Source: Thiotrichaceae bacterium (lineage in GTDB: Bacteria > Pseudomonadota > Gammaproteobacteria > Beggiatoales > Beggiatoaceae). From it: 64,000 bases of DNA. The DNA lies in the NCBI GenBank assembly GCA_011391085.1, contig JAABRD010000032.1, positions 1 through 64,000 on the forward strand. Reading direction: 5' to 3'. This document shows positions 1 through 64,000 of this stretch, piece after piece. Position 1 is the first letter of the stretch. Every line of letters starts with the position of its first letter. The notes below the pieces were generated by a model that searched no databases, had not been told where the DNA came from, and was given only the letters and a program-made list of their open reading frames with translations. The position numbers and the translations under genes are program-made.

Positions 1-63
1 CCCTCCATTCTTGAGAGATAAGGTGATGCCTACTGCCAGCCGGCTAAAGCCTCCACTCCGGTG
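1..63. repeat. Partial TTAGCCGG-type palindromic repeat at the window edge
   Basis: The right arm (CCGGCTAAAGCCTCCACTCC, 41-60) of the commonest palindrome in this window is present here. The left arm lies outside. The opposite arm appears at the far right end of the window, so both edges cut through copies of this family. Confidence 0.7.
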
Positions 64-122
64 TTTCAAAGTTGCTACTCTGTAAGTTATAATAACAATT
101 TCCAATTCCAATTCCAATTTTA

Positions 123-287
123 GGTAGTGATGCAATCTGGGTGAAATATCGTGCGGTTTCTCTTTGGTCTGGAACTCTGATTGAGATGATTAAATGAGGA
201 CTCTGAAAGGAGGCTTGACTAATCAGAGTCCATCTGAGAATCATTTTAATCAGAGTTCAGACATTTTACCCTCATTGCATCACTACC
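123..287. mobile_element. S1 MITE copy 1 (GGTAGTGATGCAAT ends)
   Basis: A 165-bp element with inverted ends GGTAGTGATGCAAT/ATTGCATCACTACC. It is flanked by a perfect 8-bp direct repeat CAATTTTA (115-122 and 288-295), which is the target duplication. There is no coding capacity for a transposase, so it must move in trans. It lies 44 bp upstream of the start codon of the DGR target gene and stays open in that gene's frame. Confidence 0.88.
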
Positions 288-331
288 CAATTTTAGACTC
301 TCCTAACAATTTCAATTATCTATCAACTCTC

Positions 332-1345
332 ATGGACAACATTTTAGGGGCTATTATTACCGGTGGCTTTACTATACTTTCGATTTTCTTATATCGTTTT
401 CTATATCCGCCACATCAAGGGCACCCACCTCCTTTACCCACGGATCCACTTCCTCCACCTACGAGTCATTCTACTGGAAAGCCACCCCCTACAGAACCGC
501 CCGTGAAGGTGAGAGAACCACCTGCGAAAACGTTTGAGTTTAACGTAGTGAAAATCAATGCTTGTGGAAGAGTCATCAGTAACACTCGCAAACAAGCCAA
601 ATATTTGGTGGAAGAGTTGGGCAATGGCGTGACCTTAGAAATGGTCTCCATTCCAGCGGGCGCGTTTCTAATGGGGTCTCCCAATAACGAAGCAGGTCGG
701 GAGGACCGTGAAGGGCCGCAACATCGAGTGACGTTGCCCACTTTTTGGATGAGTAAGTTCCAGATTACGCAGGCCCAATGGCAGGCGATTATGGGAAATA
801 ATCCGTCGTTCTTTAAAGGTAGTCTGCAATTGCCTGTCGAGAATGTTTCTTGGGACGATGCGAATATTTTCTGTCTGAAACTGTCTGTTAAAACTGGGAA
901 AACCTACCGCTTGCCCAGTGAAGCCGAATGGGAGTATGCTTGTCGCGCAGGGACAACTACGCCGTTTTATTTTGGGGAGACGATTACGCCAGAATTGGTG
1001 AATTATGATGGCAATCACAATTATGCTTCTGGCCCTAAAGGCGTTTACCGTGAAAAAACTACTCCTGTGGGCAGTTTTCCACCCAATGACTTTGGATTGT
1101 TTGACATGCACGGTAATGTGTGGGAATGGTGTGCAGATGTTTGGCATTCAGATTATCATAACGCACCGACGGATGGGAGTGTTTGGGAGACAGATGGAGA
1201 CCATAGCTACCGCCTGCTGCGCGGCGGTTCGTGGCTCTATAGTGCCGTTTGGTGCCGTGCCGCGTCTCGCAGCAAGGGCGCGCCAGATTTCCCCCACCAT
1301 TACATTGGGTTGCGTGTCGTTCTGTGTGCTGTGTGGACTTCGTAA
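332..1345 (+). CDS. DGR target protein: membrane-anchored FGE-sulfatase/C-type-lectin-fold protein
   Basis: A 337-residue protein. Residues about 4-24 form one hydrophobic membrane segment. A proline-rich linker follows to about 70. A formylglycine-generating-enzyme (SUMF1/FGE-sulfatase) fold runs from about 100 (VTLEMVSIPAGAF) to the end, with HGNVWEW and the terminal RGGSW block. The last 42 residues are encoded by the variable repeat. Residues 302-304, 312, 314, 316, 317, 320 and 322-324 differ from the template-encoded residues, which are mostly Asn or Tyr, exactly as in DGR-diversified lectin folds. The frame is open back to 194, but that part lies in a MITE, so the ATG at 332 was chosen; no clear ribosome site was seen. 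Enzyme activity is unlikely, and ligand binding is the usual role of such targets. Which side of the membrane the variable domain occupies is unclear: positive charges follow the helix, which would favour the cytoplasm. Confidence 0.85.
   Translation: MDNILGAIITGGFTILSIFLYRFLYPPHQGHPPPLPTDPLPPPTSHSTGKPPPTEPPVKVREPPAKTFEFNVVKINACGRVISNTRKQAKYLVEELGNGVTLEMVSIPAGAFLMGSPNNEAGREDREGPQHRVTLPTFWMSKFQITQAQWQAIMGNNPSFFKGSLQLPVENVSWDDANIFCLKLSVKTGKTYRLPSEAEWEYACRAGTTTPFYFGETITPELVNYDGNHNYASGPKGVYREKTTPVGSFPPNDFGLFDMHGNVWEWCADVWHSDYHNAPTDGSVWETDGDHSYRLLRGGSWLYSAVWCRAASRSKGAPDFPHHYIGLRVVLCAVWTS
1210..1335 (+). repeat. DGR variable repeat (VR)
   Basis: These 126 bp align without gaps to the template repeat at 3356-3481 (offset 2146) with 14 mismatches. 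Thirteen fall where the template has A (replaced by C four times, T four times, G five times). The remaining one is G to C at 1293. The first 25 and last 31 bases are identical to the template; the last 31 (1305-1335) are the likely initiation-of-mutagenic-homing region. The VR ends ten bases before the end of the target gene. Confidence 0.95.
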
Positions 1346-1800
1346 CCCTTTGGATTATAGACCTCTTGCGCTTTGCCCTTTTACGCTTTACCCTTAGTAG
1401 TAGAACTTGGTATCTATAATATAGGTTTGGTTTTTATACGACGCGAAGCGTCGTGCCGGCGAGAATTTTTAATTACTTCATATTTGTAAGTGTATTTTGT
1501 TTTGTTGTCTCGTTTCCACGCGCCAGCGTGGGAATACCGGTAGTGAGGCAATGTGGGTGTACTGTCTGAACTTTGATTAGAATGATTTTCAGATGGACTA
1601 TGATTCGTCAAGCCTCCTTTCATAGCCCTCATTTAATCATCTCAATCAAAGTTCCAGACCGACGCGAAACCGCACGATATTTCACCCAGATTGCATCACT
1701 ACCGGAATGCCGTGGAACGCGCCTGCGTTGTTGCAGGAATGGGACGCTTGCGCGTCCACACCACGTTCCTACGCTGGCGCGTAGGAACTAGATAAATCTC
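1346..1800. other. Repeat-filled spacer between DGR target and avd
   Basis: No gene is seen. The spacer holds short palindromes (GACGCGAAGCGTC near 1440; CACGCGCCAGCGTG near 1518; a GCGTGGAACG/GTAGGAACG-type set at 1711-1790) and S1 MITE copy 2. Confidence 0.6.
1539..1703. mobile_element. S1 MITE copy 2
   Basis: A 165-bp element in inverted orientation relative to copy 1. Ends are GGTAGTGAGGCAATGTGGGT and ATTGCATCACTACC. Flanks GGAATACC (1531-1538) and GGAATGCC (1704-1711) match at 7 of 8 positions, a slightly decayed target duplication. The site is inside an older palindromic repeat. Confidence 0.85.
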
Positions 1801-2163
1801 ATGAAAAAAGACTCCAAAGAGTTACCCATTATCCAAAAAACTTATGACCTCGTCAAATGGTACGTGCCCATTCTCAATCGCCTACCACGCGACCACCGGT
1901 TCCTGTTGGGGGACCGAATCATTACCCAACTCTATGAAACTCTGGAAGCCTTAATCAAGGCCCGCTATGCCAGGGAGAAACTGATGCCCTTGGAAGCTAT
2001 CAATGCCAGATTAGACCTGTTGCGTTACCAATCGCGGTTATTGTATGATTTTGGCTTAATCAGTGTGGACCGCTACGAATACATCGCCAAAGGAATCAAT
2101 GCCATTGGCACCGATTTAGGTGGTTGGATTAAACAACAACAGGTAGTGATGCAATCTGGGTGA
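1801..2163 (+). CDS. avd: DGR accessory variability determinant (Avd), four-helix bundle
   Basis: A 120-residue, helix-rich basic protein with the family signature [14 protein letters not shown] at about residues 28-41. Avd proteins form a barrel-like pentamer of four-helix bundles that binds the DGR reverse transcriptase and template RNA and is needed for mutagenic cDNA synthesis. It lies between the target gene and the reverse transcriptase, on the same strand. The last residues (VVMQSG) are encoded by an inserted MITE. Without that insertion the frame would continue to TGA at 2281-2283, overlapping the reverse transcriptase ATG. The truncated tail is outside the conserved helices, so the protein is probably still functional (inference). 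Confidence 0.88.
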
Positions 2164-2256
2164 TATTCATGAAGTTGCCCTCACCCCCGGCCCCTCTCCC
2201 AGAGGGAGAGGGGCCGGGGGTGAGGGTAAACATATCACCCACATTGCCTCACTACC
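2142..2256. mobile_element. S1 MITE copy 3, inserted between avd and the reverse transcriptase
   Basis: A 115-bp short form with the S1 ends and an interior formed by the CCCTCACCCCCGG palindrome instead of the usual one. It is flanked by a perfect 8-bp duplication CAACAACA (2134-2141 and 2257-2264). Element plus one duplication is 123 bp, or 41 codons, so reading frames across it are kept. Confidence 0.93.
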
Positions 2257-2279
2257 CAACAACAAAGGTCAACCTCAAC

Positions 2280-3338
2280 ATGAAACGCTACGGGAATCTC
2301 TGGCCCCAAGTCACCGCTTTTGCCAATCTCTTGGCCGCCGCCAAACAAGCCCAACGAGGGAAACGTTTTCGGGACAATGTGTTACAATTTAACGCGGACT
2401 TGGAAATTGAAATTTTGCGCTTACAAACCGAATTACAGACGAAAACGTATGTGCCTGGCCAATACAGAACCTTTGAAATTGTAGAACCCAAACGTCGCCT
2501 CATTTCAGCCGCACCGTATCGCGATAGAGTGGTACATCACGCGGTTTGCAATGTCATTGTGCCACGCTTAGAACGCAGTTTTATTGCCGATTCCTATGCC
2601 AATCGGCAAGGCTTTGGCACTCACCGCGCATTGCGTCGTTTTACCCAGTTTGCCCGTTCCTCCCGCTATATCTTACAATGCGATATACAAAAATATTTTC
2701 CCAGTATTGACCATGAAATTTTAAAATCGTTGCTTCGTCAGAAACTCAAATGTGCGGACACACTGTGGCTATTGGAGACTATCATTGACCATAGCAATCC
2801 TCAAGAACCATCGATAAAATATTTTCCTGGCGACGACTTATTGACGCCATTACAACGGCGTCGCGGCCTTCCCATAGGCAACCTGACCAGCCAATTTTTT
2901 GCCAATCTGTATCTCAACGGCTTTGACCATTTCGTGCAAGAACACTTGAAAATCTCCAAATATGTCCGCTATGTGGACGATTTTGCCTTGTTCAGCAACA
3001 ATCATGGTGTCCTCAAACAAGCCCGGATAGCCATTGAAGACCATTTAAACACCTTGCGGCTAAAAATTCATCCCGTCAAAAGCCAACAGTTTGAAACCAA
3101 ACGGGGCGCCAGTTTTTTAGGGTTTCGCGTGTTGCCTCAACAAATTCGAGTACGTACTGAAAATCTCCGGCGGGCCCGCCGCCGCTTACGAGATTTGCAA
3201 CAAGATTATGCCACAGGTAAACTTAAAGTGAAAGAGATTTCCCACTCTATTCGCAGTTGGGTTGCCCATTTGGAACATGGGGATACTTGGCAATTGCGAG
3301 AAAAAATTTTCCATAATTTGATATTTATGAGAAAATAA
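2280..3338 (+). CDS. DGR reverse transcriptase
   Basis: A 352-residue group-II-intron-like reverse transcriptase. The catalytic YVDD is at 231-234. The motif-4 block [10 protein letters not shown] (196-205) has the GxxxSQ form typical of DGR enzymes. A C-terminal thumb follows with the [11 protein letters not shown] segment. There is no maturase or endonuclease domain, as in DGRs. It copies the template RNA with A-to-N errors and, with Avd, directs replacement of the VR. The ATG at 2280 was chosen because the frame upstream to GTG 2160 lies in a MITE. That longer frame is open and would add 40 residues; its GTG overlaps the present avd stop (GTGA). The template repeat begins 18 bases after the stop. 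Confidence 0.93.
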
Positions 3339-3355
3339 ACCTGGGGTAGGCACCT

Positions 3356-3481
3356 CCGCCTGCTGCGCGGCGGTTCGTGGAACAATAATGCCGTTTGGTG
3401 CCGTGCCGCGTATCGCAACAAGAACACGCCAGATTACCGCAACAATAACATTGGGTTGCGTGTCGTTCTGTGTGCTGTGTG
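3356..3481 (+). ncRNA. DGR template repeat (TR)
   Basis: The invariant donor copy of the VR, placed just downstream of the reverse transcriptase. Its 24 adenines are confined to 3381-3450. The first 25 bases and the last 31 contain none, so they cannot be mutated. Adenines sit in AAC, AAT and TAT/TAC codons (Asn, Tyr), the pattern that gives widest amino-acid variation after A-to-N change. It is not itself in a plausible gene. It would be part of a transcribed template RNA continuing to a hairpin at 3584-3638. Confidence 0.93.
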
Positions 3482-3583
3482 TACTCTTCACTGCCAGAAT
3501 GGGTTAATGGGAATTAGCCAAGCGTGTATGAAGAAGAGTCCAGACTTACTCCAGTGATGGAGGTACCATCCAAATATAAACCC

Positions 3584-3638
3584 AGGTCAAGTGGTTTAGT
3601 CGGTGTTCACACCAAACCATCACTTGACCTATTTTTTT
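3584..3638 (+). terminator. Rho-independent terminator of the DGR operon / template RNA
   Basis: A 10-bp perfect stem AGGTCAAGTG (3584-3593) / CACTTGACCT (3621-3630), with an inner GGTTT/AAACC pairing, is followed by a T7 run. It is well placed to end the target-avd-RT-TR transcript about 100 bases after the TR. Confidence 0.75.
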
Positions 3639-3752
3639 AGGTAGTCATACCTTGTGTTTAACATCACATCGTTTATGGTTTTTCGTTTCCACGCAGAAGT
3701 AGGTAGGTTGGCTGGTTCGATAGATTAGGCCGAGTCAGGTTTAGGTGTTGCA

Positions 3753-4028
3753 TATAGTAATATTCCTTCTCATTTATACCCCCCCCAGCCCCCCCGTACA
3801 CGGGGGGGAGTGCCCCCGTACACGGGGGGGAATGCCCCCCCCCGTACACGGGGGGGAATGCCCCCGTACACGGGGGGGAGTGCCCCCGTACACGGGGGGG
3901 AGTGCCCCCGTACACGGGGGGGAGTGCCCCCGTACACGGGGGGAGTGCCCCCGTACACGGGGGAGAGTGACTCCCCCCGCGTGCGGGGGGGCTGGGGGGG
4001 GGTACAAATGAGAAGGAATATTACTATA
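3753..4028. mobile_element. S2 element with a GTACACGGGGG tandem interior
   Basis: Long inverted ends begin TATAGTAATATTC and continue into TTCTCATTT. Between them are eight units of about 20 bp containing CCCCCGTACACGGGGG, each itself palindromic, plus a degenerate GCGTGC unit. Frames on both strands are open through it (Pro/Gly-rich), but they are artefacts. The ends would fit an IS630/Tc1-like MITE with a TA target (inference). The bases 3639-3752 hold a decayed repeat also found inverted at 14484-14551. Confidence 0.7.
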
Positions 4029-4082
4029 CAAGGTCCCCCATATTTCATCACCACTAACTTTTCAAACCAAAGAAATTAACCA

Positions 4083-4832
4083 ATGCTAATCATCCCCGCT
4101 ATCGATTTAAAAGACGGTCACTGTGTTCGCCTCCGACAAGGTCGAATGGAAGACGATACCGTGTTTTCCAACGACCCCGTCGCTATGGCAGAACGCTGGA
4201 TAACCGCAGGGGCGCGACGGCTCCATATTGTGGACCTCAATGGCGCCTTTGCCGGCAAACCTGTCAATGCCCAAATCATTCAAAATATCGTCAAAACCTT
4301 TCCTCATATTCCCATTCAAGTCGGCGGTGGTATTCGTGACGAAGAAACCATTCAAGCCTATTTAGACTTGGGAGTGACTTATCTCATTTTAGGCACCAAA
4401 GCCGTCACAGCCCCGCCCTTTGTGTCAATGGTCTGTGCCAAATTCCCAGGCCACATCATTGTTGGTTTAGACGCCCGCAATGGCAAAGTGGCTACCGAAG
4501 GATGGTCACATATCTCCTCACTCAATGTCATCGACCTTGCCCAACAATTTGCCCAAGCGGGAGTGGAAGCGATTATCTTTACAGATATTCACCGCGATGG
4601 TATGATGCAAGGACTCAACGTCGAGTCCACCGTCCAATTAGCCCGCGCCATCCCCATTCCTGTGATAGCCGCCGGAGGAGTGACCACGATAGAAGACATC
4701 AAAGCCCTCTGTCAAGTCGCCCACGAAGGTATTTTAGGGGCCATTACGGGACGGGCAATTTATGAAGGGACGTTGGATTTTAGACAAGCACAACAACTTG
4801 CAGATAATTGCACTTCGCATATACCGGACTAG
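4083..4832 (+). CDS. hisA: HisA, phosphoribosylformimino-AICAR-phosphate isomerase
   Basis: A 249-residue TIM-barrel protein catalysing the Amadori isomerisation of ProFAR to PRFAR, the fourth step of histidine biosynthesis. IPAIDLKDG at the N terminus carries the catalytic Asp8. The phosphate-binding loops VGGGIRD and AAGGVTT are present, with a second acidic residue in VGLDARNG. Length is normal. It is followed after 41 bases by hisF. The spacer holds half of a TTAGCCGG repeat (4829-4846). Confidence 0.96.
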
Positions 4833-4873
4833 AGGCTTTAGCCGGTTCATTGAATTAGAGAGAAAATATCCAC

Positions 4874-5647
4874 ATGGGACTTGCAAAACGAATCATTCCT
4901 TGCCTTGACGTGGACGCTGGTCGAGTCGTCAAAGGCGTTAATTTTGTCAATATCCGCGACGCGGGCGACCCTGTTGAAATTGCCCGCCGTTATGATGAAC
5001 AAGGGGCGGATGAACTGACTTTTTTAGACATCACTGCCAGTTCCGATGCCCGTGACACGATGGTTCATGTCGTCGAAGCCGTAGCAGGAGAAGTGTTCAT
5101 CCCCTTGACCGTAGGTGGCGGCATTCGTAAAATGGAAGACATTCGCCGCATGTTAAATGCCGGCGCCGATAAAGTGTCGATCAACACTGCCGCCGTGTTT
5201 AACCCCGAATTTGTCCAAGAAGCCAGTCAACACTTCGGTTCTCAATGTATTGTCGTCGCCATTGATGCCAAACAAGTCAGCCTCGCGGGGGAACCGTTAC
5301 GCTGGGAAGTGTTCACCCACGGCGGCCGTAAACCGACTGGGATAGATGCCATCGATTGGGCTAAACGAATGGTGGACTATGGGGCCGGTGAACTGTTAGT
5401 CACCAGTATGGACCGCGATGGCACTCGGCAAGGTTTTGATTTGCCCTTAACGCGCACCATCAGTGAAGCCGTCAACGTCCCCGTAATTGCTTCCGGAGGC
5501 GTCGGAACGTTAGAACACTTAGCAGACGGCGTGTTGGAAGGAAAGGCAGAAGCGGTATTAGCCGCGAGTATCTTCCATTTTGGCGAATTTACCATTCGCC
5601 AAGCCAAACAAGTGATGGCAGATCGTGGTATTGAAGTAAGATGGTGA
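4874..5647 (+). CDS. hisF: HisF, imidazole glycerol phosphate synthase cyclase subunit
   Basis: A 257-residue TIM barrel that uses ammonia from HisH to convert PRFAR into imidazole glycerol phosphate and AICAR. The catalytic aspartates are visible in [14 protein letters not shown] (Asp11) and VAIDAK. The phosphate loops TVGGGIRK and ASGGVGT are present. Order hisA-hisF is typical; hisH is not in the window. Confidence 0.97.
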
Positions 5648-5651
5648 ACAA

Positions 5652-5686
5652 CTCAGGAGTTCAAAGCACAGCTTTGGACTCCTGAG
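5652..5686. repeat. CAGGAGTCCAAAGC-type palindrome
   Basis: An inverted repeat CTCAGGAGTTCAAAGC / GCTTTGGACTCCTGAG just after hisF. Related copies occur at 14.2, 34.7, 42.0, 45.2 and 54.2 kb. It could also act as a transcription terminator, but it has no T run. Confidence 0.7.
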
Positions 5687-5703
5687 TACGCATATACGCA
5701 TCT

Positions 5704-6162
5704 ATGAGACTCTGGACTTTACACCCTATTTATCTGGATTCCAAAGGTTTAGTCGCGTTATGGCGAGAAGCCTTATTGGCCCAAAAAGTGTTAAAAGGCG
5801 AGACGAAAGGGTATCGTCATCATCCACAGTTGGAACGTTTCAAAACTGTTCCACACCCCGTGTCTGCCGTTGCCACTTACCTGGTCGCTGTTCATCAAGA
5901 AGCAACCAGAAGAGGTTATCAATTTGATTTGACCAAAATCGATTCTGGAAGAGTCACTCACCCAATCCCTGTCACAGCCGGTCAAGTGTTTTATGAGTTC
6001 ACTCATTTAAAGGCAAAACTCAAGATACGGGATAAAGAGAGGTTTGACCAATTACAAACCATTGCGACTCCACAAGTGCATCCACTGTTTGAAATTATTC
6101 AAGGACCTGTGGAAAGTTGGGAAAAAGCAACGGCATTCCTTGTCGATGACCTCTCCAAATAG
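5704..6162 (+). CDS. Pyrimidine-dimer DNA glycosylase family protein (T4 endonuclease V-like)
   Basis: A 152-residue protein matching the Pyr_excise family (PF03013): MRLWTLHPIYLD start, VALWREALLAQKVLKG, and GYRHHPQLERF. T4 endonuclease V removes UV-induced cyclobutane dimers using its N-terminal Thr as nucleophile. In this bacterial branch the second residue is Arg, so the exact chemistry cannot be assumed. It stands alone between hisF and repeats. Confidence 0.8.
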   Translation: MRLWTLHPIYLDSKGLVALWREALLAQKVLKGETKGYRHHPQLERFKTVPHPVSAVATYLVAVHQEATRRGYQFDLTKIDSGRVTHPIPVTAGQVFYEFTHLKAKLKIRDKERFDQLQTIATPQVHPLFEIIQGPVESWEKATAFLVDDLSK

Positions 6163-6202
6163 TAGTAATGGTAAAGTTGGACTAGAGGCTTTAGGCGTAA
6201 TT

Positions 6203-6363
6203 GCCATTAAGTTAAGGGAAACAGCCCCCGAAATGAATCGCCAGGTGGACTAGAGGCTTTAGCCGGCCGGCCGTAGGCATCACCCCACACACTAAAATTG
6301 CGGGGCGCCTACCGCCGGCAGGCGTTAGCCTCCACTCCACCGTACCTTAACTTAATGACATTG
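6203..6363. repeat. S3 element (GCCATTAAGTTAAGG ends) with TTAGCCGG interior
   Basis: Ends GCCATTAAGTTAAGG and CCTTAACTTAATG enclose a long palindrome (GGACTAGAGGCTTTAGCCGG left arm, TTAGCCTCCACTCC right arm). It fills most of the gap between the glycosylase gene and the ORF at 6466. A further half repeat lies at 6169-6184. Bases 6364-6465 show nothing recognisable. Confidence 0.7.
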
Positions 6364-6465
6364 CACCAACCTCTACACAGCCACCCTTGAAACACTATGA
6401 TTTACCACTACAACACTACCTAATTTTCAACTCCCTCAACATTTCCAACCCTTCATCAACTCAAT

Positions 6466-6759
6466 ATGAACCTATCACTTCCTCCCTTCATCAGTTTTAT
6501 CTTCACTGTCCTCCGTGAATTTCTCAACCTACTATTTCTCCCCCTACGTTGGGTTTGGCAACAATTATCTCCCCTGTGGCGCAACGTCACCGTCGGCGTT
6601 TTGATTGCCCTCCTCTTAACTATGACCCATTATCACCCCTTGTTGATAACTTCATTTGGACCGTTCACAAACCACAATGAATTCTTGAGTCATTGTCCGA
6701 TTACTTTCACCTTTTTGGTTAGTAGGCGAGTTCCGCAACGGCATCGCTTTGTTTCCTAA
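6466..6759 (+). pseudogene. Truncated membrane protein gene next to the restriction island
   Basis: The first 60 or so residues form a plausible membrane-protein start (hydrophobic stretches FISFIFTVLREFLNLLFLPL and VGVLIALLLTM). From about 6650 the frame runs antisense through the 3' end of the methyltransferase gene and looks random. I read this as the 5' remnant of a gene cut by arrival of the restriction-modification genes. No matching 3' part was seen on the other side of the island. The family is not recognised. Confidence 0.4.
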
Positions 6760-7890
6760 TAACCTTTCGTAAGTGAATAAGTGTTTGAACTCATTCTCTT
6801 CAAATTGTTCCGCAATAAATTGGTCGGTAGGCAATTGTATGTTCTTAACCCGACGATTGCCGACCACATAGATAGCTTTCCCACCTATTTTGATATGTTG
6901 GGCCACTGTTTGGATAGATTGCGCCAAATCGAAGTAAAATGAGGAGACTTCCATGGCACGTTGTTCGGATTGCTTGGATATTTCTAGCAGATAATCCTGA
7001 ATCAAACTATGAGAGTAAAGTGTCTTTACCCGTTGCCCGCCCATCAACATTTGGTCAATTTGACGTGCCTCTTTGATTCCTAGCCATTCGTTCGACAATA
7101 ACGAAAATTGGCCATAGGCTACCGTCGTTTTGCTATCTCCATAGGGAGGGCTGGTCAACACCACGTCGTAATAATTGAACTTGGGTCGGAATTGACGAGA
7201 TAAGGTGATTTTAGTACCCTCTAATTTCGGGTAGTAGTAAGTTTCATAAATTTTAACAGCCTGATTTAATTTTTCCCAAAATAGCCCCAACACATCAGGT
7301 TGAAAGGCCAGAAGTTCGGTAGCCGCCATTCGATACAGTTTAAACTCATTATTCCTCGTATAAGAACATTCTCTAACGGTCTCGGAAAATGGGACTCGCA
7401 AGAAATCTTTAATGCGGAGTGACGTATCAAGGCGTTCGATGCAGTGTCTCAGGATGGCTAACTGTTGTGTTACTTGTTTAGAAAACCAGAAATCGATGTG
7501 GTAAAAATCTGGTCGTTTGATTTGTTCGACCTTACCTTGGTTACCTTGAAGGTTGGCAACGGCTTTTCTAAGTTTCTGATTTGCTTCGTAAAGGCGTGGG
7601 ATGGGAACTTTAGTGAATTTAGCTTTGCAAATCAGAATTGCTAACGGATTGAGGTCAAAACCATACATTTCCTCTAATCCGCGGTCTAATCCCACGGTGA
7701 ACGAGGAACCGGAACCGCAATAAGGGTCTAACAATTTTCCCCCAGAGAGGTTTAGTTCCTTAAATAGTTCAATGCCAATTTGAGGAATCATAGTGGCTGG
7801 GTATTTATGCAAATTAGGGTAGCTATTGGCATAACTTTGTCCGCTAAAGTCATAGTGGCAATTTCGGATAACTGGATATTTATTGGTCAT
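6652..7890 (-). CDS. Type II DNA methyltransferase (amino-methyltransferase, probably N4-cytosine)
   Basis: A 412-residue protein. The motif X-like SYPNLHKYPATMIPQ (about 23-37) precedes the SAM-binding motif DPYCGSGS (55-62) and motif II FDLNP. The catalytic motif IV TSPPYG is at 246-251. About 190 residues between motifs I and IV probably hold target recognition. It is paired head-to-tail, 3 bases apart, with an MvaI/BcnI-type endonuclease gene. Those systems recognise CCWGG or CCSGG-like sites and protect by N4-cytosine methylation, so the same is inferred here. Base composition is more AT-rich than the neighbours, consistent with transfer. Confidence 0.85.
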   Translation of the reverse strand: MTNKYPVIRNCHYDFSGQSYANSYPNLHKYPATMIPQIGIELFKELNLSGGKLLDPYCGSGSSFTVGLDRGLEEMYGFDLNPLAILICKAKFTKVPIPRLYEANQKLRKAVANLQGNQGKVEQIKRPDFYHIDFWFSKQVTQQLAILRHCIERLDTSLRIKDFLRVPFSETVRECSYTRNNEFKLYRMAATELLAFQPDVLGLFWEKLNQAVKIYETYYYPKLEGTKITLSRQFRPKFNYYDVVLTSPPYGDSKTTVAYGQFSLLSNEWLGIKEARQIDQMLMGGQRVKTLYSHSLIQDYLLEISKQSEQRAMEVSSFYFDLAQSIQTVAQHIKIGGKAIYVVGNRRVKNIQLPTDQFIAEQFEENEFKHLFTYERLLGNKAMPLRNSPTNQKGESNRTMTQEFIVVCERSK

Positions 7891-7893
7891 CTT

Positions 7894-8592
7894 TCAAATA
7901 TGAAGATCAGTCAGTTGTGAAAATAGGAAAGGTAATTTGTCTTCTTTAACTCGAAAACCAGTACCATGGTTTCTGGCCCGTGTCCCTTGATCATGTAACC
8001 TTAGGTCAACCAGCAAATGCTCTTCTTTAAATTGGGAAGCGATAATTTCAGGGGTCGTTCCCTGCAAAAGTTGGGCACGGTAATAGTGGAAGTATTCACG
8101 ATTATCCCTTTCTTCACAAAAGGCATAGACTATTATCAATGAGGGTATCTTTTGAGAAAATCTTCCTGCTAGGGTTTGCAACTGCCAAGTCGCAATTATT
8201 TCACCAGAGATATGTCTAACTAAAATCTCGGTATCTGAAACTTCCAGGAAAAGACCCGCACTGTTAGGTCTCAATGCCATTGTGTAATAAAGTCCTTTTC
8301 TGCCATTCTCGTCAAAACTGCCATATTTTTGAATAGCTTTCAAAGGGTTCATTTGCCAAACTTTACGATTAAACGTAAATAGGGTGATCATATTTTGTGA
8401 GTTGGCGCGGTGTGCTTTGATTTCTATTTTCCCAACGTCGGGCAAAGCCAGATTATTTTCTGAAATTCCTAAAAGAGTTTCCAATGTGTAGCCAACACCT
8501 GTGGGTCCTTTCCTTTTTGACGGAACAAAACCTAAAGATTTAATGTGTTTAAGTTTTAAAACAAGTTCTGAAATAAGCATGATTATAGTCAA
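7894..8592 (-). CDS. Type II restriction endonuclease, MvaI/BcnI family
   Basis: A 232-residue protein with the GPTGVGYTLETLLGI block and a PD-(D/E)XK nuclease centre PDVGKIEIK (Asp52, Glu57, Lys59), as in MvaI and BcnI (PF15515). Family members act as monomers on pseudo-palindromic CC(N)GG-type sites. Expressed first in the operon, ahead of the methyltransferase, from a strong-looking promoter at 8625-8653. The start could be 8592 or the in-frame ATG at 8580. Confidence 0.87.
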   Translation of the reverse strand: MTIIMLISELVLKLKHIKSLGFVPSKRKGPTGVGYTLETLLGISENNLALPDVGKIEIKAHRANSQNMITLFTFNRKVWQMNPLKAIQKYGSFDENGRKGLYYTMALRPNSAGLFLEVSDTEILVRHISGEIIATWQLQTLAGRFSQKIPSLIIVYAFCEERDNREYFHYYRAQLLQGTTPEIIASQFKEEHLLVDLRLHDQGTRARNHGTGFRVKEDKLPFLFSQLTDLHI

Positions 8593-8624
8593 CTAGCCAT
8601 AAATTTACTGTGATGTATATAGTT

Positions 8625-8653
8625 ATTATACTAGACTTTATTTTATTAGGCAA
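8625..8653 (-). promoter_or_regulatory. Sigma-70 promoter for the restriction-modification operon
   Basis: Reading leftward: TTGCCT (-35, at 8653-8648), a 17-bp spacer, then a perfect TATAAT (-10, at 8630-8625). Transcription would start about 25-30 bases ahead of the endonuclease gene. Confidence 0.6.
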
Positions 8654-8875
8654 CTACTGGTAAACAAGTATAAGTTTTTATATAATTTATATGCTTTGCC
8701 ATGATGTAAGCATTTTTTCTTTATTCTTTTACCCTTTACGCGGCGGGAGGGGATGTCTGAATCAGAATTTACAGAATTTCAGAATTTTCAGGGACGCACC
8801 CTACAGAATGGTGCGTGGGATGCACCCTACTGACACTGTTGCGCAGGAACAAAATAATCATTTGAGGAGCCCATC

Positions 8876-9235
8876 ATGGAACTGACTCTCAACGATGTCA
8901 AAACGAAAGAATTGTTAAGGGAAGTCATCATTGAATTGATAGAACAACGACGCGAGGTTTTTGTTGACCTGTTCACAGAAGTCCTGGAGGAAGTTGGGCT
9001 GGTGACTTTCCACGCCCCCGATAATTTTCCCCTTATCCGTTTATCACAACGAGTTAAGGAATTTGAAGACAGTTTGAAAGCCGAAGCGACGGTATTGACG
9101 TTGCACCAGGCCACTCTGCCGTTCGAAAAATCCTCATCAGTGGATGCGTTACAAATGATGGCGCAGATGGCCCAACCTATGGGGATTAGTGACCTGTCGC
9201 GTCGTTTTGATGAATACAAAATAAGTCATCTCTGA
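8876..9235 (+). CDS. Hypothetical small acidic protein
   Basis: A 119-residue protein preceded by GAGGAG 7 bases before the ATG. The N-terminal 40 residues are strongly helical and acidic (KELLREVIIELIEQRREVF) and look like the N termini of small antitoxin-like or adaptor proteins. The rest is not recognised. It lies 100 bases upstream of the CHAT lipoprotein, on the same strand. No function can be assigned. Confidence 0.6.
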   Translation: MELTLNDVKTKELLREVIIELIEQRREVFVDLFTEVLEEVGLVTFHAPDNFPLIRLSQRVKEFEDSLKAEATVLTLHQATLPFEKSSSVDALQMMAQMAQPMGISDLSRRFDEYKISHL

Positions 9236-9337
9236 TGATATAATTGAGTTAAGAAACTGGTCTGGAAGTGAGTAATGACTGCTAGTCCTCCTCCCCAAAA
9301 TCGTGTACTTACAATCTACTTAAACAGGAGAATAATC

Positions 9338-11203
9338 ATGCGTAAATTAGTTGGTGTTGTGTTAGTCTTGGTGGCTTTGTTCTTGAGTGTGTCGTGTTCA
9401 GTTTTGCGACCACTCTTTAGTGGAGATTTCCACAACCTTCTTGACAAAGCCAAAAACGCCGAAAGTGTAGGTGACTATACTCAAGCCATAAAGTATTATC
9501 AAGAGGCATTGAAACATCTTGAAAAGTTTGAAGATGGAGAACTCGCAACCATTTCCAACTCTCTTATGCAACACAAATTATTCGTGTATGACGAGTTGAT
9601 TGCGTTTCTCTTGCAACAACACCCAAAATACCCAGATCGTGGTTATACCCAACAAGCATTTGAAGTCTTTGAGAAAAAACAAGGACGAGTCAATCTGGAA
9701 GACGTGGCCACCAGTGGGGCGCGGCGATTCACAGGGTTGCCTGATAAATTGGCTAAACAAGAACGTGAGTTAGAAGCGAAACTGTCTCACACTCATCAGC
9801 GTCTTCGGGAAGCGCGTTCCACTTCGTCTCAATCTAAGACTGAATCGCTGGCCTCATTGACTCAGGAGTTACAGGAAACAGAAGCAGAACTGGCTACCAT
9901 AGAAGCACGTTTGCAAAAGGACTATCCTCATTACTATGCCCTCAAACACACGCAACCCGTGACTCTTGACACACTTAAAAAGCAAGTGTTGCAACCGTCT
10001 GAACGTGTGTTGGTCTATGCCGTCATGGAGGATAAAACCTTATTGTGGGTCATTGGTAAGAAGCAGTTTGAGATATTCACTTTACCTCTCTCTCAAAAGG
10101 ATTGGCAAGCGTTGCCGTTGTTAGAACACCTTGGCACTTGGCAACAGGAGCCGCCTTTGGTGAAATCAATCCAATCCGTGCCTGGTCGCTATATGGGACT
10201 TGTACTGTCGCAAAAGGTTACACACGACCTAAAAACTTTGAATGAAGCCAGTTATGAGGCTTATCAAAAACTGTTTCCGGCGGCCATTCAACCTTTATTG
10301 AAACAAACCAAAACCTTGTACATTGTCCCCACGGGACCTTTGTATGGAATCCCGTTTGAATCGCTGGTGGTCACGCCACCGCCAACCGCTGAGGAGGCAC
10401 AACCTCATTATCTGTTAACCGACCATGCCATTGCGTATCTCTCCTCGGCATCGTTGCTGAAAATATTGCGGGACACCAATTACACGCCTCCTCCGCAACC
10501 CTTGTTGGCCGTGGCGCATCCTAAGTTCCCGCAAAAGGATTGCGAAGTTCGGGAAAATACGATGATCGCTTCCCGCACTCGTGCTTATCAAAAGGAGATA
10601 GGTCAAGAATGCTTCCCCGAATTACCGGAAACGGAAACAGAGGCAAACAAGGTGGCTGAGTTACTGCAAGCCGAGAAGTCTTCTATACTTCTCGGTGACC
10701 AAGCCTCACGGGCTAATATTTTGGAATTGAACCAGCAACAAAAATTGAAAGACTACCAATATCTCTTATTTGCTACCCATGCCATTTTACCCGCCCAAAC
10801 CGACGACATTCGGCAACCGGCCTTGGTTTTATCGCATACCCAAACGGCAGCAGAAGAGGGGTATCTCACCGTTGCCGATGTGTATGGTCTGCAACTGAAT
10901 GCCCGATTAGTCACCCTCTCCGCCTGTCACACCGGCCAAGGAGAAGCCATCACTGGGGAAGGCATTCGCGGCCTGGCCCAAGCCTTTATGTATGCAGGTA
11001 GCACCGCCCTCGCGGCCACTTTGTGGGAAGTCCATTCGGAGTCATTGCGACAACTGAATGAAACTTTGTTTAACCAATTACGCCAAGGACAGCCGTTGGC
11101 CATTGCATTACAAGAAGCGAAACGGGGATTGTGGCAACATCCGCAATACCGGCACCCTTATTTTTGGGCGCCGTTGGTGGTGTTTGGGGAAGGAGGGCGG
11201 TAA
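9338..11203 (+). CDS. TPR-CHAT lipoprotein (caspase-like peptidase)
   Basis: A 621-residue protein from the ATG at 9338, preceded by AGGAG. The frame is open to 9275, but the chosen start gives a proper lipoprotein signal (VLVLVALFLSVSC). A TPR-like segment (GDYTQAIKYYQEALKHLEKF) and a coiled-coil region follow. The C-terminal CHAT domain has the catalytic His (LLFATHAIL) and Cys (LSACHTGQGEAI). CHAT domains are caspase-clan proteases or regulators. A lipid-anchored form suggests action at the cell envelope; its substrate is unknown. Confidence 0.88.
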   Translation: MRKLVGVVLVLVALFLSVSCSVLRPLFSGDFHNLLDKAKNAESVGDYTQAIKYYQEALKHLEKFEDGELATISNSLMQHKLFVYDELIAFLLQQHPKYPDRGYTQQAFEVFEKKQGRVNLEDVATSGARRFTGLPDKLAKQERELEAKLSHTHQRLREARSTSSQSKTESLASLTQELQETEAELATIEARLQKDYPHYYALKHTQPVTLDTLKKQVLQPSERVLVYAVMEDKTLLWVIGKKQFEIFTLPLSQKDWQALPLLEHLGTWQQEPPLVKSIQSVPGRYMGLVLSQKVTHDLKTLNEASYEAYQKLFPAAIQPLLKQTKTLYIVPTGPLYGIPFESLVVTPPPTAEEAQPHYLLTDHAIAYLSSASLLKILRDTNYTPPPQPLLAVAHPKFPQKDCEVRENTMIASRTRAYQKEIGQECFPELPETETEANKVAELLQAEKSSILLGDQASRANILELNQQQKLKDYQYLLFATHAILPAQTDDIRQPALVLSHTQTAAEEGYLTVADVYGLQLNARLVTLSACHTGQGEAITGEGIRGLAQAFMYAGSTALAATLWEVHSESLRQLNETLFNQLRQGQPLAIALQEAKRGLWQHPQYRHPYFWAPLVVFGEGGR

Positions 11204-11218
11204 GTGACGGTATAAAAG

Positions 11219-11382
11219 GGTAGTGATGCAATTTGGGTGAAATATCGTGCAGTTTCTCTTCGTCTGGAACTGTGATTGAGATGATTAAATGAGGGCTATG
11301 AAAGGAGGCTTGACTAATCATAGTCCATCTGAAAATCATTCTAATCAGAGTTCAGACAGTACACCCACATTGCCTCACTACC
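11219..11382. mobile_element. S1 MITE copy 4
   Basis: A 164-bp element with S1 ends. Flanks are TATAAAAG (11211-11218) and CATAAAAG (11383-11390), matching at 7 of 8 positions. It is inserted 16 bases after the CHAT gene stop. Confidence 0.88.
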
Positions 11383-11390
11383 CATAAAAG

Positions 11391-11422
11391 AAACTCCGTT
11401 TTTTGAAAAACCGGAGTTTCTG
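11391..11422. terminator. Inverted repeat between convergent genes
   Basis: GAAACTCCG / CGGAGTTTC with T6 and A5 tracts in the loop. It sits between the convergent CHAT and Uma2 genes and may end transcription from both sides. It also resembles the AGAAACTNAGTTTCT repeats seen elsewhere in the window. Confidence 0.45.
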
Positions 11423-11429
11423 TTCTCTG

Positions 11430-12008
11430 CTAATCAAACAACTCCGCCACCGCAATCTGAATCTGTGGCAATTGTGAGGGACTCAACAGGTCCCCAGAAC
11501 GTAAAATACGTTTTTCTACATATCCTTGCGCCGTCGGTTGCCGATACACTTCCACTTGTTTGGCCATCAAATCCACCAGCCAACATTCGACAATACCATG
11601 ACGCCCATACAAAGGTATCTTGGTCTCGCGATCATGTTTAGCAGAACTGTCGGCCACCTCGATCACCAAGAAAATCTCGGTGGCCGTGGGATGTTTTCGC
11701 CGATAGAAGTGGGAAACTAGATGTAATAATGCCAAATCGGGTTGCGGTTCCGATAGGTCATCTAGTTGGATAGGGTCTTGCACACTGAGAAGGGCCGACC
11801 CTGCCATTTGTTTGGATAATAAATGAATCAACGTTTTTACACAACCGCCGTGAACAGGGCCAATGGGTGCCATATCAATCATACCTCCGTCAAGTAATTC
11901 TATGTGTGCGTCTGGTTCAAACACCTGGTATTCGCCCATTTTGTGCCATTCAAACACCGTGACACGATGGGGTTGCGGAATGGGGGAAAGGGGAGTAGAA
12001 TAGTTCAT
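11430..12008 (-). CDS. Uma2 family nuclease (DUF820)
   Basis: A 192-residue protein of the Uma2 (PF05685) branch of PD-(D/E)XK nucleases. Putative metal-binding residues are Asp91 in QPDLALL, Glu117 in FLVIEVADSS and Lys130 in RETKIPLYG. Such genes are abundant in cyanobacteria and Beggiatoa-like genomes; their physiological role is unknown. Single gene, convergent with the CHAT gene. Confidence 0.85.
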   Translation of the reverse strand: MNYSTPLSPIPQPHRVTVFEWHKMGEYQVFEPDAHIELLDGGMIDMAPIGPVHGGCVKTLIHLLSKQMAGSALLSVQDPIQLDDLSEPQPDLALLHLVSHFYRRKHPTATEIFLVIEVADSSAKHDRETKIPLYGRHGIVECWLVDLMAKQVEVYRQPTAQGYVEKRILRSGDLLSPSQLPQIQIAVAELFD

Positions 12009-12097
12009 TGTCAGTTATCTCTATCAGTCAAATTGAAATTTGTGTCTCAAGTATTGTATACTATTGTTATATTTTTGTCATTCACCTTACGCAACTA

Positions 12098-12257
12098 GGT
12101 AGTGATGCAATGTGGGTGATATGTTTCCCCTCACCCCCGGCCCCTCTCCCTACGGGCGTGGGGTGAAAACCACTGGTGCCGCCTGTCTCCCCACGCCCGG
12201 AGGGAGAGGGGCCGGGGGTGAGGGCAACATGAATATCACCCAGTTTGCATCACTACC
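12098..12257. mobile_element. S1 MITE copy 5 with CCCTCACCCCCGG interior
   Basis: A 160-bp element with S1 ends and a long G/C-rich palindrome inside. Perfect duplication CGCAACTA (12090-12097, 12258-12265). It ends 27 bases before the lolC/E start codon. Confidence 0.92.
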
Positions 12258-12284
12258 CGCAACTAAACTTTAAATGGCTACTTT

Positions 12285-13535
12285 ATGTTCCGACCTCTAC
12301 CATTATTCATTGGCTTACGTTACACCCGCGCCAAACGCCGTAACCACTTTATTTCTTTCATCTCCCTAACTTCCATGTTGGGCATTGCGTTAGGCGTTAC
12401 AGCCCTCATCACAGTTCTCTCGGTGATGAATGGCTTTGAAAAAGAACTCCGCGTCCGCATGTTAGGAATGTCCGCCCATTTGGTCATTAGTGCCGGTAAT
12501 GACGGCTTTAACCAATGGCAAGAATTGGCTGACTCTTTGAAAAGTCAACCGCATGTTATAGGCATCGCCCCTTATATTCAAGGACAAGCTATGCTAACGT
12601 ATAATGAAAGTGTGCAAGGTGCCTTGTTACAAGGCATTGACCCGCTTAAAGAACCCCAAGTTTCCCAAGTGACAGAGAAGATGTTGTCGGGCCGTTTAGA
12701 CAATCTCAAAGCTGGCGAATTTGGAGTGATTCTAGGTAACGAACTCGCTTCCTCTTTGGGTGTTGAAGTAGGAGATAAAGTCTCTGTCGTCGTTCCGCAA
12801 GCCACCGTCACCCCGGTTGGCGTTCTCCCCCGCATGAAACGCATGACGGTGCAAGGTATCTTCAGCGTGGGAATGCACGAATATGATAGCGCGTTTGTCC
12901 TCCTGCATATAGCAGATGCGGCTACCTTGTTACGCTTGCCGGAAGGTCACATTCATGGTCTCAACCTCAAATTGGACGATATGTTTCTGGCACCGCGTCT
13001 GAGTCAACAACTGCGTGAAAAATTGCCAATGGGTTATCATAGTTACGACTGGACTTATCGTCATGCCAATTTCTTCCGGGCCGTCAAAATGGAAAAAACC
13101 GTCATGTTTGTTATCCTCACCCTCATTGTCGCCGTGGCGGCTTTTAATATCGTTTCCACCCTAGTCATGGTCGTGACTGACAAACAAGCGGATATTGCTA
13201 TTTTACGCACTTTGGGGGCGACTCCAAACATGGTGATGGCGATTTTCATTGTGCAAGGCACTCTCATTGGCGTCGTTGGCACCTTGTTAGGATTCTTAGG
13301 TGGCGTGAGTTTGGCCTTAAATATTGAGACGCTAATACCTGCCATTGAACACGCTTTGGACATCCAATTTCTTTCCCCAGATGTCTATTATATCAGCGAT
13401 TTACCGTCAGATTTACAATGGCTGGATGTGGTCAAAATCACCCTGTTATCCTTCCTCCTCAGCCTCTTAGCCACTCTCTATCCCGCCTGGCAGGCCGCCC
13501 AGACTCAACCAGCGGAAGCATTACGTTATGAATAG
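12285..13535 (+). CDS. lolC: LolC/LolE lipoprotein-releasing ABC transporter permease
   Basis: A 416-residue inner-membrane protein. There is one N-terminal membrane helix (residues about 23-47), a large periplasmic domain, and three C-terminal helices with the FtsX/MacB-type core. With LolD it extracts outer-membrane lipoproteins and passes them to LolA. Only one permease gene is present, so the complex may use two copies of it, or a second gene lies elsewhere. It overlaps lolD by 8 bases, so the two are co-translated. A MITE lies immediately upstream and has displaced the native promoter region. Confidence 0.93.
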   Translation: MFRPLPLFIGLRYTRAKRRNHFISFISLTSMLGIALGVTALITVLSVMNGFEKELRVRMLGMSAHLVISAGNDGFNQWQELADSLKSQPHVIGIAPYIQGQAMLTYNESVQGALLQGIDPLKEPQVSQVTEKMLSGRLDNLKAGEFGVILGNELASSLGVEVGDKVSVVVPQATVTPVGVLPRMKRMTVQGIFSVGMHEYDSAFVLLHIADAATLLRLPEGHIHGLNLKLDDMFLAPRLSQQLREKLPMGYHSYDWTYRHANFFRAVKMEKTVMFVILTLIVAVAAFNIVSTLVMVVTDKQADIAILRTLGATPNMVMAIFIVQGTLIGVVGTLLGFLGGVSLALNIETLIPAIEHALDIQFLSPDVYYISDLPSDLQWLDVVKITLLSFLLSLLATLYPAWQAAQTQPAEALRYE

Positions 13536-14208
13536 AATCGTCTTAGAATGTAAACATCTCTACAAAAAATTTAACGACGTCGGCGCCACCGTCGACGTGT
13601 TAAAAGGAGTCAATTTGCAAATCCAAGCTGGAGAACAAGTTGCTATCGTGGGTAACTCAGGGTCGGGTAAAAGCACCTTACTACACCTGTTGGGAGGACT
13701 CGACACTCCGACTGCCGGTGAAGTGTGGGTGGAAGGACGCGAGATGAATAAACTCCGGCCTGCGGAACGTGGACTGTGGCGTAACAAAAATTTGGGATTT
13801 GTGTATCAGTTTCATCATCTCTTACCCGAATTTACCTCGCTAGAAAATGTCTGTATCCCGCTTCTCATCAGAGGCGTTGTACCAGCCCTGGCCCATCAGA
13901 AAGCGGTTGACATTCTCACCGAGATTGGTTTGGGTCATCGCTTGACTCACAAACCAGGTGAAATGTCCGGAGGTGAACGACAACGGGCCGCCGTTGCACG
14001 GGCTTTGGTGACTGAACCGATTTGCGTACTGGCCGATGAACCGACAGGTAATTTGGATCCGCGAACGGCAGACCAGGTCTATGAAAAGATGTTGGAGTTA
14101 AATCAAACTGTAAAAACCAGTTTTGTTTTAGTCACTCATGCGATGGCACTGGCAAAACGGATGGACCGAGTGTTGCGGTTGGTGGAGGGGGTCTTGATGG
14201 AAGAATAG
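13528..14208 (+). CDS. lolD: LolD lipoprotein-releasing ABC transporter ATPase
   Basis: A 226-residue ABC ATPase. Walker A GNSGSGKST is at 42-50. The signature MSGGERQR and Walker B VLADEPTGNLD are present. It powers lipoprotein release from the inner membrane with LolC/E, whose gene it overlaps. Confidence 0.95.
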   Translation: MNRIVLECKHLYKKFNDVGATVDVLKGVNLQIQAGEQVAIVGNSGSGKSTLLHLLGGLDTPTAGEVWVEGREMNKLRPAERGLWRNKNLGFVYQFHHLLPEFTSLENVCIPLLIRGVVPALAHQKAVDILTEIGLGHRLTHKPGEMSGGERQRAAVARALVTEPICVLADEPTGNLDPRTADQVYEKMLELNQTVKTSFVLVTHAMALAKRMDRVLRLVEGVLMEE

Positions 14209-14583
14209 ATTGATTTGAATACCAAACAGGAGTCCAAAGCTACGCTTTGGACTCCTGGATGTGGTAAGATACCATTTTACCCTGTGTGCAACACCTGTGT
14301 TCGTGTGTCAAAGCGAAGATCGGATGGCATTTAGGTAGAGGCAAAGCTAAACCCGCGACGTTTTCAAATCGAGTCGAGAGTTCAGCTTTGCCTCTACCTC
14401 ACCCATAGGTTTAGGAAAGCTAAACCCGCGACGTTTTCAAATCGAGTCGAGAGTTCAGCTTTGCCTCTACCTCACCCACTGAACCTGCCAACCTGCCTGC
14501 GTCTGCGTGGGAACGAGAAACCATAAACATCTTGGTGTTGCACACAAGGTCATTTTATCAATTAACATTCCAGGAATTAACCT
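14209..14583. repeat. Repeat cluster before proS
   Basis: No gene is seen. A CAGGAGTCCAAAGC palindrome lies at 14227-14257. Two direct copies (about 62 bp, 73 bp apart, at about 14343-14405 and 14416-14478) contain AAAGCTAAACCCGCGACG and an internal AGCTAAA/TTCAGCT pairing. The arms TGTGTGCAACACC (14282-14294) and GGTGTTGCACACA (14534-14546) face each other, so the whole cluster can fold back. Its right part matches 3650-3715 in inverse orientation. Confidence 0.65.
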
Positions 14584-16293
14584 ATGAAAGTATCTCGCTT
14601 TTTATTATCAACCATGAAAGAAGTTCCCGCTGATGCTGAAATCATCAGCCACAAATTGATGTTACGGGCCGGCATGATTCGCAAATTGGCCGCCGGTTTA
14701 TATACCTGGCTACCCTTGGGATTGCGGGTCTTGCATAAAGTAGAAAATATCATCCGTGACGAGATGGATAAATCCGGCGCGTTGGAAGTCTTTATGCCGG
14801 CGGTGCAACCTGCGGAATTGTGGCAGGAATCTGGACGCTGGGATCAGTATGGTCCGGAGTTATTGCGTTTGAAAGACCGCCATGACCGGGAATTTTGTTT
14901 TGGCCCCACGCATGAGGAGATTATCACGGATTTAATTCGTCGGGAGATTCATAGTTATAAGCAACTACCGGCGAATTTTTATCAGATTCAGACGAAATTC
15001 CGCGATGAAATTCGTCCCCGGTTTGGTATCATGCGGGCCCGTGAATTTCTGATGAAAGATGCCTATTCCTTCCACTTAACTCAAGGGTCTTTGGAGGAGA
15101 CTTATAACCAGATGTATGAGACCTACAGTCGCATTTTTAAACGGCTGGGGTTAAACTTCCGGGCCGTATTGGCTGACACGGGAAACATTGGGGGAAGTCG
15201 TTCGCATGAATTTCATGTGTTGGCCGATTCTGGGGAAGATGCCATTGCGTATAGTACGACGGGAGATTATGCGGCCAATGTGGAATTGGCGCCGGCGGTG
15301 CCACCGACCGCACCTCGTGGGCAACCGTCTCAGTCTATGGCGGCAGTGAATACGCCTGATCAGCATACGATAGAGGAGGTGAGTCGCTTTCTAAAGGTGA
15401 CACCGGCGCAATGTGTGAAGACGTTAATTGTCAAAGGTAACGAAGGGTTGGTAGCCTTGGTCATACGTGGCGATCATACCCTCAATGCCGTGAAAGCAAC
15501 GAAGTTACCTGAAATCAGTCAGCCTTTTACGTTCGCTTCTCCTGAAGAAGTGCGTCGAGTCACTGGCTGTGAAATTGGTTCACTGGGGCCTGTGGGTTTG
15601 ACGATACCAGTGAAAGTGGATCACAGTGCGGCCCAACTGACGGATTTTGTGTGTGGTGCCAATAAGGAAGGTCAACATTTGGTGGGAGTGAATTGGGGAC
15701 GCGAGGTGCCGGCGCCAAAGCAACCGGTGGATATTCGCAATGTGGAACCGGGGGACCCTAGCCCAGATGGGAAGGGAGTATTAGCCATCGCCCGTGGCAT
15801 TGAGGTGGGACATATTTTCCAATTGGGGGAGAAGTACAGCAGTGCCATGAGTGCGAAAGTACAGGATGAGGAGGGGCGGATGATAACGTTGCTGATGGGG
15901 TGCTACGGGATTGGTGTGTCTCGCATTGTGGCGGCAGCGATTGAACAGAATCATGATGAATTTGGAATCATTTGGCCACAAACGATTGCCCCTTTCACGG
16001 TCGCCTTGTTGCCCATGAATATGTACAAATCACAACGGTTGCTGGAAGCCGCGGACAAGTTGTATCAACGCCTGTTAGAAGCCGGTGTGGAAGTGTTATG
16101 GGATGACCGGAAGGAAAGACCGGGGGTGATGTTTGCCGATATGGAATTGATAGGGATTCCACATCGCTTCGTCATGGGTGAGAAGGGATTGGACGAGGGA
16201 TATGTGGAGTATAAAGGGCGGTGGAATAAACAAGCGCAAAATGTGCCGATGGAGAAGGCGGTGGAGTTTATTTTGGAGAAGTTGCGGGGGTAA
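14584..16293 (+). CDS. proS: Prolyl-tRNA synthetase (bacterial type)
   Basis: A 569-residue class II synthetase charging tRNA-Pro. Class II motifs are visible ([38 protein letters not shown]; the late GCYGIGVSR). The inserted YbaK-like editing domain, which clears Ala-tRNA-Pro, occupies about 225-385 ([13 protein letters not shown]). A C-terminal anticodon-binding domain follows ([15 protein letters not shown]). Usual length. Confidence 0.97.
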
Positions 16294-16332
16294 TGACATT
16301 CACTAGCTAATTTAAAAGGAACACGCCATTGG

Positions 16333-16685
16333 AGTGGAGGCTTTAGCCGGTCGGCGGTCGGCACACTCGATGTCTCAAGAGAGGAGGACGCCTACTGCCG
16401 ACCGGCTAAAGCCTTCACTCCACCGACGTGTACCGACTGCCGACCGGCTAAAGCCTTCACTCCACCGACGTGTACCGACTGCCGATCGGCTAAAGCCTCC
16501 ACTCCACCGACGTGTACCGACTGCCGACCGGCTAAAGCCTTCACTCCACCGACGTGTACCGACTGCCGATCGACTAAAGCCTCCACTCCACCGGCGTGTA
16601 CCGACTGCCGACCGGCTAAAGCCTCCACTCCACCGACGTGTACCGACCGCCGGCCGGCTAAAGCCTCCACTCCACTGGCGTCTTA
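16333..16685. repeat. 42-bp tandem array of TTAGCCGG half-repeats
   Basis: One inverted left arm (16334-16358) is followed by seven head-to-tail units of about 42 bp, each containing CCGGCTAAAGCCTCCACTCC (or close variants) and GACGTGTACCGACTGCCGA. Because 42 is a multiple of three, both strands stay open as a 14-residue peptide repeat. These are not genes. Confidence 0.85.
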
Positions 16686-16789
16686 ATTATTTGACTTAAT
16701 CGCATTGGGAGGCAGGGGGAGTACAAATGATGATGAAGATTACCATATCATTCATTTTTGTCTATTAAAACACGAACGGATAATCAAAC

Positions 16790-18700
16790 ATGCGTCACTT
16801 ACTACACTTGAGTTTGCTTGTTTATACTACGCTTACTCACGCCCAAGTCGTACTTGATGGTACCGTAGGACCGACAGGTCCTTTAACAGGTCCCAATTTT
16901 CAGATTTCGGTGGACCTGGGACGTCAAGAAGGAGGTAACTTATTTCACAGTTTTAGTCAATTTGACTTGAATAAGGAACAAACGGCCACTTTTTTGGGGC
17001 CCGAGACTGTGCAAAATATCATTGGTCGAGTCACGGGTGGAGACAGGTCAGTAATTAATGGCGTCATTCGTTCGGAGATTCCCAATGCTAATTTATATCT
17101 CCTCAACCCCAATGGCTTTGTGTTTGATAAATATGCCAAACTCGATGTGCAAGGGTCCTTCCATGTCAGTACCGCAGGTCAATTACGGTTAGGTGACGCT
17201 GGGACGTTTGACGCCCGCTATCCGGAACGTAGCGTCTTTGTCAGTGCCCCTCCTTCAGCATTTGGCTTTTTGGAAACGTCTCCTGCGGAAATTAAAATTA
17301 ATGAGAGTAACCTGGCCACCGGTAGCGGCAAAACGTTGTCGTTTATTGGAGGTGAAATTAATATCAAAGGGGGACTGTTACGGGCGATTTCTGGACGTAT
17401 CAATTTGGCTGCCATTGTGTCTGCGGACCAACTTACCACGACTTCTTCGGGTTTACAAACCAGTTATAATGCCCAATTGGGTAAAATCGTGTTAGAAAGT
17501 AATGCCCGCATTGATGTTGGAAAAGAAGGGGCAGGTGACATTTACATTCGTGGTGGACAGTTTATTTTAAACCAAAGTGAAATTCTAGCGAACACTTCGA
17601 TAGACAAACGGGGTGGGGCAATTGCCCTGGACGTAGAAGAATTGCACATGTCAGAAGGTGCTAACATAGACAGTCGCACCTTTGGCCCGGGCCACGGCGG
17701 ACAAATTATTATCAAAGTGGCAGGGCAAGCGCAACTGTCTAATCATAGTACGATTCAATCTAGCACTCAAAGTTCTGATCTGCAAGCAGGTGATGCGGGC
17801 AATATTGTTCTTCAAGCCCGTTGCTTGAACCTGCAAGGTAGCACCATCAGTACGGCCACCGAGGGACCTGGACAAGGGGGTAATATCACGTTGTCCACCT
17901 TTGATTATATCAGTCTTACCCCATTTGCTTCTCCCACGGGTCAATTGTCTTCGTCTATTCAGGCCAGTTCTCAACCTAACGAAGGCAAAGAGGCGAACGC
18001 GGGCCATGCGGGGCGGATTGACATCACTACCAGGGACCTTCACTTGTCGGGTGAAAAGACTAAAATTGATAACAGCACCACGGGGGCCGGGCAGGGTGGT
18101 AGTATTACTTTGACTCTGAGTCACTCTTTACAAATAGGTGACCAAGCACAGATTTCGGCAGACAGCAAGGGGGATGGGGAAGCGGGCAATATTTCTATTC
18201 ATACGCCTCATTTGGATATGCACAATGGCACTGTTTCCACGGCGACTAACCAGGCTGACGGAGGTAATATTATCATCAAAAGTCAGGCGGTGGAACTTCA
18301 AAATAGTGAACTCAGTGCCACCGTCAGTGGTGGTAAAGGCAATGGTGGCAACCTCCTGATTAGCAACCCGAAATTTTTCCGTTTAACCAATAGTCGAATC
18401 ATTGCCAATGCCAGTAAGGGACGCGGAGGACTGGTCTTAATTGTCACCCATTCGCCCTTACAATCTCAACAAAGTTCTATCACTGCCTCATCAGACCAAG
18501 GACTGGATGGTGAAGTTAAAATTGATAACATTTACAACGTTGACCTGGGCACTCTTCCGATTGTGTTTTTGGATGCCGGTGGTTTAATCAAAAAACGGTG
18601 CATGGCACGTACCGACGCTGATTTAAGTAGCTTTGTCATCGTTGGTAAACGTGGATTGCCAAATGCGCCGGATGATTTGCAGAGTTATACGCCAAAATAG
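16790..18700 (+). CDS. Two-partner-secretion exoprotein (filamentous haemagglutinin N-terminal domain)
   Basis: A 636-residue protein with a short signal peptide (HLLHLSLLVYTTLTHAQ). The TPS domain (about 20-170) carries NLFHSFSQFDL and the NPNGFVF block. A beta-helix of repeated GGNITL/GGNIII strands continues to about 570. The C terminus CMARTDADLSSFVIVGKRG is of the kind shared by such proteins in filamentous bacteria. It should be exported through an outer-membrane TpsB pore, but no TpsB gene is here. Likely adhesin; short for the family. Confidence 0.9.
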   Translation: MRHLLHLSLLVYTTLTHAQVVLDGTVGPTGPLTGPNFQISVDLGRQEGGNLFHSFSQFDLNKEQTATFLGPETVQNIIGRVTGGDRSVINGVIRSEIPNANLYLLNPNGFVFDKYAKLDVQGSFHVSTAGQLRLGDAGTFDARYPERSVFVSAPPSAFGFLETSPAEIKINESNLATGSGKTLSFIGGEINIKGGLLRAISGRINLAAIVSADQLTTTSSGLQTSYNAQLGKIVLESNARIDVGKEGAGDIYIRGGQFILNQSEILANTSIDKRGGAIALDVEELHMSEGANIDSRTFGPGHGGQIIIKVAGQAQLSNHSTIQSSTQSSDLQAGDAGNIVLQARCLNLQGSTISTATEGPGQGGNITLSTFDYISLTPFASPTGQLSSSIQASSQPNEGKEANAGHAGRIDITTRDLHLSGEKTKIDNSTTGAGQGGSITLTLSHSLQIGDQAQISADSKGDGEAGNISIHTPHLDMHNGTVSTATNQADGGNIIIKSQAVELQNSELSATVSGGKGNGGNLLISNPKFFRLTNSRIIANASKGRGGLVLIVTHSPLQSQQSSITASSDQGLDGEVKIDNIYNVDLGTLPIVFLDAGGLIKKRCMARTDADLSSFVIVGKRGLPNAPDDLQSYTPK

Positions 18701-18727
18701 TGGAGAGTGGAGAACGGAGAGCGGATA

Positions 18728-18870
18728 GCCATTAAGTTAAGGGAAACCCCGTTGGAGTGGAGGCTTTAGCCGGCCGGCGGTAGGCATCACCCTCCCACTA
18801 AAATTGCGGGGCGCCTACCGCCGACCGGCTAAAGCCTCCACTCCAGCGTACCTTAACTTAATGGCATTGC
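18728..18870. repeat. S3 element with TTAGCCGG interior
   Basis: GCCATTAAGTTAAGG / CCTTAACTTAATGGC ends around a GGAGTGGAGGCTTTAGCCGG palindrome. It fills the gap between the convergent adhesin and glycosyltransferase genes, together with a half repeat at 18870-18891. Confidence 0.8.
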
Positions 18871-18906
18871 GGCTAAAGCCTCTAGTCCACCACTATCCGT
18901 TATCCA

Positions 18907-19764
18907 CTACCCATTGTCCTTATACAGCAATTGCGTAATCTGTTCAGAGACCAATCCAATCAAGAAAATCAAAATGGAAGTGATAAACAGCAAGGCGACC
19001 ATATTGGTAAAACGTCCAGCGGTGGTGAACGTGTAAACATAATAACCAGTTCCCAACATGAAGAATCCCAGACTCAAGGGGCCAAACAGTTTTAAGGGCG
19101 CGTACAAGGTCCCAATTTTAAAAATAATCAACAAGAATCGCACCCCGTCACGTAGCGGTTTGATGTGGCTTTGACCAAGACGTTTATGGGCAATAATGGG
19201 AACATAACTGACGCTATAACCAGCCCGGAAGAAGGCCATGGTGATGGTTGTTGGGTAAGAAAAAGTGTTCGGAAGTAAGTAGAGAAACTCTTTAAACTTA
19301 TTGGCCCGAACCGCCCGAAATCCCGACGTTAGGTCTGCAACCGGATGACCCACCATCCAACTGGCGAGTTGATTGTAAAAACTGTTCGCACACCAGCGTC
19401 CGAAACTGGCTTGAGAATTGGATGACCTGGCACCTACGACCATGTCATGTCCTTGGGCCAAGGCGGTTAACAGTTTCTCAATATCATGTGGATCATGTTG
19501 TCCATCGGCATCCATAAAGACTAAAATGTCTCCTTTGGCAACCCGTGCCCCGCTTTTGATGGCGGCCCCATTGCCCATGCTGTAAGGATGAGTGATGACT
19601 TTGGCACCGGCTTGGGTGGCAACGTTAGCTGAATCATCGCTAGAACCGTCGTTGACCACGATAATTTCAGCCTCTGTATTCGCATACAGTTGTGTTAATG
19701 TCGGAATCAAGGTTTTTAAACTGTCTGCTTCATTGAGACAGGGGAGGATGATACTGAGGCGCAT
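18907..19764 (-). CDS. GT2 family glycosyltransferase (polyprenyl-phosphate sugar synthase type)
   Basis: A 285-residue protein. The GT-A domain (SIILPCLNEADSL; VVNDGSSDDS; FMDADGQHD with the metal-binding DxD) is followed by two C-terminal membrane helices (about 225-275). It resembles dolichyl/undecaprenyl-phosphate mannose synthases, which load a sugar onto a lipid carrier on the cytoplasmic side. Lying two genes downstream of pilA and next to a GT-C-type enzyme, it may supply the lipid-linked donor for pilin glycosylation (inference). Confidence 0.85.
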   Translation of the reverse strand: MRLSIILPCLNEADSLKTLIPTLTQLYANTEAEIIVVNDGSSDDSANVATQAGAKVITHPYSMGNGAAIKSGARVAKGDILVFMDADGQHDPHDIEKLLTALAQGHDMVVGARSSNSQASFGRWCANSFYNQLASWMVGHPVADLTSGFRAVRANKFKEFLYLLPNTFSYPTTITMAFFRAGYSVSYVPIIAHKRLGQSHIKPLRDGVRFLLIIFKIGTLYAPLKLFGPLSLGFFMLGTGYYVYTFTTAGRFTNMVALLFITSILIFLIGLVSEQITQLLYKDNG

Positions 19765-19816
19765 AATTTTTTTAATGGAAAATGGATAACGGAAAATGGA
19801 AAATGGAGAATGTGTG

Positions 19817-19876
19817 CTGGACTAGAGGCTTTAGCCGGTGACGTGCCCCTGCCACCGGCTGAAGCCTCTAGTCCAC
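19817..19876. repeat. TTAGCCGG palindrome
   Basis: CTGGACTAGAGGCTTTAGCC arm and its inverse GGCTGAAGCCTCTAGTCCA around a short spacer. Together with the S1 MITE it fills the 295-base gap between the two glycosyltransferase genes. Confidence 0.85.
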
Positions 19877-19884
19877 CGTGATTT

Positions 19885-20048
19885 GGTAGTGATGCAATGT
19901 GGGTTCTCTGTCTGAACTCTGATTAGAATGATTTTCAGATGGACTATGATTCGTCAAGCCTCCTTTCATAGCCTTCATTTAATCATATAAATCACAGTTC
20001 AAGACTAAGAGAAACCGCACGATATTTCATCAAAATTGCATCACTACC
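19885..20048. mobile_element. S1 MITE copy 6
   Basis: A 164-bp element with S1 ends. Flanks CGTGATTT (19877-19884) and CTTGATTT (20049-20056) match at 7 of 8 positions. It ends 11 bases after the stop codon of the minus-strand gene at 20060. Confidence 0.87.
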
Positions 20049-20059
20049 CTTGATTTTAT

Positions 20060-21985
20060 TCATTTGACGGGCCCTGAATTATTTATTTCCTGCAACATTT
20101 TGATTTGCCGTTCTAACCAATCTAACCTGTTCGTATACAGTTTTGCCGTCAGTGGATTGAGGTGAGAACGCAAGGTTTGAATGGCAGTTTGGGCGTCTTG
20201 CAGGCGGTTGTCGGCCATTAGCCATTCAATTTGCCATACTCGTAATTCGGGTTGGTCGCGCTTGGCTAAAGATTCGGAAGCCGCTTGTACTGCCTGGGCA
20301 TAATGTTGTTGATGGGCATGGAAAATGGCGTGTAAGTGATAAAGGTAACTGAGATAAAAATCGGCATGAGGGTTTTTTATCAAAGTTTGAAACAGTTGGT
20401 CTAACGTTTGGGAATCTAAGAGAGTCGGGCACAAACGATAGTCGCCATCGTTGATTAGAATATTGAGGCTACTAACCACAGCCGTGTCCAATTTTGCGAT
20501 TTGGAAGTGGTCAAGCAGTTGGGATACGTTAGGGGGGGTCACTTCGGAATGTTTGCAAGCCAGGTGCAACCATAACATGTAAGGACCTGTGTCATTGGGG
20601 AAAGACTGAGTCATCTGACGCAGATAAGTTTCTGCTTGAGTCGGTCTTCCTGCTTGTTCTAACAGGGCCGCCGCGTGCGATAGGGCAAAGCGAGACAACG
20701 GTTTTTTCTCAGCCCAGAACATGGCTTGCAGAATTGGTTGCGCCCAGAGGGTCGTTTGTGACCAGGTGAGGAGAGGGAAGAATGTGAACCATAGTAACAT
20801 CAATGCAATTGCCACTTTGCGCAGGAAAACATGGTGCATTTGTTCTGCTAGAGAAAAGATACCATAAACTGTTGCGAAGAGAATCCCTAGCATGGGGAGA
20901 TAGTTACGATGTTCAAAGTAAGGTACTAAAGGGAGAAAAGTCGATTCTAACAGATGTCCGGCAAAGAACCACAGAATGGCGAATGATAAAACGGGCCGAG
21001 TGCGAGGTTTCCAAAGGGCGATTAGTAATAATCCGGCGAGAAAAATCAAGGCAAACAGAGTGGTAAGTGGCGTGAACAAGTTTTGAGAAATGGGGTAGTC
21101 ATCTGAAAAAAGATTGAAAGCATGGGGACGTAAAATAAGTATTTTCGCCAGGTAATCGCTTAACGCCCGACCTTCGGTCAGAAGACGTTCAATCAAAGTA
21201 AAATCACGAATCTCATAGGTTTGTAAAAATTTGCCAAAATGCCAAGTCAGGTAGGTGACCAAGGCCGCAATGGGAAGGTAAATGAAAACGGCTTGCCAAA
21301 GGCGAAAATAAGCGGGTTTGGGAAGTGTTTGCAAGACAGTCATTTCCAACACAACAATGTAGAATACCAATAATATCCCATTTTCTTTACTTAGCGTAGC
21401 GAGAATTCCTCCGACTCCAATGGCCAATGAAATCCAAATATATCCCTTGAACAGTCGTTTTTCAACCAGATATTGGCGCCCTTGTAAATAGGCTAACAGT
21501 CCAAGTAAGGTGAAAAAAGCGGAGAGTAGTACCATGCGTTGGACCACATACAGCACGGTGGAGGCGTGAAACGGGTGCCATAGCCAGAGGGTCGCAGTTA
21601 GCAAGGCGAGGGGGAGGTAACGGGAGGCGGGTAGTGTGAGAAGGCGTCCCAAATGCAACAGAATCCAAATAATTAGGCAACCGTTGAGGAGGTGTAGCAT
21701 GAGGTTGACGTATTTGAAACTCCACGGATTGGACGGCCAATTGTGGTATTGAAGCGCAAACGTGAGTAAAGACAACGGTCTGCCGGATTCTCCAGAAATG
21801 CCTTCAGTGGCAAATTTGATCATGCCCATGAATGGCTGAGTGTCAGTGATCTGAGAAAGGGGATCAAGATTAGGTTGGTCGTCTAAGATAAAAATGCTGT
21901 GTAAACCCGGCCAATATAACCAAGCGGTGCAAAGCAGGAGGAGAATGAAACTGAGGCCGTAAGCGATTTGAGGGGTGGTTTTCAT
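20060..21985 (-). CDS. GT-C/TMTC-like membrane glycosyltransferase with TPR-like tail
   Basis: A 641-residue protein. About ten membrane helices occupy residues 8-420. The first periplasmic loop holds an Asp-Asp pair (FILDDQPNL, Asp35-36), the usual catalytic site of GT-C enzymes, and SGRPLSLLTFALQY, a block reminiscent of the TMTC family. The last 200 residues are soluble helical hairpins of TPR type. It lies directly downstream of pilA on the same strand, as pilin glycosyltransferases (TfpW-like) often do, so transfer of a lipid-linked sugar to pilin is the best guess. The sugar and the site are unknown. Confidence 0.7.
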   Translation of the reverse strand: MKTTPQIAYGLSFILLLLCTAWLYWPGLHSIFILDDQPNLDPLSQITDTQPFMGMIKFATEGISGESGRPLSLLTFALQYHNWPSNPWSFKYVNLMLHLLNGCLIIWILLHLGRLLTLPASRYLPLALLTATLWLWHPFHASTVLYVVQRMVLLSAFFTLLGLLAYLQGRQYLVEKRLFKGYIWISLAIGVGGILATLSKENGILLVFYIVVLEMTVLQTLPKPAYFRLWQAVFIYLPIAALVTYLTWHFGKFLQTYEIRDFTLIERLLTEGRALSDYLAKILILRPHAFNLFSDDYPISQNLFTPLTTLFALIFLAGLLLIALWKPRTRPVLSFAILWFFAGHLLESTFLPLVPYFEHRNYLPMLGILFATVYGIFSLAEQMHHVFLRKVAIALMLLWFTFFPLLTWSQTTLWAQPILQAMFWAEKKPLSRFALSHAAALLEQAGRPTQAETYLRQMTQSFPNDTGPYMLWLHLACKHSEVTPPNVSQLLDHFQIAKLDTAVVSSLNILINDGDYRLCPTLLDSQTLDQLFQTLIKNPHADFYLSYLYHLHAIFHAHQQHYAQAVQAASESLAKRDQPELRVWQIEWLMADNRLQDAQTAIQTLRSHLNPLTAKLYTNRLDWLERQIKMLQEINNSGPVK

Positions 21986-22062
21986 AAGGTTTCGGTTAGC
22001 TTTTCGACGGATAGGTCAGCTTTTTCTAAACCCTAAAGGTTTAGGAAAGCTAGAACAAAATG

Positions 22063-22094
22063 AAAAAAAACCCGCCCTTTTGCAAGGGCGGGTT
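22063..22094 (-). terminator. Terminator of pilA
   Basis: On the minus strand, AACCCGCCCTT / AAGGGCGGGTT with a GCAA loop is followed by eight T. It lies 87 bases after the pilA stop and before the next gene, so the downstream glycosyltransferase is probably read through at low level or has its own promoter. Confidence 0.85.
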
Positions 22095-22180
22095 CTCAGT
22101 TTCAAGATAGCGAAAGTTCAGACTAAAAGAGGTGATTTATCAGCCATTTTCAGTTGACTCACTACGCTAACCACATTTCG

Positions 22181-22663
22181 TTATTTGCAGGTGCTGGGCA
22201 GATATTTGTCAGGAACTGGATTGCCTGGCGCGGTACCACAAAAGTCGGCAGTGGTGAGGTCAGCGTTTTTGCAACTCCACAGTTTCCTGGTGCTGCTGTA
22301 ACCCAGTGCGAAGGTGTAGGACAGGAGAACATCATCACCGTAAAAATTTATCGCGACGGTAAAGCCTGGGCCTGCCGTACCACTGCCATCCAGTGCGCCT
22401 GCACCGCATGAGATTGTCAGACCTGTGGTGTATTTGCCACCGGTTTTGGATGCCGCTTGAGTGATCAGTGCTGGAAACACGCCCTTGGAGGACAGAAATT
22501 CTTCGACAGGCGTCTTCACACCGCCCGTTAATTGCACCGCTTCAGAGACTTTGCCTCTCTTCATGTAATCGGTGTAAGCAGGGATAGCGACAGCCGCCAG
22601 AATACCGATAATGGCAACGACGATCATCAGTTCGATCAGGGTAAAACCTTTTTGAGTTTTCAT
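22181..22663 (-). CDS. pilA: Type IV major pilin (PilA)
   Basis: A 160-residue prepilin with leader MKTQKG and the prepilin peptidase site [18 protein letters not shown] (Phe1, Glu5 of the mature form). Two C-terminal cysteine pairs are likely: one in ISCGAG, two in [13 protein letters not shown], one at STCK. It forms the fibre for twitching and adhesion. Ribosome site AGAGGA is 8 bases before the ATG. Single strong gene with its own terminator and a candidate sigma-54 promoter. The leader is short, as in type IVa pilins. Confidence 0.96.
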
Positions 22664-22775
22664 AGTATTTTCCTCTAATTATAATAGAATGGAGTTTAAC
22701 GTGGAATTTAGTGTAACCCTTCATTTAAAGTTTTAACCAAAGTTAAATCTTTAAAAGAAGACTACCACTATCTTA

Positions 22776-22793
22776 CATGAAAAATCTGTGCCA
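22776..22793 (-). promoter_or_regulatory. Candidate sigma-54 promoter of pilA
   Basis: On the minus strand TGGCAC (22793-22788) is a perfect -24 element. The -12 dinucleotide at the right spacing is TC instead of GC. The implied start is about 105 bases before the ATG. RpoN/PilR control of pilA is standard in gammaproteobacteria, but the weak -12 element keeps this uncertain. Confidence 0.4.
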
Positions 22794-22862
22794 GCTTTTT
22801 TAAATTCTTATCTATTTGATTTTAAAGTAAAAAAAATTAACCGCACGGTTACAGACTGCTTA

Positions 22863-23037
22863 TTTTCAGCACCCTGTAACTGTATAAGAATAGATTTTTC
22901 TTAATAAAATCAAAGAGTTGATTCACCTGCTGATTTTCAGCACCCCCCTTTCTTCGAAACTTTTTGGTTTTTTTCGGTTTAATAACAATAATATATAACT
23001 ATAATATTACGTTAACAGGCTGTGCATTTTCAGCACC
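22863..23037 (-). promoter_or_regulatory. Three TTTTCAGCACC direct repeats upstream of pilA
   Basis: Identical 11-mers TTTTCAGCACC (GGTGCTGAAAA on the pilA strand) at 22863-22873, 22934-22944 and 23027-23037. Each is preceded by A and, 2-4 bases further, by CTG. They lie 200-375 bases upstream of the pilA start in an AT-rich region without genes. The position fits enhancer sites for an activator such as PilR, which is inference. The rest of 22664-23246 shows no gene. Confidence 0.45.
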
Positions 23038-23246
23038 TTGTAAAAATTGTTTAATATCATTTTACGGGATTTTAATAAAATAAGAATAAGGTCTATAATC
23101 AATTTTTGATTTTTTGTTGCGGTAATTGGATGGTTATTTTGATACCTTCGAGAAATTGTTTAATTGAGATGATGGCGGTGCAATAATTCTTATCGCGTTC
23201 CAGAGGAAATACTTTGAGCAAAATGAGGGGCCAAGGCAAACTTTGA

Positions 23247-23382
23247 TATAGTAATATTCTCCTAAACTTGTACGATTCACGCTGGAACGCAATAAGAATT
23301 ATTGCGCGATGGCGCGTGGCGGCGCAATAATTCTTATTGCGTTCCAGCCAGATATGTACAAATTTATGAGAATATTACTATA
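23247..23382. mobile_element. S2 element with GCAATAATTCTTATTGC interior
   Basis: Ends TATAGTAATATTC / GAATATTACTATA, then TTGTAC/GTACAA, enclose a palindrome built of GGAACGCAATAAGAATTATTGCG arms. A half copy of the interior is just to the left (23192-23209). It stops 20 bases from the tRNA-Arg 3' end. Confidence 0.8.
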
Positions 23383-23401
23383 TGAGGCAAGTGAAACTTC
23401 T

Positions 23402-23477
23402 TGGCGTCCCTGCTAGGAGTTGAACCTAGAGTCTCTGACTTAGGAGGTCAGTGCATTATCCGTTATGCTACAGGGAC
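23402..23477 (-). tRNA. tRNA-Arg (anticodon CCT)
   Basis: A 76-nt cloverleaf including an encoded CCA. Acceptor GTCCCTG / CAGGGAC, anticodon stem CTGAC/GTCAG with loop CTCCTAA, T arm with GGTTCAACTCC. It reads AGG codons. Confidence 0.95.
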
Positions 23478-23522
23478 TTATTTTTTTATGAATAATATAT
23501 ATCATTCACCAAAAAATTTAGA

Positions 23523-23598
23523 TGGTGGAGTCGAGGAGGATCGAACTCCCGACCTTGGCATTGCGAACGCCACGCTCTCCCAGCTGAGCTACGACCCC
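23523..23598 (-). tRNA. tRNA-Ala (anticodon CGC)
   Basis: A 76-nt cloverleaf with encoded CCA. The acceptor GGGGTCG/CGACTCC contains the G3-U70 pair that alanyl-tRNA synthetase recognises. Anticodon loop TTCGCAA gives CGC. It lies 45 bases upstream of tRNA-Arg on the same strand, so they are probably co-transcribed. Confidence 0.95.
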
Positions 23599-23751
23599 AA
23601 AAAAGATGTGAGATAAAACGAAAATACTAGAAGTTTGGTAAATCTTTATGTCTATGACCTCATATTATGGGTTCTTGACAACGATTTGTATAGGGGGGAT
23701 ACAAATTTTTTTTTAGTCATGGGTAAAAACTCTAAATTAAACGTATATTAT

Positions 23752-23785
23752 AAGGAGTCCAAAACATGTTTTGGACTCCTTTTTT
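23752..23785 (+). terminator. AAGGAGTCC / GGACTCCTT hairpin with T run
   Basis: A perfect 9-bp stem, loop AAAACATGTTTT, then T6. It has terminator form on the + strand but no + strand gene upstream. It belongs to the GGAGTCC repeat family and may serve only as a repeat. Confidence 0.4.
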
Positions 23786-23793
23786 GGCCCCCC

Positions 23794-24774
23794 TTATTGC
23801 CGATAGTCGCCTTGATTGTCTAAAAACCAGCGATATGTTGTTTCTATTCCTTCCAGCAAGGGTATTTGTGCTTTCCATCCTAACTGATGCAGACGTGATA
23901 CGTCAAGTAACTTTCGCGGTGTCCCGTCCGGCTTCTCCGTATCAAAAACCAGATCACCCGTATAGCCTACCACTTGTTTAACCATTTCTGCCAGTTCTCG
24001 AATGCTGACATCTTCACCGACGCCGATATTAATAATTTCACTACTATCATAATGTCCCATCAAAAACCATAAGGCACTGGCTAAATCATCGACATGTAAA
24101 AATTCCCGGCGCGGCGTCCCTGTACCCCATACCGTCACCGTGGGCAATCCTTGCATTTTGGCTTCATGGAATTTGCGAATCAAGGCGGGTAACACATGAG
24201 AATTATCCAAATTGAAATTATCCCCGGGCCCGTACAAATTGGTTGGCATCGCCGAAATCGCATTGAATCCAAATTGTTTTCGATACGCTTGACACATTTT
24301 TATACCCGCTATTTTGGCAATGGCATACCATTCATTCGTGGGTTCCAAGGGCCCCGTCAACAGTGCCTCTTCTCGCATCGGTTGCGGCGCCAATTTAGGA
24401 TAAATGCAAGAAGAACCTAAAAACAGCAATTTTTTCACGCCGGTGCAATAGGCCGCTTCAATGAGATTGGTTTGAATTTGCAAATTATCTCTAATAAAAT
24501 CCGCAGGATAACTGTCATTGGCCTGTATTCCACCCACTTTGGCGGCGGCTATCAAAACATATTCTGGTTGTTCTATGGCAAAAAAGTTTCTCACTGCCAC
24601 TTGTTGCGTCAAATCCAGTTGTGAATGAGTACGCACCAATAAATTTTCAAATCCAGCGTGTTCCAAATGATGTAACAAGGCCGCGCCCACGAGGCCCCGA
24701 TGACCGGCCACATAAATACGTGCGTGGTGTGGAATAGGATGCCGAGAAATGGAAAAACGAGATAAATTATTCAT
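23794..24774 (-). CDS. fcl: GDP-L-fucose synthase
   Basis: A 326-residue SDR enzyme that epimerises and reduces GDP-4-keto-6-deoxymannose to GDP-L-fucose. NADP-binding [10 protein letters not shown] is present, with the Ser of SSCIYP and the catalytic Tyr/Lys of [11 protein letters not shown]. The ATG at 24774 overlaps the end of gmd by 8 bases; a TTG three codons earlier is less likely. The gmd-fcl pair makes activated fucose for surface polysaccharide or perhaps pilin glycans. Confidence 0.95.
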
Positions 24775-25861
24775 GGAAATCAAAGGTTTTAAAACCGGCT
24801 TTTCGACATAAAGCGTCTTGTTTAGCTAACTTGAGGTCTTCCATGACCATTTCTTGAACTAACTGGGCAAACGGGGTACGTGGTTGCCATCCCAATTTTT
24901 CCTTGGCCTTCGTTGGGTCGCCCAGCAACGTTTCTACTTCGGTCGGTCTAAAATACCTGGGGTCAATGGCCACGACACATTTTCCAGTGTGTTTATCATA
25001 CCCCTGTTCTCCTACCCCTGCGCCTTGCCAGACGAGGGAAATATCGAGGGACTGTGCCGCAATTTCTACAAATTCTTTTACCGAATATTGAATACCTGTA
25101 GCAATCACGTAATCATCAGGCACCTCTTGTTGCAACATTAACCATTGCATTTCAACATAATCACGGGCATGTCCCCAATCGCGTTTGGCCTGTAGATTAC
25201 CTAAATAAAGACAGTCTTGCAAACCGAGTTTGATACGGGCAAGGGCGCGGGTGATTTTACGAGTGACAAAGGTCTCGCCGCGAATTGGACTCTCGTGATT
25301 GAACAAAATCCCATTGCACGCATACATCCCATAAGCTTCCCGATAGTTCACGGTAATCCAATACGCATATAATTTGGCCACGGCATACGGTGACCGTGGA
25401 TAAAAAGGCGTTGTTTCCGTCTGTGGAACTTCCTGCACTTTGCCAAACAATTCCGACGTGGATGCCTGATAAAAACGAGTCCGCTGTTCAAGCCCTAAAA
25501 TCCGAATGGCCTCTAACAATCGCAACGTGCCCAAAGCGTCGGCATTGGCGGTATATTCTGGCGTCTCAAATGACACGGCTACATGACTTTGGGCCGCCAA
25601 ATTATAAATTTCATCAGGCTGTACTTGCTGAATGATACGAATTAAATTGGTAGAATCAGTTAAATCACCATAATGTAAAATAAAATGCCGCTGTTCTTCA
25701 TGCGGGTCTTGATAAAGATGGTCAATGCGACTGGTATTAAAAGATGAAGCCCTGCGTTTAATGCCGTGAACTTCATAACCCTTATTTAGCAAAAATTCGG
25801 CTAAGTAAGCACCATCTTGCCCAGTAATTCCAGTGATTAAGGCCGTTTTATTTGTTACCAT
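24767..25861 (-). CDS. gmd: GDP-mannose 4,6-dehydratase
   Basis: A 364-residue SDR enzyme, the first step from GDP-mannose to GDP-fucose. NADP motif [16 protein letters not shown], catalytic Thr in ASTSELFG, and YxxxK in [12 protein letters not shown] are present. Normal length. First gene of a two-gene operon with fcl. Confidence 0.97.
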
Positions 25862-26149
25862 GGTATAAACTAATTATGCTTTCTAAATTAAGTGAACTAA
25901 TTTGGAGTCCCAAAACACGTTTTGGGGCACCACCGCAAATCCTATAACAGGGAATATCATTTAGGATTTACGCAAAAACGTCAAAGAAACTCAGTTTCTG
26001 GTCGCCATTGATTTCAGATGATTTGCGTAACTTCTATTATTATATCATCATAATAATCTGTTCGTGACTATTCCATTTCTCATGGAATATAATATACCAT
26101 AGCAAGGTTTTTAATTTTAGGCAATTTTTAACAAAAGGTGACATTTTCA
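25862..26149. other. Intergenic region upstream of divergent gmd and the 26150 gene
   Basis: No gene is seen. It contains an imperfect GGAGTCCCAAAACACGTTTTGGG repeat (25903-25926) and an AGAAACTCAGTTTCT repeat (25985-25999). The AT-rich centre (26035-26115) could hold the two divergent promoters. Confidence 0.5.
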
Positions 26150-26530
26150 ATGTTAAGAGAACTTCGTCTGACTCAATGCGATCCTTCTGGAACCCGCAAA
26201 CGCTGGTTCCAAGATGATTATTTTGACCTCTTTACTTGGCAAGAACAAAATGGTGAAGTAACCAGTTTTCAACTTTGTTATGACCGTCTAGGGGTTGAAC
26301 GAGTTTTCTCCTGGGACCGAGACCGGGGGTTTGGCCACCACCGCATCGATGATGGAGAAGCCTCCCCACATAAAAATATGACACCAGTGTTTATCATGGA
26401 TGGCCCCTTTTCGCCCACCGAAGTGATACCTAAATTTATCAAAGCCTGTGAACCTATCAGTAAAACTATTAAAACGTTTATCATGCAGAAAATTTTTGAA
26501 TATCTCAACCAGCAAAATGAACTGGAATAA
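26150..26530 (+). CDS. Conserved-looking hypothetical protein
   Basis: A 126-residue protein beginning MLRELRLTQCDPSGTRKRWF and preceded by AAAGGTGA. It is rich in aromatic and acidic residues (DDYFDLFTWQEQ; FSWDRDRGFGHHRIDDGE) and has a helical tail. The opening block suggests a small family of uncharacterised proteins. No signal, membrane segment or known motif. Monocistronic. Confidence 0.7.
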   Translation: MLRELRLTQCDPSGTRKRWFQDDYFDLFTWQEQNGEVTSFQLCYDRLGVERVFSWDRDRGFGHHRIDDGEASPHKNMTPVFIMDGPFSPTEVIPKFIKACEPISKTIKTFIMQKIFEYLNQQNELE

Positions 26531-26596
26531 ATTGGGGTATAAACTGGTCAGTAAAAGTTTCAAAACTGCGCGACATACCGGCTGTAAAGATATTTG

Positions 26597-26792
26597 GAAT
26601 GCTGGAGTAGAGGCTTTAGCCGGTGGAAAGTTGGCACCATTGTGAAATGTCTGGACATATTCTCCGGCTAAAGCCTCTACTCCAGCATTCGCCAAATAAA
26701 TACAGGTGGACTAGAGGCTTTAGCCGGAAGGTGGGGCCCCGCAATTTCAATTCTGTTCCACCCCCCACCGGCTAAAGCCTCTAGTCCACCTG
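26597..26792. repeat. Two adjacent TTAGCCGG palindromes
   Basis: The first palindrome is 26597-26690 (GAATGCTGGAGTAGAGGC arm). The second is 26703-26792 (CAGGTGGACTAGAGGCTTTA arm). Spacers differ. Nothing else is seen between 26531 and 26908. Confidence 0.85.
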
Positions 26793-26908
26793 TTCGACTA
26801 ATATCCACTATCCACTATCCACTCATTGGCACACTTAATGCGCTTCCATAAATTATCCGTTTCGTAACAAATAATTCTTCTAATTTATTGATTATTAAAG
26901 ATAATTTT

Positions 26909-27202
26909 ATGACATTTTACCATTGGGAAAACCAAGATTTAATTTTATCCGTACATTTACAACCACGGGCGAGTCAAACGGGCATCGTTGGCGTGTATGG
27001 CGACAAACTGAAAGTGAAAGTAACCGCCCCCCCCATTGAAGGACAGGCCAATGAAGAAGTGTGCAAATTATTTTCTAAAACCTTTGGGGTAGCCAAATCG
27101 CAAGTTATTTTGTTGCGAGGCGAAAGTAGCAAAAATAAACTGTTTCGGATTCAATCCCCTAAAAAGTTACCCAATTTTATTGTTGCATTGCACACTTTTT
27201 GA
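26909..27202 (+). CDS. YggU/DUF167 family protein
   Basis: A 97-residue alpha/beta protein with the family blocks VHLQPRASQTGI, LKVKVTAPPIEGQAN and VILLRGESSKNK. The function of the family is not established. The frame reaches 26888, but the ATG at 26909 fits the family start. Confidence 0.9.
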   Translation: MTFYHWENQDLILSVHLQPRASQTGIVGVYGDKLKVKVTAPPIEGQANEEVCKLFSKTFGVAKSQVILLRGESSKNKLFRIQSPKKLPNFIVALHTF

Positions 27203-27232
27203 TTGCAATATTTAACCTTGTTGTAATATACT
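27203..27232 (+). promoter_or_regulatory. Candidate sigma-70 promoter of adk
   Basis: TTGCAA (27203-27208), an 18-bp spacer and TATACT (27227-27232) lie about 125 bases before the adk start. Confidence 0.4.
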
Positions 27233-27308
27233 GATATTGCATGTTAGGACATACACCAAAGAAGTGGATGTATTTTCTTTAAAATCATACATTTAAAAAA
27301 ATGATTAG

Positions 27309-28010
<702 letters not shown>

Positions 28011-28193
28011 GGATTTTTCTGATACTTGATTGGTTGCCTTTTTGATAGAGTCAAGTATGACGGATGACATCTGGCTTTGCTAAACCTTTGAGGTTTGGTA
28101 AAGCTGGAGGAGTAGCAAGCTTGAGTTTGCCACTGATGTTAAGGGATGACAATGGACGAAGAATAGCAAACCTAGATTTGTCAGTTCTGGGTA

Positions 28194-28445
28194 CCGCGAG
28201 ACTAAAGGCTTTAACCGGTGAGAGGCATAACGTTGAAAACGAGTTCGCCTACCACCGGCTAAAACTTCAATGCCATGAAGTTAAGGAAAATACTGAAGGA
28301 AAATCCCGGTGGAGTGGAGGCTTTAGCCGGCCGGCAGTAGGCATCACCCCCCACTCAAATTGCGGGGCGCCTACCGCCGGCAGGCGTTAGCCTCCACTCC
28401 AGCGTATCTTAACTTAATGGTATTGCGGCTAAAACCTTTAGCCCA
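28194..28445. repeat. TTAGCCGG palindrome plus S3 element
   Basis: A degenerate palindrome (28197-28268) is followed by an S3 element (28271-28426; TGCCATGAAGTTAAGG / CTTAACTTAATGGTATTGC) with a TTAGCCGG interior, then a half repeat. This is most of the gap between adk and mltF; 28446-28573 shows nothing clear. Confidence 0.75.
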
Positions 28446-28573
28446 GCGGTACATGGTTCAATTTTTGGGGAACCTAATGTTTTTCAGATGGCTTTTGCAT
28501 TGATAAACTCAACTGATACGTTGACACTCGCTATTCCTCACAGATAATTGTGTACTAACAAGAGGAAGCATTG

Positions 28574-30022
28574 ATGAAATTCTTAACTATTCTATTTTTA
28601 GGATTGGTACAGTTATTTTATTCTTCTCAAACGCCGTTGTTAGACCAAGTGAAGGCGCGGGGCGAATTACGGGTAGTGACTCGGCATGGTCCAACGACTT
28701 ACTATCGAGGACCCGAAGGTGAAGCAGGTTTGGAATATGACCTCGCGAAAAGTTTTGCCGAGGAATTAGGGGTCGAATTGCATATCGTGGTAGCAGATAA
28801 TTTCAATGACATTTTGCAAAAAGTGGCCTCTCATGAGGTGGACTTGGCCACCGCAGGTCTCACTATCAATGACGAACGCAAATCTTTGGTTCGATTTGCC
28901 CCAGAGTATCAGGAAGTTTATCAACAAGTGGTATATCGTCAAGGTACCCCTTTGCCCCCCAACAATTTAGCAGAGTTCGATGAAAACTACAAACTGACCA
29001 TCGTAGCAGGAAGTGGTCAAAGTCATTTTCTCAAACGTCTCAAGGAAAACTATCCACAATTAGTTTGGGAAGAAATCTCGGAAGTGGATCCCAGTGAATT
29101 ACTGGAACAGGTGTGGGAAGGAGAGATTCGCTATACGCTGGTCAATTCTAACGAAGTCGCACAAATGCGGCGCTTTTATCCGGAATTGGAAGTGGGGCTG
29201 GAATTTGATAAACCTCCGCAAAAATTAGCCTGGGCTTTTCCACGGGTTGCTGTAGATGACAGTTTGTATATGGCCGCCATTCAGTTTTTCACGCGCTTGC
29301 AACGTTCTGGAAAATTGGAACAGTTGCTAGAACGTTACTATGGTCACATTGACGAAGGTGAACATTTTGATTATGTGAACCTCCGCGACTTTCACCGCTA
29401 TTGTGAAGAACGCTTGCCTAAATATCGCAACTTTTTTGAAAAAGTCGCTTCTCGTTATCATCTCGACTGGCGTTTCCTAGCCGCGGTTGGCTATGAGGAA
29501 TCACAATGGCATCCCAGTGCCGTTTCCCACACCGGGGTACGTGGCATCATGATGTTGACGAAAACTACGGCCCAAGAAATGGGCGTGACGAATCGAGATG
29601 ACCCATATCAAAGTATTGAAGGTGGTACCCGATATTTTTTAGCCATCCGAGACCGCATTCCTAAAGACATTCTTGAACCGGACCGCACCTGGTTTGCATT
29701 GGCGGCCTACAATGTTGGGTTAGGACATTTAAGAGATGCCGTGAAACTAACCGAAATTCAAGGCGACAATCCCTCTCGTTGGATAGACGTGAAAAGGCAT
29801 TTACCGAAACTCAGTGACGAATACTGGTACAAACAAACCCAACATGGTCAAGCCCGCGGTTATGAACCAGTTAAATTCGTAAAAAGCGTGCGACGTTTTT
29901 ACGATATGTTAGTGCGTCTTTATCCGCAACCAGAAATGGTCTCGGTGCCGCCCCAATCGGTGCCGTCACCTCAATCCTTACCGAACCAACCTGACTCTGT
30001 TCCCTTAGCACCCATTTTGTGA
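28574..30022 (+). CDS. mltF: Membrane-bound lytic murein transglycosylase F
   Basis: A 482-residue protein with an N-terminal hydrophobic export signal. A periplasmic-binding-protein-type domain (SBP_bac_3, about 25-255; GELRVVTRHGPTTYY) is followed by a lysozyme-like SLT domain (about 285-420) with the catalytic Glu in AAVGYEESQWHPSA. It cleaves peptidoglycan to anhydro-muropeptides. AGAGGAAG ribosome site. Stop overlaps the GTG start of the following gene (GTGA). Confidence 0.93.
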   Translation: MKFLTILFLGLVQLFYSSQTPLLDQVKARGELRVVTRHGPTTYYRGPEGEAGLEYDLAKSFAEELGVELHIVVADNFNDILQKVASHEVDLATAGLTINDERKSLVRFAPEYQEVYQQVVYRQGTPLPPNNLAEFDENYKLTIVAGSGQSHFLKRLKENYPQLVWEEISEVDPSELLEQVWEGEIRYTLVNSNEVAQMRRFYPELEVGLEFDKPPQKLAWAFPRVAVDDSLYMAAIQFFTRLQRSGKLEQLLERYYGHIDEGEHFDYVNLRDFHRYCEERLPKYRNFFEKVASRYHLDWRFLAAVGYEESQWHPSAVSHTGVRGIMMLTKTTAQEMGVTNRDDPYQSIEGGTRYFLAIRDRIPKDILEPDRTWFALAAYNVGLGHLRDAVKLTEIQGDNPSRWIDVKRHLPKLSDEYWYKQTQHGQARGYEPVKFVKSVRRFYDMLVRLYPQPEMVSVPPQSVPSPQSLPNQPDSVPLAPIL

Positions 30023-32379
30023 CGTTTATTCAAATGTTATCTCCGACCTTGATAAGCCAGAAACTCTGTTTTTCGAAACGTTCGAAACGAATGAGTTTCT
30101 GGTACCACAAAACCACCTCAGCCCTATACCATTTCTGCCCAGAGGGCATATACGAATTCAGAGGGGTACTCTATTCCCTGTTTATCATCTTCAGCACCTG
30201 CGTTTTTCCTCCAGATGTCCAAGCAGATGCCAACACTTCCACCACCCGTCCCAAAATTGGCTTGGCCTTATCAGGAGGAGGTGCCCGCGGTTTAGCCCAT
30301 GTTGGGGTGTTGCAAGCGTTTGAAGAACTGCAAGTGCCAGTTGACTACATTGCCGGCACCAGTATGGGCAGTATCATTGGCGGATTGTATGCCAGTGGCA
30401 TGACGATTGAGGAATTGCAAGAAGCTGTTCAAACCATCGAGTGGACAAAGGTACTCAGGTATAAAATTGATAGAAACCAATTGTCCTATCGCGACAAACA
30501 AATGCAACAGCGATATTTTAACTTCGAATTTGGTTTCTCCAAAGAAGGCTTTACCGTCCCTTCCGGCGTCGTCAGTGGTCAAGAATTACTTCTCCTCCTT
30601 AAACGCCTCACCAAAAATCTTTACCTAGATGACTTCTCCAAATTGCCCATTCCCTTCAAAGCCGTGGCCACCGATTTGGAAGACCCTAATGAACCTTATT
30701 TACTTTCCAAAGGCGACCTGGCCCTCGCCCTCCGTGCCTCGATGGCCGTCCCCTTTGCGTTTGCCCCGATCACCATTGATGGCCGTCTCCTGGTAGATGG
30801 AGGCATCGTCAACAACATTCCGGTGGACGTGGTGAAAAATATGGGTGCTGACATTGTCGTTGCCGTTGACATTGCCACCCCCATCTTAAATCAAGTGGAT
30901 TCGGGCAGTTCCTTTGTCACCATTTATAAACAGTCGATGGATATTTCTCTGATTCAAAATGCCTTGCAAGCCCTCAAGAAAGCGGATATTATCATTGAAC
31001 CGGACTTGAAAGGATTGACCCTGACTGATTTTGAAAAAAGCGAGAAAATGATGGACAGAGGTCGTCAAGCGATTTTGGAAAAACGCGCATTGTTTAAAAT
31101 TCTAGCAGTCAGTCCTCCAGAATACGCTAATTATCGTGCCTTGAAACAAGCTAAAATTCCGCCTATACGGAAGACCCTCACTCCCGCTTTTATTAATATT
31201 CAAGGGAATCAACGCACCGATACCAAATTGTTGCAAGGCAAATTAAATCATTTAAAAGGCCAGCCCCTGCATCTTCCCGACGATTTAGAACGGGCCACGA
31301 ACCAATTGATGGCATTGAAAGAGTTTGAACAAGTTAATTATCACCTTGAAACTCTCGCCCACGGCCACACCGGGCTGATTTTTGACATTCGTGAAAAACC
31401 GTGGGGACCTCACTATTTCCATTGGGGATTGAATGCGTCGACCACTTTTGACGATAAAATTGAGTTCACTTTGTTGGCCCGCCATGACAAATTAAATATC
31501 AACAAGTACGGGGCCGAATGGGTCAATGAATTAGAAGTGGGTACGGGTTACTTATTCCGAACCGAATTTTATCAACCGTTAGATTATGACCGACGGTTTT
31601 TTATCGCCCCCTTTGCTTCCCTAGAACGGGCTTTTCCAGAAGTGTTTAGACAACAACGTGGTTTGGCTTCTTACGATGTGAAAAGTCTGCGAGTGGGAAT
31701 CGATTTAGGTATCAATTTCAATAATTTAGCAGAGTTACGCGGGGGGCTTCAACATAATCAAATCGATGCCCAAGTACGCATTGGTGAATCAGCATTTTTG
31801 CCTACGGGTCGAATTCAGGAAAACTTACTGACTTTTAAATTTGGTTACGATTCTTTAGACGACAAAGTGTTTGCGACGCGAGGTCTCAAAATTAACTTAG
31901 ATGGACGAATTTATCAAAGAGGGATTGGGTCAGATTTCAACTATCAACAAGCGACTTTTTACACTCGTCAATATATTCCATTTCTATCTAACCTGACTTT
32001 GTTATCCGATCTCACTTTTGCCACTTCCCTCAACTCCACGCCGCCGGAATACGAACATTTTTCGGTAGGAGGTTTTCACTTGTTAGCAGGTTACGCGCAA
32101 GATGAAATGGCCGGTAGCCAAGCCCTGATCATGCGTCTGGGCGGACTGTTAAGTTCCACTTATCTCCCTCAATTGGCAGCCAAGGAGACGAGATTGTTAG
32201 GACTGGCCCATGCGGGAAATGCGTGGAATCATTTTGGAGATATTCATATTACTGACTTGCGTTATGGTGGCACCTTGGCCATGATGTGGGATACGCAATT
32301 TGGCACCATTCTGTTAGGTGCTGGATATACTGATGGCGGGAGTTTCCGGTATAACTTGTCGGTGGGGAGTTTTTTCTAA
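30019..32379 (+). CDS. Patatin-like phospholipase with POTRA and outer-membrane barrel (PlpD type)
   Basis: 786 residues from GTG 30019. The signal peptide core is near 49-70 (VLYSLFIIFSTCVFP). The patatin domain (about 78-265) has oxyanion GGGARG, nucleophile GTSMG and DGG of the Ser-Asp dyad. A POTRA-like segment (about 395-455) and a C-terminal 16-strand-type barrel (to the terminal Phe) follow. This is the type Vd autotransporter layout. The start is unsure: 30034 or 30091 are alternatives, and the region 30056-30101 is an AGAAACT/AGTTTCT repeat that may have been added to the 5' end. Stop-start overlap with mltF suggests coupling. Confidence 0.88.
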   Translation: MTFIQMLSPTLISQKLCFSKRSKRMSFWYHKTTSALYHFCPEGIYEFRGVLYSLFIIFSTCVFPPDVQADANTSTTRPKIGLALSGGGARGLAHVGVLQAFEELQVPVDYIAGTSMGSIIGGLYASGMTIEELQEAVQTIEWTKVLRYKIDRNQLSYRDKQMQQRYFNFEFGFSKEGFTVPSGVVSGQELLLLLKRLTKNLYLDDFSKLPIPFKAVATDLEDPNEPYLLSKGDLALALRASMAVPFAFAPITIDGRLLVDGGIVNNIPVDVVKNMGADIVVAVDIATPILNQVDSGSSFVTIYKQSMDISLIQNALQALKKADIIIEPDLKGLTLTDFEKSEKMMDRGRQAILEKRALFKILAVSPPEYANYRALKQAKIPPIRKTLTPAFINIQGNQRTDTKLLQGKLNHLKGQPLHLPDDLERATNQLMALKEFEQVNYHLETLAHGHTGLIFDIREKPWGPHYFHWGLNASTTFDDKIEFTLLARHDKLNINKYGAEWVNELEVGTGYLFRTEFYQPLDYDRRFFIAPFASLERAFPEVFRQQRGLASYDVKSLRVGIDLGINFNNLAELRGGLQHNQIDAQVRIGESAFLPTGRIQENLLTFKFGYDSLDDKVFATRGLKINLDGRIYQRGIGSDFNYQQATFYTRQYIPFLSNLTLLSDLTFATSLNSTPPEYEHFSVGGFHLLAGYAQDEMAGSQALIMRLGGLLSSTYLPQLAAKETRLLGLAHAGNAWNHFGDIHITDLRYGGTLAMMWDTQFGTILLGAGYTDGGSFRYNLSVGSFF

Positions 32380-32430
32380 ACCGAGATATTTCAGGGGGCC
32401 AAAGAATTCAGGGGGGCCAAAACGTTATAG

Positions 32431-32726
32431 TATAGTAATATTCTTTCTCATTTATACTCCCCGCAAGCGGCACTGCCATTAAGTTAAGGTACGCTGGAGT
32501 GGAGGCTTTAGCCGGCCGGCGGTAGGCGCCCCCGCAATTTGAGTGGGGGGTGATGCCTACGGCCGGCCGGCTAAAGCCTCCACTCCACCGGGATTTTCCT
32601 TAACTTAATGGCAGTGCAGCTTAAAGCCTCTAGTCCATCTGTCGATTCATTTCAGAGGCTGTTTTCCTTCACTTAATGGCATTGCCGTGTACAGGGGGGG
32701 TATAAACAATTAGGAATATTACTATA
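32431..32726. mobile_element. S2 element enclosing an S3 element and TTAGCCGG palindrome
   Basis: Ends TATAGTAATATTC / GGAATATTACTATA. Inside is a complete S3 element (32475-32617) that itself holds the TTAGCCGG palindrome, then an S3 half. This shows elements nested three deep. Confidence 0.8.
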
Positions 32727-32751
32727 ACGCTTTGGACTCCTGACACCTACA

Positions 32752-34329
32752 CTAATTACAAAACTTCTTCTTAAATTCCCTCTCCTCCGCGGTTAACGGT
32801 TGAATCCCCAAAGATTCTTGAATAAAAATCTCACTGCAACGCGACGGTTGACGTTGAGACGTGGGGGGCTGGGGAGGGGTCTGAACCGTGGCAGAAGACG
32901 GTGGTGATTCCTGTTCCCGCGCCGGCTTATGCACTCGTGCCGGCAATTTTTCCGAAGGCGGGGCAACCACAGGTACGGGTGAAGAGACCGGCGGTACGGA
33001 CGGACGGACGGGTGGTGGTGACAAGGTAGAAGAGGGACGTGACGAGATGACCGATTGTTCCAATGTATTTAAACGTTGTTGCAACTCAGCTAACTTTGGA
33101 GAATTGGGATTGACCTGTTGCAAATTCTGTAAGGCACTCCGTGCCTTTGATAACTGCTTTTGCTTTAGAAAAGTTTCCGCCAGTTGTTGATAACGAGTTT
33201 CAATTTTCCTAAGACCGGCCTTCGCTTCCTGATGATTCGGGGCTTTCACTAACACTTGGTTATAACACTCAAACGCGGTCCCTCCTTTTCCAGACAGTAA
33301 TCGGCCCGCCTTCAGATGTTCTCCACATTGCTTCAGTAACATGGGAATCTCATTTTTGTCACTGGCGAGGGTAGCTAATTCTTTTAAACGTCGTTCTGCC
33401 ACGGGTAAGACTAATGATTTTGGATTCACTTTTTGCAATTCTGAAAGATAACGACGTCCATCGTCTAACTGCCTTTTTTTCAACGCAGTTTCTATCAAAG
33501 TTTGATAATGGTCTTCAAGTTTTTTTAAACCTGCGGTTGCCTGGACATTCTTGGAGTCCTGCTTTAATACTTGCTGGTAACAATCTAAAGCAGTCTCTTC
33601 ATTCTCCTTTTTCGCGGCCTTCTTGTTTACCTTGTCAGGGACCAGGCGATTTTTCTTAACCAGATTTTCACACTTTTGTAACGATTCACGAAGCCCGCCC
33701 ATCGATGGTGAAGGTGCAGATTTTTTCACTAAAGCATCAGATTTAGAGGCCACTGCCGCGGGTTTGGGGGTTGATAACTCTTCCTTGGCTGGTGGAGTCA
33801 CTGGTTTAGAAAATGTAGAATCCGATTGATGACTACTTACGGGGTCTGGCTTAACAGTTTGCGCGGTCCCTACAGATAAAACCGGCGATGGCTTCGAATT
33901 TGATTCTTTCGGATTTAATTCTACGGCTTGACCAAATGGAGGTTTCTCGACACTTCCATTTGTACCATTGGTCTTAGCCGTCTCGGTGTGGTCAACCTGA
34001 AATTGAGGAGAAACGGTTTGATTCAGAGTTTCTAAAGATTTAACCGGATTATTCTTAGACATTTGCCCGTTTTCCGGATGATTCGGTTTCAAATCAGATT
34101 TAACTGTCAAATCAGATGGTTGCCCAACCAACTCCGGATGTTGGGAAAAATGGTATTTGCCAATAATAAATCCGCCTAAAAAAACCATGAACAAGACCGC
34201 AGTCCCCACAAGCCATTTTTTGATAGCCTCCCAACGTCCTGCCAGGCTACCTAAATTTATTTTGAGTTTGTGTTTGCCGATGTTTTTGATTTTGCGCAGA
34301 TGATTGCTTTCTAATTTGGTAGGAGACAT
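32752..34329 (-). CDS. Membrane-anchored TPR-like protein
   Basis: A 525-residue protein. Basic N terminus, one membrane helix at about 40-62 (GTAVLFMVFLGGFIIG), then a long Ser/Pro/Lys-rich linker to about 215. Two homologous helical repeats follow (ALDCYQQVLKQDSKNVQA and AFECYNQVLVKAPNHQEA, each followed by a QQLAETFLKQKQL-type hairpin), then a Pro-rich segment and a conserved-looking cysteine-containing tail (CSEIFIQESLG ... FKKKFCN). No catalytic motif. Probably a periplasmic scaffold, function unknown. Confidence 0.75.
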   Translation of the reverse strand: MSPTKLESNHLRKIKNIGKHKLKINLGSLAGRWEAIKKWLVGTAVLFMVFLGGFIIGKYHFSQHPELVGQPSDLTVKSDLKPNHPENGQMSKNNPVKSLETLNQTVSPQFQVDHTETAKTNGTNGSVEKPPFGQAVELNPKESNSKPSPVLSVGTAQTVKPDPVSSHQSDSTFSKPVTPPAKEELSTPKPAAVASKSDALVKKSAPSPSMGGLRESLQKCENLVKKNRLVPDKVNKKAAKKENEETALDCYQQVLKQDSKNVQATAGLKKLEDHYQTLIETALKKRQLDDGRRYLSELQKVNPKSLVLPVAERRLKELATLASDKNEIPMLLKQCGEHLKAGRLLSGKGGTAFECYNQVLVKAPNHQEAKAGLRKIETRYQQLAETFLKQKQLSKARSALQNLQQVNPNSPKLAELQQRLNTLEQSVISSRPSSTLSPPPVRPSVPPVSSPVPVVAPPSEKLPARVHKPAREQESPPSSATVQTPPQPPTSQRQPSRCSEIFIQESLGIQPLTAEEREFKKKFCN

Positions 34330-34765
34330 AGAGTATAAATGCGTTAGTCTCGACTCTCGAGTGTTTTCCTCGCTTGATAAAAGAAGAAAATTTTTATTTC
34401 AGTCCGTTCAACAAAATATGAGAATCGTATAAGTGGATAGGGTATAACAGGAGAACATACCCCAAAATAGTGCTGGTGAACTTTCGGCTTTAACCGGCAA
34501 AGTTTGGCGCCCGTTTGACAGAAGGGGCCGCCCCCCACCGGCTTCCGCCTCTAGTCCAGCGATGTTGGTTTGGTTTTTTTCCATTTTTTATTTTTGAGAT
34601 TTCGAATTTTTATTGTATAGGAGATTAATTATAGATCAAAAAACTTCCTTGTGTAAACTTTATCGGTCCATGACGGCCCCTTCCCTAATCAAGGAATCCA
34701 AAGCGAAGCTTTGTCAGATCACGAACAAAGCTACGCTTTGGATTCCACTTGCTATCCACTATCCG
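34330..34765. repeat. Gap with TTAGCCGG-like and GGAATCC palindromes
   Basis: 34471-34560 is a degenerate TTAGCCGG palindrome. 34691-34747 is an AAGGAATCCAAAGCGAAGC / GCTACGCTTTGGATTCC palindrome. The rest is AT-rich with no gene. Confidence 0.7.
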
Positions 34766-35731
34766 CTATCCACTATCCGCTAAAACCGCCCGTGGATCAA
34801 AAGGAAATTCTTGTGCCATCTTTCGATAAAAATCCGAAGCGGCCACCGTGGTTGCAGGTGGCGTGACGAGTTGCAAAGTTACATATTGATCTCCAGAGGG
34901 GTTGCCAGGCAAACCACGTCCTTTCAGACGCAACTTTTGACCCGCGGTTGAACCAGCCGGAATCTTCAACTCTACTTTTCCACCTAAGGTAGGTACTGCA
35001 ACACTTGCACCTAAAGCGGCTTCCCAGGGTGCAATAGGCAAATTGAGAAACACATCTTTGCCCTCCGCACGATAAAAACGGTGTGGTTGAAACTCGATTT
35101 CCAAATATAAATCCCCATTTGATTCCCCCCCCTGGCCCGGTTCACCCTGACCGGCCAAACGTATTTTTTGACCTTCTGTGACGCCTGCTGGAATTTTTAC
35201 ATTTAAGGTACGAATTCTGGGAATTTTTTGGCCCATACTATCTCTTTCCGAAAGTCGCAGTTGTAGCACGCGATTGGCACCATGATAAGCCTCCTCCAGT
35301 GAGATAACAACTTTGGCATGATGGTCTTCGCCTGGAGTACGAAACGGAGTCTGATGAGTATAGCCTGGAGGCATCCCCGGACCTTGTCCCCGACCAAATA
35401 AAGTTTCAAAAAAGTCGCTAAAATCAAAAGGTTGACCGCCACCAGTGAAACCGCCGCTACCAAAATCGAAACCGAAATTCCAACCCGTAGGTGGCTGAAA
35501 GTTATCCCCGGCCCGCCAGTGATGGCCTAATTGGTCATAAGCTGCCCTTTTTTTATGGTCTTTTAGCACCTCATAAGCCTCGCCCACCTCTTTAAAGTGC
35601 TGTTCAGCATCTTTTTCTTTGCTGACATCGGGATGATATTTACGTGCCAGTTTACGATACGCCTGTTTAATATCGTCTGCACTGGCATCACGCGAAACAC
35701 CTAAAATTTTGTAATAGTCTTTGTATTCCAT
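34766..35731 (-). CDS. cbpA: DnaJ-family co-chaperone (CbpA-like)
   Basis: A 321-residue protein. J domain (1-70) with the HPD motif (KYHPDVSKEKD), a Gly/Phe-rich linker (FGFDFGSGGFTGGG), and two C-terminal substrate-binding beta domains (LNVKIPAGVTEGQKIRL; LKIPAGSTAGQKLRL). There is no CxxCxGxG zinc domain, which separates it from DnaJ. It stimulates DnaK. The CbpM partner was not seen. Confidence 0.9.
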   Translation of the reverse strand: MEYKDYYKILGVSRDASADDIKQAYRKLARKYHPDVSKEKDAEQHFKEVGEAYEVLKDHKKRAAYDQLGHHWRAGDNFQPPTGWNFGFDFGSGGFTGGGQPFDFSDFFETLFGRGQGPGMPPGYTHQTPFRTPGEDHHAKVVISLEEAYHGANRVLQLRLSERDSMGQKIPRIRTLNVKIPAGVTEGQKIRLAGQGEPGQGGESNGDLYLEIEFQPHRFYRAEGKDVFLNLPIAPWEAALGASVAVPTLGGKVELKIPAGSTAGQKLRLKGRGLPGNPSGDQYVTLQLVTPPATTVAASDFYRKMAQEFPFDPRAVLADSG

Positions 35732-35916
35732 AAAGGTCTTAAATGAATAATGAATAATGAATAATGAATAATGAATGACAATCTGTCAAATCTAAGACAC
35801 CATTTCCTTGCTAAATATATAGAGTAGTCTCTTTCAAATTTCAAGCTATCTTGCCTAAAGAAACGGGGTCAAAGAAACTTAGTTTCTTTCGATGAATGCG
35901 CGTCCTTGAAAAAAAA

Positions 35917-35945
35917 TTGAATGATGTAAAAATATATGTTATCCT
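35917..35945 (+). promoter_or_regulatory. Candidate sigma-70 promoter of porGA
   Basis: TTGAAT (35917-35922), a 17-bp spacer and TATCCT (35940-35945) lie about 80 bases before porG. Confidence 0.4.
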
Positions 35946-36023
35946 GATTCTCCCTAATAACCCCCAGAATCTTTTTATCATACTCGTCTTTGGAGTAATC
36001 TCTTAGCAGGGTAACATAACTTT

Positions 36024-36614
36024 ATGATTGAAATAAGAATCCATGGGCGTGGCGGCCAAGGTAACGTAGTCGCAGCCTATCTCACGGCGATGGCGGCTTT
36101 TGAAGAAGGTCGCTATGGTCAGGCATTTCCAAATTTTGGCGCCGAACGACGGGGCGCCCCTGTCATGGCCTTTGTCCGCATTAATAATAACCCCATTAAG
36201 CAACGCAACCAGGTGTTAGCACCTGCCTTCTTGATCATTCAAGACCAAGCCTTGTTACATGTGCCTGGTGTCACAGATGGCTTATTACCAGGCGGGAAAA
36301 TTTTGGTCAATTCCAACTTGAGTAGTGCCGTCCTCAGTAGTCAAGAAGGTAAAGACATCATCTCCATTCCCGCAGGCACACTAGCTAAACAAATCTTAGG
36401 ACGACCCGTACCGAATACGGCCTTACTGTCCGCCTTTTTTACCCTCACTGGCATATTGTCCCAAGAATCGTTGGCCAAAGTTCTCAAACAACGTTTTAAA
36501 GATGCCGTGTTAGAAAAAAATTTACAACTCATCGAACAAGCCGCCCAACAAGTTCCGGCGGGTCTTTGGAAAGTTTCAGAACAACAGGAGGAAAGTCATG
36601 TTACAAGCCCTTGA
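36024..36614 (+). CDS. porG: Pyruvate/2-ketoacid:ferredoxin oxidoreductase, gamma subunit
   Basis: A 196-residue protein of the POR gamma domain, beginning IEIRIHGRGGQGNVVAAY and containing FGAERRGAPVMAF. It is part of the oxygen-sensitive complex converting pyruvate and CoA to acetyl-CoA, CO2 and reduced ferredoxin. It overlaps porA by 17 bases. No gene for the small ferredoxin-like delta subunit lies between them. Confidence 0.9.
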   Translation: MIEIRIHGRGGQGNVVAAYLTAMAAFEEGRYGQAFPNFGAERRGAPVMAFVRINNNPIKQRNQVLAPAFLIIQDQALLHVPGVTDGLLPGGKILVNSNLSSAVLSSQEGKDIISIPAGTLAKQILGRPVPNTALLSAFFTLTGILSQESLAKVLKQRFKDAVLEKNLQLIEQAAQQVPAGLWKVSEQQEESHVTSP

Positions 36615-37770
36615 AGGTTCCCAAGCGGTCGCCCAAGCGGTCGCACTCTGTCGTCCCCAAGTCATTGCTGCTTATCCTATCACACCGCAAACGCATATTG
36701 TGGAAAATATTTCTAAACTGGTGGCCGATGGCAAATTACCATGTGAATTTATCAGCGTCGAAAGCGAATTTTCCGCTGCTTCCGTCGTCTTAGGTGCCGC
36801 CGTTGCCGGGTCCCGTTCCTACACGGCTACCGCTTCGCAAGGTCTCCTCCTCATGACCGAAGTGTTATTTAATATCGCAGGGATGCGAGTGCCCATCGTG
36901 ATGACATGCGCCAACCGTGCCGTTTCCAGTCCCCTGTCGATCTGGAATGACCAACAAGATTCCATGTCGGTCCGGGATGCCGGCTGGATTCAACTGTATT
37001 GTGCCGACAATCAAGAAGCGGTGGACACCACGATTCAAGCCTATCGGATTGCCGAACGGACGGAATTGCCGGTCATGGTCTGTATGGATGGATTTAACCT
37101 CACCCATACGTTAGAAGGAATTGACATTCCGACGCAAAAACAGGTGGACAAATATTTGCCACCGTACCAATTTTCACGCACGTTAGACCCGCGTAACCCT
37201 CTTACTTTGGGCACTTGTGTCTCCCCAGATTTTTACACGGAAGCACGTCATTCGCAACATCAGGCATTGCTAAAATCTCAAGCAGAAATCATTGCGGCAG
37301 ATCAAGAATGGCAAGCTATCTCGGGGCGGAAAGCGGGCGGATTACTCACGGTAGAAGGGCCTGAACAAGCTAGAGTAGCCATTCTTGCCATTGGTTCGGT
37401 GATAGGCACGTTGCAAACGGCGTTAGAAACCATACCTCCTCCGCAACCGGTCAAACTGATTAAATTGCGTGCTTTCCGTCCTTTCCCCATAGATGCTTTA
37501 AAAGAAGCCTGTCAAAACCTGGACGATGTGATTGTGTTAGAACGTGCCATTTCGCCAGGCATTGGTGGAATCGTTGGAATCGAAGTCTTAGCGGCCTTAT
37601 CCGAATTACCCAATCCCCCGCGAGTTCATAACTTTGCGGCAGGCTTAGGGGGACGCGATATTCGTCTGGAAATTTTGCCACGCTTGTTATCCGTCTTGAG
37701 TGACCCAGGGGACCGACGCTTTAGGATTATTGATGTGGATTTAGAAAAATTGCCGGTGGAAGACCGATAA
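36598..37770 (+). CDS. porA: Pyruvate/2-ketoacid:ferredoxin oxidoreductase, alpha subunit
   Basis: A 390-residue protein. Domain I with AAYPITPQTHIVE contacts the thiamine-diphosphate pyrimidine; a transketolase C-terminal-like domain follows (VILAIGS type; RPFPIDALKEAC). AGGAGG precedes its ATG within porG. The beta subunit gene (porB), which binds most of the cofactor and is needed for activity, is not downstream: a palindrome and an opposite-strand gene follow. Confidence 0.92.
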   Translation: MLQALEGSQAVAQAVALCRPQVIAAYPITPQTHIVENISKLVADGKLPCEFISVESEFSAASVVLGAAVAGSRSYTATASQGLLLMTEVLFNIAGMRVPIVMTCANRAVSSPLSIWNDQQDSMSVRDAGWIQLYCADNQEAVDTTIQAYRIAERTELPVMVCMDGFNLTHTLEGIDIPTQKQVDKYLPPYQFSRTLDPRNPLTLGTCVSPDFYTEARHSQHQALLKSQAEIIAADQEWQAISGRKAGGLLTVEGPEQARVAILAIGSVIGTLQTALETIPPPQPVKLIKLRAFRPFPIDALKEACQNLDDVIVLERAISPGIGGIVGIEVLAALSELPNPPRVHNFAAGLGGRDIRLEILPRLLSVLSDPGDRRFRIIDVDLEKLPVEDR

Positions 37771-37782
37771 GGAAGTGGTGTC

Positions 37783-37833
37783 GCCCTCACCCCCGGCCCC
37801 TCTCCCAGAAGGAGAGGGGCCGGGGGTGAGGGC
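37783..37833. repeat. CCCTCACCCCCGG palindrome
   Basis: GCCCTCACCCCCGGCCCCTC and its inverse, immediately after porA. The same sequence is the interior of S1 copies 3 and 5 and also stands alone at 45061-45109. Confidence 0.85.
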
Positions 37834-37849
37834 CCCACGGTCTCCACCT

Positions 37850-38833
37850 CTAAGCATTCCTAAATCTTCGCCGTTGTTGATAGCTTGCCATTTGGGACGG
37901 ATTTTCAGTGGCACCGGACAGATGAAAGAATGCCAAATGAATGACTTGTTCTTCCACTATCAACGCAGACCCGACAAAGTGAGGCCCTTCGCACCGGTAA
38001 TCTTGACCCAGACCGACGGAGGCATAACTTTGGATGGTGCCACTGGTGGCTAATTTCAAAAAAGCGATAGCCAGGTCCAAGGTAGGAGTTGCCACTGAGG
38101 TTTCTGGTTTGACCATGGCTTCTATGGCATAACTTTTAAGTAATTTCGGATGGTATTGTTGATAAGCCTCGACTTGTGACACCATATCCAAACCGGCGAC
38201 TTGACCATTGATAATGACTAACAATCCTTGTTGTTGTGGCATCCATTCAAACGCTTGTTCATATTCCGACAGCGGTTTGGCGTGGGATTCGTAAACATCG
38301 CGCATCGCCCCTGTGGGAGAGGCAACCTGGGCGGAGTCCGACAGTTGTCGAATCTCTTGCCAAACTTCGCCTTGGTCAGAAGTATAGCCGCGACCTGACT
38401 GTAGCGATCGATAGACCGCTGAAGATTTCTTGCTACGAGTGGCGTGAGATAGCACATGTCCAGAACTAGAAAACTCTCTGGAAGAATATCCCCAGCGACC
38501 TTGTTCTGTACAACTGACTGGAATGACGGTTTCAGAGTTTGGTTTCAGCAAAATAGTGGTGTTCAACACCCGATTCTGTTTGGCCCCCATTAACTCTTCT
38601 CCATCCAGTAATAACACCGGCAACTCACCCTGGTTGGCGACTTTCAATTCTGGCACCGACCCGGATTCACTCAGTTCAGTAATCTTCAATTTCTGCTGAT
38701 CAAGGGCTTGTTGCAAGGTGAGATAATGAATAGCACTCTGCAACGTGGTGAACAATGGCACAACAACCATATTGCTAAACACTTGCAAGGTGCCAAATTG
38801 AATGGTTTCAAGATAGCGTTGAAGGACTGGCAT
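37850..38833 (-). CDS. ARPP-1 domain protein (DUF6569 family)
   Basis: A 327-residue protein with the family core LPVLLLDGEELMGAKQNR, followed by the NTTILLKPNSETVIPVSC segment. ARPP-1 proteins are predicted from comparative genomics to take part in NAD/ADP-ribose-related conflict or regulation systems; none is well characterised. GAGGAG before the ATG at 38833 decides the start, although the frame extends to 38866. Confidence 0.75.
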   Translation of the reverse strand: MPVLQRYLETIQFGTLQVFSNMVVVPLFTTLQSAIHYLTLQQALDQQKLKITELSESGSVPELKVANQGELPVLLLDGEELMGAKQNRVLNTTILLKPNSETVIPVSCTEQGRWGYSSREFSSSGHVLSHATRSKKSSAVYRSLQSGRGYTSDQGEVWQEIRQLSDSAQVASPTGAMRDVYESHAKPLSEYEQAFEWMPQQQGLLVIINGQVAGLDMVSQVEAYQQYHPKLLKSYAIEAMVKPETSVATPTLDLAIAFLKLATSGTIQSYASVGLGQDYRCEGPHFVGSALIVEEQVIHLAFFHLSGATENPSQMASYQQRRRFRNA

Positions 38834-39464
38834 ATTTAAAACTCCTCTTTCTGGTTGACGGGACAAACTAAAGTTTGTATTTTAAAGAACCTTTGGGAGT
38901 GTCAAACGGTCATTTGACACCATGATAAGATAACAAGTTACTTAACCGTTGTCTATTCAAGAAACTCAGTTTCTTTTAGAAACTGAGTTTCTCGATAGCC
39001 AGCCCTCTATAATTTTATAGATAAATGGCGGCGAATGGTGAAAGATGTAATGATTGAAAATTTTAAAGAACCCCTACGCATGTTGCGAGGACCCACACAA
39101 ACAGTTGTTTAACTGGTAGTCCTGAAATCTGGGTGAAATGTCTGAACTATGATTAGAATGATTTTCAGATGGACTATGATTGAAGGTTCCTCTTCTCATA
39201 GTTCTCATTTAATCACCTGAATCATAGTTCAAGACGGTGAAAACCAACTCTCGGCCTCTCACCCACATTTCAGGACTACCCCACTCTTGTGCCATTCTAA
39301 ATTTAGAATGTAGAACGTAGGGTGGATTAAGCGAAGCGTATCCACCCTACGAGGGAAAGATAGATGGTACAAAAGCAGATGAATATCACTATACCATCCA
39401 GATTTCATCACTACGGCTTAACTCTCACAAACACTTAGGAATGGGTAGCACACTTAGGAGAATT
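38834..39464. other. Repeat-filled gap between ARPP-1 and higA genes
   Basis: It contains an AGAAACTCAGTTTCT-type palindrome set (38959-38995), a diverged S1 MITE (39115-39280) and a GTAGGGTGGATTAAGCG palindrome (39317-39350). No gene is seen. Confidence 0.7.
39115..39280. mobile_element. S1 MITE copy 7 (diverged ends)
   Basis: A 166-bp element with ends GGTAGTCCTGAAATCTGGGT / CACATTTCAGGACTACC, so the GATGCA part has changed equally in both ends. Flanks (GTTTAACT, CCACTCTT) no longer match. It is an older copy or a sub-family. Confidence 0.75.
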
Positions 39465-39728
39465 ATGATGTTGCGTCAAATCCCTTATCTGCATCCGGGA
39501 AAGATTCTACTAGAAGAATTTCTCAAACCCATGAATATTACACCTCTTCAACTTGCCAAAGAAACCGGTGTAGCGCAATCACGCATTAACGACATTGTGC
39601 AAGGCAAGCGTTCCATTACGACCGACGTCGGTGTCCGTCTCTCACGTTTTTTTGGCACCAATGATGGTTTCTGGATTAGATTACAGATAGACTATGACAC
39701 TGCCCAAGTGCGAGATGATGAATTTTAG
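39465..39728 (+). CDS. higA: HigA-type antitoxin (XRE family)
   Basis: An 87-residue protein with HPGKILLEEFLKPMNITPLQ, a helix-turn-helix (LAKETGVAQSRINDIVQGKR) and the DGFWIRLQIDYD tail. This is the HigA antidote family (VapI-like) that represses its own operon and blocks HigB. TAGGAG lies before adjacent ATGs at 39465 and 39468. No HigB toxin gene lies upstream or downstream, so it is an orphan. Confidence 0.88.
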   Translation: MMLRQIPYLHPGKILLEEFLKPMNITPLQLAKETGVAQSRINDIVQGKRSITTDVGVRLSRFFGTNDGFWIRLQIDYDTAQVRDDEF

Positions 39729-39853
39729 CCAACTTGGAAGCACTCCGAATGAAAAACTCACCTTACGCAAAGAGTAGTGAGAAACTAAGTTTGCTTTTCG
39801 AAACTTAGTTTAGGAATAATGGTAATGATGCACAAGGTAGTAGTCTGTAGTCT

Positions 39854-39887
39854 GTAGGGTGGATACGCTTCGCTTAATCCACCCTAC
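39854..39887. repeat. GTAGGGTGGATACGC palindrome
   Basis: A perfect inverted repeat of the GTGGATTAAGCG family, also at 39317-39350 and inside the S3 element at 43.1 kb. It lies between higA and cysA. Confidence 0.8.
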
Positions 39888-39918
39888 CTGAAATACCAGG
39901 TTTGTTATGCACAGGTAC

Positions 39919-40980
39919 TTATTTCCCACCCATAAATAATCGCATCTTCCGTGGTTTCACAAACACCTTATCGCCTTTTTGTAAATTCAGTTGGCGATAA
40001 TGTTCCTTAGTCAATTCCGCTTCCAGAACTTCAGAACTGTCTTTCGGTAACAGTTCCAGATGCACCATGGGGCCAAGTAAATGAATACTGCTAACTGTGA
40101 CTGCAATAGCTACGTCTTCAGAAGTGCGAGAAATTTCCAATTCATGGGGACGGACGTATGCCACCACGGGGGCCATTTGGACTTCTGTGTGGGGGTCAAG
40201 GGTAATGTCTAATTCACCGATACGCACTTGTCCTGTGTTTAAACGTCCATGGAAGAGGTTGACGTGACCGATAAACTGATAGACAAAGGGATTCACGGGG
40301 TTTTCATAAATTTCATCAGGTGTGCCTACCTGTTCAATGCGTCCTTCATTCATCACTACCACGAGGTCTGCCACTTCCATCGCTTCTTCTTGATCATGGG
40401 TGACAAAGACGCTGGTGATGTGCATGGTTTCATGCAATCTTCGTAACCACCGTCGTAATTCTTTGCGAACCTTGGTATCCAATGCCCCAAACGGTTCATC
40501 TAACAAGAGAACTTTGGGTTCGACCGCTAACGCCCGTGCCAATGCTACCCGTTGACGTTGTCCACCAGACAGTTGACGCGGATAACGGTCGGCCAAGTCT
40601 TGCAATTGAATAAGTTTCAATAAATCATCGACTCTCTTCTTAATCTCGGTTGGAGAAGGTCGTTGTTTGCGTGGTCGAACTCGGAGACCAAAAGCGACAT
40701 TTTCAAAGACCGTCAGGTGTCGGAAGAGGGCATAATGTTGAAAGACAAAACCCACGCGACGGTCTCGAACATGTTGAGAAGTGGCATCTTCACCGTGAAA
40801 TAAAATGCTACCACTGTCAGCCACTTCTAAACCGGCCACGATGCGTAACAGAGTGGTTTTACCACATCCCGAAGGTCCCAGTAAAGCCACTAATTGTCCG
40901 TCTGGAACTGTGAGACTGACATTTTTAAGGGCGTCAAACTTGTTAAAGGTTTTGTTGATATTTTTGATTTCGATACTCAT
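39919..40980 (-). CDS. cysA: Sulfate/thiosulfate ABC transporter ATPase CysA
   Basis: A 353-residue ATPase. Walker A GPSGCGKT is at 35-42. Signature [15 protein letters not shown], Walker [13 protein letters not shown] and a C-terminal regulatory TOBE-type domain are present. It drives sulfate or thiosulfate import with CysT and CysW. Last gene of the sbp-cysT-cysW-cysA set, but separated from cysW by 155 bases of repeats. Confidence 0.94.
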
Positions 40981-41054
40981 AAAGTAATCCTTGCTGGCGC
41001 GTGGAAACGGGAAAGTTGTACAAGTAATAGTATAGCGGTTTTGGAGTATAGCGG

Positions 41055-41112
41055 TTTTGGAGTACGGAATTTATTCCGTTGGAGAAACGGAATAAATTCC
41101 GTACTCCAAAAC
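41055..41112. repeat. GGAGTACGGAATTTATTCCG palindrome
   Basis: Arms TTTTGGAGTACGGAATTTAT and its inverse between cysA and cysW. The same unit is amplified into the large array at 58.6-59.0 kb. Confidence 0.85.
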
Positions 41113-41135
41113 CCATAACCGTTATCTTTGCAACA

Positions 41136-41981
41136 CTAACTTAGTTGATGCACTCGCCATTCCACAATCGTTTTTAGGATGAGAGTCACCAGGGCAAGTA
41201 ATGCCAGTAGCGAAGCCACCGCGAACGCTGCCGCGAAATTGTATTCGTTATAGAGAATCTCTACATGTAATGGCATCGTGTTGGTTAAGCCACGAATATG
41301 TCCAGAGACTACGGAAACGGCGCCAAATTCGCCCATGGCACGGGCATTACATAAAATGACGCCGTATAAGAGTCCCCATTTCATATTGGGTAAGGTGATT
41401 CGCCAAAAGGTTTGCCAACCGTTGGCGCCTAAGACTATCGCGGCTTCTTCCTCTTCTTTGCCTTGGGCTTGGAGGAGAGGAATCAGTTCGCGGGCGACAA
41501 AGGGGAAGGTGATAAAAACGGTGGCTAAGACAATGCCTGGCACGGCAAAGATAATTTGAAAATTCTGGGCCGACAGCCACGGTCCTAACCAGCCTTGAAG
41601 TCCAAAGAGGAGAACGAAAATGAGTCCGGCAATGACTGGGGAGACGGCAAAGGGGAGGTCGATTAATGTGAGGAGAATGCTTTTGCCCTTGAAGTCAAAT
41701 TTGGCAATTGCCCACGCCGCCGCAATACCAAAGAAGAGATTCAGAGGCACCGCGATAATGGCAGTGATGAGAGTTAACCGAATGGCAGCTAGGGCATCTG
41801 GTTCGATTAAAGCGGTTAGATAGACATTGATGCCTTCCTGTAGTGCTTGAGTAAAAACAGCAATGAGGGGTAACAGAAGGAAGAGGGTTAAAAAGATAAG
41901 TGTGAGGCTTATCAATAGGTAACGTATCCACCGCGGTTCCGTAGTGGCAGCTTGAATGTGTGTGTTTAAGGGGGTTGTCAT
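41136..41981 (-). CDS. cysW: Sulfate/thiosulfate ABC transporter permease CysW
   Basis: A 281-residue protein with six membrane helices and the EAA loop ([20 protein letters not shown]). Length and the conserved [20 protein letters not shown] fit CysW. Confidence 0.94.
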
Positions 41982-42007
41982 AGTAATTAAGAAATTCTCC
42001 GTTTATG

Positions 42008-42033
42008 GGAGTCCAAAACAGGTTTTGGACTCC
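42008..42033. repeat. GGAGTCCAAAACAGG palindrome
   Basis: A short inverted repeat GGAGTCCAAAAC/GTTTTGGACTCC between cysT and cysW. Confidence 0.8.
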
Positions 42034-42039
42034 TTGATT

Positions 42040-42864
42040 TTAACTATACCTCCGACTACTCCACCATTGCAAGATGTTGATAACCAATAAGAGAATGAAA
42101 GAGGCTATCAACATAACGACCGCAATGGCCGCGGCACCTTTGTAATCATATTGTTCTAATTTGGTAATAATCAACAAGGGGACGATTTCGGAGACCATGG
42201 GCATATTGCCTGCAATGAAAACGACGGAACCGTATTCGCCTAAGCCTCTGGCAAAAGCCAAGGCAAAACCGGTCAACAGGGCCGGCCATAAGTTAGGTAA
42301 AATGACGAAAGTGAACGTTTGCCAACGGGTGGCACCTAAACTGGCCGCGGCTTCTTCTACTTCCATTTCTAAATCTTGGAGGATAGGTTGAACGGTGCGT
42401 ACTACAAAGGGTAAACCGATAAAGGTTAAAGCGACAACGATGCCTAATGGAGTGAAGGCGACTTTGATTCCAAGAGGTTCTAAATATTGACCGACCCAGC
42501 CGTTGCCCGCATAGATGGCCGTTAGTGAGATACCCGCCACCGCAGTGGGAAGGGCGAAGGGGAGGTCAATGATGGCATCTATGATACGTTTGCCAAAGAA
42601 GGAGTAACGTACTAAGACCCAAGCCACTAGCAATCCGAAAAAAGCGTTGAGGAGGGCTGCTAACAGTGAAGCACCAAAAGTGAGGCGGTAGGAAGCGAGG
42701 ACTCGTGGTGCTAAAACGGCGTTCCCAAATTCTTCCCAACTCAGCGTGGCAGCTTTTAGGAAGACGGTGGATAAGGGGATAAGTACGACTAAACTGAGGT
42801 ATAGGATGGTAAATCCTAACGCTAAGTGGAAGCCTGGGAGGACGGTGTGTTTTTTGAGGAACAT
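42040..42864 (-). CDS. cysT: Sulfate/thiosulfate ABC transporter permease CysT
   Basis: A 274-residue protein with six membrane helices and the EAA loop (VEEAAASLGATRWQTFTFV). FARGLGEYGSVVFIAGNMP identifies CysT (CysU). It pairs with CysW in the membrane. Confidence 0.94.
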   Translation of the reverse strand: MFLKKHTVLPGFHLALGFTILYLSLVVLIPLSTVFLKAATLSWEEFGNAVLAPRVLASYRLTFGASLLAALLNAFFGLLVAWVLVRYSFFGKRIIDAIIDLPFALPTAVAGISLTAIYAGNGWVGQYLEPLGIKVAFTPLGIVVALTFIGLPFVVRTVQPILQDLEMEVEEAAASLGATRWQTFTFVILPNLWPALLTGFALAFARGLGEYGSVVFIAGNMPMVSEIVPLLIITKLEQYDYKGAAAIAVVMLIASFILLLVINILQWWSSRRYS

Positions 42865-43254
42865 GGTTGACGGAAGATAAATTGATAGTGTTGCAAATTA
42901 CAGTGAGATTCCTTTAAACCTGTACTCTATTCATCTGGAGTGCAATAAGAATTATTGCCCCCTGCGAAGCGTCGCAACGGCGCAATAATTCTTATTGCGC
43001 TCTAGATGAAAGAGTATCGGATTTAGAGAAATTTTACTATAGGGGCTAACGCCTCCATGCCATTAAGTTAAGGAATATCCAACCAATGTAGGGTGGATTA
43101 AGCGTTAGCGTATCCACCGACACCGACATTGGTGGATACGCTAACGCTTAATCCACCCTACCCTAACTTAACGGCATTGAGGCTTTAGCCGGTACCACCT
43201 GCTTGAAAAAGTTCAGGTTTCCTAAACCTGGGAGGTTTAGGAAACCGAAAAAAT
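42865..43254. repeat. Repeat cluster between sbp and cysT
   Basis: 42947-43007 is a GCAATAAGAATTATTGC palindrome, followed at 43033-43042 by a decayed S2 end (TTTTACTATA). 43057-43178 is an S3 element whose interior is the GTAGGGTGGATTAAGCG palindrome rather than TTAGCCGG. A TTTAGGAAACC hairpin precedes sbp's stop. No gene is seen. Confidence 0.75.
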
Positions 43255-44265
43255 TTATTTACTCGGCAAATAAATCTGGTCAAACATTGCCCCATCATCA
43301 AAATATCCCTTTTGTGCCTTTTCCCAACCACCAAACATGTCATTGATGGTAAATAGTTTCAATTGAGGGAATTGAGGAGAGTATTTTTTAGCCACGTTAT
43401 CGTCGGTGGGACGATAATAGTTTTTCGCCGCAATGTCTTGTCCTTCGGGCGAATATAAATATTCCAAATACGCCTGGGCTACCTTGGTCGTGCCATGTTT
43501 GTTAGCCACCTTTTCCACAAGGGCGACGGAGGGTTCCGCGAGAATGCTGACAGAAGGGGCAATCATTTCAAAGCCGTCTTTGCCCATCTTATTGATGACC
43601 AAAAAGGCTTCATTTTCCCAAGATAACAGGACATCACCGATACCACGTTGGACAAAGGTCGTCGTTGCCCCCCGCGCACCTGAATCTAATACGGGGACAT
43701 TTTTGAATAACTGCGTCACAAATGCTTTGGCCTTTTCGGCATTGCCTCCTGTTTGTAACACATAGCCCCACGCGGCCAAGTAATTCCAGCGGGCCCCGCC
43801 GGACGTTTTCGGATTAGGTGTGATAACCGACACGCCAGGTTTTACCAAGTCATCCCAATCTTTGATACCTTTGGGATTGCCTTTACGCACCAAAAAGACG
43901 ATGGTGGAAGTATAGGGCGTGCTATTACGTGGCAAACGGGTTTGCCAATCTTTTGGTAGTAAGTCGGATTGTTTAGCAATGGCGTCAATGTCATACGCCA
44001 ATGCCAACGTGACAACATCGGCCTCTAGGCCATCAATAACGGCCCGTGCCTGTTTTCCAGAACCGCCATGAGATTGCTGGATGTCAATAGTTTCGCCCGC
44101 GGTGACTTGCCAATGCGTTTTGAACGCTTTGTTAAATTCTTGATACAACTCACGAGTGGGGTCGTAAGAAACATTTAGCAACGTGACCGCTGCTTGGACC
44201 GGTAACATGACACCCATAACAATTGGGGCGATGAGAGAAATAGGCAAGAAATTTTTAAATGACAT
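43255..44265 (-). CDS. sbp: Sulfate-binding periplasmic protein
   Basis: 336 residues from the ATG at 44265 (a start six codons earlier is possible). Signal peptide [20 protein letters not shown]. Mature start [19 protein letters not shown], then [13 protein letters not shown] and [13 protein letters not shown], which form the sulfate site in this family. It delivers sulfate (or thiosulfate) to CysTWA. First gene of the cluster. Confidence 0.93.
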
Positions 44266-44463
44266 AAGGTTTTTTCCTAACATATTGATGAATAAAGAGA
44301 ATACCAGTCATCTATAGGTCCATAAGGATGGTTTTTTGCAACCCGTTAATGGGACCATGATGATAAACAATATGGTATCCTGTTTTATCCAGAAAAGAAA
44401 GAGGCCGGCCGGTATTTTGGCATGACACGCCCAATGGCTTGTAACTTTTCTAGCAAAACAGTA

Positions 44464-44492
44464 TTGATAGATAAAAAATTTTGGTGTATTAT
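44464..44492 (+). promoter_or_regulatory. Sigma-70 promoter of the 17-kDa-antigen lipoprotein
   Basis: TTGATA (44464-44469), a 17-bp spacer and TATTAT (44487-44492) lie about 55 bases before the ATG. Confidence 0.6.
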
Positions 44493-44548
44493 TTATACCC
44501 ATCCAAATAATAATTTGGACTCTAACTTTTTGAAGGAGAATTCTCTTT

Positions 44549-45019
44549 ATGAATACTAAACTGATAGTCAGTTTCTTTATGATGTCTAGCTTATTGGTGT
44601 CCTCTTGTGTCGCCCCCACATCACCCACGAAACAAACGGGTGGGGCGGTTTTAGGCGGCGTATTGGGAGGCGCATTAGGTTCTCAAGTGGGTGGTGGCAA
44701 AGGCAGAACGGCGGCCATCGTAGCAGGCACTTTAATTGGTGCCCTGATTGGTGGTGCCGTTGGGTCCACCATGGATGCGATGGACCAACAACAAGCCACC
44801 CGTGCTTTGGAAAGTACACCTACAGGTCAAACAGTAGCCTGGAAAAATCCCGATACGAACGCTGAATATGAAGTGACTCCCACGAAGACCTATCAAAAAC
44901 CCGAAGGGGGACATTGCCGTGATTATGAAACGGTTGCCGTCATCGATGGACGGCGGGAAGTGTTATATGGTACGGCTTGCCGTCAACCAGACGGAAGTTG
45001 GCAATCGGTGAATAACTAA
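44549..45019 (+). CDS. Glycine-zipper 17-kDa surface-antigen lipoprotein
   Basis: A 156-residue protein. Lipobox LLVSSC (Cys20). A glycine-zipper hairpin (about 31-75; GGAVLGGVLGGALGSQVGGG, then GTLIGALIGGAVG) is followed by a soluble tail with a likely Cys-Cys pair (GGHCRDYE, GTACRQPDGSW). Matches the Rickettsia 17-kDa antigen/SlyB-like group of outer-membrane lipoproteins. AAGGAGAA ribosome site. Confidence 0.9.
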   Translation: MNTKLIVSFFMMSSLLVSSCVAPTSPTKQTGGAVLGGVLGGALGSQVGGGKGRTAAIVAGTLIGALIGGAVGSTMDAMDQQQATRALESTPTGQTVAWKNPDTNAEYEVTPTKTYQKPEGGHCRDYETVAVIDGRREVLYGTACRQPDGSWQSVNN

Positions 45020-45060
45020 ACAGCTAAGTAGTAAAGCAGAAATTTTCTGGTATAATAACG

Positions 45061-45109
45061 CCCTCACCCCCGGCCCCTCTCCCAGAGGGAGAGGGGCCGG
45101 GGGTGAGGG
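45061..45109. repeat. CCCTCACCCCCGG palindrome
   Basis: Stand-alone copy of the interior of S1 copies 3 and 5. A second palindrome (CAGGAGTCCAAAGCGCAGCT type) follows at 45215-45273. Confidence 0.85.
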
Positions 45110-45279
45110 CGACGATTGAAAATCCGGTAAAATTTCTGCTTCGGTACTTAGTACTAAATCAACCTGACAGGTGCTTTGCGACCTATCAGGTTTGACCGGT
45201 GAAAACGTGGTAATCAGGAGTCCAAAGCGCAGCTTTGTGCGTGCTACGGACAAAGTTGCGCTTTGGACTCCTGGGGAAG

Positions 45280-47068
45280 CTACACCTCCTCCCACACCAA
45301 CCGTTCCAATCCCACCGCCACCACGGCATACGTTCGTAACCGCAATACCCCCGGATATTCCTCCTCTAAAATCTCCCGATACCGTTGCAATTGCGCCCGT
45401 GCCGCTACGAATTGTTCCTCCACCACGGGTAACGCCTTGAGTTCCTCGACCGACTGGGTTTTCACTGCTGCCGCAGTTAACTTCTTTTTCTGTTTTAAAC
45501 TCACATATTTCAACTCAAAGACTATATCCCATAATGGGGTCTGGCGTAATTCAGGACGACGGATTAACGTCAAATTCCCATACCCACGTCCAATCTTCGT
45601 TTCCGAATCCATGATGTACCACAAATCATCAAATAACAGCATGACAAAGGCCATTTTCACCGTCATTTCATCGACCCAGCGGTAATCACGATTATCAAAG
45701 ACGGGGAAGTAATTTTGTTCTAACAAGTCACAGACCGGTTGCAAGTCGCCACTGCGATAAAATTGCCGGGCCACCTGACGATTCTCCTCACGAGTGCTAT
45801 CTTCGGGAATCAGTAACTCATGAAGTTGTTCCACATATAACTTGCGAATCACCAAATTGGGAATCGTGAACAACCACTCATATAAAGGCGTTTGACCGAC
45901 CAGTGTTAAGACGCCAAAGTAGTAGAGAAGGGAGACCATGAAACTGCGGTCCGGATGGGGTTTGAGGAGGTCCGAAAGGCTAAACCGAGTTGACAAACTT
46001 GAAATCATCAAGGGCGACGTGCCCAGCATGGCTTCCTGAATCACGGTGGTACCTAGTGGTAACGAGGCGATATAGGCCAATTTGTTTTTGTCCATCGCCA
46101 AGTTATCGTCTAACATTTCACTCGGCGTTTGGCATTCCCGTTGGAACTCTTGCAAAAAGTAAAGGGCCAAAGTGGGATTGTAAATCAATGGTTGTTGGGT
46201 CCGGTCACAGAAGCGATAACCGTTATAAAACGTTCGCATCACCGATAAGACTTTGGCAACCGTGTCGGCAGGTAACTGACATTCCGCGACGAGGTTGGTG
46301 ACCACGGCGGTCAATTCTGCTTCACGAAAACCGCAGAGGTCATTGAATTCGGCGCGTAAGTAAATATTGACCGCGACATTGTAACCTGAAGTCATGTCAC
46401 TCATCACCAAGGGCGAGACACCAGTAATAAATACCTTATCTAACCCACGGCCTGCACTGGCGGCTTTGACCGCTTTAAACACCGTTTTCAAAATGCCTTC
46501 GCCGGTTACCAATTCTTCATAACGTGACGTCCCCTTTGGACCTTGACTCATCAACACCTCATTGGCAAAGTTATCGTATTCATCAATGAGGAGATAGAGT
46601 TGGTAGGGAGTTTGTTGGACGGCAGTACACAGGCGATGAAAGGACGACATGGCGTCATTGGGATTCATGGCAATGGCCATCGTCAAATAGGGTTGGTATT
46701 TGGTGGCAAATTCGCTAATACAATCGTTGATATGTTCATGTAATCCCGTTTCGATGGCCTGAAGATTCCCCCCCGGCCTTCACCATGGAAAAATCCCATT
46801 TCATCACGAAATACTGGTTATGTTTCGGCGTCGGATTTTTGCCAATCGCCAAGTGGCCAAAGAGGGAGTCAAACTGGGAGGCTTTGGCCACGTCATAGTA
46901 GTTTTCTAACATGGACAGCAACAGGCTTTTGCCAAAGCGGCGGGGGCGGAGAAACAGTGAATGTTGGCCCGCGTCTTCGAGTAACGGAATCTTGTCGGTG
47001 CGGTCCACATAAAAATATTGTTGACGAATCAGGGTGTCAAAATTGCTAATGCCATAAGGAAATTTCAT
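45280..47068 (-). pseudogene. AAA-ATPase-like / PD-(D/E)XK nuclease protein, frameshifted
   Basis: Two frames together make one protein of about 590 residues of the common AAA-ATPase-like (PF09820) plus PD-(D/E)XK nuclease (PF08011) type. The N-terminal piece (46736-47068) has FPYGISNFDTLI and the P-loop-like RPRRFGKSLLLSML. The second piece (from about 46767 down to 45280) holds the Walker-B-like LYLLIDEYDNF and the nuclease part (FELKYVS). The shift lies in a run of seven G (46768-46774). With six G the protein would read straight through (AGGNLQAIETGLHEH). It is a recent pseudogene, a slippage-controlled gene or a read error. Confidence 0.8.
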
Positions 47069-47084
47069 GGGGGACTCCTAGTGA

Positions 47085-47420
47085 GTGAAAGACAGGAGTA
47101 GAATTATAACAAAGAAAGGGAAGGTTGCTACCCCTGGCACGGGAAAAAAATGGGTGGCGTTTTTGGATTTATGTGTCAAACAAGATCTGCTAAACTATCT
47201 CCTCTTGACTTTGAGAATTGGTTTAATAGCCGACCCATTTACCCTTTGGCAACACATTTTAGAGGTGCAACGTATGGATGTTTATGAACTTGGCCAACAT
47301 GAGGCCGTGATACCCTATATTGAACAGTATTTTCAAGCCTACCCAGAGGATTTGAAACGCATGTCTCTGACCCATGCGCTGTTGGCAGAACAGCTAAAGA
47401 ATAAAGGGCACCGAAATTAA
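47085..47420 (+). CDS. Hypothetical ORF of doubtful status
   Basis: A 111-residue ORF. The last 45 residues (MDVYELGQHEAVIPYIEQYF ... LAEQLKNKG) look like a real helical protein end and could start at the ATG at 47274. The first part is not convincing. It may be a gene fragment. It is divergent from the frameshifted ATPase gene. Confidence 0.3.
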   Translation: MKDRSRIITKKGKVATPGTGKKWVAFLDLCVKQDLLNYLLLTLRIGLIADPFTLWQHILEVQRMDVYELGQHEAVIPYIEQYFQAYPEDLKRMSLTHALLAEQLKNKGHRN

Positions 47421-47424
47421 CATA

Positions 47425-47630
47425 CAGGTGGACTAGAGGCTTTAGCCGGTGGAGGCAGAACATAATCAAATGGCGGGGAACGGCCCCCGGCTGAAGCCTC
47501 TAGTCCACCGCTATTTTAATTCTTTGGCCGCTTTAATTCCTTAACTGAATGGCATTGCCGCTGTCACCGGCTAAAGCCTCTAGTCCGGCGCCTCTAGTCC
47601 GGCGCCTCTAGTCCGGCGCCTCTAGTCCGG
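47425..47630. repeat. TTAGCCGG palindrome and 15-bp tandem tail
   Basis: A palindrome at 47425-47510, an S3 half (47542-47558), then a half repeat whose end GCGCCTCTAGTCCG is repeated four times in tandem to 47630. Confidence 0.8.
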
Positions 47631-47658
47631 TTTTGATTGGTTTTATTCCCCATTTTTC

Positions 47659-47823
47659 GGTAGTGATGCAATCTGGGTGAAATATCGTGCGGTTTCTCGT
47701 TGGTCTTGAACTGTGATTTAGATGATTAAATGAGGGCTATGAAAGGAGGATTGACTAATCAGAGTCCATCTGAAAATCATTCTAATCAGAGTTCAGACAG
47801 TACACCCACATTGCATCACTACC
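47659..47823. mobile_element. S1 MITE copy 8
   Basis: A 165-bp element with S1 ends and a perfect 8-bp duplication CATTTTTC (47651-47658, 47824-47831). It ends only 11 bases before the start codon of the NAD-kinase-like gene and keeps that frame open, producing a false N-terminal extension back to 47730. Confidence 0.93.
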
Positions 47824-47834
47824 CATTTTTCATT

Positions 47835-48821
47835 ATGAAACGTACCACCGAAAATAAAATTATCCTCGTCGTGCGCCATACTCGTACCGATGAGTTAAAA
47901 TCTCGCTTTAACACGTTAGGGCAAGCCAAGTTTTATGTCGAACACCAAGGCGCTGACTTTTCTGATTATCTGCAAGAGGATGAACAATATAAACAAGCCA
48001 TCGTCACGGTTCAAAATCTGTTAAGTCGCCAGGGACGAGTGCATTTGTTACAACGGGACTTTTTGGCCAATTTCGTCTTTGGTAAGCAAGATCTAGTGGT
48101 GGTGTTAGGACCCGACGGTTTAGTGGCTAACACGGTTAAATATTTAAACGGTCAACCGGTCATTGGCGTCAATCCTGACCCGCGTCGTTGGGAAGGGGTG
48201 TTGTTACCTTTTCAAGTAAAGGATTTGACTCACCTGCTTCCCGAAGTCTTTGCGAAACGGCGTCTCCTCAAGGAGGTGACGATGGCCAAAGTGACTTTAA
48301 ACAATGGGCAGGTGTTATATGCTGTCAATGATTTATTCATTGGTCCCAAAACGCATCTCTCGGCCCGTTATCTGTTAAAAATCGGCGGAGAAGAAGAAAC
48401 TCAATCTTCTAGTGGCATCATCGTATCCACCGGACTGGGTTCCACCGGTTGGTTTAAAAGTTTGGTGGCAGGTGCAACAGGAATGGCCCAAGCATTGTTG
48501 CAGGACGGCAAATTGGGAAGGTTAGGGAGAGTAGAACCTTCGACGGGACGACTCAGCGACGTGTTTTTATGTGATTGTCAATTTCCCTGGGATGCGGATT
48601 ATTTACACTTTACGGTCCGAGAACCGTTTCCCAGTACGACTTCCCAAGCTAATATTGTGTTTGGTAAAATCACCGTCAATCAGCCTTTGGTATTAATTTC
48701 TCAAATGGCAGAACAAGGCGTGATTTTCAGTGATGGCATAGAACATGACTTTTTGGAATTTAACTCAGGGACGCAGGCCACTGTCGGGTTGGCGGAAAAG
48801 CGCGGCTATTTGGTGAGTTGA
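47835..48821 (+). CDS. NAD-kinase-like protein
   Basis: A 328-residue protein resembling ATP-NAD kinases (COG0061). The usual GGDGT/N loop appears as VVLGPDGLVANTVKYL. GVNPDPRRWEGVLLPF and STGLGSTGWFKSL (compare TPTGSTAY) follow, then a beta-rich C-terminal part. The Asp of GPDG is kept but the preceding Gly is replaced, so kinase activity is uncertain. It could act on another diphosphonucleotide or lipid. The native ribosome site is not visible because a MITE ends just before the ATG. Confidence 0.75.
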   Translation: MKRTTENKIILVVRHTRTDELKSRFNTLGQAKFYVEHQGADFSDYLQEDEQYKQAIVTVQNLLSRQGRVHLLQRDFLANFVFGKQDLVVVLGPDGLVANTVKYLNGQPVIGVNPDPRRWEGVLLPFQVKDLTHLLPEVFAKRRLLKEVTMAKVTLNNGQVLYAVNDLFIGPKTHLSARYLLKIGGEEETQSSSGIIVSTGLGSTGWFKSLVAGATGMAQALLQDGKLGRLGRVEPSTGRLSDVFLCDCQFPWDADYLHFTVREPFPSTTSQANIVFGKITVNQPLVLISQMAEQGVIFSDGIEHDFLEFNSGTQATVGLAEKRGYLVS

Positions 48822-48878
48822 ATGAGAGTATTTCAGGAGGACTGACGCACTCACTCCACCCCAACCCTCCCCGCCCAT

Positions 48879-49112
48879 GGAGTCATTCCCCCCCGCGTGC
48901 GGGGGGGCTAGGGGGGGTGTCAACTCAACGAGTTACCAAAACAGTTGCGTAAGTCCTGGAGTCATTCCCCCCGCGTGCGGGGGGGCTAGGGGGGGTGTCA
49001 ACTCAACGAGTTACCAAAACAGTTGCGTAAGTCCTGGAGTCATTCCCCCCGCGTGCGGGGGGCTAGGGGGGGTGTCAACTCAACGAGTTACCAAAACAGT
49101 TGCGTAAGTCCT
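48879..49112. repeat. Three 80-bp direct repeats
   Basis: Units starting at 48879, 48958 and 49036, each containing GGAGTCATTCCCCCCGCGTG, GGGGGGTGTCAACTCAACG and GTTACCAAAACAGTTGCG. Followed by an AAAGCGTAGCTTTGCAAAGC hairpin (49129-49156). The open frame through it is an artefact. Confidence 0.85.
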
Positions 49113-49180
49113 GTTCAGGAATAAGTTCAAAGCGTAGCTTTGCAAAGCTACGCTTTTTCCTTCTAAAGTGTTACTATTTA

Positions 49181-49282
49181 GGACTTACGCAACCGCCGGT
49201 CTTTACCCCCCCCGCCCCCCCCGTACACGGGTGGACTCCCTCCCCGCGTGCGGGGGGTAAAAACCGGCGGTTGCGTAAGTCC
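49181..49282. repeat. AGGACTTACGCAACCGCCGG element
   Basis: 20-bp inverted ends AGGACTTACGCAACCGCCGG enclose the CCCCGTACACGGG / CCCCGCGTGCGGGG interior also found in S2 elements. The GTTGCGTAAGTCCT end also closes each 80-bp repeat nearby. Confidence 0.8.
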
Positions 49283-49388
49283 TGTATTATTTTGTCGTTT
49301 TGGAACATTTTCCATTGAATTTTTCACTTATGAGCCTTATTAAGGGACTTAACGCTCTATCTTCCACTCTCTCTCTCTAATAACTGTT

Positions 49389-50546
49389 ATGCAAAAAGGT
49401 ACTTTACTCATCGTTGACGACGTTCCCGCCAATCTAAGTGTTCTATCCGAATTTTTAAGCGAAACCGGTTTTAAAGTGTTGGTCACTCAAGACGGTAGTC
49501 GTGCTATTAAAAAAGCGGAACATGTTCATCCTGACTTGATTTTATTGGATGTCATGATGCCTAGTATGGATGGTTTTCAAGTTTGTCGAATCCTCAAGTC
49601 GAAGGATAGCACCAAGGACATTCCTGTGATTTTTATGACCGCGTTGGCAGACACCATAGACAAGATAAAGGGATTTTCGCTAGGTGCGGCTGATTATATT
49701 ACCAAACCGATTCAGCATGAAGAGGTTTTGGCCCGTATTAATACGCACTTGAATCTGCGTCGGTTGCAACAAGAGGCACAGTCTCATACCGTAGAACTCG
49801 AAAAACGTAATCAGGAGTTGGAAGCTTTTGCGAGGACGGTTGCCCATGATTTGAAAAATCCTTTAAACTTGGTTATCAATTATACCGAATCGGTGTTAGA
49901 AGACTACCCGCCAGGCACGCCGATGGGAACGGATGCCACACAACAACTGCAAACCGTTCTGCAAGTGGGGCGAAAAATGGTGACTATTATTGACGCTTTA
50001 CTTTTATTGGCGGGTGTTTCCAAACAGCGCGAAGTGAAATCGCAGCCGCTAGAGATGTCTGGCATTTTGTCGCAAGTGATACAACAACGGTTAGAACACT
50101 TGATTAAAGAATATCATGGGCAGGTGAAATTACCCGATTCTTGGCCTATAGCTTATGGTTATGCGCCGTGGGTGGAGGAGATTTGGGCGAATTATGTAAG
50201 TAATGCTTTAAAATATGGGGGACAACCGCCTTGCGTGGAATTAGGTGCTTCTTTAGAAACGTCGGGGATGGTACGTTTTTGGGTCCGGGATAACGGTCAT
50301 GGTCTTTCCCCAGAAGCCCAGAAGCAGTTGTTCACGCCCTTTACTCGTTTGCATCAAGACCGTGCGGAAGGACATGGGTTAGGGTTGTCTATTGTGCAAC
50401 AAGTGGTAGAAAAATTGGGTGGACAAGTAGGGGTAGAAAGTGTCTTGGGGCAGGGGAGTGTGTTTTATTTTACTTTGCCTGCCATCGGTGTAGGAGAAGA
50501 GAAAGTGGTTCAGATAGAGGAGGGGGAAGTAGTCGAAAATGGTTAA
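49389..50546 (+). CDS. Response regulator-histidine kinase (REC-HisKA-HATPase)
   Basis: A 385-residue soluble protein. REC domain (1-120) with phospho-acceptor Asp54 (LILLDVMMPSMDG). A coiled coil follows. HisKA has His153 (VAHDLKNPL), and the HATPase_c has N (YVSNALKYG), G1 (VRDNGHGL) and G2 (HGLGLSIV) boxes. No sensor or membrane segment, so it takes its input through REC. No adjacent regulator. Confidence 0.93.
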   Translation: MQKGTLLIVDDVPANLSVLSEFLSETGFKVLVTQDGSRAIKKAEHVHPDLILLDVMMPSMDGFQVCRILKSKDSTKDIPVIFMTALADTIDKIKGFSLGAADYITKPIQHEEVLARINTHLNLRRLQQEAQSHTVELEKRNQELEAFARTVAHDLKNPLNLVINYTESVLEDYPPGTPMGTDATQQLQTVLQVGRKMVTIIDALLLLAGVSKQREVKSQPLEMSGILSQVIQQRLEHLIKEYHGQVKLPDSWPIAYGYAPWVEEIWANYVSNALKYGGQPPCVELGASLETSGMVRFWVRDNGHGLSPEAQKQLFTPFTRLHQDRAEGHGLGLSIVQQVVEKLGGQVGVESVLGQGSVFYFTLPAIGVGEEKVVQIEEGEVVENG

Positions 50547-50876
50547 CCAGGTAGGGGGGTAACTGGGTGGCACTGAAATTTTCTCTCGTTCCCTCAGCGG
50601 AGTTGAAGTGGCAAAGGAATTAACACAGCGAAGGAATTAACACAGCGTTGGACTAGAGGCTTCAGCCGGTGGCCGTTCCCGGCCCCATTTAATTATGTTC
50701 TGCCCCCCACCGGCTAAAGCCTCTAGTCCACCTGTCGGTTAATTTCGGAGGACTTTTTTCCTTAACTTAATGGCATTGAGGCTTCCGCCGGTGGAGGTTG
50801 GCACACGACCGCAAGCAGATGGCCAACCCCTACCGGCTGAAGCCGTAAGTCCGGTAGGACGTTCAAGTTTTTCTAG
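50547..50876. repeat. TTAGCCGG palindromes before the chemoreceptor gene
   Basis: A palindrome at 50648-50732, an S3 half (50759-50777), and a second palindrome of the same type at 50779-50852 (GAGGCTTCCGCCGGTGG ... ACCGGCTGAAGCC). No gene is seen. Confidence 0.8.
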
Positions 50877-53264
50877 TTAAAAGTCTTCCCACCCTTCCTC
50901 CGTATGCAAAGAATGCAACCTCGATGAAGCCGCCACAGATTTCGTTGTCGATTCCTTTGCGGTTAACGTCGTTCCGACTTTGGAATGAACCGGTGGTGTG
51001 GGAGAAACCGGCTTCCCTTTGTGATCTTGCCTAGAGGCTGAATTTGTCACTTTGGCTAACTGTCCAATTTGAAAAAACGCTACCTGTTGATTCAGATGTT
51101 GCACTTGTACGCGCATACTTTCACCGGCGGAAGCAGCTTGTTCTACCAATGCCGCATTTTGTTGAGTCATCTCATCCATCTGGGTAATCGCTTTATTCAC
51201 CTGGTGAATCCCAGAGGCTTGTTCTTGACTGGCGGCGGCAATTTCAGAAATGATGTCACTCACTTTTTTGACCGCCGTAACAATTTCTTCTAACGTCTTT
51301 CCAGACTGGTTGACCAATTTGGTGCCCTCTTCGACTTTGGTCACACTGTCACGGATTAACTCCTTAATTTCTTTCGCGGCGGCCGCACTGCGTTGGGCGA
51401 GATTGCGCACTTCGGCTGCTACCACTGCAAAGCCGCGGCCTTGTTCACCCGCACGGGCGGCTTCTACTGCCGCATTTAAAGCCAATAGGTTAGTTTGGAA
51501 GGCAATCCCGTCGATCACGCTGATAATGTCGCCCACTTTGCTACTGCTACGACTGATTTCTGTCATTGCATCTACAGCGGCGCCGACCACTTCTCCTCCT
51601 TGGGTGGCCCGGTCTCTGGCACTCATGGCTAATTGAGTGGCTTGCCGGGCATTGTCCGCATTTTGTTGCACGGTCCCTGTCATCTCCTCCATACTGGCCG
51701 CCGTCTCCTCCAACGACGCCGCTTGTTGTTCAGTGCGTTGACTTAACGCCAAATTTCCTTGCGAAATCTCCTCGGCAGCTTCGTTGACTGCATCGGCGGT
51801 TTGCTTAATCACCGTGATAATTTCGGTCAACTGTTTGATGGTGCTATTCACATCATCTTTCAATTGTTCCAGCACTCCACGATAATTTTTCTCAATGGTT
51901 CGGGTCAAATCACCACGCGACATGGCGGTAAACACGCGCATGATTTCGTCCACCATGCCTTGGGTAAACTCCAACGTTTGATTGATGCTGTCACTAACCG
52001 TTGTGAAAAATCCAGATTTGTTATTTAAGTCAATCCGTTGCGTAAAATCGCCTTGCGACGCCGCATGAGTGACTGTATTGATTTCTTGTTCGGTAGCAAC
52101 TTCCACCGTGCGATTGGTGAACTCAATGACCATGCCTAATCGTTCTCCTTCATTATTAATAACGGGCGTGATAATGTGGTCCAGAATGACTTCTCCAATG
52201 GCTACTCTCGTATGATGGCTAGTTGCCAAGTGTCCTAATAATTCACGCTGATGGGCAGGTTGCTTATGAAAAAAATCTACGTTGCTACCTTTCAACTGGG
52301 CTGCTTGAAATTGAGGCAATACCTTGCGTATCTTACTCTCTTCCGTTTTGAACAACAGGTTAGCGGCGGCGTTGAGATAGATGACTTCATATTGGTTATT
52401 CGTAATCAACACCGCAGTGGTGGCGTTATCCAAAGCGCGATTGATACGCAAGGCTTCCTCTGCAATATGTTTATCCTCTGCGATGCGTTCCCGTAACCGA
52501 TTTTGCATTTTGGCAAGGGCCATCAAGACTTGTCCGGTTTCATTGGAGGAGATATTCGAAATGGGATTATCTAAACGTCCTTCGGCAATCCCGTTAGCTA
52601 CGGTAACTGCCAAATTTAAAGGCGTGGTAATCGCACGAGTTAACCGGAACGCCAGCCAGATGGCCAGTAGAGTGACGGTAATCACGATGCCCAGCATCCA
52701 TACAGAAGTCTGCTTCGCTTGCGCCTCGGCATCTTCCATAAAGGACTTCGCTTTGTCGTCGGAAAACTCCATCATCTTGGTCAATAGGTCTTGCAGTTTG
52801 CCAAAATGACCAATACCTTTGCCTTTCAGAATCCATTCGGTGGACTGGTCCTTGGTGCCCGCCCGTGAGGAGGTAATGATGTCGTCACGAACAGATTTCC
52901 AACCGGTAAATAATTTTTCCAGTTCCTCCACGTCCGTTTGGTCGCCCAGGAAGTGTTTTTTAGTCAGGGCAATTTTATCAAAGACTTCCTTTTCTAGCGC
53001 GTCCACTTTTTGATCAGCGGTTTCCAGTTCTGTTTCATTCCGCGCTAACACGGTATCTTTGATGCGACTACGCATTTCAAAGATGTTGGTACGGATTTCC
53101 CGCAACACTTTGCTAACCATGAAGGGATGGTCGTATAATTCGGTGGTGAGGGTTGACAGTCGGTGCATCTGCCACACGGAAAATCCTCCTACGCCGATGA
53201 TAAACATGACCATAAGGCCAAAACCAAGAAATAAACGGGTGCGAACTTTGAGATTGTGGAACAT
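50877..53264 (-). CDS. Methyl-accepting chemotaxis protein
   Basis: A 795-residue protein. Membrane helices at about 12-32 and 187-209 bracket a periplasmic four-helix sensor domain ([20 protein letters not shown]). HAMP follows, then a PAS domain (about 275-385; [20 protein letters not shown]), a second HAMP-like segment, and the long signalling hairpin with the CheA/CheW tip [20 protein letters not shown]. The C terminus GWEDF matches the xWxxF tether that recruits CheR/CheB. It senses through both the periplasmic and PAS domains; the ligands are unknown. Confidence 0.95.
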
Positions 53265-53322
53265 AGGTTGTAAATGAAAAATGGAAAATGGAAAATGGAA
53301 AATGGACTAGAGGCTTTAGCCG

Positions 53323-53436
53323 CAATGCCATTAAGTTAAGGTAGGGTGCGTCCTACGCACCATTTTTGAAACCGCATCACGTCTAATCGGTGCGTAGGAC
53401 GCCCGCTACCCGTTACGCTTAACTTAATGGCATTGA
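53323..53436. repeat. S3 element with GTAGGGTGCGTCCTACGC interior
   Basis: CAATGCCATTAAGTTAAGG / CTTAACTTAATGGCATTG ends. The interior arms GTAGGGTGCGTCCTACGCAC and GGTGCGTAGGACGCCCGCTAC differ from the TTAGCCGG interior of other S3 copies. It is itself inserted in a TTAGCCGG palindrome whose arms lie at 53304-53322 and 53437-53473. Confidence 0.8.
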
Positions 53437-53491
53437 GGCTTTAGCCGGTGAATATGGCACGTCCCCGGCTAAATCTTCAGAAAGTTGTGAA

Positions 53492-53872
53492 CTACCGAAA
53501 TTCTATTCTCATTTCTGGTAAGTTGATGACCGCATGGGCACGAAGAAGAAAATCCATCCCTAAAATGCCTTTTATTTCAAAACCATAAGCCATTTTACCT
53601 ACTTCTATCTGAAAGTTAGGCAGGCAACATTGACCCACCTGCAAACAATCTACCATGCGCGTAAAAACGACTTCTGTACCACCCACTCCGCAGATAGTAT
53701 GAAGAATATCTTGTGGTTCTGCGATAATTTTAACTAAGGCAACTTCGTCAGCCGCTAAAATGGTAGCAGCGGCGCCTGTGTCAATCAGTACGTTTGAAAT
53801 CTCCATCATTTGTCCTTGATAAGCCAACGTGACTTTGGCAAAAATCAGGTTATGTCTAAGTTCTAGTTGCAT
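53492..53872 (-). CDS. Retropepsin-like aspartic protease
   Basis: A 126-residue single-domain clan AA protease. The catalytic motif LIDTGAAATIL is followed by the flap region and the hydrophobic ILGMDFLLRAHAVINL that completes the active site. Being half of a pepsin, it must work as a dimer. Its start overlaps the partner gene by 17 bases. Substrate unknown; possibly the partner itself. Confidence 0.88.
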   Translation of the reverse strand: MQLELRHNLIFAKVTLAYQGQMMEISNVLIDTGAAATILAADEVALVKIIAEPQDILHTICGVGGTEVVFTRMVDCLQVGQCCLPNFQIEVGKMAYGFEIKGILGMDFLLRAHAVINLPEMRIEFR

Positions 53873-54131
53873 TGCCTAACCCCACTCCTAACCATCGCCG
53901 TTCCCGAATATCTAATTCTTCACGACTGGTATGTACGAAATAAAATTCACGGGTGGGATATTGTTGATGAAAGTCATGATATTTTTCCAACGCCTCATGA
54001 CCATCTGAACAACGTTCAATGATAGCGAGGCGGTCAAGTTGCCGCTGACTATCAGGGGTAGTATGGGCTTGTAAGGCTTCCACCACAAGCCATTGATTGG
54101 GGTAACTGTGACGTATTTCAGACCAATTCAT
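53856..54131 (-). CDS. Small partner of the retropepsin-like protease
   Basis: A 91-residue protein beginning MNWSEIRHSYPNQWLVVEAL, with IIERCSDGHEALEKYH and the C-terminal EFYFVHTSREELDIRERRW. From memory this arrangement, with the protease gene overlapping its end, recurs in cyanobacteria and filamentous sulfur bacteria. No catalytic motif is visible. The conserved order suggests a functional pair. Confidence 0.75.
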   Translation of the reverse strand: MNWSEIRHSYPNQWLVVEALQAHTTPDSQRQLDRLAIIERCSDGHEALEKYHDFHQQYPTREFYFVHTSREELDIRERRWLGVGLGNATRT

Positions 54132-54189
54132 AATAGTAAGTTTTCATTCTCTTTAGATTTAAAAAAGTTGGGGGTGAAAAGATGTGATC

Positions 54190-54248
54190 CAGGAGTCCAA
54201 AGCGTAGCTTTGTGTGTGCTACGGACAAAGCTACGCTTTGGACTCCTG
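54190..54248. repeat. CAGGAGTCCAAAGCGTAGCT palindrome
   Basis: Inverted repeat with CTACGGACAAAG in the right arm. Same family as 45215-45273. Confidence 0.85.
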
Positions 54249-54262
54249 AACAAACACGACAC

Positions 54263-54373
54263 TATAGTAATATTCATTCATTTTTGTACCCCCAGCCCCC
54301 CGCACGCAGGGGGGGTCACTCCCTCCCGTGTACGGGGGGCTGGGGGGTACAAGAATAAGTGAATATCACTATA
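54263..54373. mobile_element. S2 element with CCCCCGCACG/CGTGTACGGGGG interior
   Basis: Ends TATAGTAATATTCATTC / GTGAATATCACTATA, then TTTGTACCCCCAGCCCCC and its inverse. One-unit version of the tandem S2 element at 3753. Confidence 0.78.
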
Positions 54374-54457
54374 TCAAAAAAACTTGCCTGAAATCAACAA
54401 TCACTGCTATAATCATACCATATTCCAAAAAACTTGCAACCCTCTATCCTTAATCCT

Positions 54458-57400
54458 ATGTTTCAAAACCTTAAAATAACTACAAAATTATTCCTCAGTT
54501 TTGGCCTTTTGATAGCCTTAATGGCCTCGTTGGGCCTCTTTGCCTTGACCGAAATACGCAATTTATCTTCTCTCATCACTCAATTCTATCAACACCCTTT
54601 AACTGTTAGTAAGGCCGTCCGTGATGTCAATATCAATATTCTTAAAATACATCATCTGCTAGAGGATATGGCTATTGACGCCAAAGTGGCACCTGTAGAA
54701 ACGTCTTTACCGACTCTGTTAACCTATCAAAATCAAATTGTTGAACAATTGAATATGTTACAGCAACGTTATTTGGGCGATCCCAATGAGGTAACGACTT
54801 TACGTGACACGGTTGCCCAATGGAACTCTCTGTGCAATCACATCGTCCTGTTACTGAAGCAAGGTCATTCAGGGGAAGCATTGGCATTGATTCATGGCCA
54901 AAGTCTCCCGGCCGTGGCCCGCCTGGAAAACCAACTTAAAACCATCACCGATTTTGCGAATAACAAAGCCAATCTCCTCGTCAACAACGCTAACCTCCGG
55001 TTACACCATTCCTTGATAGGCATTGCTACTCACCTGTTCATTATCCTTCTGCTGGGAACCAGTGTTGCCGTTATCATTTCTCGCAGTATCACACGTTCTC
55101 TGCATTTAGCCATTCAAATCGCCAACAACATTGCCGCAGGCAATTTGAACACGCCCATTGACAACCACAATTCGTATGAAATTGGTCAATTCTTGCAAGC
55201 CTTGGCCAGTATGCAAACGCAATTACGTCACCGTATTCGGACCATCGAAAAAGTTCAAACGGCCTTGCACAAAAGTGAAACTCATTTGCAACAAGCCCAA
55301 AAAATGGCCAAAATGGGCACCTGGGAATGGAATTTGACAACCCACCATGAACAATGTTCCGAGGAACTCTGTGAAATGCTTGGAATGCCTCATCATGACC
55401 TCCTCCGTGGGCCCGATAACACAGTCCTAATTAACGGCACCACGGGTATTTCTCTCCAACATTTTATTCATCCCGATGACTTGGAACGGGTAAAACAATC
55501 ATTTACCCAAACCATGGACCGTCAAGTTGTTGTACAGGCAGAATTTCGCGTCATTCGTACAGATGGCCAAATTCTCCACGTCCAAGCGTTTGCCAAACTG
55601 ATCCAGGATACGATAGATAATTCGTTTCTGTTGCTGGTCAATTTTCAAGATATTACCGAACGCAAACGTGCCGAAGCGGTTTTAAAAGAACGTGAAAATA
55701 CGTTACGCACCATTTTGGAAGTCACTCAAGACACCGTCTGTATGATAAAACCTGATGGTACCCTCGTCCTCATCAATCCCACCGGTGCCCAGCGTTTAAA
55801 TAAACCAGTAGAAGACCTCGTAGGGCATTGTGTGTGGGACGTGCTACCACCCGAAGTAGTGGTTGACAGGAAGGCGGTTATAGAGGAGGTGACTCGTACC
55901 CAACAGACGATGGTGTATATTGACCAGCGGGAAAATCACTGGTTTGAGAGTATCAACTATCCTGTGGTTGATGACTCTCACCAGGTGACTCATGTGGCAG
56001 TATTTGCCCGTGACATTACGGAACGTAAACACATGGAAGAAGCTTTAACACAAGCCAATGAACGTTTTCTGACCGTGTTAAACAGTTTGGAATCGGCCAT
56101 TTATGTGGTTGACCCACACACTTGCGAAGTCTTGTTTGCCAATCAATATCTACAACAACGTCTAAACCGGGATAACATCATCGGTACACTCTGTTGGCAA
56201 ACCGTTTATCAGCAACCCGTCCCCTGTGATTTTTGTATTAATGACCAATTACTCACCTCGACCAAATTACCCAGAAAGGTCTATTCTTGGGAACTGCAAG
56301 ACCCGTTGACGAACCGTTGGTTGTTTATACGAAGTCATGCCATTCGCTGGACCGATGGACGTCTAGTGAGGTTAGACATTGCTACCGATATGACGGAACG
56401 CAAACAGATGGAAGAATGCCTACGGCAGTCTGAACAGAAATATCGACGACTCTATGAAACCATGCGCGATGGTTTCGTGGTCACCGACATGCAAGGACTC
56501 TTTTTACAGTTCAACCCAGTATTTCAACAAATGCTTGGATACTCCGCCGAAGAACTATGCCAGTTGACTTACCAGGATATTACTCCTTCACACTGGCAGA
56601 CGATGGAAGACCGGATTGTCAAAGAACAAGTGTTAGCCAGAGGCTATTCTGATGTCTATGAAAAAGAATACATCCGAAAGGACGGTTCACTGTTTCCCGT
56701 TGACCTCAGGATTCATTTACTGACCGATGCCGAAGGTCAAAGGACGGGCATGTGGGGCTTTGTCCGTGACATTACCGACCGCAAATGGATACAAGAAAAA
56801 TTGCGAGTGACTGGCGCCTATTATCGCAGTCTCATTGAAGCCAGTTTAGATCCCTTGGTGACCATTACTCGCGATGGCAAAATCAGCGATTTAAATGCGG
56901 CCACGGAATCCATCACGGGTTATTCCCGACGCGAATTGATTGGGAAAGATTTCTCCAATTACTTTACTCAACCAGACCAAGCGAAAATGGTGTATCAACA
57001 AGTCTTTCATGAAGGCATGGTACGTGACTATGAGTTGGCGATTCGGCATCGTGATGGACATGTGATACCAGTGCTATACAATGCCTCCGTCTATCGAGAT
57101 GAAGAAGGCGACGTGATAGGCGTATTTGCAGCCGCACGAGACATCACCGCCCAGAAGCGGGCCGAACTGGAACTTCGTCAATCCAAAGAGGCCGCAGAAA
57201 CCGCTAACCGTGCTAAAAGTGCCTTCCTGGCCAATATGAGTCATGAACTGCGCACCCCACTCAATGGCATTCTCGGCTACGCCCAAATTTTAAGTCGCGA
57301 TAAAAGTTTAACTTCTAAACAAAAAGGAGGCGTGGCGATTATTCAGCGCAGTGGTGAATACCTATTGACTTTGATAAATGACATTTTAGATTTATCTAAG

Positions 57401-58591
57401 ATTGAAGCAGGTCGCCTGGAACTATATCCTACCGATTTTCATCTCGGCGAATTTCTACACGGAATTAACGACCTGTTTCAACTCCGGGCGCACCAAAAAG
57501 GCATTGGCTATCAATATGAAATGCTATCTCCCTTGCCAACGGGACTCCATGGCGATGAAAAAAGATTGCGGCAAATTCTAATCAACTTACTAAGTAACGC
57601 CATCAAATTTACCGATCATGGCGAAGTCAGTTTAAAACTGAGTTACTATAATGATAAAATGCTGTTTCAGGTAGAAGACTCTGGAATCGGGATTGCCTTA
57701 GAAGACCAACAAAATATTTTTTTACCATTTCAACAAGTAGGTCCCCATAATTCGCAAATGGAGGGGACCGGCTTAGGTTTACCCATCACCCAAAAGCTGG
57801 TAGAATTAATGGGTGGCAAATTACAAGTTGAAAGTGTTTTAGGCGAGGGGAGTATCTTTTGGATGTTATTGGCCTTGCCACCTTCGACCGTCGTTCAATC
57901 TACCCACTTAATTGCGCCTACAGTTGTGGGTTTCCAAGGCCCCCCGTGCAAAATTTTAGTGATTGACGACCAACCCGAAAATCGGTCCGTGGTTGCCGAC
58001 TTGTTAACCCCGCTGGGTTTTGAAGTTTATCAAGCCAGTGACGGTCAAATTGGTTTAGAACAAACGATGGCTATTCATCCAGATTTAATCTTAATGGATT
58101 TAGTGATGCCCGTCATGGATGGTTTTCAATTGATCCATCGACTTCGGAAACTCCAAAAATTTGGTCACACCCCCATTATTGCAGTCTCTGCCAATGTATT
58201 TGGCAGTCACCAACAACAGAGTTTGGAAGCCGGCTGTGACGATTTCTTGGCCAAACCAATTCGGGCGGAAGTGTTGTTTAACATTCTCCAGAAACATTTA
58301 CATTTGGAATGGATTTATGATGAAGAAGTTCAACATTTCAACAGTTCGGAAAGTCAGGAGGAAATCGCAACGACAGAGTTATCGATGGTTCAAGTAGGAC
58401 CTTCAGCAGAACAAGCCGCTTTATTATATGAGTTAACGTTGTCCGAAGAATTGAGTCAAGTGGTGGCACAAGCAGAACAATTTGCCCAAATAGATTCTCG
58501 GTTAGTGTCGTTTACTAATCATCTTCGTCAACTGGCTAAAGACTTTAAGGAAGAGGAATTATGTGAATGGATTTTGAAGTATATGAAATAG
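54458..58591 (+). CDS. Hybrid sensor histidine kinase with five PAS domains
   Basis: 1377 residues from the ATG at 54458 (a TTG at 54434 is less likely). Two membrane helices (about 12-32 and 190-212) bracket a periplasmic four-helix domain very like that of the nearby chemoreceptor (FYQHPLTVSKAVRDVNINIL). HAMP, five PAS/PAC domains (about 280-905), HisKA with His929 (NMSHELRTPLNG), HATPase, REC with Asp1214 (LILMDLVMPVMDG) and a C-terminal helical domain of about 70 residues follow. That C-terminal domain is shared with the kinase at 60178. No DNA-binding output, so the signal passes to another protein. Confidence 0.95.
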   Translation: MFQNLKITTKLFLSFGLLIALMASLGLFALTEIRNLSSLITQFYQHPLTVSKAVRDVNINILKIHHLLEDMAIDAKVAPVETSLPTLLTYQNQIVEQLNMLQQRYLGDPNEVTTLRDTVAQWNSLCNHIVLLLKQGHSGEALALIHGQSLPAVARLENQLKTITDFANNKANLLVNNANLRLHHSLIGIATHLFIILLLGTSVAVIISRSITRSLHLAIQIANNIAAGNLNTPIDNHNSYEIGQFLQALASMQTQLRHRIRTIEKVQTALHKSETHLQQAQKMAKMGTWEWNLTTHHEQCSEELCEMLGMPHHDLLRGPDNTVLINGTTGISLQHFIHPDDLERVKQSFTQTMDRQVVVQAEFRVIRTDGQILHVQAFAKLIQDTIDNSFLLLVNFQDITERKRAEAVLKERENTLRTILEVTQDTVCMIKPDGTLVLINPTGAQRLNKPVEDLVGHCVWDVLPPEVVVDRKAVIEEVTRTQQTMVYIDQRENHWFESINYPVVDDSHQVTHVAVFARDITERKHMEEALTQANERFLTVLNSLESAIYVVDPHTCEVLFANQYLQQRLNRDNIIGTLCWQTVYQQPVPCDFCINDQLLTSTKLPRKVYSWELQDPLTNRWLFIRSHAIRWTDGRLVRLDIATDMTERKQMEECLRQSEQKYRRLYETMRDGFVVTDMQGLFLQFNPVFQQMLGYSAEELCQLTYQDITPSHWQTMEDRIVKEQVLARGYSDVYEKEYIRKDGSLFPVDLRIHLLTDAEGQRTGMWGFVRDITDRKWIQEKLRVTGAYYRSLIEASLDPLVTITRDGKISDLNAATESITGYSRRELIGKDFSNYFTQPDQAKMVYQQVFHEGMVRDYELAIRHRDGHVIPVLYNASVYRDEEGDVIGVFAAARDITAQKRAELELRQSKEAAETANRAKSAFLANMSHELRTPLNGILGYAQILSRDKSLTSKQKGGVAIIQRSGEYLLTLINDILDLSKIEAGRLELYPTDFHLGEFLHGINDLFQLRAHQKGIGYQYEMLSPLPTGLHGDEKRLRQILINLLSNAIKFTDHGEVSLKLSYYNDKMLFQVEDSGIGIALEDQQNIFLPFQQVGPHNSQMEGTGLGLPITQKLVELMGGKLQVESVLGEGSIFWMLLALPPSTVVQSTHLIAPTVVGFQGPPCKILVIDDQPENRSVVADLLTPLGFEVYQASDGQIGLEQTMAIHPDLILMDLVMPVMDGFQLIHRLRKLQKFGHTPIIAVSANVFGSHQQQSLEAGCDDFLAKPIRAEVLFNILQKHLHLEWIYDEEVQHFNSSESQEEIATTELSMVQVGPSAEQAALLYELTLSEELSQVVAQAEQFAQIDSRLVSFTNHLRQLAKDFKEEELCEWILKYMK

Positions 58592-58597
58592 GTGTTA

Positions 58598-59011
58598 GAG
58601 TACGGAATTGATTCCGCTTGATTTAGGTGTTGGAGTACGGAATTTATTCCGTGGAGTACGGAATTGATTCCGTTTGCCGTTGGAGTACGGAATTGATTCC
58701 GTTTGCCGTTGGAGTACGGAATTGATTCCGTTTGCCGTTGGAGTACGGAATTGATTCCGTTTGCCGTTGGAGTACGGAATTGATTCCGTTTGCCGTTGGA
58801 GTACGGAATTTATTCCGTTTCGGAAACGGAATAAATTCCGTACTCCAACGGCATCCATTCCGTACTCCAACGGCATCCATTCCGTACTCCAACGGCATCC
58901 ATTCCGTACTCCAACGGAATAAATTCCGTACTCCAACGGAATAAATTCCGTACTCCAACGGAATAAATTCCGTACTCCAACGGCATGACTCCAACGGCAT
59001 GACTCCAACGG
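58598..59011. repeat. Giant inverted array of GGAGTACGGAATT units
   Basis: Eight forward units (GGAGTACGGAATTGATTCCG plus TTTGCCGTT, period about 29 bp) are followed by seven inverted units (CCGTACTCCAACGG ...) and three degenerate ones. The two halves meet at CCGTTTCGGAAACGG (58815-58830). Each unit is itself palindromic. Open frames through it are artefacts. Confidence 0.92.
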
Positions 59012-59049
59012 CATGACTCACTAATTTATCAACCTAAGAGGAAAATAAC

Positions 59050-60024
59050 ATGTTCACATTTCGCATTATTGTATTCACTTTCGTGATTCTACTGACTGCT
59101 TGTAGCAAGTCACCAGAATCACCCCAAACACCTCTCAAACTAGGCATCAACGTCTGGCCTGGCTATGCCCATGCTTACCTCGCCCAAGAGAAAGGATTGT
59201 TTCAGAAACACAACGTGGCCGTGGAACTGTCTTTAACACCCGACATCAGTGAGATGGTGAAACGCTACGAAACAGGAGAGGTGGAAGGTTTTTTTGGCGT
59301 ATTTAGTGACGTGATGATTCTCAATGCCAAGGGAATCGGCACACGGATGGTTTACATCACGGATTACTCTGACACAGGTGATGTCATTGTGGGTCGTCCA
59401 CAACTGGCCAGTCTTCGTGACCTTAAAGGCAAAACGATTTCTTTTGAAGGCGTGGGTACTTTTTCACAGATGTTAGTCATTAGTCTCTTAGCCAAAGAGG
59501 GTGTCAAAGAGGGTGGATTTCAAGCCGTTAATCTGCCAGCTTCAAAAGTGTTAGAAGCCTTGGAAGCTGGTAAAATGGATGCGGGACACACTTGGGAACC
59601 CGTCACCAGTCAAGCCCTCGCCAAAGGCTATCAAATCTTAGGCAAAGCGGGTGATCTTCCAGGAATTATTACCGATGTCTTAGCCTTTCGTAAGGAGGTA
59701 ATTGAACAACGACCCAATGACATTCAAGGCGTGGTACAAGCCATGGTAGAAGCCAGAAACTGGTTATATGAACATCCTCAAGAGTCTTTAGAAATCATGG
59801 CCAAGGCCGAAGGGATGACAACCGCCGAAATGGAATCTGGTGTGAAAGGCGTTCATCATCTCACGCTTCAGGAAAATATTGCTGCCATGCAACCAGGAGG
59901 CGCATTATTTCAAGCGGGAGACTACGTGGCCCATTTCTATTTAAACAATGGACAACTGGTACAAAAACCGGATATTAACACACTGATTGAAACGCGGTTT
60001 GTGTTAGGGATTCAATCTGACTAA
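59050..60024 (+). CDS. Solute-binding lipoprotein, NMT1/SsuA-like
   Basis: A 324-residue protein. Lipobox ILLTAC. The mature domain LKLGINVWPGYAHAYLAQEKGLF is that of ABC-transporter binding proteins for nitrate, sulfonates, taurine or thiamine precursors; PASKVLEALEAGKMDAGHTWEP is the ligand-hinge block. No permease or ATPase gene is adjacent. It is followed by a sensor kinase on the same strand, so it may present a ligand to that kinase (inference). AAGAGGAAAATAAC before the ATG. Confidence 0.88.
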   Translation: MFTFRIIVFTFVILLTACSKSPESPQTPLKLGINVWPGYAHAYLAQEKGLFQKHNVAVELSLTPDISEMVKRYETGEVEGFFGVFSDVMILNAKGIGTRMVYITDYSDTGDVIVGRPQLASLRDLKGKTISFEGVGTFSQMLVISLLAKEGVKEGGFQAVNLPASKVLEALEAGKMDAGHTWEPVTSQALAKGYQILGKAGDLPGIITDVLAFRKEVIEQRPNDIQGVVQAMVEARNWLYEHPQESLEIMAKAEGMTTAEMESGVKGVHHLTLQENIAAMQPGGALFQAGDYVAHFYLNNGQLVQKPDINTLIETRFVLGIQSD

Positions 60025-60050
60025 TCAACCCAGGAGTCTAAAATTATCCA

Positions 60051-60136
60051 CTGGACTAGAGGCTTCAGCCGGAAGGGGGCGGAACACCATTGAAATCGCG
60101 GGACCCTGCCCCCTCCGGCTAAAGCCTCTAGTCCAC
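60051..60136. repeat. TTAGCCGG palindrome
   Basis: CTGGACTAGAGGCTTCAGCC / GGCTAAAGCCTCTAGTCCA arms between the binding-protein and kinase genes. Confidence 0.88.
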
Positions 60137-60177
60137 CACCACTGAATTTCCATCAATTACTCCACAATAACTAACCC

Positions 60178-63100
60178 ATGAAATTTTCTACCAAACTTCT
60201 CCTCCTCTACTTAGGATTTACCGCGGGAATTATCTTCCCCATTTGTGCATCGTTGTACTACACCAGCACCCAAGAAATTGAAAAACAAATCCGAGAACAC
60301 CTGCAAGAACGGGCCAGTCATATCATGGACAAGATAGATCGTCTGCTATTTGAAAGAATTGCAGACCTTCAAACCATTGCCGAAAATATCGCTTCTCAGA
60401 CCGATGACTTGACATCCCCAAAAATCACGGAAATATTATTAACCTATCGTCGTCATTACAAAGTCTATACGTCTCTCTCCTTTTTCGATGCCCAGCGAAT
60501 CCGCATTGCCGACACTGCGGGACTGTTTTTGGGGCAACCTGTTTCAGATAGCGTGTGGGTACAGGAGGTTTTTGAACAAGGAAAAATCAGTCAGGGGGCC
60601 GATATTCATTTTGCCGAGGACCTCCAAGAAGTCGCTATTTTTTTTGCGGTTCCCGTAAAAAATAAAATGGGCACCTTAATAGGGGCCATCGCAGCACGTC
60701 TGTCGTTAGACAAAATTTATCTCGTCCTGGGTGAGTTAAAGACCATTTCCAAAGCGACCGCAGTTCGCATCGATTTGATTGATAACACCGGCAAATTGCT
60801 TTACTCAAATTACAATCGTAAAGAGTTCTTTAAACCAGTCATCTCTATGAATTTGCCATTAGAACAGCAACTTCCGCAACTGTTTGGGGAGGAAGCATTT
60901 CATACCGTAGCGACTGAAACAGGCTTCTTAAATTTCAAAGGGAATCAATGGACTCTCATTGTCCATTATCCCACCGATCAGGCCTTTGCCTCCATAATCA
61001 CTTTACGCAATCAAACGTTTGGAAACGGTTTAGTGTTATTGCTATTGAGTATGCTGGGGCTGGTGTACTTCTCCCGGCGCATTATTCAACCGGTGAAAAA
61101 TCTCACCGAGGCGGTTGTTCGATTCGGCCAAGGAGACTTTCATGCTAAAGTGCCTGTACCTACTGCCACCACCGCAGATGAAATGGCTAAACTGGCCCTG
61201 GCCTTCAATCAGATGGCGCAACTGTTAGAAAATAACATTGCAGAATTACAAGCTACTTTGACAGAACTCAACCGCTTTAAAACCACGTTGGATATGACCC
61301 TCGATGCGGTTCTCATGACCGATGCCCAAACCATGAAATTTTTCTATGTCAATCAAGGTGCTATCAAGCAAGTGGGATATTCCAAAGAGGAACTTTACCA
61401 GATGACACCGTTGGATATTGATACAGAATTTAGTTCGGACCGTATGCAACAGTTAACACAATTGCTAAATAGTTCGCAACCGACCCTGTTATTTCAAACG
61501 GTACATAGACATAAAAATGGCACTCTCATTCCCGTCGAAGTCTGTATCCAGTATATCAAAATCCCTGGCCAAGTCAACTGCTTTGTTGGAATTGTGCGTG
61601 ACATTACCGAACGCAAACGCATCGAAGAGGAACGTGAACGATTACTCAAGGAGACCAAGAAAGCCCAGCAATTGCTACGTACCGTTTTGGATGCAACCCC
61701 CGACTGGATTTTTGCCAAAGATCGAAGTTTTCGTTACATATTGATAAATAAAGGATTTGCCGATGCACTGGGCCAGTCTATGGATAGCATTGTAGGTAAG
61801 GATGACTTAGAATTAGATTTCCCAAGAGAATTAGTGTTTGGTGAGATAGACAAGGGTACACGAGGTTTTCGTGCGGACGACCAACAGGTGCTAGAAATAG
61901 GTCAAGAGATTCGCAATCCCAACGACCTTGCCACTTTTGCAGATGGCACCTTACATGTCTTTGACACCCGTAAACTCCCTTTGTATGATGACCAAGGGAA
62001 GGTAATCGCGGTCTTAGGATACGCCCGTGACATCACGGAACGTAAACAATTTGAGGTTCATCTGCAACAAGCCAAGGAGGAGGCAGAAGCGGCCAATCAT
62101 GCCAAGACAACCTTTTTAGCGAACATGAGTCACGAATTGCGTACTCCTCTGAATGGGATTTTAGGTTACACGCAAATTTTTAGTCGGGATAAAAGTTTGA
62201 CGGTTAAGCAACAAGAAGGGATTGAAATTATTCAGCGCAGTGGTGAATATTTGTTGACTCTCATTAACGATATTTTGGACATTTCTAAAATTGAAGCAGG
62301 CCGCGTGGAATTATATCCAACTGATTTTCATTTGCACCGTTTTCTCCAAGAAATTGCCAAGCTATTTGAAATTCGGGCACACCAGAAGGGACTCGCATTT
62401 ATTTATGAACCGTTGTCCTCTCTGCCTACCGGCATTCGTGCAGATGAAAAAAGATTACGGCAAATTTTGGTTAACTTATTAGGCAATGCGGTTAAGTTCA
62501 CAGAAACCGGCGGCGTGACTTTCAAAGTCGGCTATCGTAAGGACTTCATGGAACCGTCACACTCCAACCTGACAACGACCACCCTCCGCTTCCAGGTGGA
62601 GGATACAGGAACTGGTATTGCCCCCGCAGATTTGAACAAACTGTTTACCCCCTTCCAACAACCTAATCGACACAACACCCAAACCGAAGGAACAGGGCTG
62701 GGACTGGCTATCACGCAGAGGCTGATCACCCTGATGAGAGGAGATTTGCAAGTAACCAGTACCCTGGGAGGAGGTAGCACGTTTTGGACGGAATTGGAAT
62801 TCCCCGAAGTGTCTGCTTTGATACCTTCAGAAAAGAACCAAAATCCCGTGATTCTGGGGTTTGAAGGGCCCACTCGTAAAATTTTGGTGATTGATGACCG
62901 TTGGGAAAACCTGTCAGTCTTGGTAAACCTGTTGACGCCGTTAGGTTTTGAAGTGATAGAGGCCCACGAAGGTAATGAAGGATTGGAAAAGGTGCATCAA
63001 TGTCAGCCGGACTTAATTTTAACAGATTTAGTGATGCCTGGCATGGATGGTTTTGAATTTGTGCGTCGCCTACGCAAACTGCCTGAATATCAACAGTTAC

Positions 63101-63510
63101 CAGTGATTGCCTCCTCTGCCAGTGTTTTAGATTTTGATCAAAAGACCAGTATTGAGGCTGGTTACAATGATTTTCTGCCCAAACCGATTCGTACTGAGGA
63201 GTTGTTCGAACATTTACAAAAACAATTGGGACTGACCTGGATTTATGAATCAGAAACGTCTCCTCAGGTACTGGAAGAGACCCAGATTTCTCTCGCCGTG
63301 GCAGAAAACATTATGGTAGGTCCTACCAAAGAACAAGCCGCGGAGTTACTGGATTTAGCCATGATGGGGGACATTTATGGGATTGTCGAAAAAATCAAGG
63401 AGTTTGAAAAGCTGGATCAACAACTGACACCGTTTGCCAATCTTTTGCGACAGTTAGCCAAAGGGTTTGAGGAGAAGAAGATTTGTGATTTGATGGAGAA
63501 GTATGTTTAG
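60178..63510 (+). CDS. Hybrid sensor histidine kinase with Cache-like sensor
   Basis: A 1110-residue protein. Membrane helices at about 7-27 and 280-300 bracket a periplasmic double-Cache-like domain. HAMP (about 300-355; RRIIQPVKNLTEAVVRFGQG), two PAS domains (about 370-485 and 500-625), HisKA with His652 (NMSHELRTPLNG), HATPase, REC with Asp950 (LILTDLVMPGMDG) and a C-terminal helical domain (about 1040-1110) follow. From HisKA to the end it is closely similar to the kinase at 54458, a sign of duplication with exchange of the sensor half. Confidence 0.95.
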   Translation: MKFSTKLLLLYLGFTAGIIFPICASLYYTSTQEIEKQIREHLQERASHIMDKIDRLLFERIADLQTIAENIASQTDDLTSPKITEILLTYRRHYKVYTSLSFFDAQRIRIADTAGLFLGQPVSDSVWVQEVFEQGKISQGADIHFAEDLQEVAIFFAVPVKNKMGTLIGAIAARLSLDKIYLVLGELKTISKATAVRIDLIDNTGKLLYSNYNRKEFFKPVISMNLPLEQQLPQLFGEEAFHTVATETGFLNFKGNQWTLIVHYPTDQAFASIITLRNQTFGNGLVLLLLSMLGLVYFSRRIIQPVKNLTEAVVRFGQGDFHAKVPVPTATTADEMAKLALAFNQMAQLLENNIAELQATLTELNRFKTTLDMTLDAVLMTDAQTMKFFYVNQGAIKQVGYSKEELYQMTPLDIDTEFSSDRMQQLTQLLNSSQPTLLFQTVHRHKNGTLIPVEVCIQYIKIPGQVNCFVGIVRDITERKRIEEERERLLKETKKAQQLLRTVLDATPDWIFAKDRSFRYILINKGFADALGQSMDSIVGKDDLELDFPRELVFGEIDKGTRGFRADDQQVLEIGQEIRNPNDLATFADGTLHVFDTRKLPLYDDQGKVIAVLGYARDITERKQFEVHLQQAKEEAEAANHAKTTFLANMSHELRTPLNGILGYTQIFSRDKSLTVKQQEGIEIIQRSGEYLLTLINDILDISKIEAGRVELYPTDFHLHRFLQEIAKLFEIRAHQKGLAFIYEPLSSLPTGIRADEKRLRQILVNLLGNAVKFTETGGVTFKVGYRKDFMEPSHSNLTTTTLRFQVEDTGTGIAPADLNKLFTPFQQPNRHNTQTEGTGLGLAITQRLITLMRGDLQVTSTLGGGSTFWTELEFPEVSALIPSEKNQNPVILGFEGPTRKILVIDDRWENLSVLVNLLTPLGFEVIEAHEGNEGLEKVHQCQPDLILTDLVMPGMDGFEFVRRLRKLPEYQQLPVIASSASVLDFDQKTSIEAGYNDFLPKPIRTEELFEHLQKQLGLTWIYESETSPQVLEETQISLAVAENIMVGPTKEQAAELLDLAMMGDIYGIVEKIKEFEKLDQQLTPFANLLRQLAKGFEEKKICDLMEKYV

Positions 63511-63580
63511 TTGCGCAATAATTCTTATTGCGCTCCAGATGGAATCGTACAAATTTATGTGAATACTACTATATCTCCTG
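63511..63580. repeat. Half S2 element
   Basis: GCGCAATAATTCTTATTGCG arm, TTGTAC-type GTACAAATTTATG and the S2 end GAATACTACTATA directly after the kinase stop. The left half is missing. Confidence 0.75.
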
Positions 63581-63604
63581 AACGGTTATTTTCCTATATA
63601 TTAC

Positions 63605-63645
63605 AAAAAAATGCCTTTCCTAACAAATTTCAACTAGGAAAGGCT
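63605..63645 (-). terminator. Minus-strand terminator-like hairpin
   Basis: GCCTTTCCTA / TAGGAAAGGC stem. On the minus strand it is followed by T7. No minus-strand gene is seen to its right within the window. Confidence 0.5.
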
Positions 63646-63900
63646 TTGTAACCAACCATATATTAAGGAGAATATATCTTTAATTTAGGCAATTACTATG
63701 CCATGTTTTAATTTTTTAAGTAACTTATTGATAAATAAATCATAAATGTAGATTGCGTAGTCCCGTTTGCCATTTGCTTATAACAGACTGAAATTTGTCA
63801 CTCCTCATATTATGTGTATATCACCACAACGGTTTATCAAAAAGTGGCCCCTATATTGCAAGATATAAAGTGCATTTCTCCTTAATGTGTGGTTGGATAA
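63646..63900. other. AT-rich region without a gene
   Basis: About 255 bases bounded by two terminator-like hairpins. No open frame of note was found. An AAGGAGA sequence near 63664 is not followed by a usable start. A small RNA ending at the hairpin 63901-63942 is possible but unsupported. Confidence 0.3.
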
Positions 63901-63942
63901 GCCTTTCTTCATGACTAATTTTAGAAGAAAGGCTTTTTTTTT
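63901..63942 (+). terminator. Rho-independent terminator
   Basis: GCCTTTCTTC / GAAGAAAGGC with a 13-base loop, followed by T9. Classic + strand form. Confidence 0.75.
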
Positions 63943-63979
63943 GTCTAAACACGGCGCCAAAGAAACTAAATTTAATGCC

Positions 63980-64000
63980 ATTGGACTGGAGGCTTTAGCC
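63980..64000. repeat. Left arm of a TTAGCCGG palindrome at the window edge
   Basis: TTGGACTGGAGGCTTTAGCC, continuing beyond the window, next to an AGAAACTAAATTT repeat remnant. Confidence 0.7.

Follow-up and report, generated by a model that had tools for sequence, protein, structure and literature searches.

A diversity-generating retroelement with one template, five variable regions and a pyrimidine array behind its targets in a Thiomargarita-like large sulfur bacterium

A single reverse transcriptase (RT), a single Avd protein and the RNA of a single template (TR) very probably diversify five genes for presumed sensors in this bacterium, one in cis and four in trans, by the mechanism set out further below. 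The locus lies in a window of 64,000 nucleotides (the whole stretch of DNA that was analysed), in which the target gene (332-1345), avd (1801-2163), the RT gene (2280-3338) and the TR (3356-3481) follow one another on the plus strand, and it is a complete and genuine diversity-generating retroelement (DGR), a system of an already known kind. A complete DGR on one strand had been claimed in the initial annotation, and all of the families were recovered: FGE-sulfatase in the target, DivGenRetAVD in avd (NF033474, E 1.8e-38, above the cut-off; also PF22296), and RVT_1 (1.2e-21) in the 352 aa RT, which carries YVDD and GNLTSQ. The target (variable protein) comprises 337 aa from the ATG at position 332 and runs from an N-terminal hydrophobic segment through a Pro-rich linker to an FGE-sulfatase/C-type-lectin-fold domain, with the variable region (VR; 1210-1335, plus strand) at the C-terminus of that domain; the match to PF03781 (E 1e-60) spans residues 103-330, and the C-type-lectin fold is predicted from this family match. 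At its 3' boundary (IMH side) the VR reads GGACT (1335-1339), the counterpart in the TR being GTACT (3481-3485). The identical segment at the 3' ends of TR and VR, previously given as 31 bp, measured 34 bp.

The closest RT (96% identical) was found in the sister Thiomargarita sp. isolate SulCav_PC08 (locus L044 of the same-genus genome G001), in which the protein encoded at L044:6308-7324 shares 85% aa identity with the local target. When the RT was placed in a tree, as had been proposed as a check, it fell among DGR RTs, in a lineage made up of RTs from filamentous cyanobacteria and from large sulfur bacteria (support 100/99), and models of group II introns and of the St85 retron scored far below their cut-offs. 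Cyanobacterial RTs were about 70% identical overall (those of close relatives on cyanobacterial plasmids about 69%), and phage RTs were distant, at below 40% identity among the matches listed. The position of the TR behind the RT had been pointed out as differing from the Bordetella phage layout, which it does, but it is not unusual: a TR just behind the RT is the rule across this RT lineage, with target-avd-RT-TR as the normal order, which makes the layout ordinary. A cassette group called 'TR downstream of RT' had already been listed in PMC3521204. Judged by its affinity to cyanobacterial RTs, the RT may belong to the lineage of the Clade 5 (5E, cyanobacterial) DGRs of Roux 2021 and Dore 2024 (PMC8144416, PMC10907252), which likewise have CLec/FGE targets, kinase and VMAP/MoxR/vWA conflict-system targets, trans targets and MITE-degraded copies. 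The present element differs from those DGRs in its host, a large sulfur bacterium resembling Thiomargarita, in the five targets served by one TR, in the RNA domain and pyrimidine array described here, and in a stop-capable TR codon that has yielded a stop. The cyanobacterial DGRs of PMC7517822 (2020), with RTs about 70% identical, are alike in their Ser/Thr kinase and remote variable proteins; they belong to a different phylum, and the accessible part of that paper makes no mention of the cis-elements found here. With Bordetella phage BPP-1 and other phage DGRs (PMC3240598) the local element shares RT, Avd, adenine-specific TR/VR differences, an IMH-type boundary and a G/C hairpin after the VR, and it differs from them in the TR that follows the RT and in the presence of the pyrimidine array.

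TR and VR could be aligned without gaps over 126 bp, with 14 differences, 13 of which are located at TR adenines (24 available) and lead to C (4), T (4) or G (5) (hypergeometric P = 1.9e-10); the lone non-adenine change is G84C, and the adenine events alter eleven residues of the target. These counts reproduce those reported initially. A TR search of the organism's own assembly (5.77 Mb, 99.9% complete) returned, besides the local VR (contig C67), four VRs in trans, two on contig C47 and one each on C44 and C50, and remote VRs had indeed been foreseen. All of their differences are at adenines (8/8, 13/13, 14/14 and 16/16), and 64 of the 65 differences from the TR pooled over the five VRs are of this kind. 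The genome has a single intact RT, a single avd and a single copy of the TR-RNA for these five VRs.

The proteins that carry the VRs are of several types. C47a (1151 aa) and C47b (735 aa) are Ser/Thr-kinase proteins with a Pkinase domain and an FGE domain. The C44 target (829 aa) is located downstream of VMAP-C and AAA/MoxR-type genes, a neighbourhood that matches the ternary conflict arrangement of PMC10907252, and its N-terminus, for which there was no Pfam match, appears vWA-like from a reading of the sequence and from the operon. The C50 target is a membrane-anchor protein and has, like the local one, an N-terminal hydrophobic segment and a proline-rich linker. Two side observations were made at these loci. 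The C44 target and its VMAP/MoxR genes lie amid small gene pairs which, on reading, resemble PIN-type toxin-antitoxin modules (L009, 1-5000 and 7900-11000), and a decayed RT (L013, G000:C47:13125-13844; 65% identical, 5 stops) is present near the first C47 target, the kinase target beside it having a VR that now matches the C67 TR.

Diversification in the recent past is recorded by two comparisons. The 3' ends of C47a and C47b go back to a recent duplication and show 7 differences in the VR, all at TR adenines, versus 1 in the next 220 bp. Between the own and the sister TR there are three differences outside adenines (positions 46, 94 and 100), at which the own TR base is present in 5/5 own VRs and the sister TR base in 4/4 sister VRs; since the N-termini show the local target to have an ortholog in the sister, and C44 and s_C274 to be orthologs of each other, the changed template has been copied into the VRs in each lineage. 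In one sister VR (L161, G001:C274), three T to G changes were seen in the constant 3' part (102, 114 and 121), none at TR adenines, which could be due to decay, sequencing error or another process. The codon AAG at 3420-3422 is the sole TR codon that an A-to-N change can convert to a stop, and it is kept in the sister TR; at this position the C50 VR has TAG, although its reading frame is otherwise uninterrupted up to the common end. Judged from the sequence, this TAG is a nonsense codon made by the element, and the knockout may be transient, open to overwriting in the next round. Among the 86 VRs of the lineage there was no other adenine-made stop. Targeted codons have been described as avoiding stop-capable changes (PMC10907252), and for the BPP-1 RT a rate of about 1% has been given for stops arising from AAG (PMC12875486); the C50 TAG is a natural case of a lysine-codon TR able to knock out one of its own sensors.

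Several insertions surround and interrupt the locus. A palindromic insertion of 115 bp (2142-2256), with an 8-bp target duplication CAACAACA, lies between avd and the RT gene; it has a predicted RNA fold of -96 kcal/mol and supplies the last avd codons, by which the Avd tail is changed from QQQRSTST to QQQVVMQSG. In the sister (L044) the site is empty and avd runs into the RT gene, the stop codon of the one and the start codon of the other sharing the sequence ATGA, a comparison from which this overlap is taken to be ancestral and to have been broken by the palindrome in the present genome. With the translational overlap lost and a very strong hairpin between the genes, RT expression may be low. 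The mechanically called GTG start of the RT at 2160 was rejected in favour of the true start, ATG 2280, the longer frame being an artefact of the insertion. A MITE-like element, member of a dispersed family with dozens of copies, is found upstream of the target (121-289, or 123-287 by narrower limits), with a second, inverted copy between target and avd (1538-1704, or 1539-1703) that is absent at the sister locus and a further copy within the window at 47659-47825; 40 candidates of this family were scored among 537 in the genome, most of them full length, and diverged copies occur in the sister species. A 22-bp repeat array (CCCCCGTACACGGGGGGGAGTG; 3779-4001), enclosed in a 43-bp inverted repeat, separates the DGR from two histidine-biosynthesis-like genes (4083-5647).

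Two other accounts of these VRs were considered. The likeness of the five VRs might have been made by ordinary gene conversion between FGE paralogs and not by retrohoming in trans; the FGE domains and 3' flanks common to the targets, and the 97.6% identity of C47a and C47b across VR plus flank, would be in line with it. Conversion, however, spreads adenine changes and does not create them, and nearly all of the differences are at TR adenines; moreover, the FGE domain of C50 is only ~45% identical to the others, yet its VR and about 60 bp of flank are 88-90% identical. Gene conversion is thus regarded as highly improbable, and retrohoming in trans is the reading kept here. The other account concerns the present state: palindrome and MITE may have shut the DGR off, leaving a recently silenced relic whose VRs record past activity only. 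The absence of the insertion from the sister species, where the ATGA overlap persists, the strength of the hairpin between avd and RT, the stop in one target (C50) and the decay already undergone by the second DGR copy of the genome (C47:13125) would all fit a relic, and are countered by the intact RT and Avd frames, by the retention of the RT start and the AAAGG upstream of it, by non-adenine decay in the VRs that is nearly nil (1/65), and by the diversification of the C47 pair following its recent duplication. On balance we consider silencing rather unlikely, while giving it some weight. The initial annotation had concluded that the element has been active on this gene, which is borne out for the recent past by retemplating after duplication and after species divergence; as to the present day, the palindromic insertion now parts avd and RT.

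Behind the TR, its 3' end and the spacer form a structured RNA domain (3463-3646, plus strand; single genomic copy, E 4e-35) that shows covariation. In an alignment of roughly 165 nt behind the TR from 36 lineage members, 96.3% of the consensus cells were paired and double changes were present in 28 of 41 pairs, a level reached by none of 500 shuffles; double-change cells numbered 217 versus 54 +/- 9 in shuffles, and all slid versions dropped to 33-48% paired. The covariance model produced 36 matches in held-out loci with E 2.4e-21 or better (L045 and L170 being the same locus) and four distant matches (1e-5 to 2e-7), and in the held-out set, with the alignment fitted to the model, covariation is seen at 35 of the 41 pairs, P1 contributing six of its eight. 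Helix P1 is formed by TR ACUCUUC (3483-3489) and spacer GAAGAGU (3533-3539), P2 is a 9-bp hairpin (3500-3508 with 3513-3521), P3 is also part of the consensus, and a terminal hairpin of 13 bp (about 3584-3630) is followed by a T run. No match to the RNA domain was found in Rfam, and miRNA-like Rfam matches at the locus were discarded as spurious, falling on palindromes.

The end of P1 coincides with the point where VR and TR part, and at boundary position -1 a G is present in 52/63 VRs across the lineage versus 0/63 TR rows; from this geometry, P1 may set the start of cDNA synthesis. The spacer showed no preference for VR DNA by complementarity, the longest exact match averaging 6.8 nt for VRs versus 7.1 nt for TRs. 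Spacer AGUCC does match VR GGACT, and the spacer did not pair consistently with the pyrimidine array. The DGRs of L164-L167 (RTs 45-50% identical) share a conserved TR spacer of another kind, TATCCATGA..GAATTTCC..GCAAAATA, which may represent a second RNA class.

The stop codon of the target is immediately followed by a pyrimidine array (1346-1395, plus strand), of the type CCCTTT..GCCCTTTT.. on the coding strand, which is common to all five targets of the genome and to the RT lineage. The pyrimidine content of the best 50-nt window was 0.79 for 86 targets versus 0.55 for 382 control ORF ends from the same contigs (MWU P 4e-41), and 0.50 after TRs; 13 of the 86 VRs were below 0.70 in this 50-nt measure, mostly as a result of a shorter array. 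The C positions follow a period of 7.5 nt (power 0.89 versus 0.28 +/- 0.02 in shuffles, 0/300; 49 non-redundant arrays). The array was also found in bacterial DGRs with RTs 45-50% identical, which are without the RNA domain, and it was absent after seven phage or prophage-type targets, where a hairpin is present instead. A short G/C hairpin, ACGACGC-GAA-GCGTCGT (1438-1454, plus strand), lies downstream of the local array and is conserved in the sister (L044); hairpins were counted at 49/86 target 3' ends versus 74/382 controls. With its 7-bp stem, GAA loop and distance of about 100 nt from the VR (4-34 in phage DGRs), it differs from the BPP-1-type target site, which has a 7-10 bp stem and a 4-nt GRNA loop 4-34 bp after the VR. 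Both the RNA domain and the array, each of them lineage-wide, seem to be without description in the accessible literature, and for the array no description was found in titles and abstracts.

A role of the array in target recognition is suggested by its association with DGR targets, which is correlative, and the array may be passed on along with duplicated targets instead of being kept by selection. That it is a general 3' feature of FGE genes was rejected in part: most classical GFRVVR-type FGE genes are without it and the array-bearing ones look VR-like, and in genomes without this RT the array is carried by an FGE subset with clustered, VR-like differences. The array could instead be a Rho utilisation (rut) site that ends transcription of the target gene. 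Sites of that type are C-rich and G-poor with regularly spaced YC, and the array resembles them in composition and in its period of roughly 7.5 nt. Most carriers, however, are cyanobacteria, which are not known to have Rho, and neither the 382 other ORF ends nor most classical FGE genes have the array, so a rut site appears improbable. A better case can be made for a passive hitch-hiker, part of a 3' module copied whenever the VR-bearing C-terminus duplicates onto a new gene, given that VR plus array travel as a unit in this genome and that arrays remain in a genome without a detected DGR (G004). Against this, the 49 non-redundant arrays keep composition and period while their sequences diverge freely, which argues for constraint; passive copying is accordingly thought the less probable explanation, though one to be taken seriously, and a part in target recognition is preferred.

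Arrays were also observed apart from intact elements. L022 (G000:C120) and L023 (G000:C75) are FGE paralogs unrelated to this TR that end in GFRLARM*, followed by array and hairpin, with mutual differences at clustered, VR-like positions; from their sequences they look as if they were orphan targets of a second, missing DGR. In a related genus, several FGE genes that vary in a VR-like manner and carry arrays were found (L225, L226 and L227 in G004; L224 in G028:C20). No avd was found in G004; the congeneric G028 retains an avd together with a DGR RT broken by a frameshift, so that the array-bearing VR-like FGE genes look like orphaned targets.

In the mechanism proposed for the five genes, the TR transcript would end in the conserved folded domain, in which P1, formed by the TR 3' end and the spacer GAAGAGU, would put the cDNA start at the TR/VR boundary, beside an unpaired CCA. 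The RT would misread TR adenines, and the cDNA would replace the VR of any gene in which constant flanks and a GGACT boundary accompany the VR and a pyrimidine array follows downstream, the hairpin being optional. The C-type-lectin-fold domain of each target would serve as an input sensor, coupled to a kinase, to a vWA/MoxR/VMAP conflict operon or to the membrane. More tentatively, and with slightly less than even confidence, we propose that the DGRs of this lineage pick their targets, unlinked ones included, by a strand-specific array of ~7.5-nt period in place of the phage cruciform, and start cDNA from the covarying 3' domain of the TR RNA, so that a gene gaining VR flank and array would be recruited as a new hypermutated sensor. 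The experimentally characterised DGRs all have their parts in cis (PMC10907252), and the target site that has been dissected is that of a phage. One TR, five different sensor proteins and a common array offer a concrete and cheap test of how cellular DGRs reach distant targets. The RNA domain provides a search model without need of an RT or target nearby, and by means of orphan arrays genomes can be searched for former or remote DGR targets.
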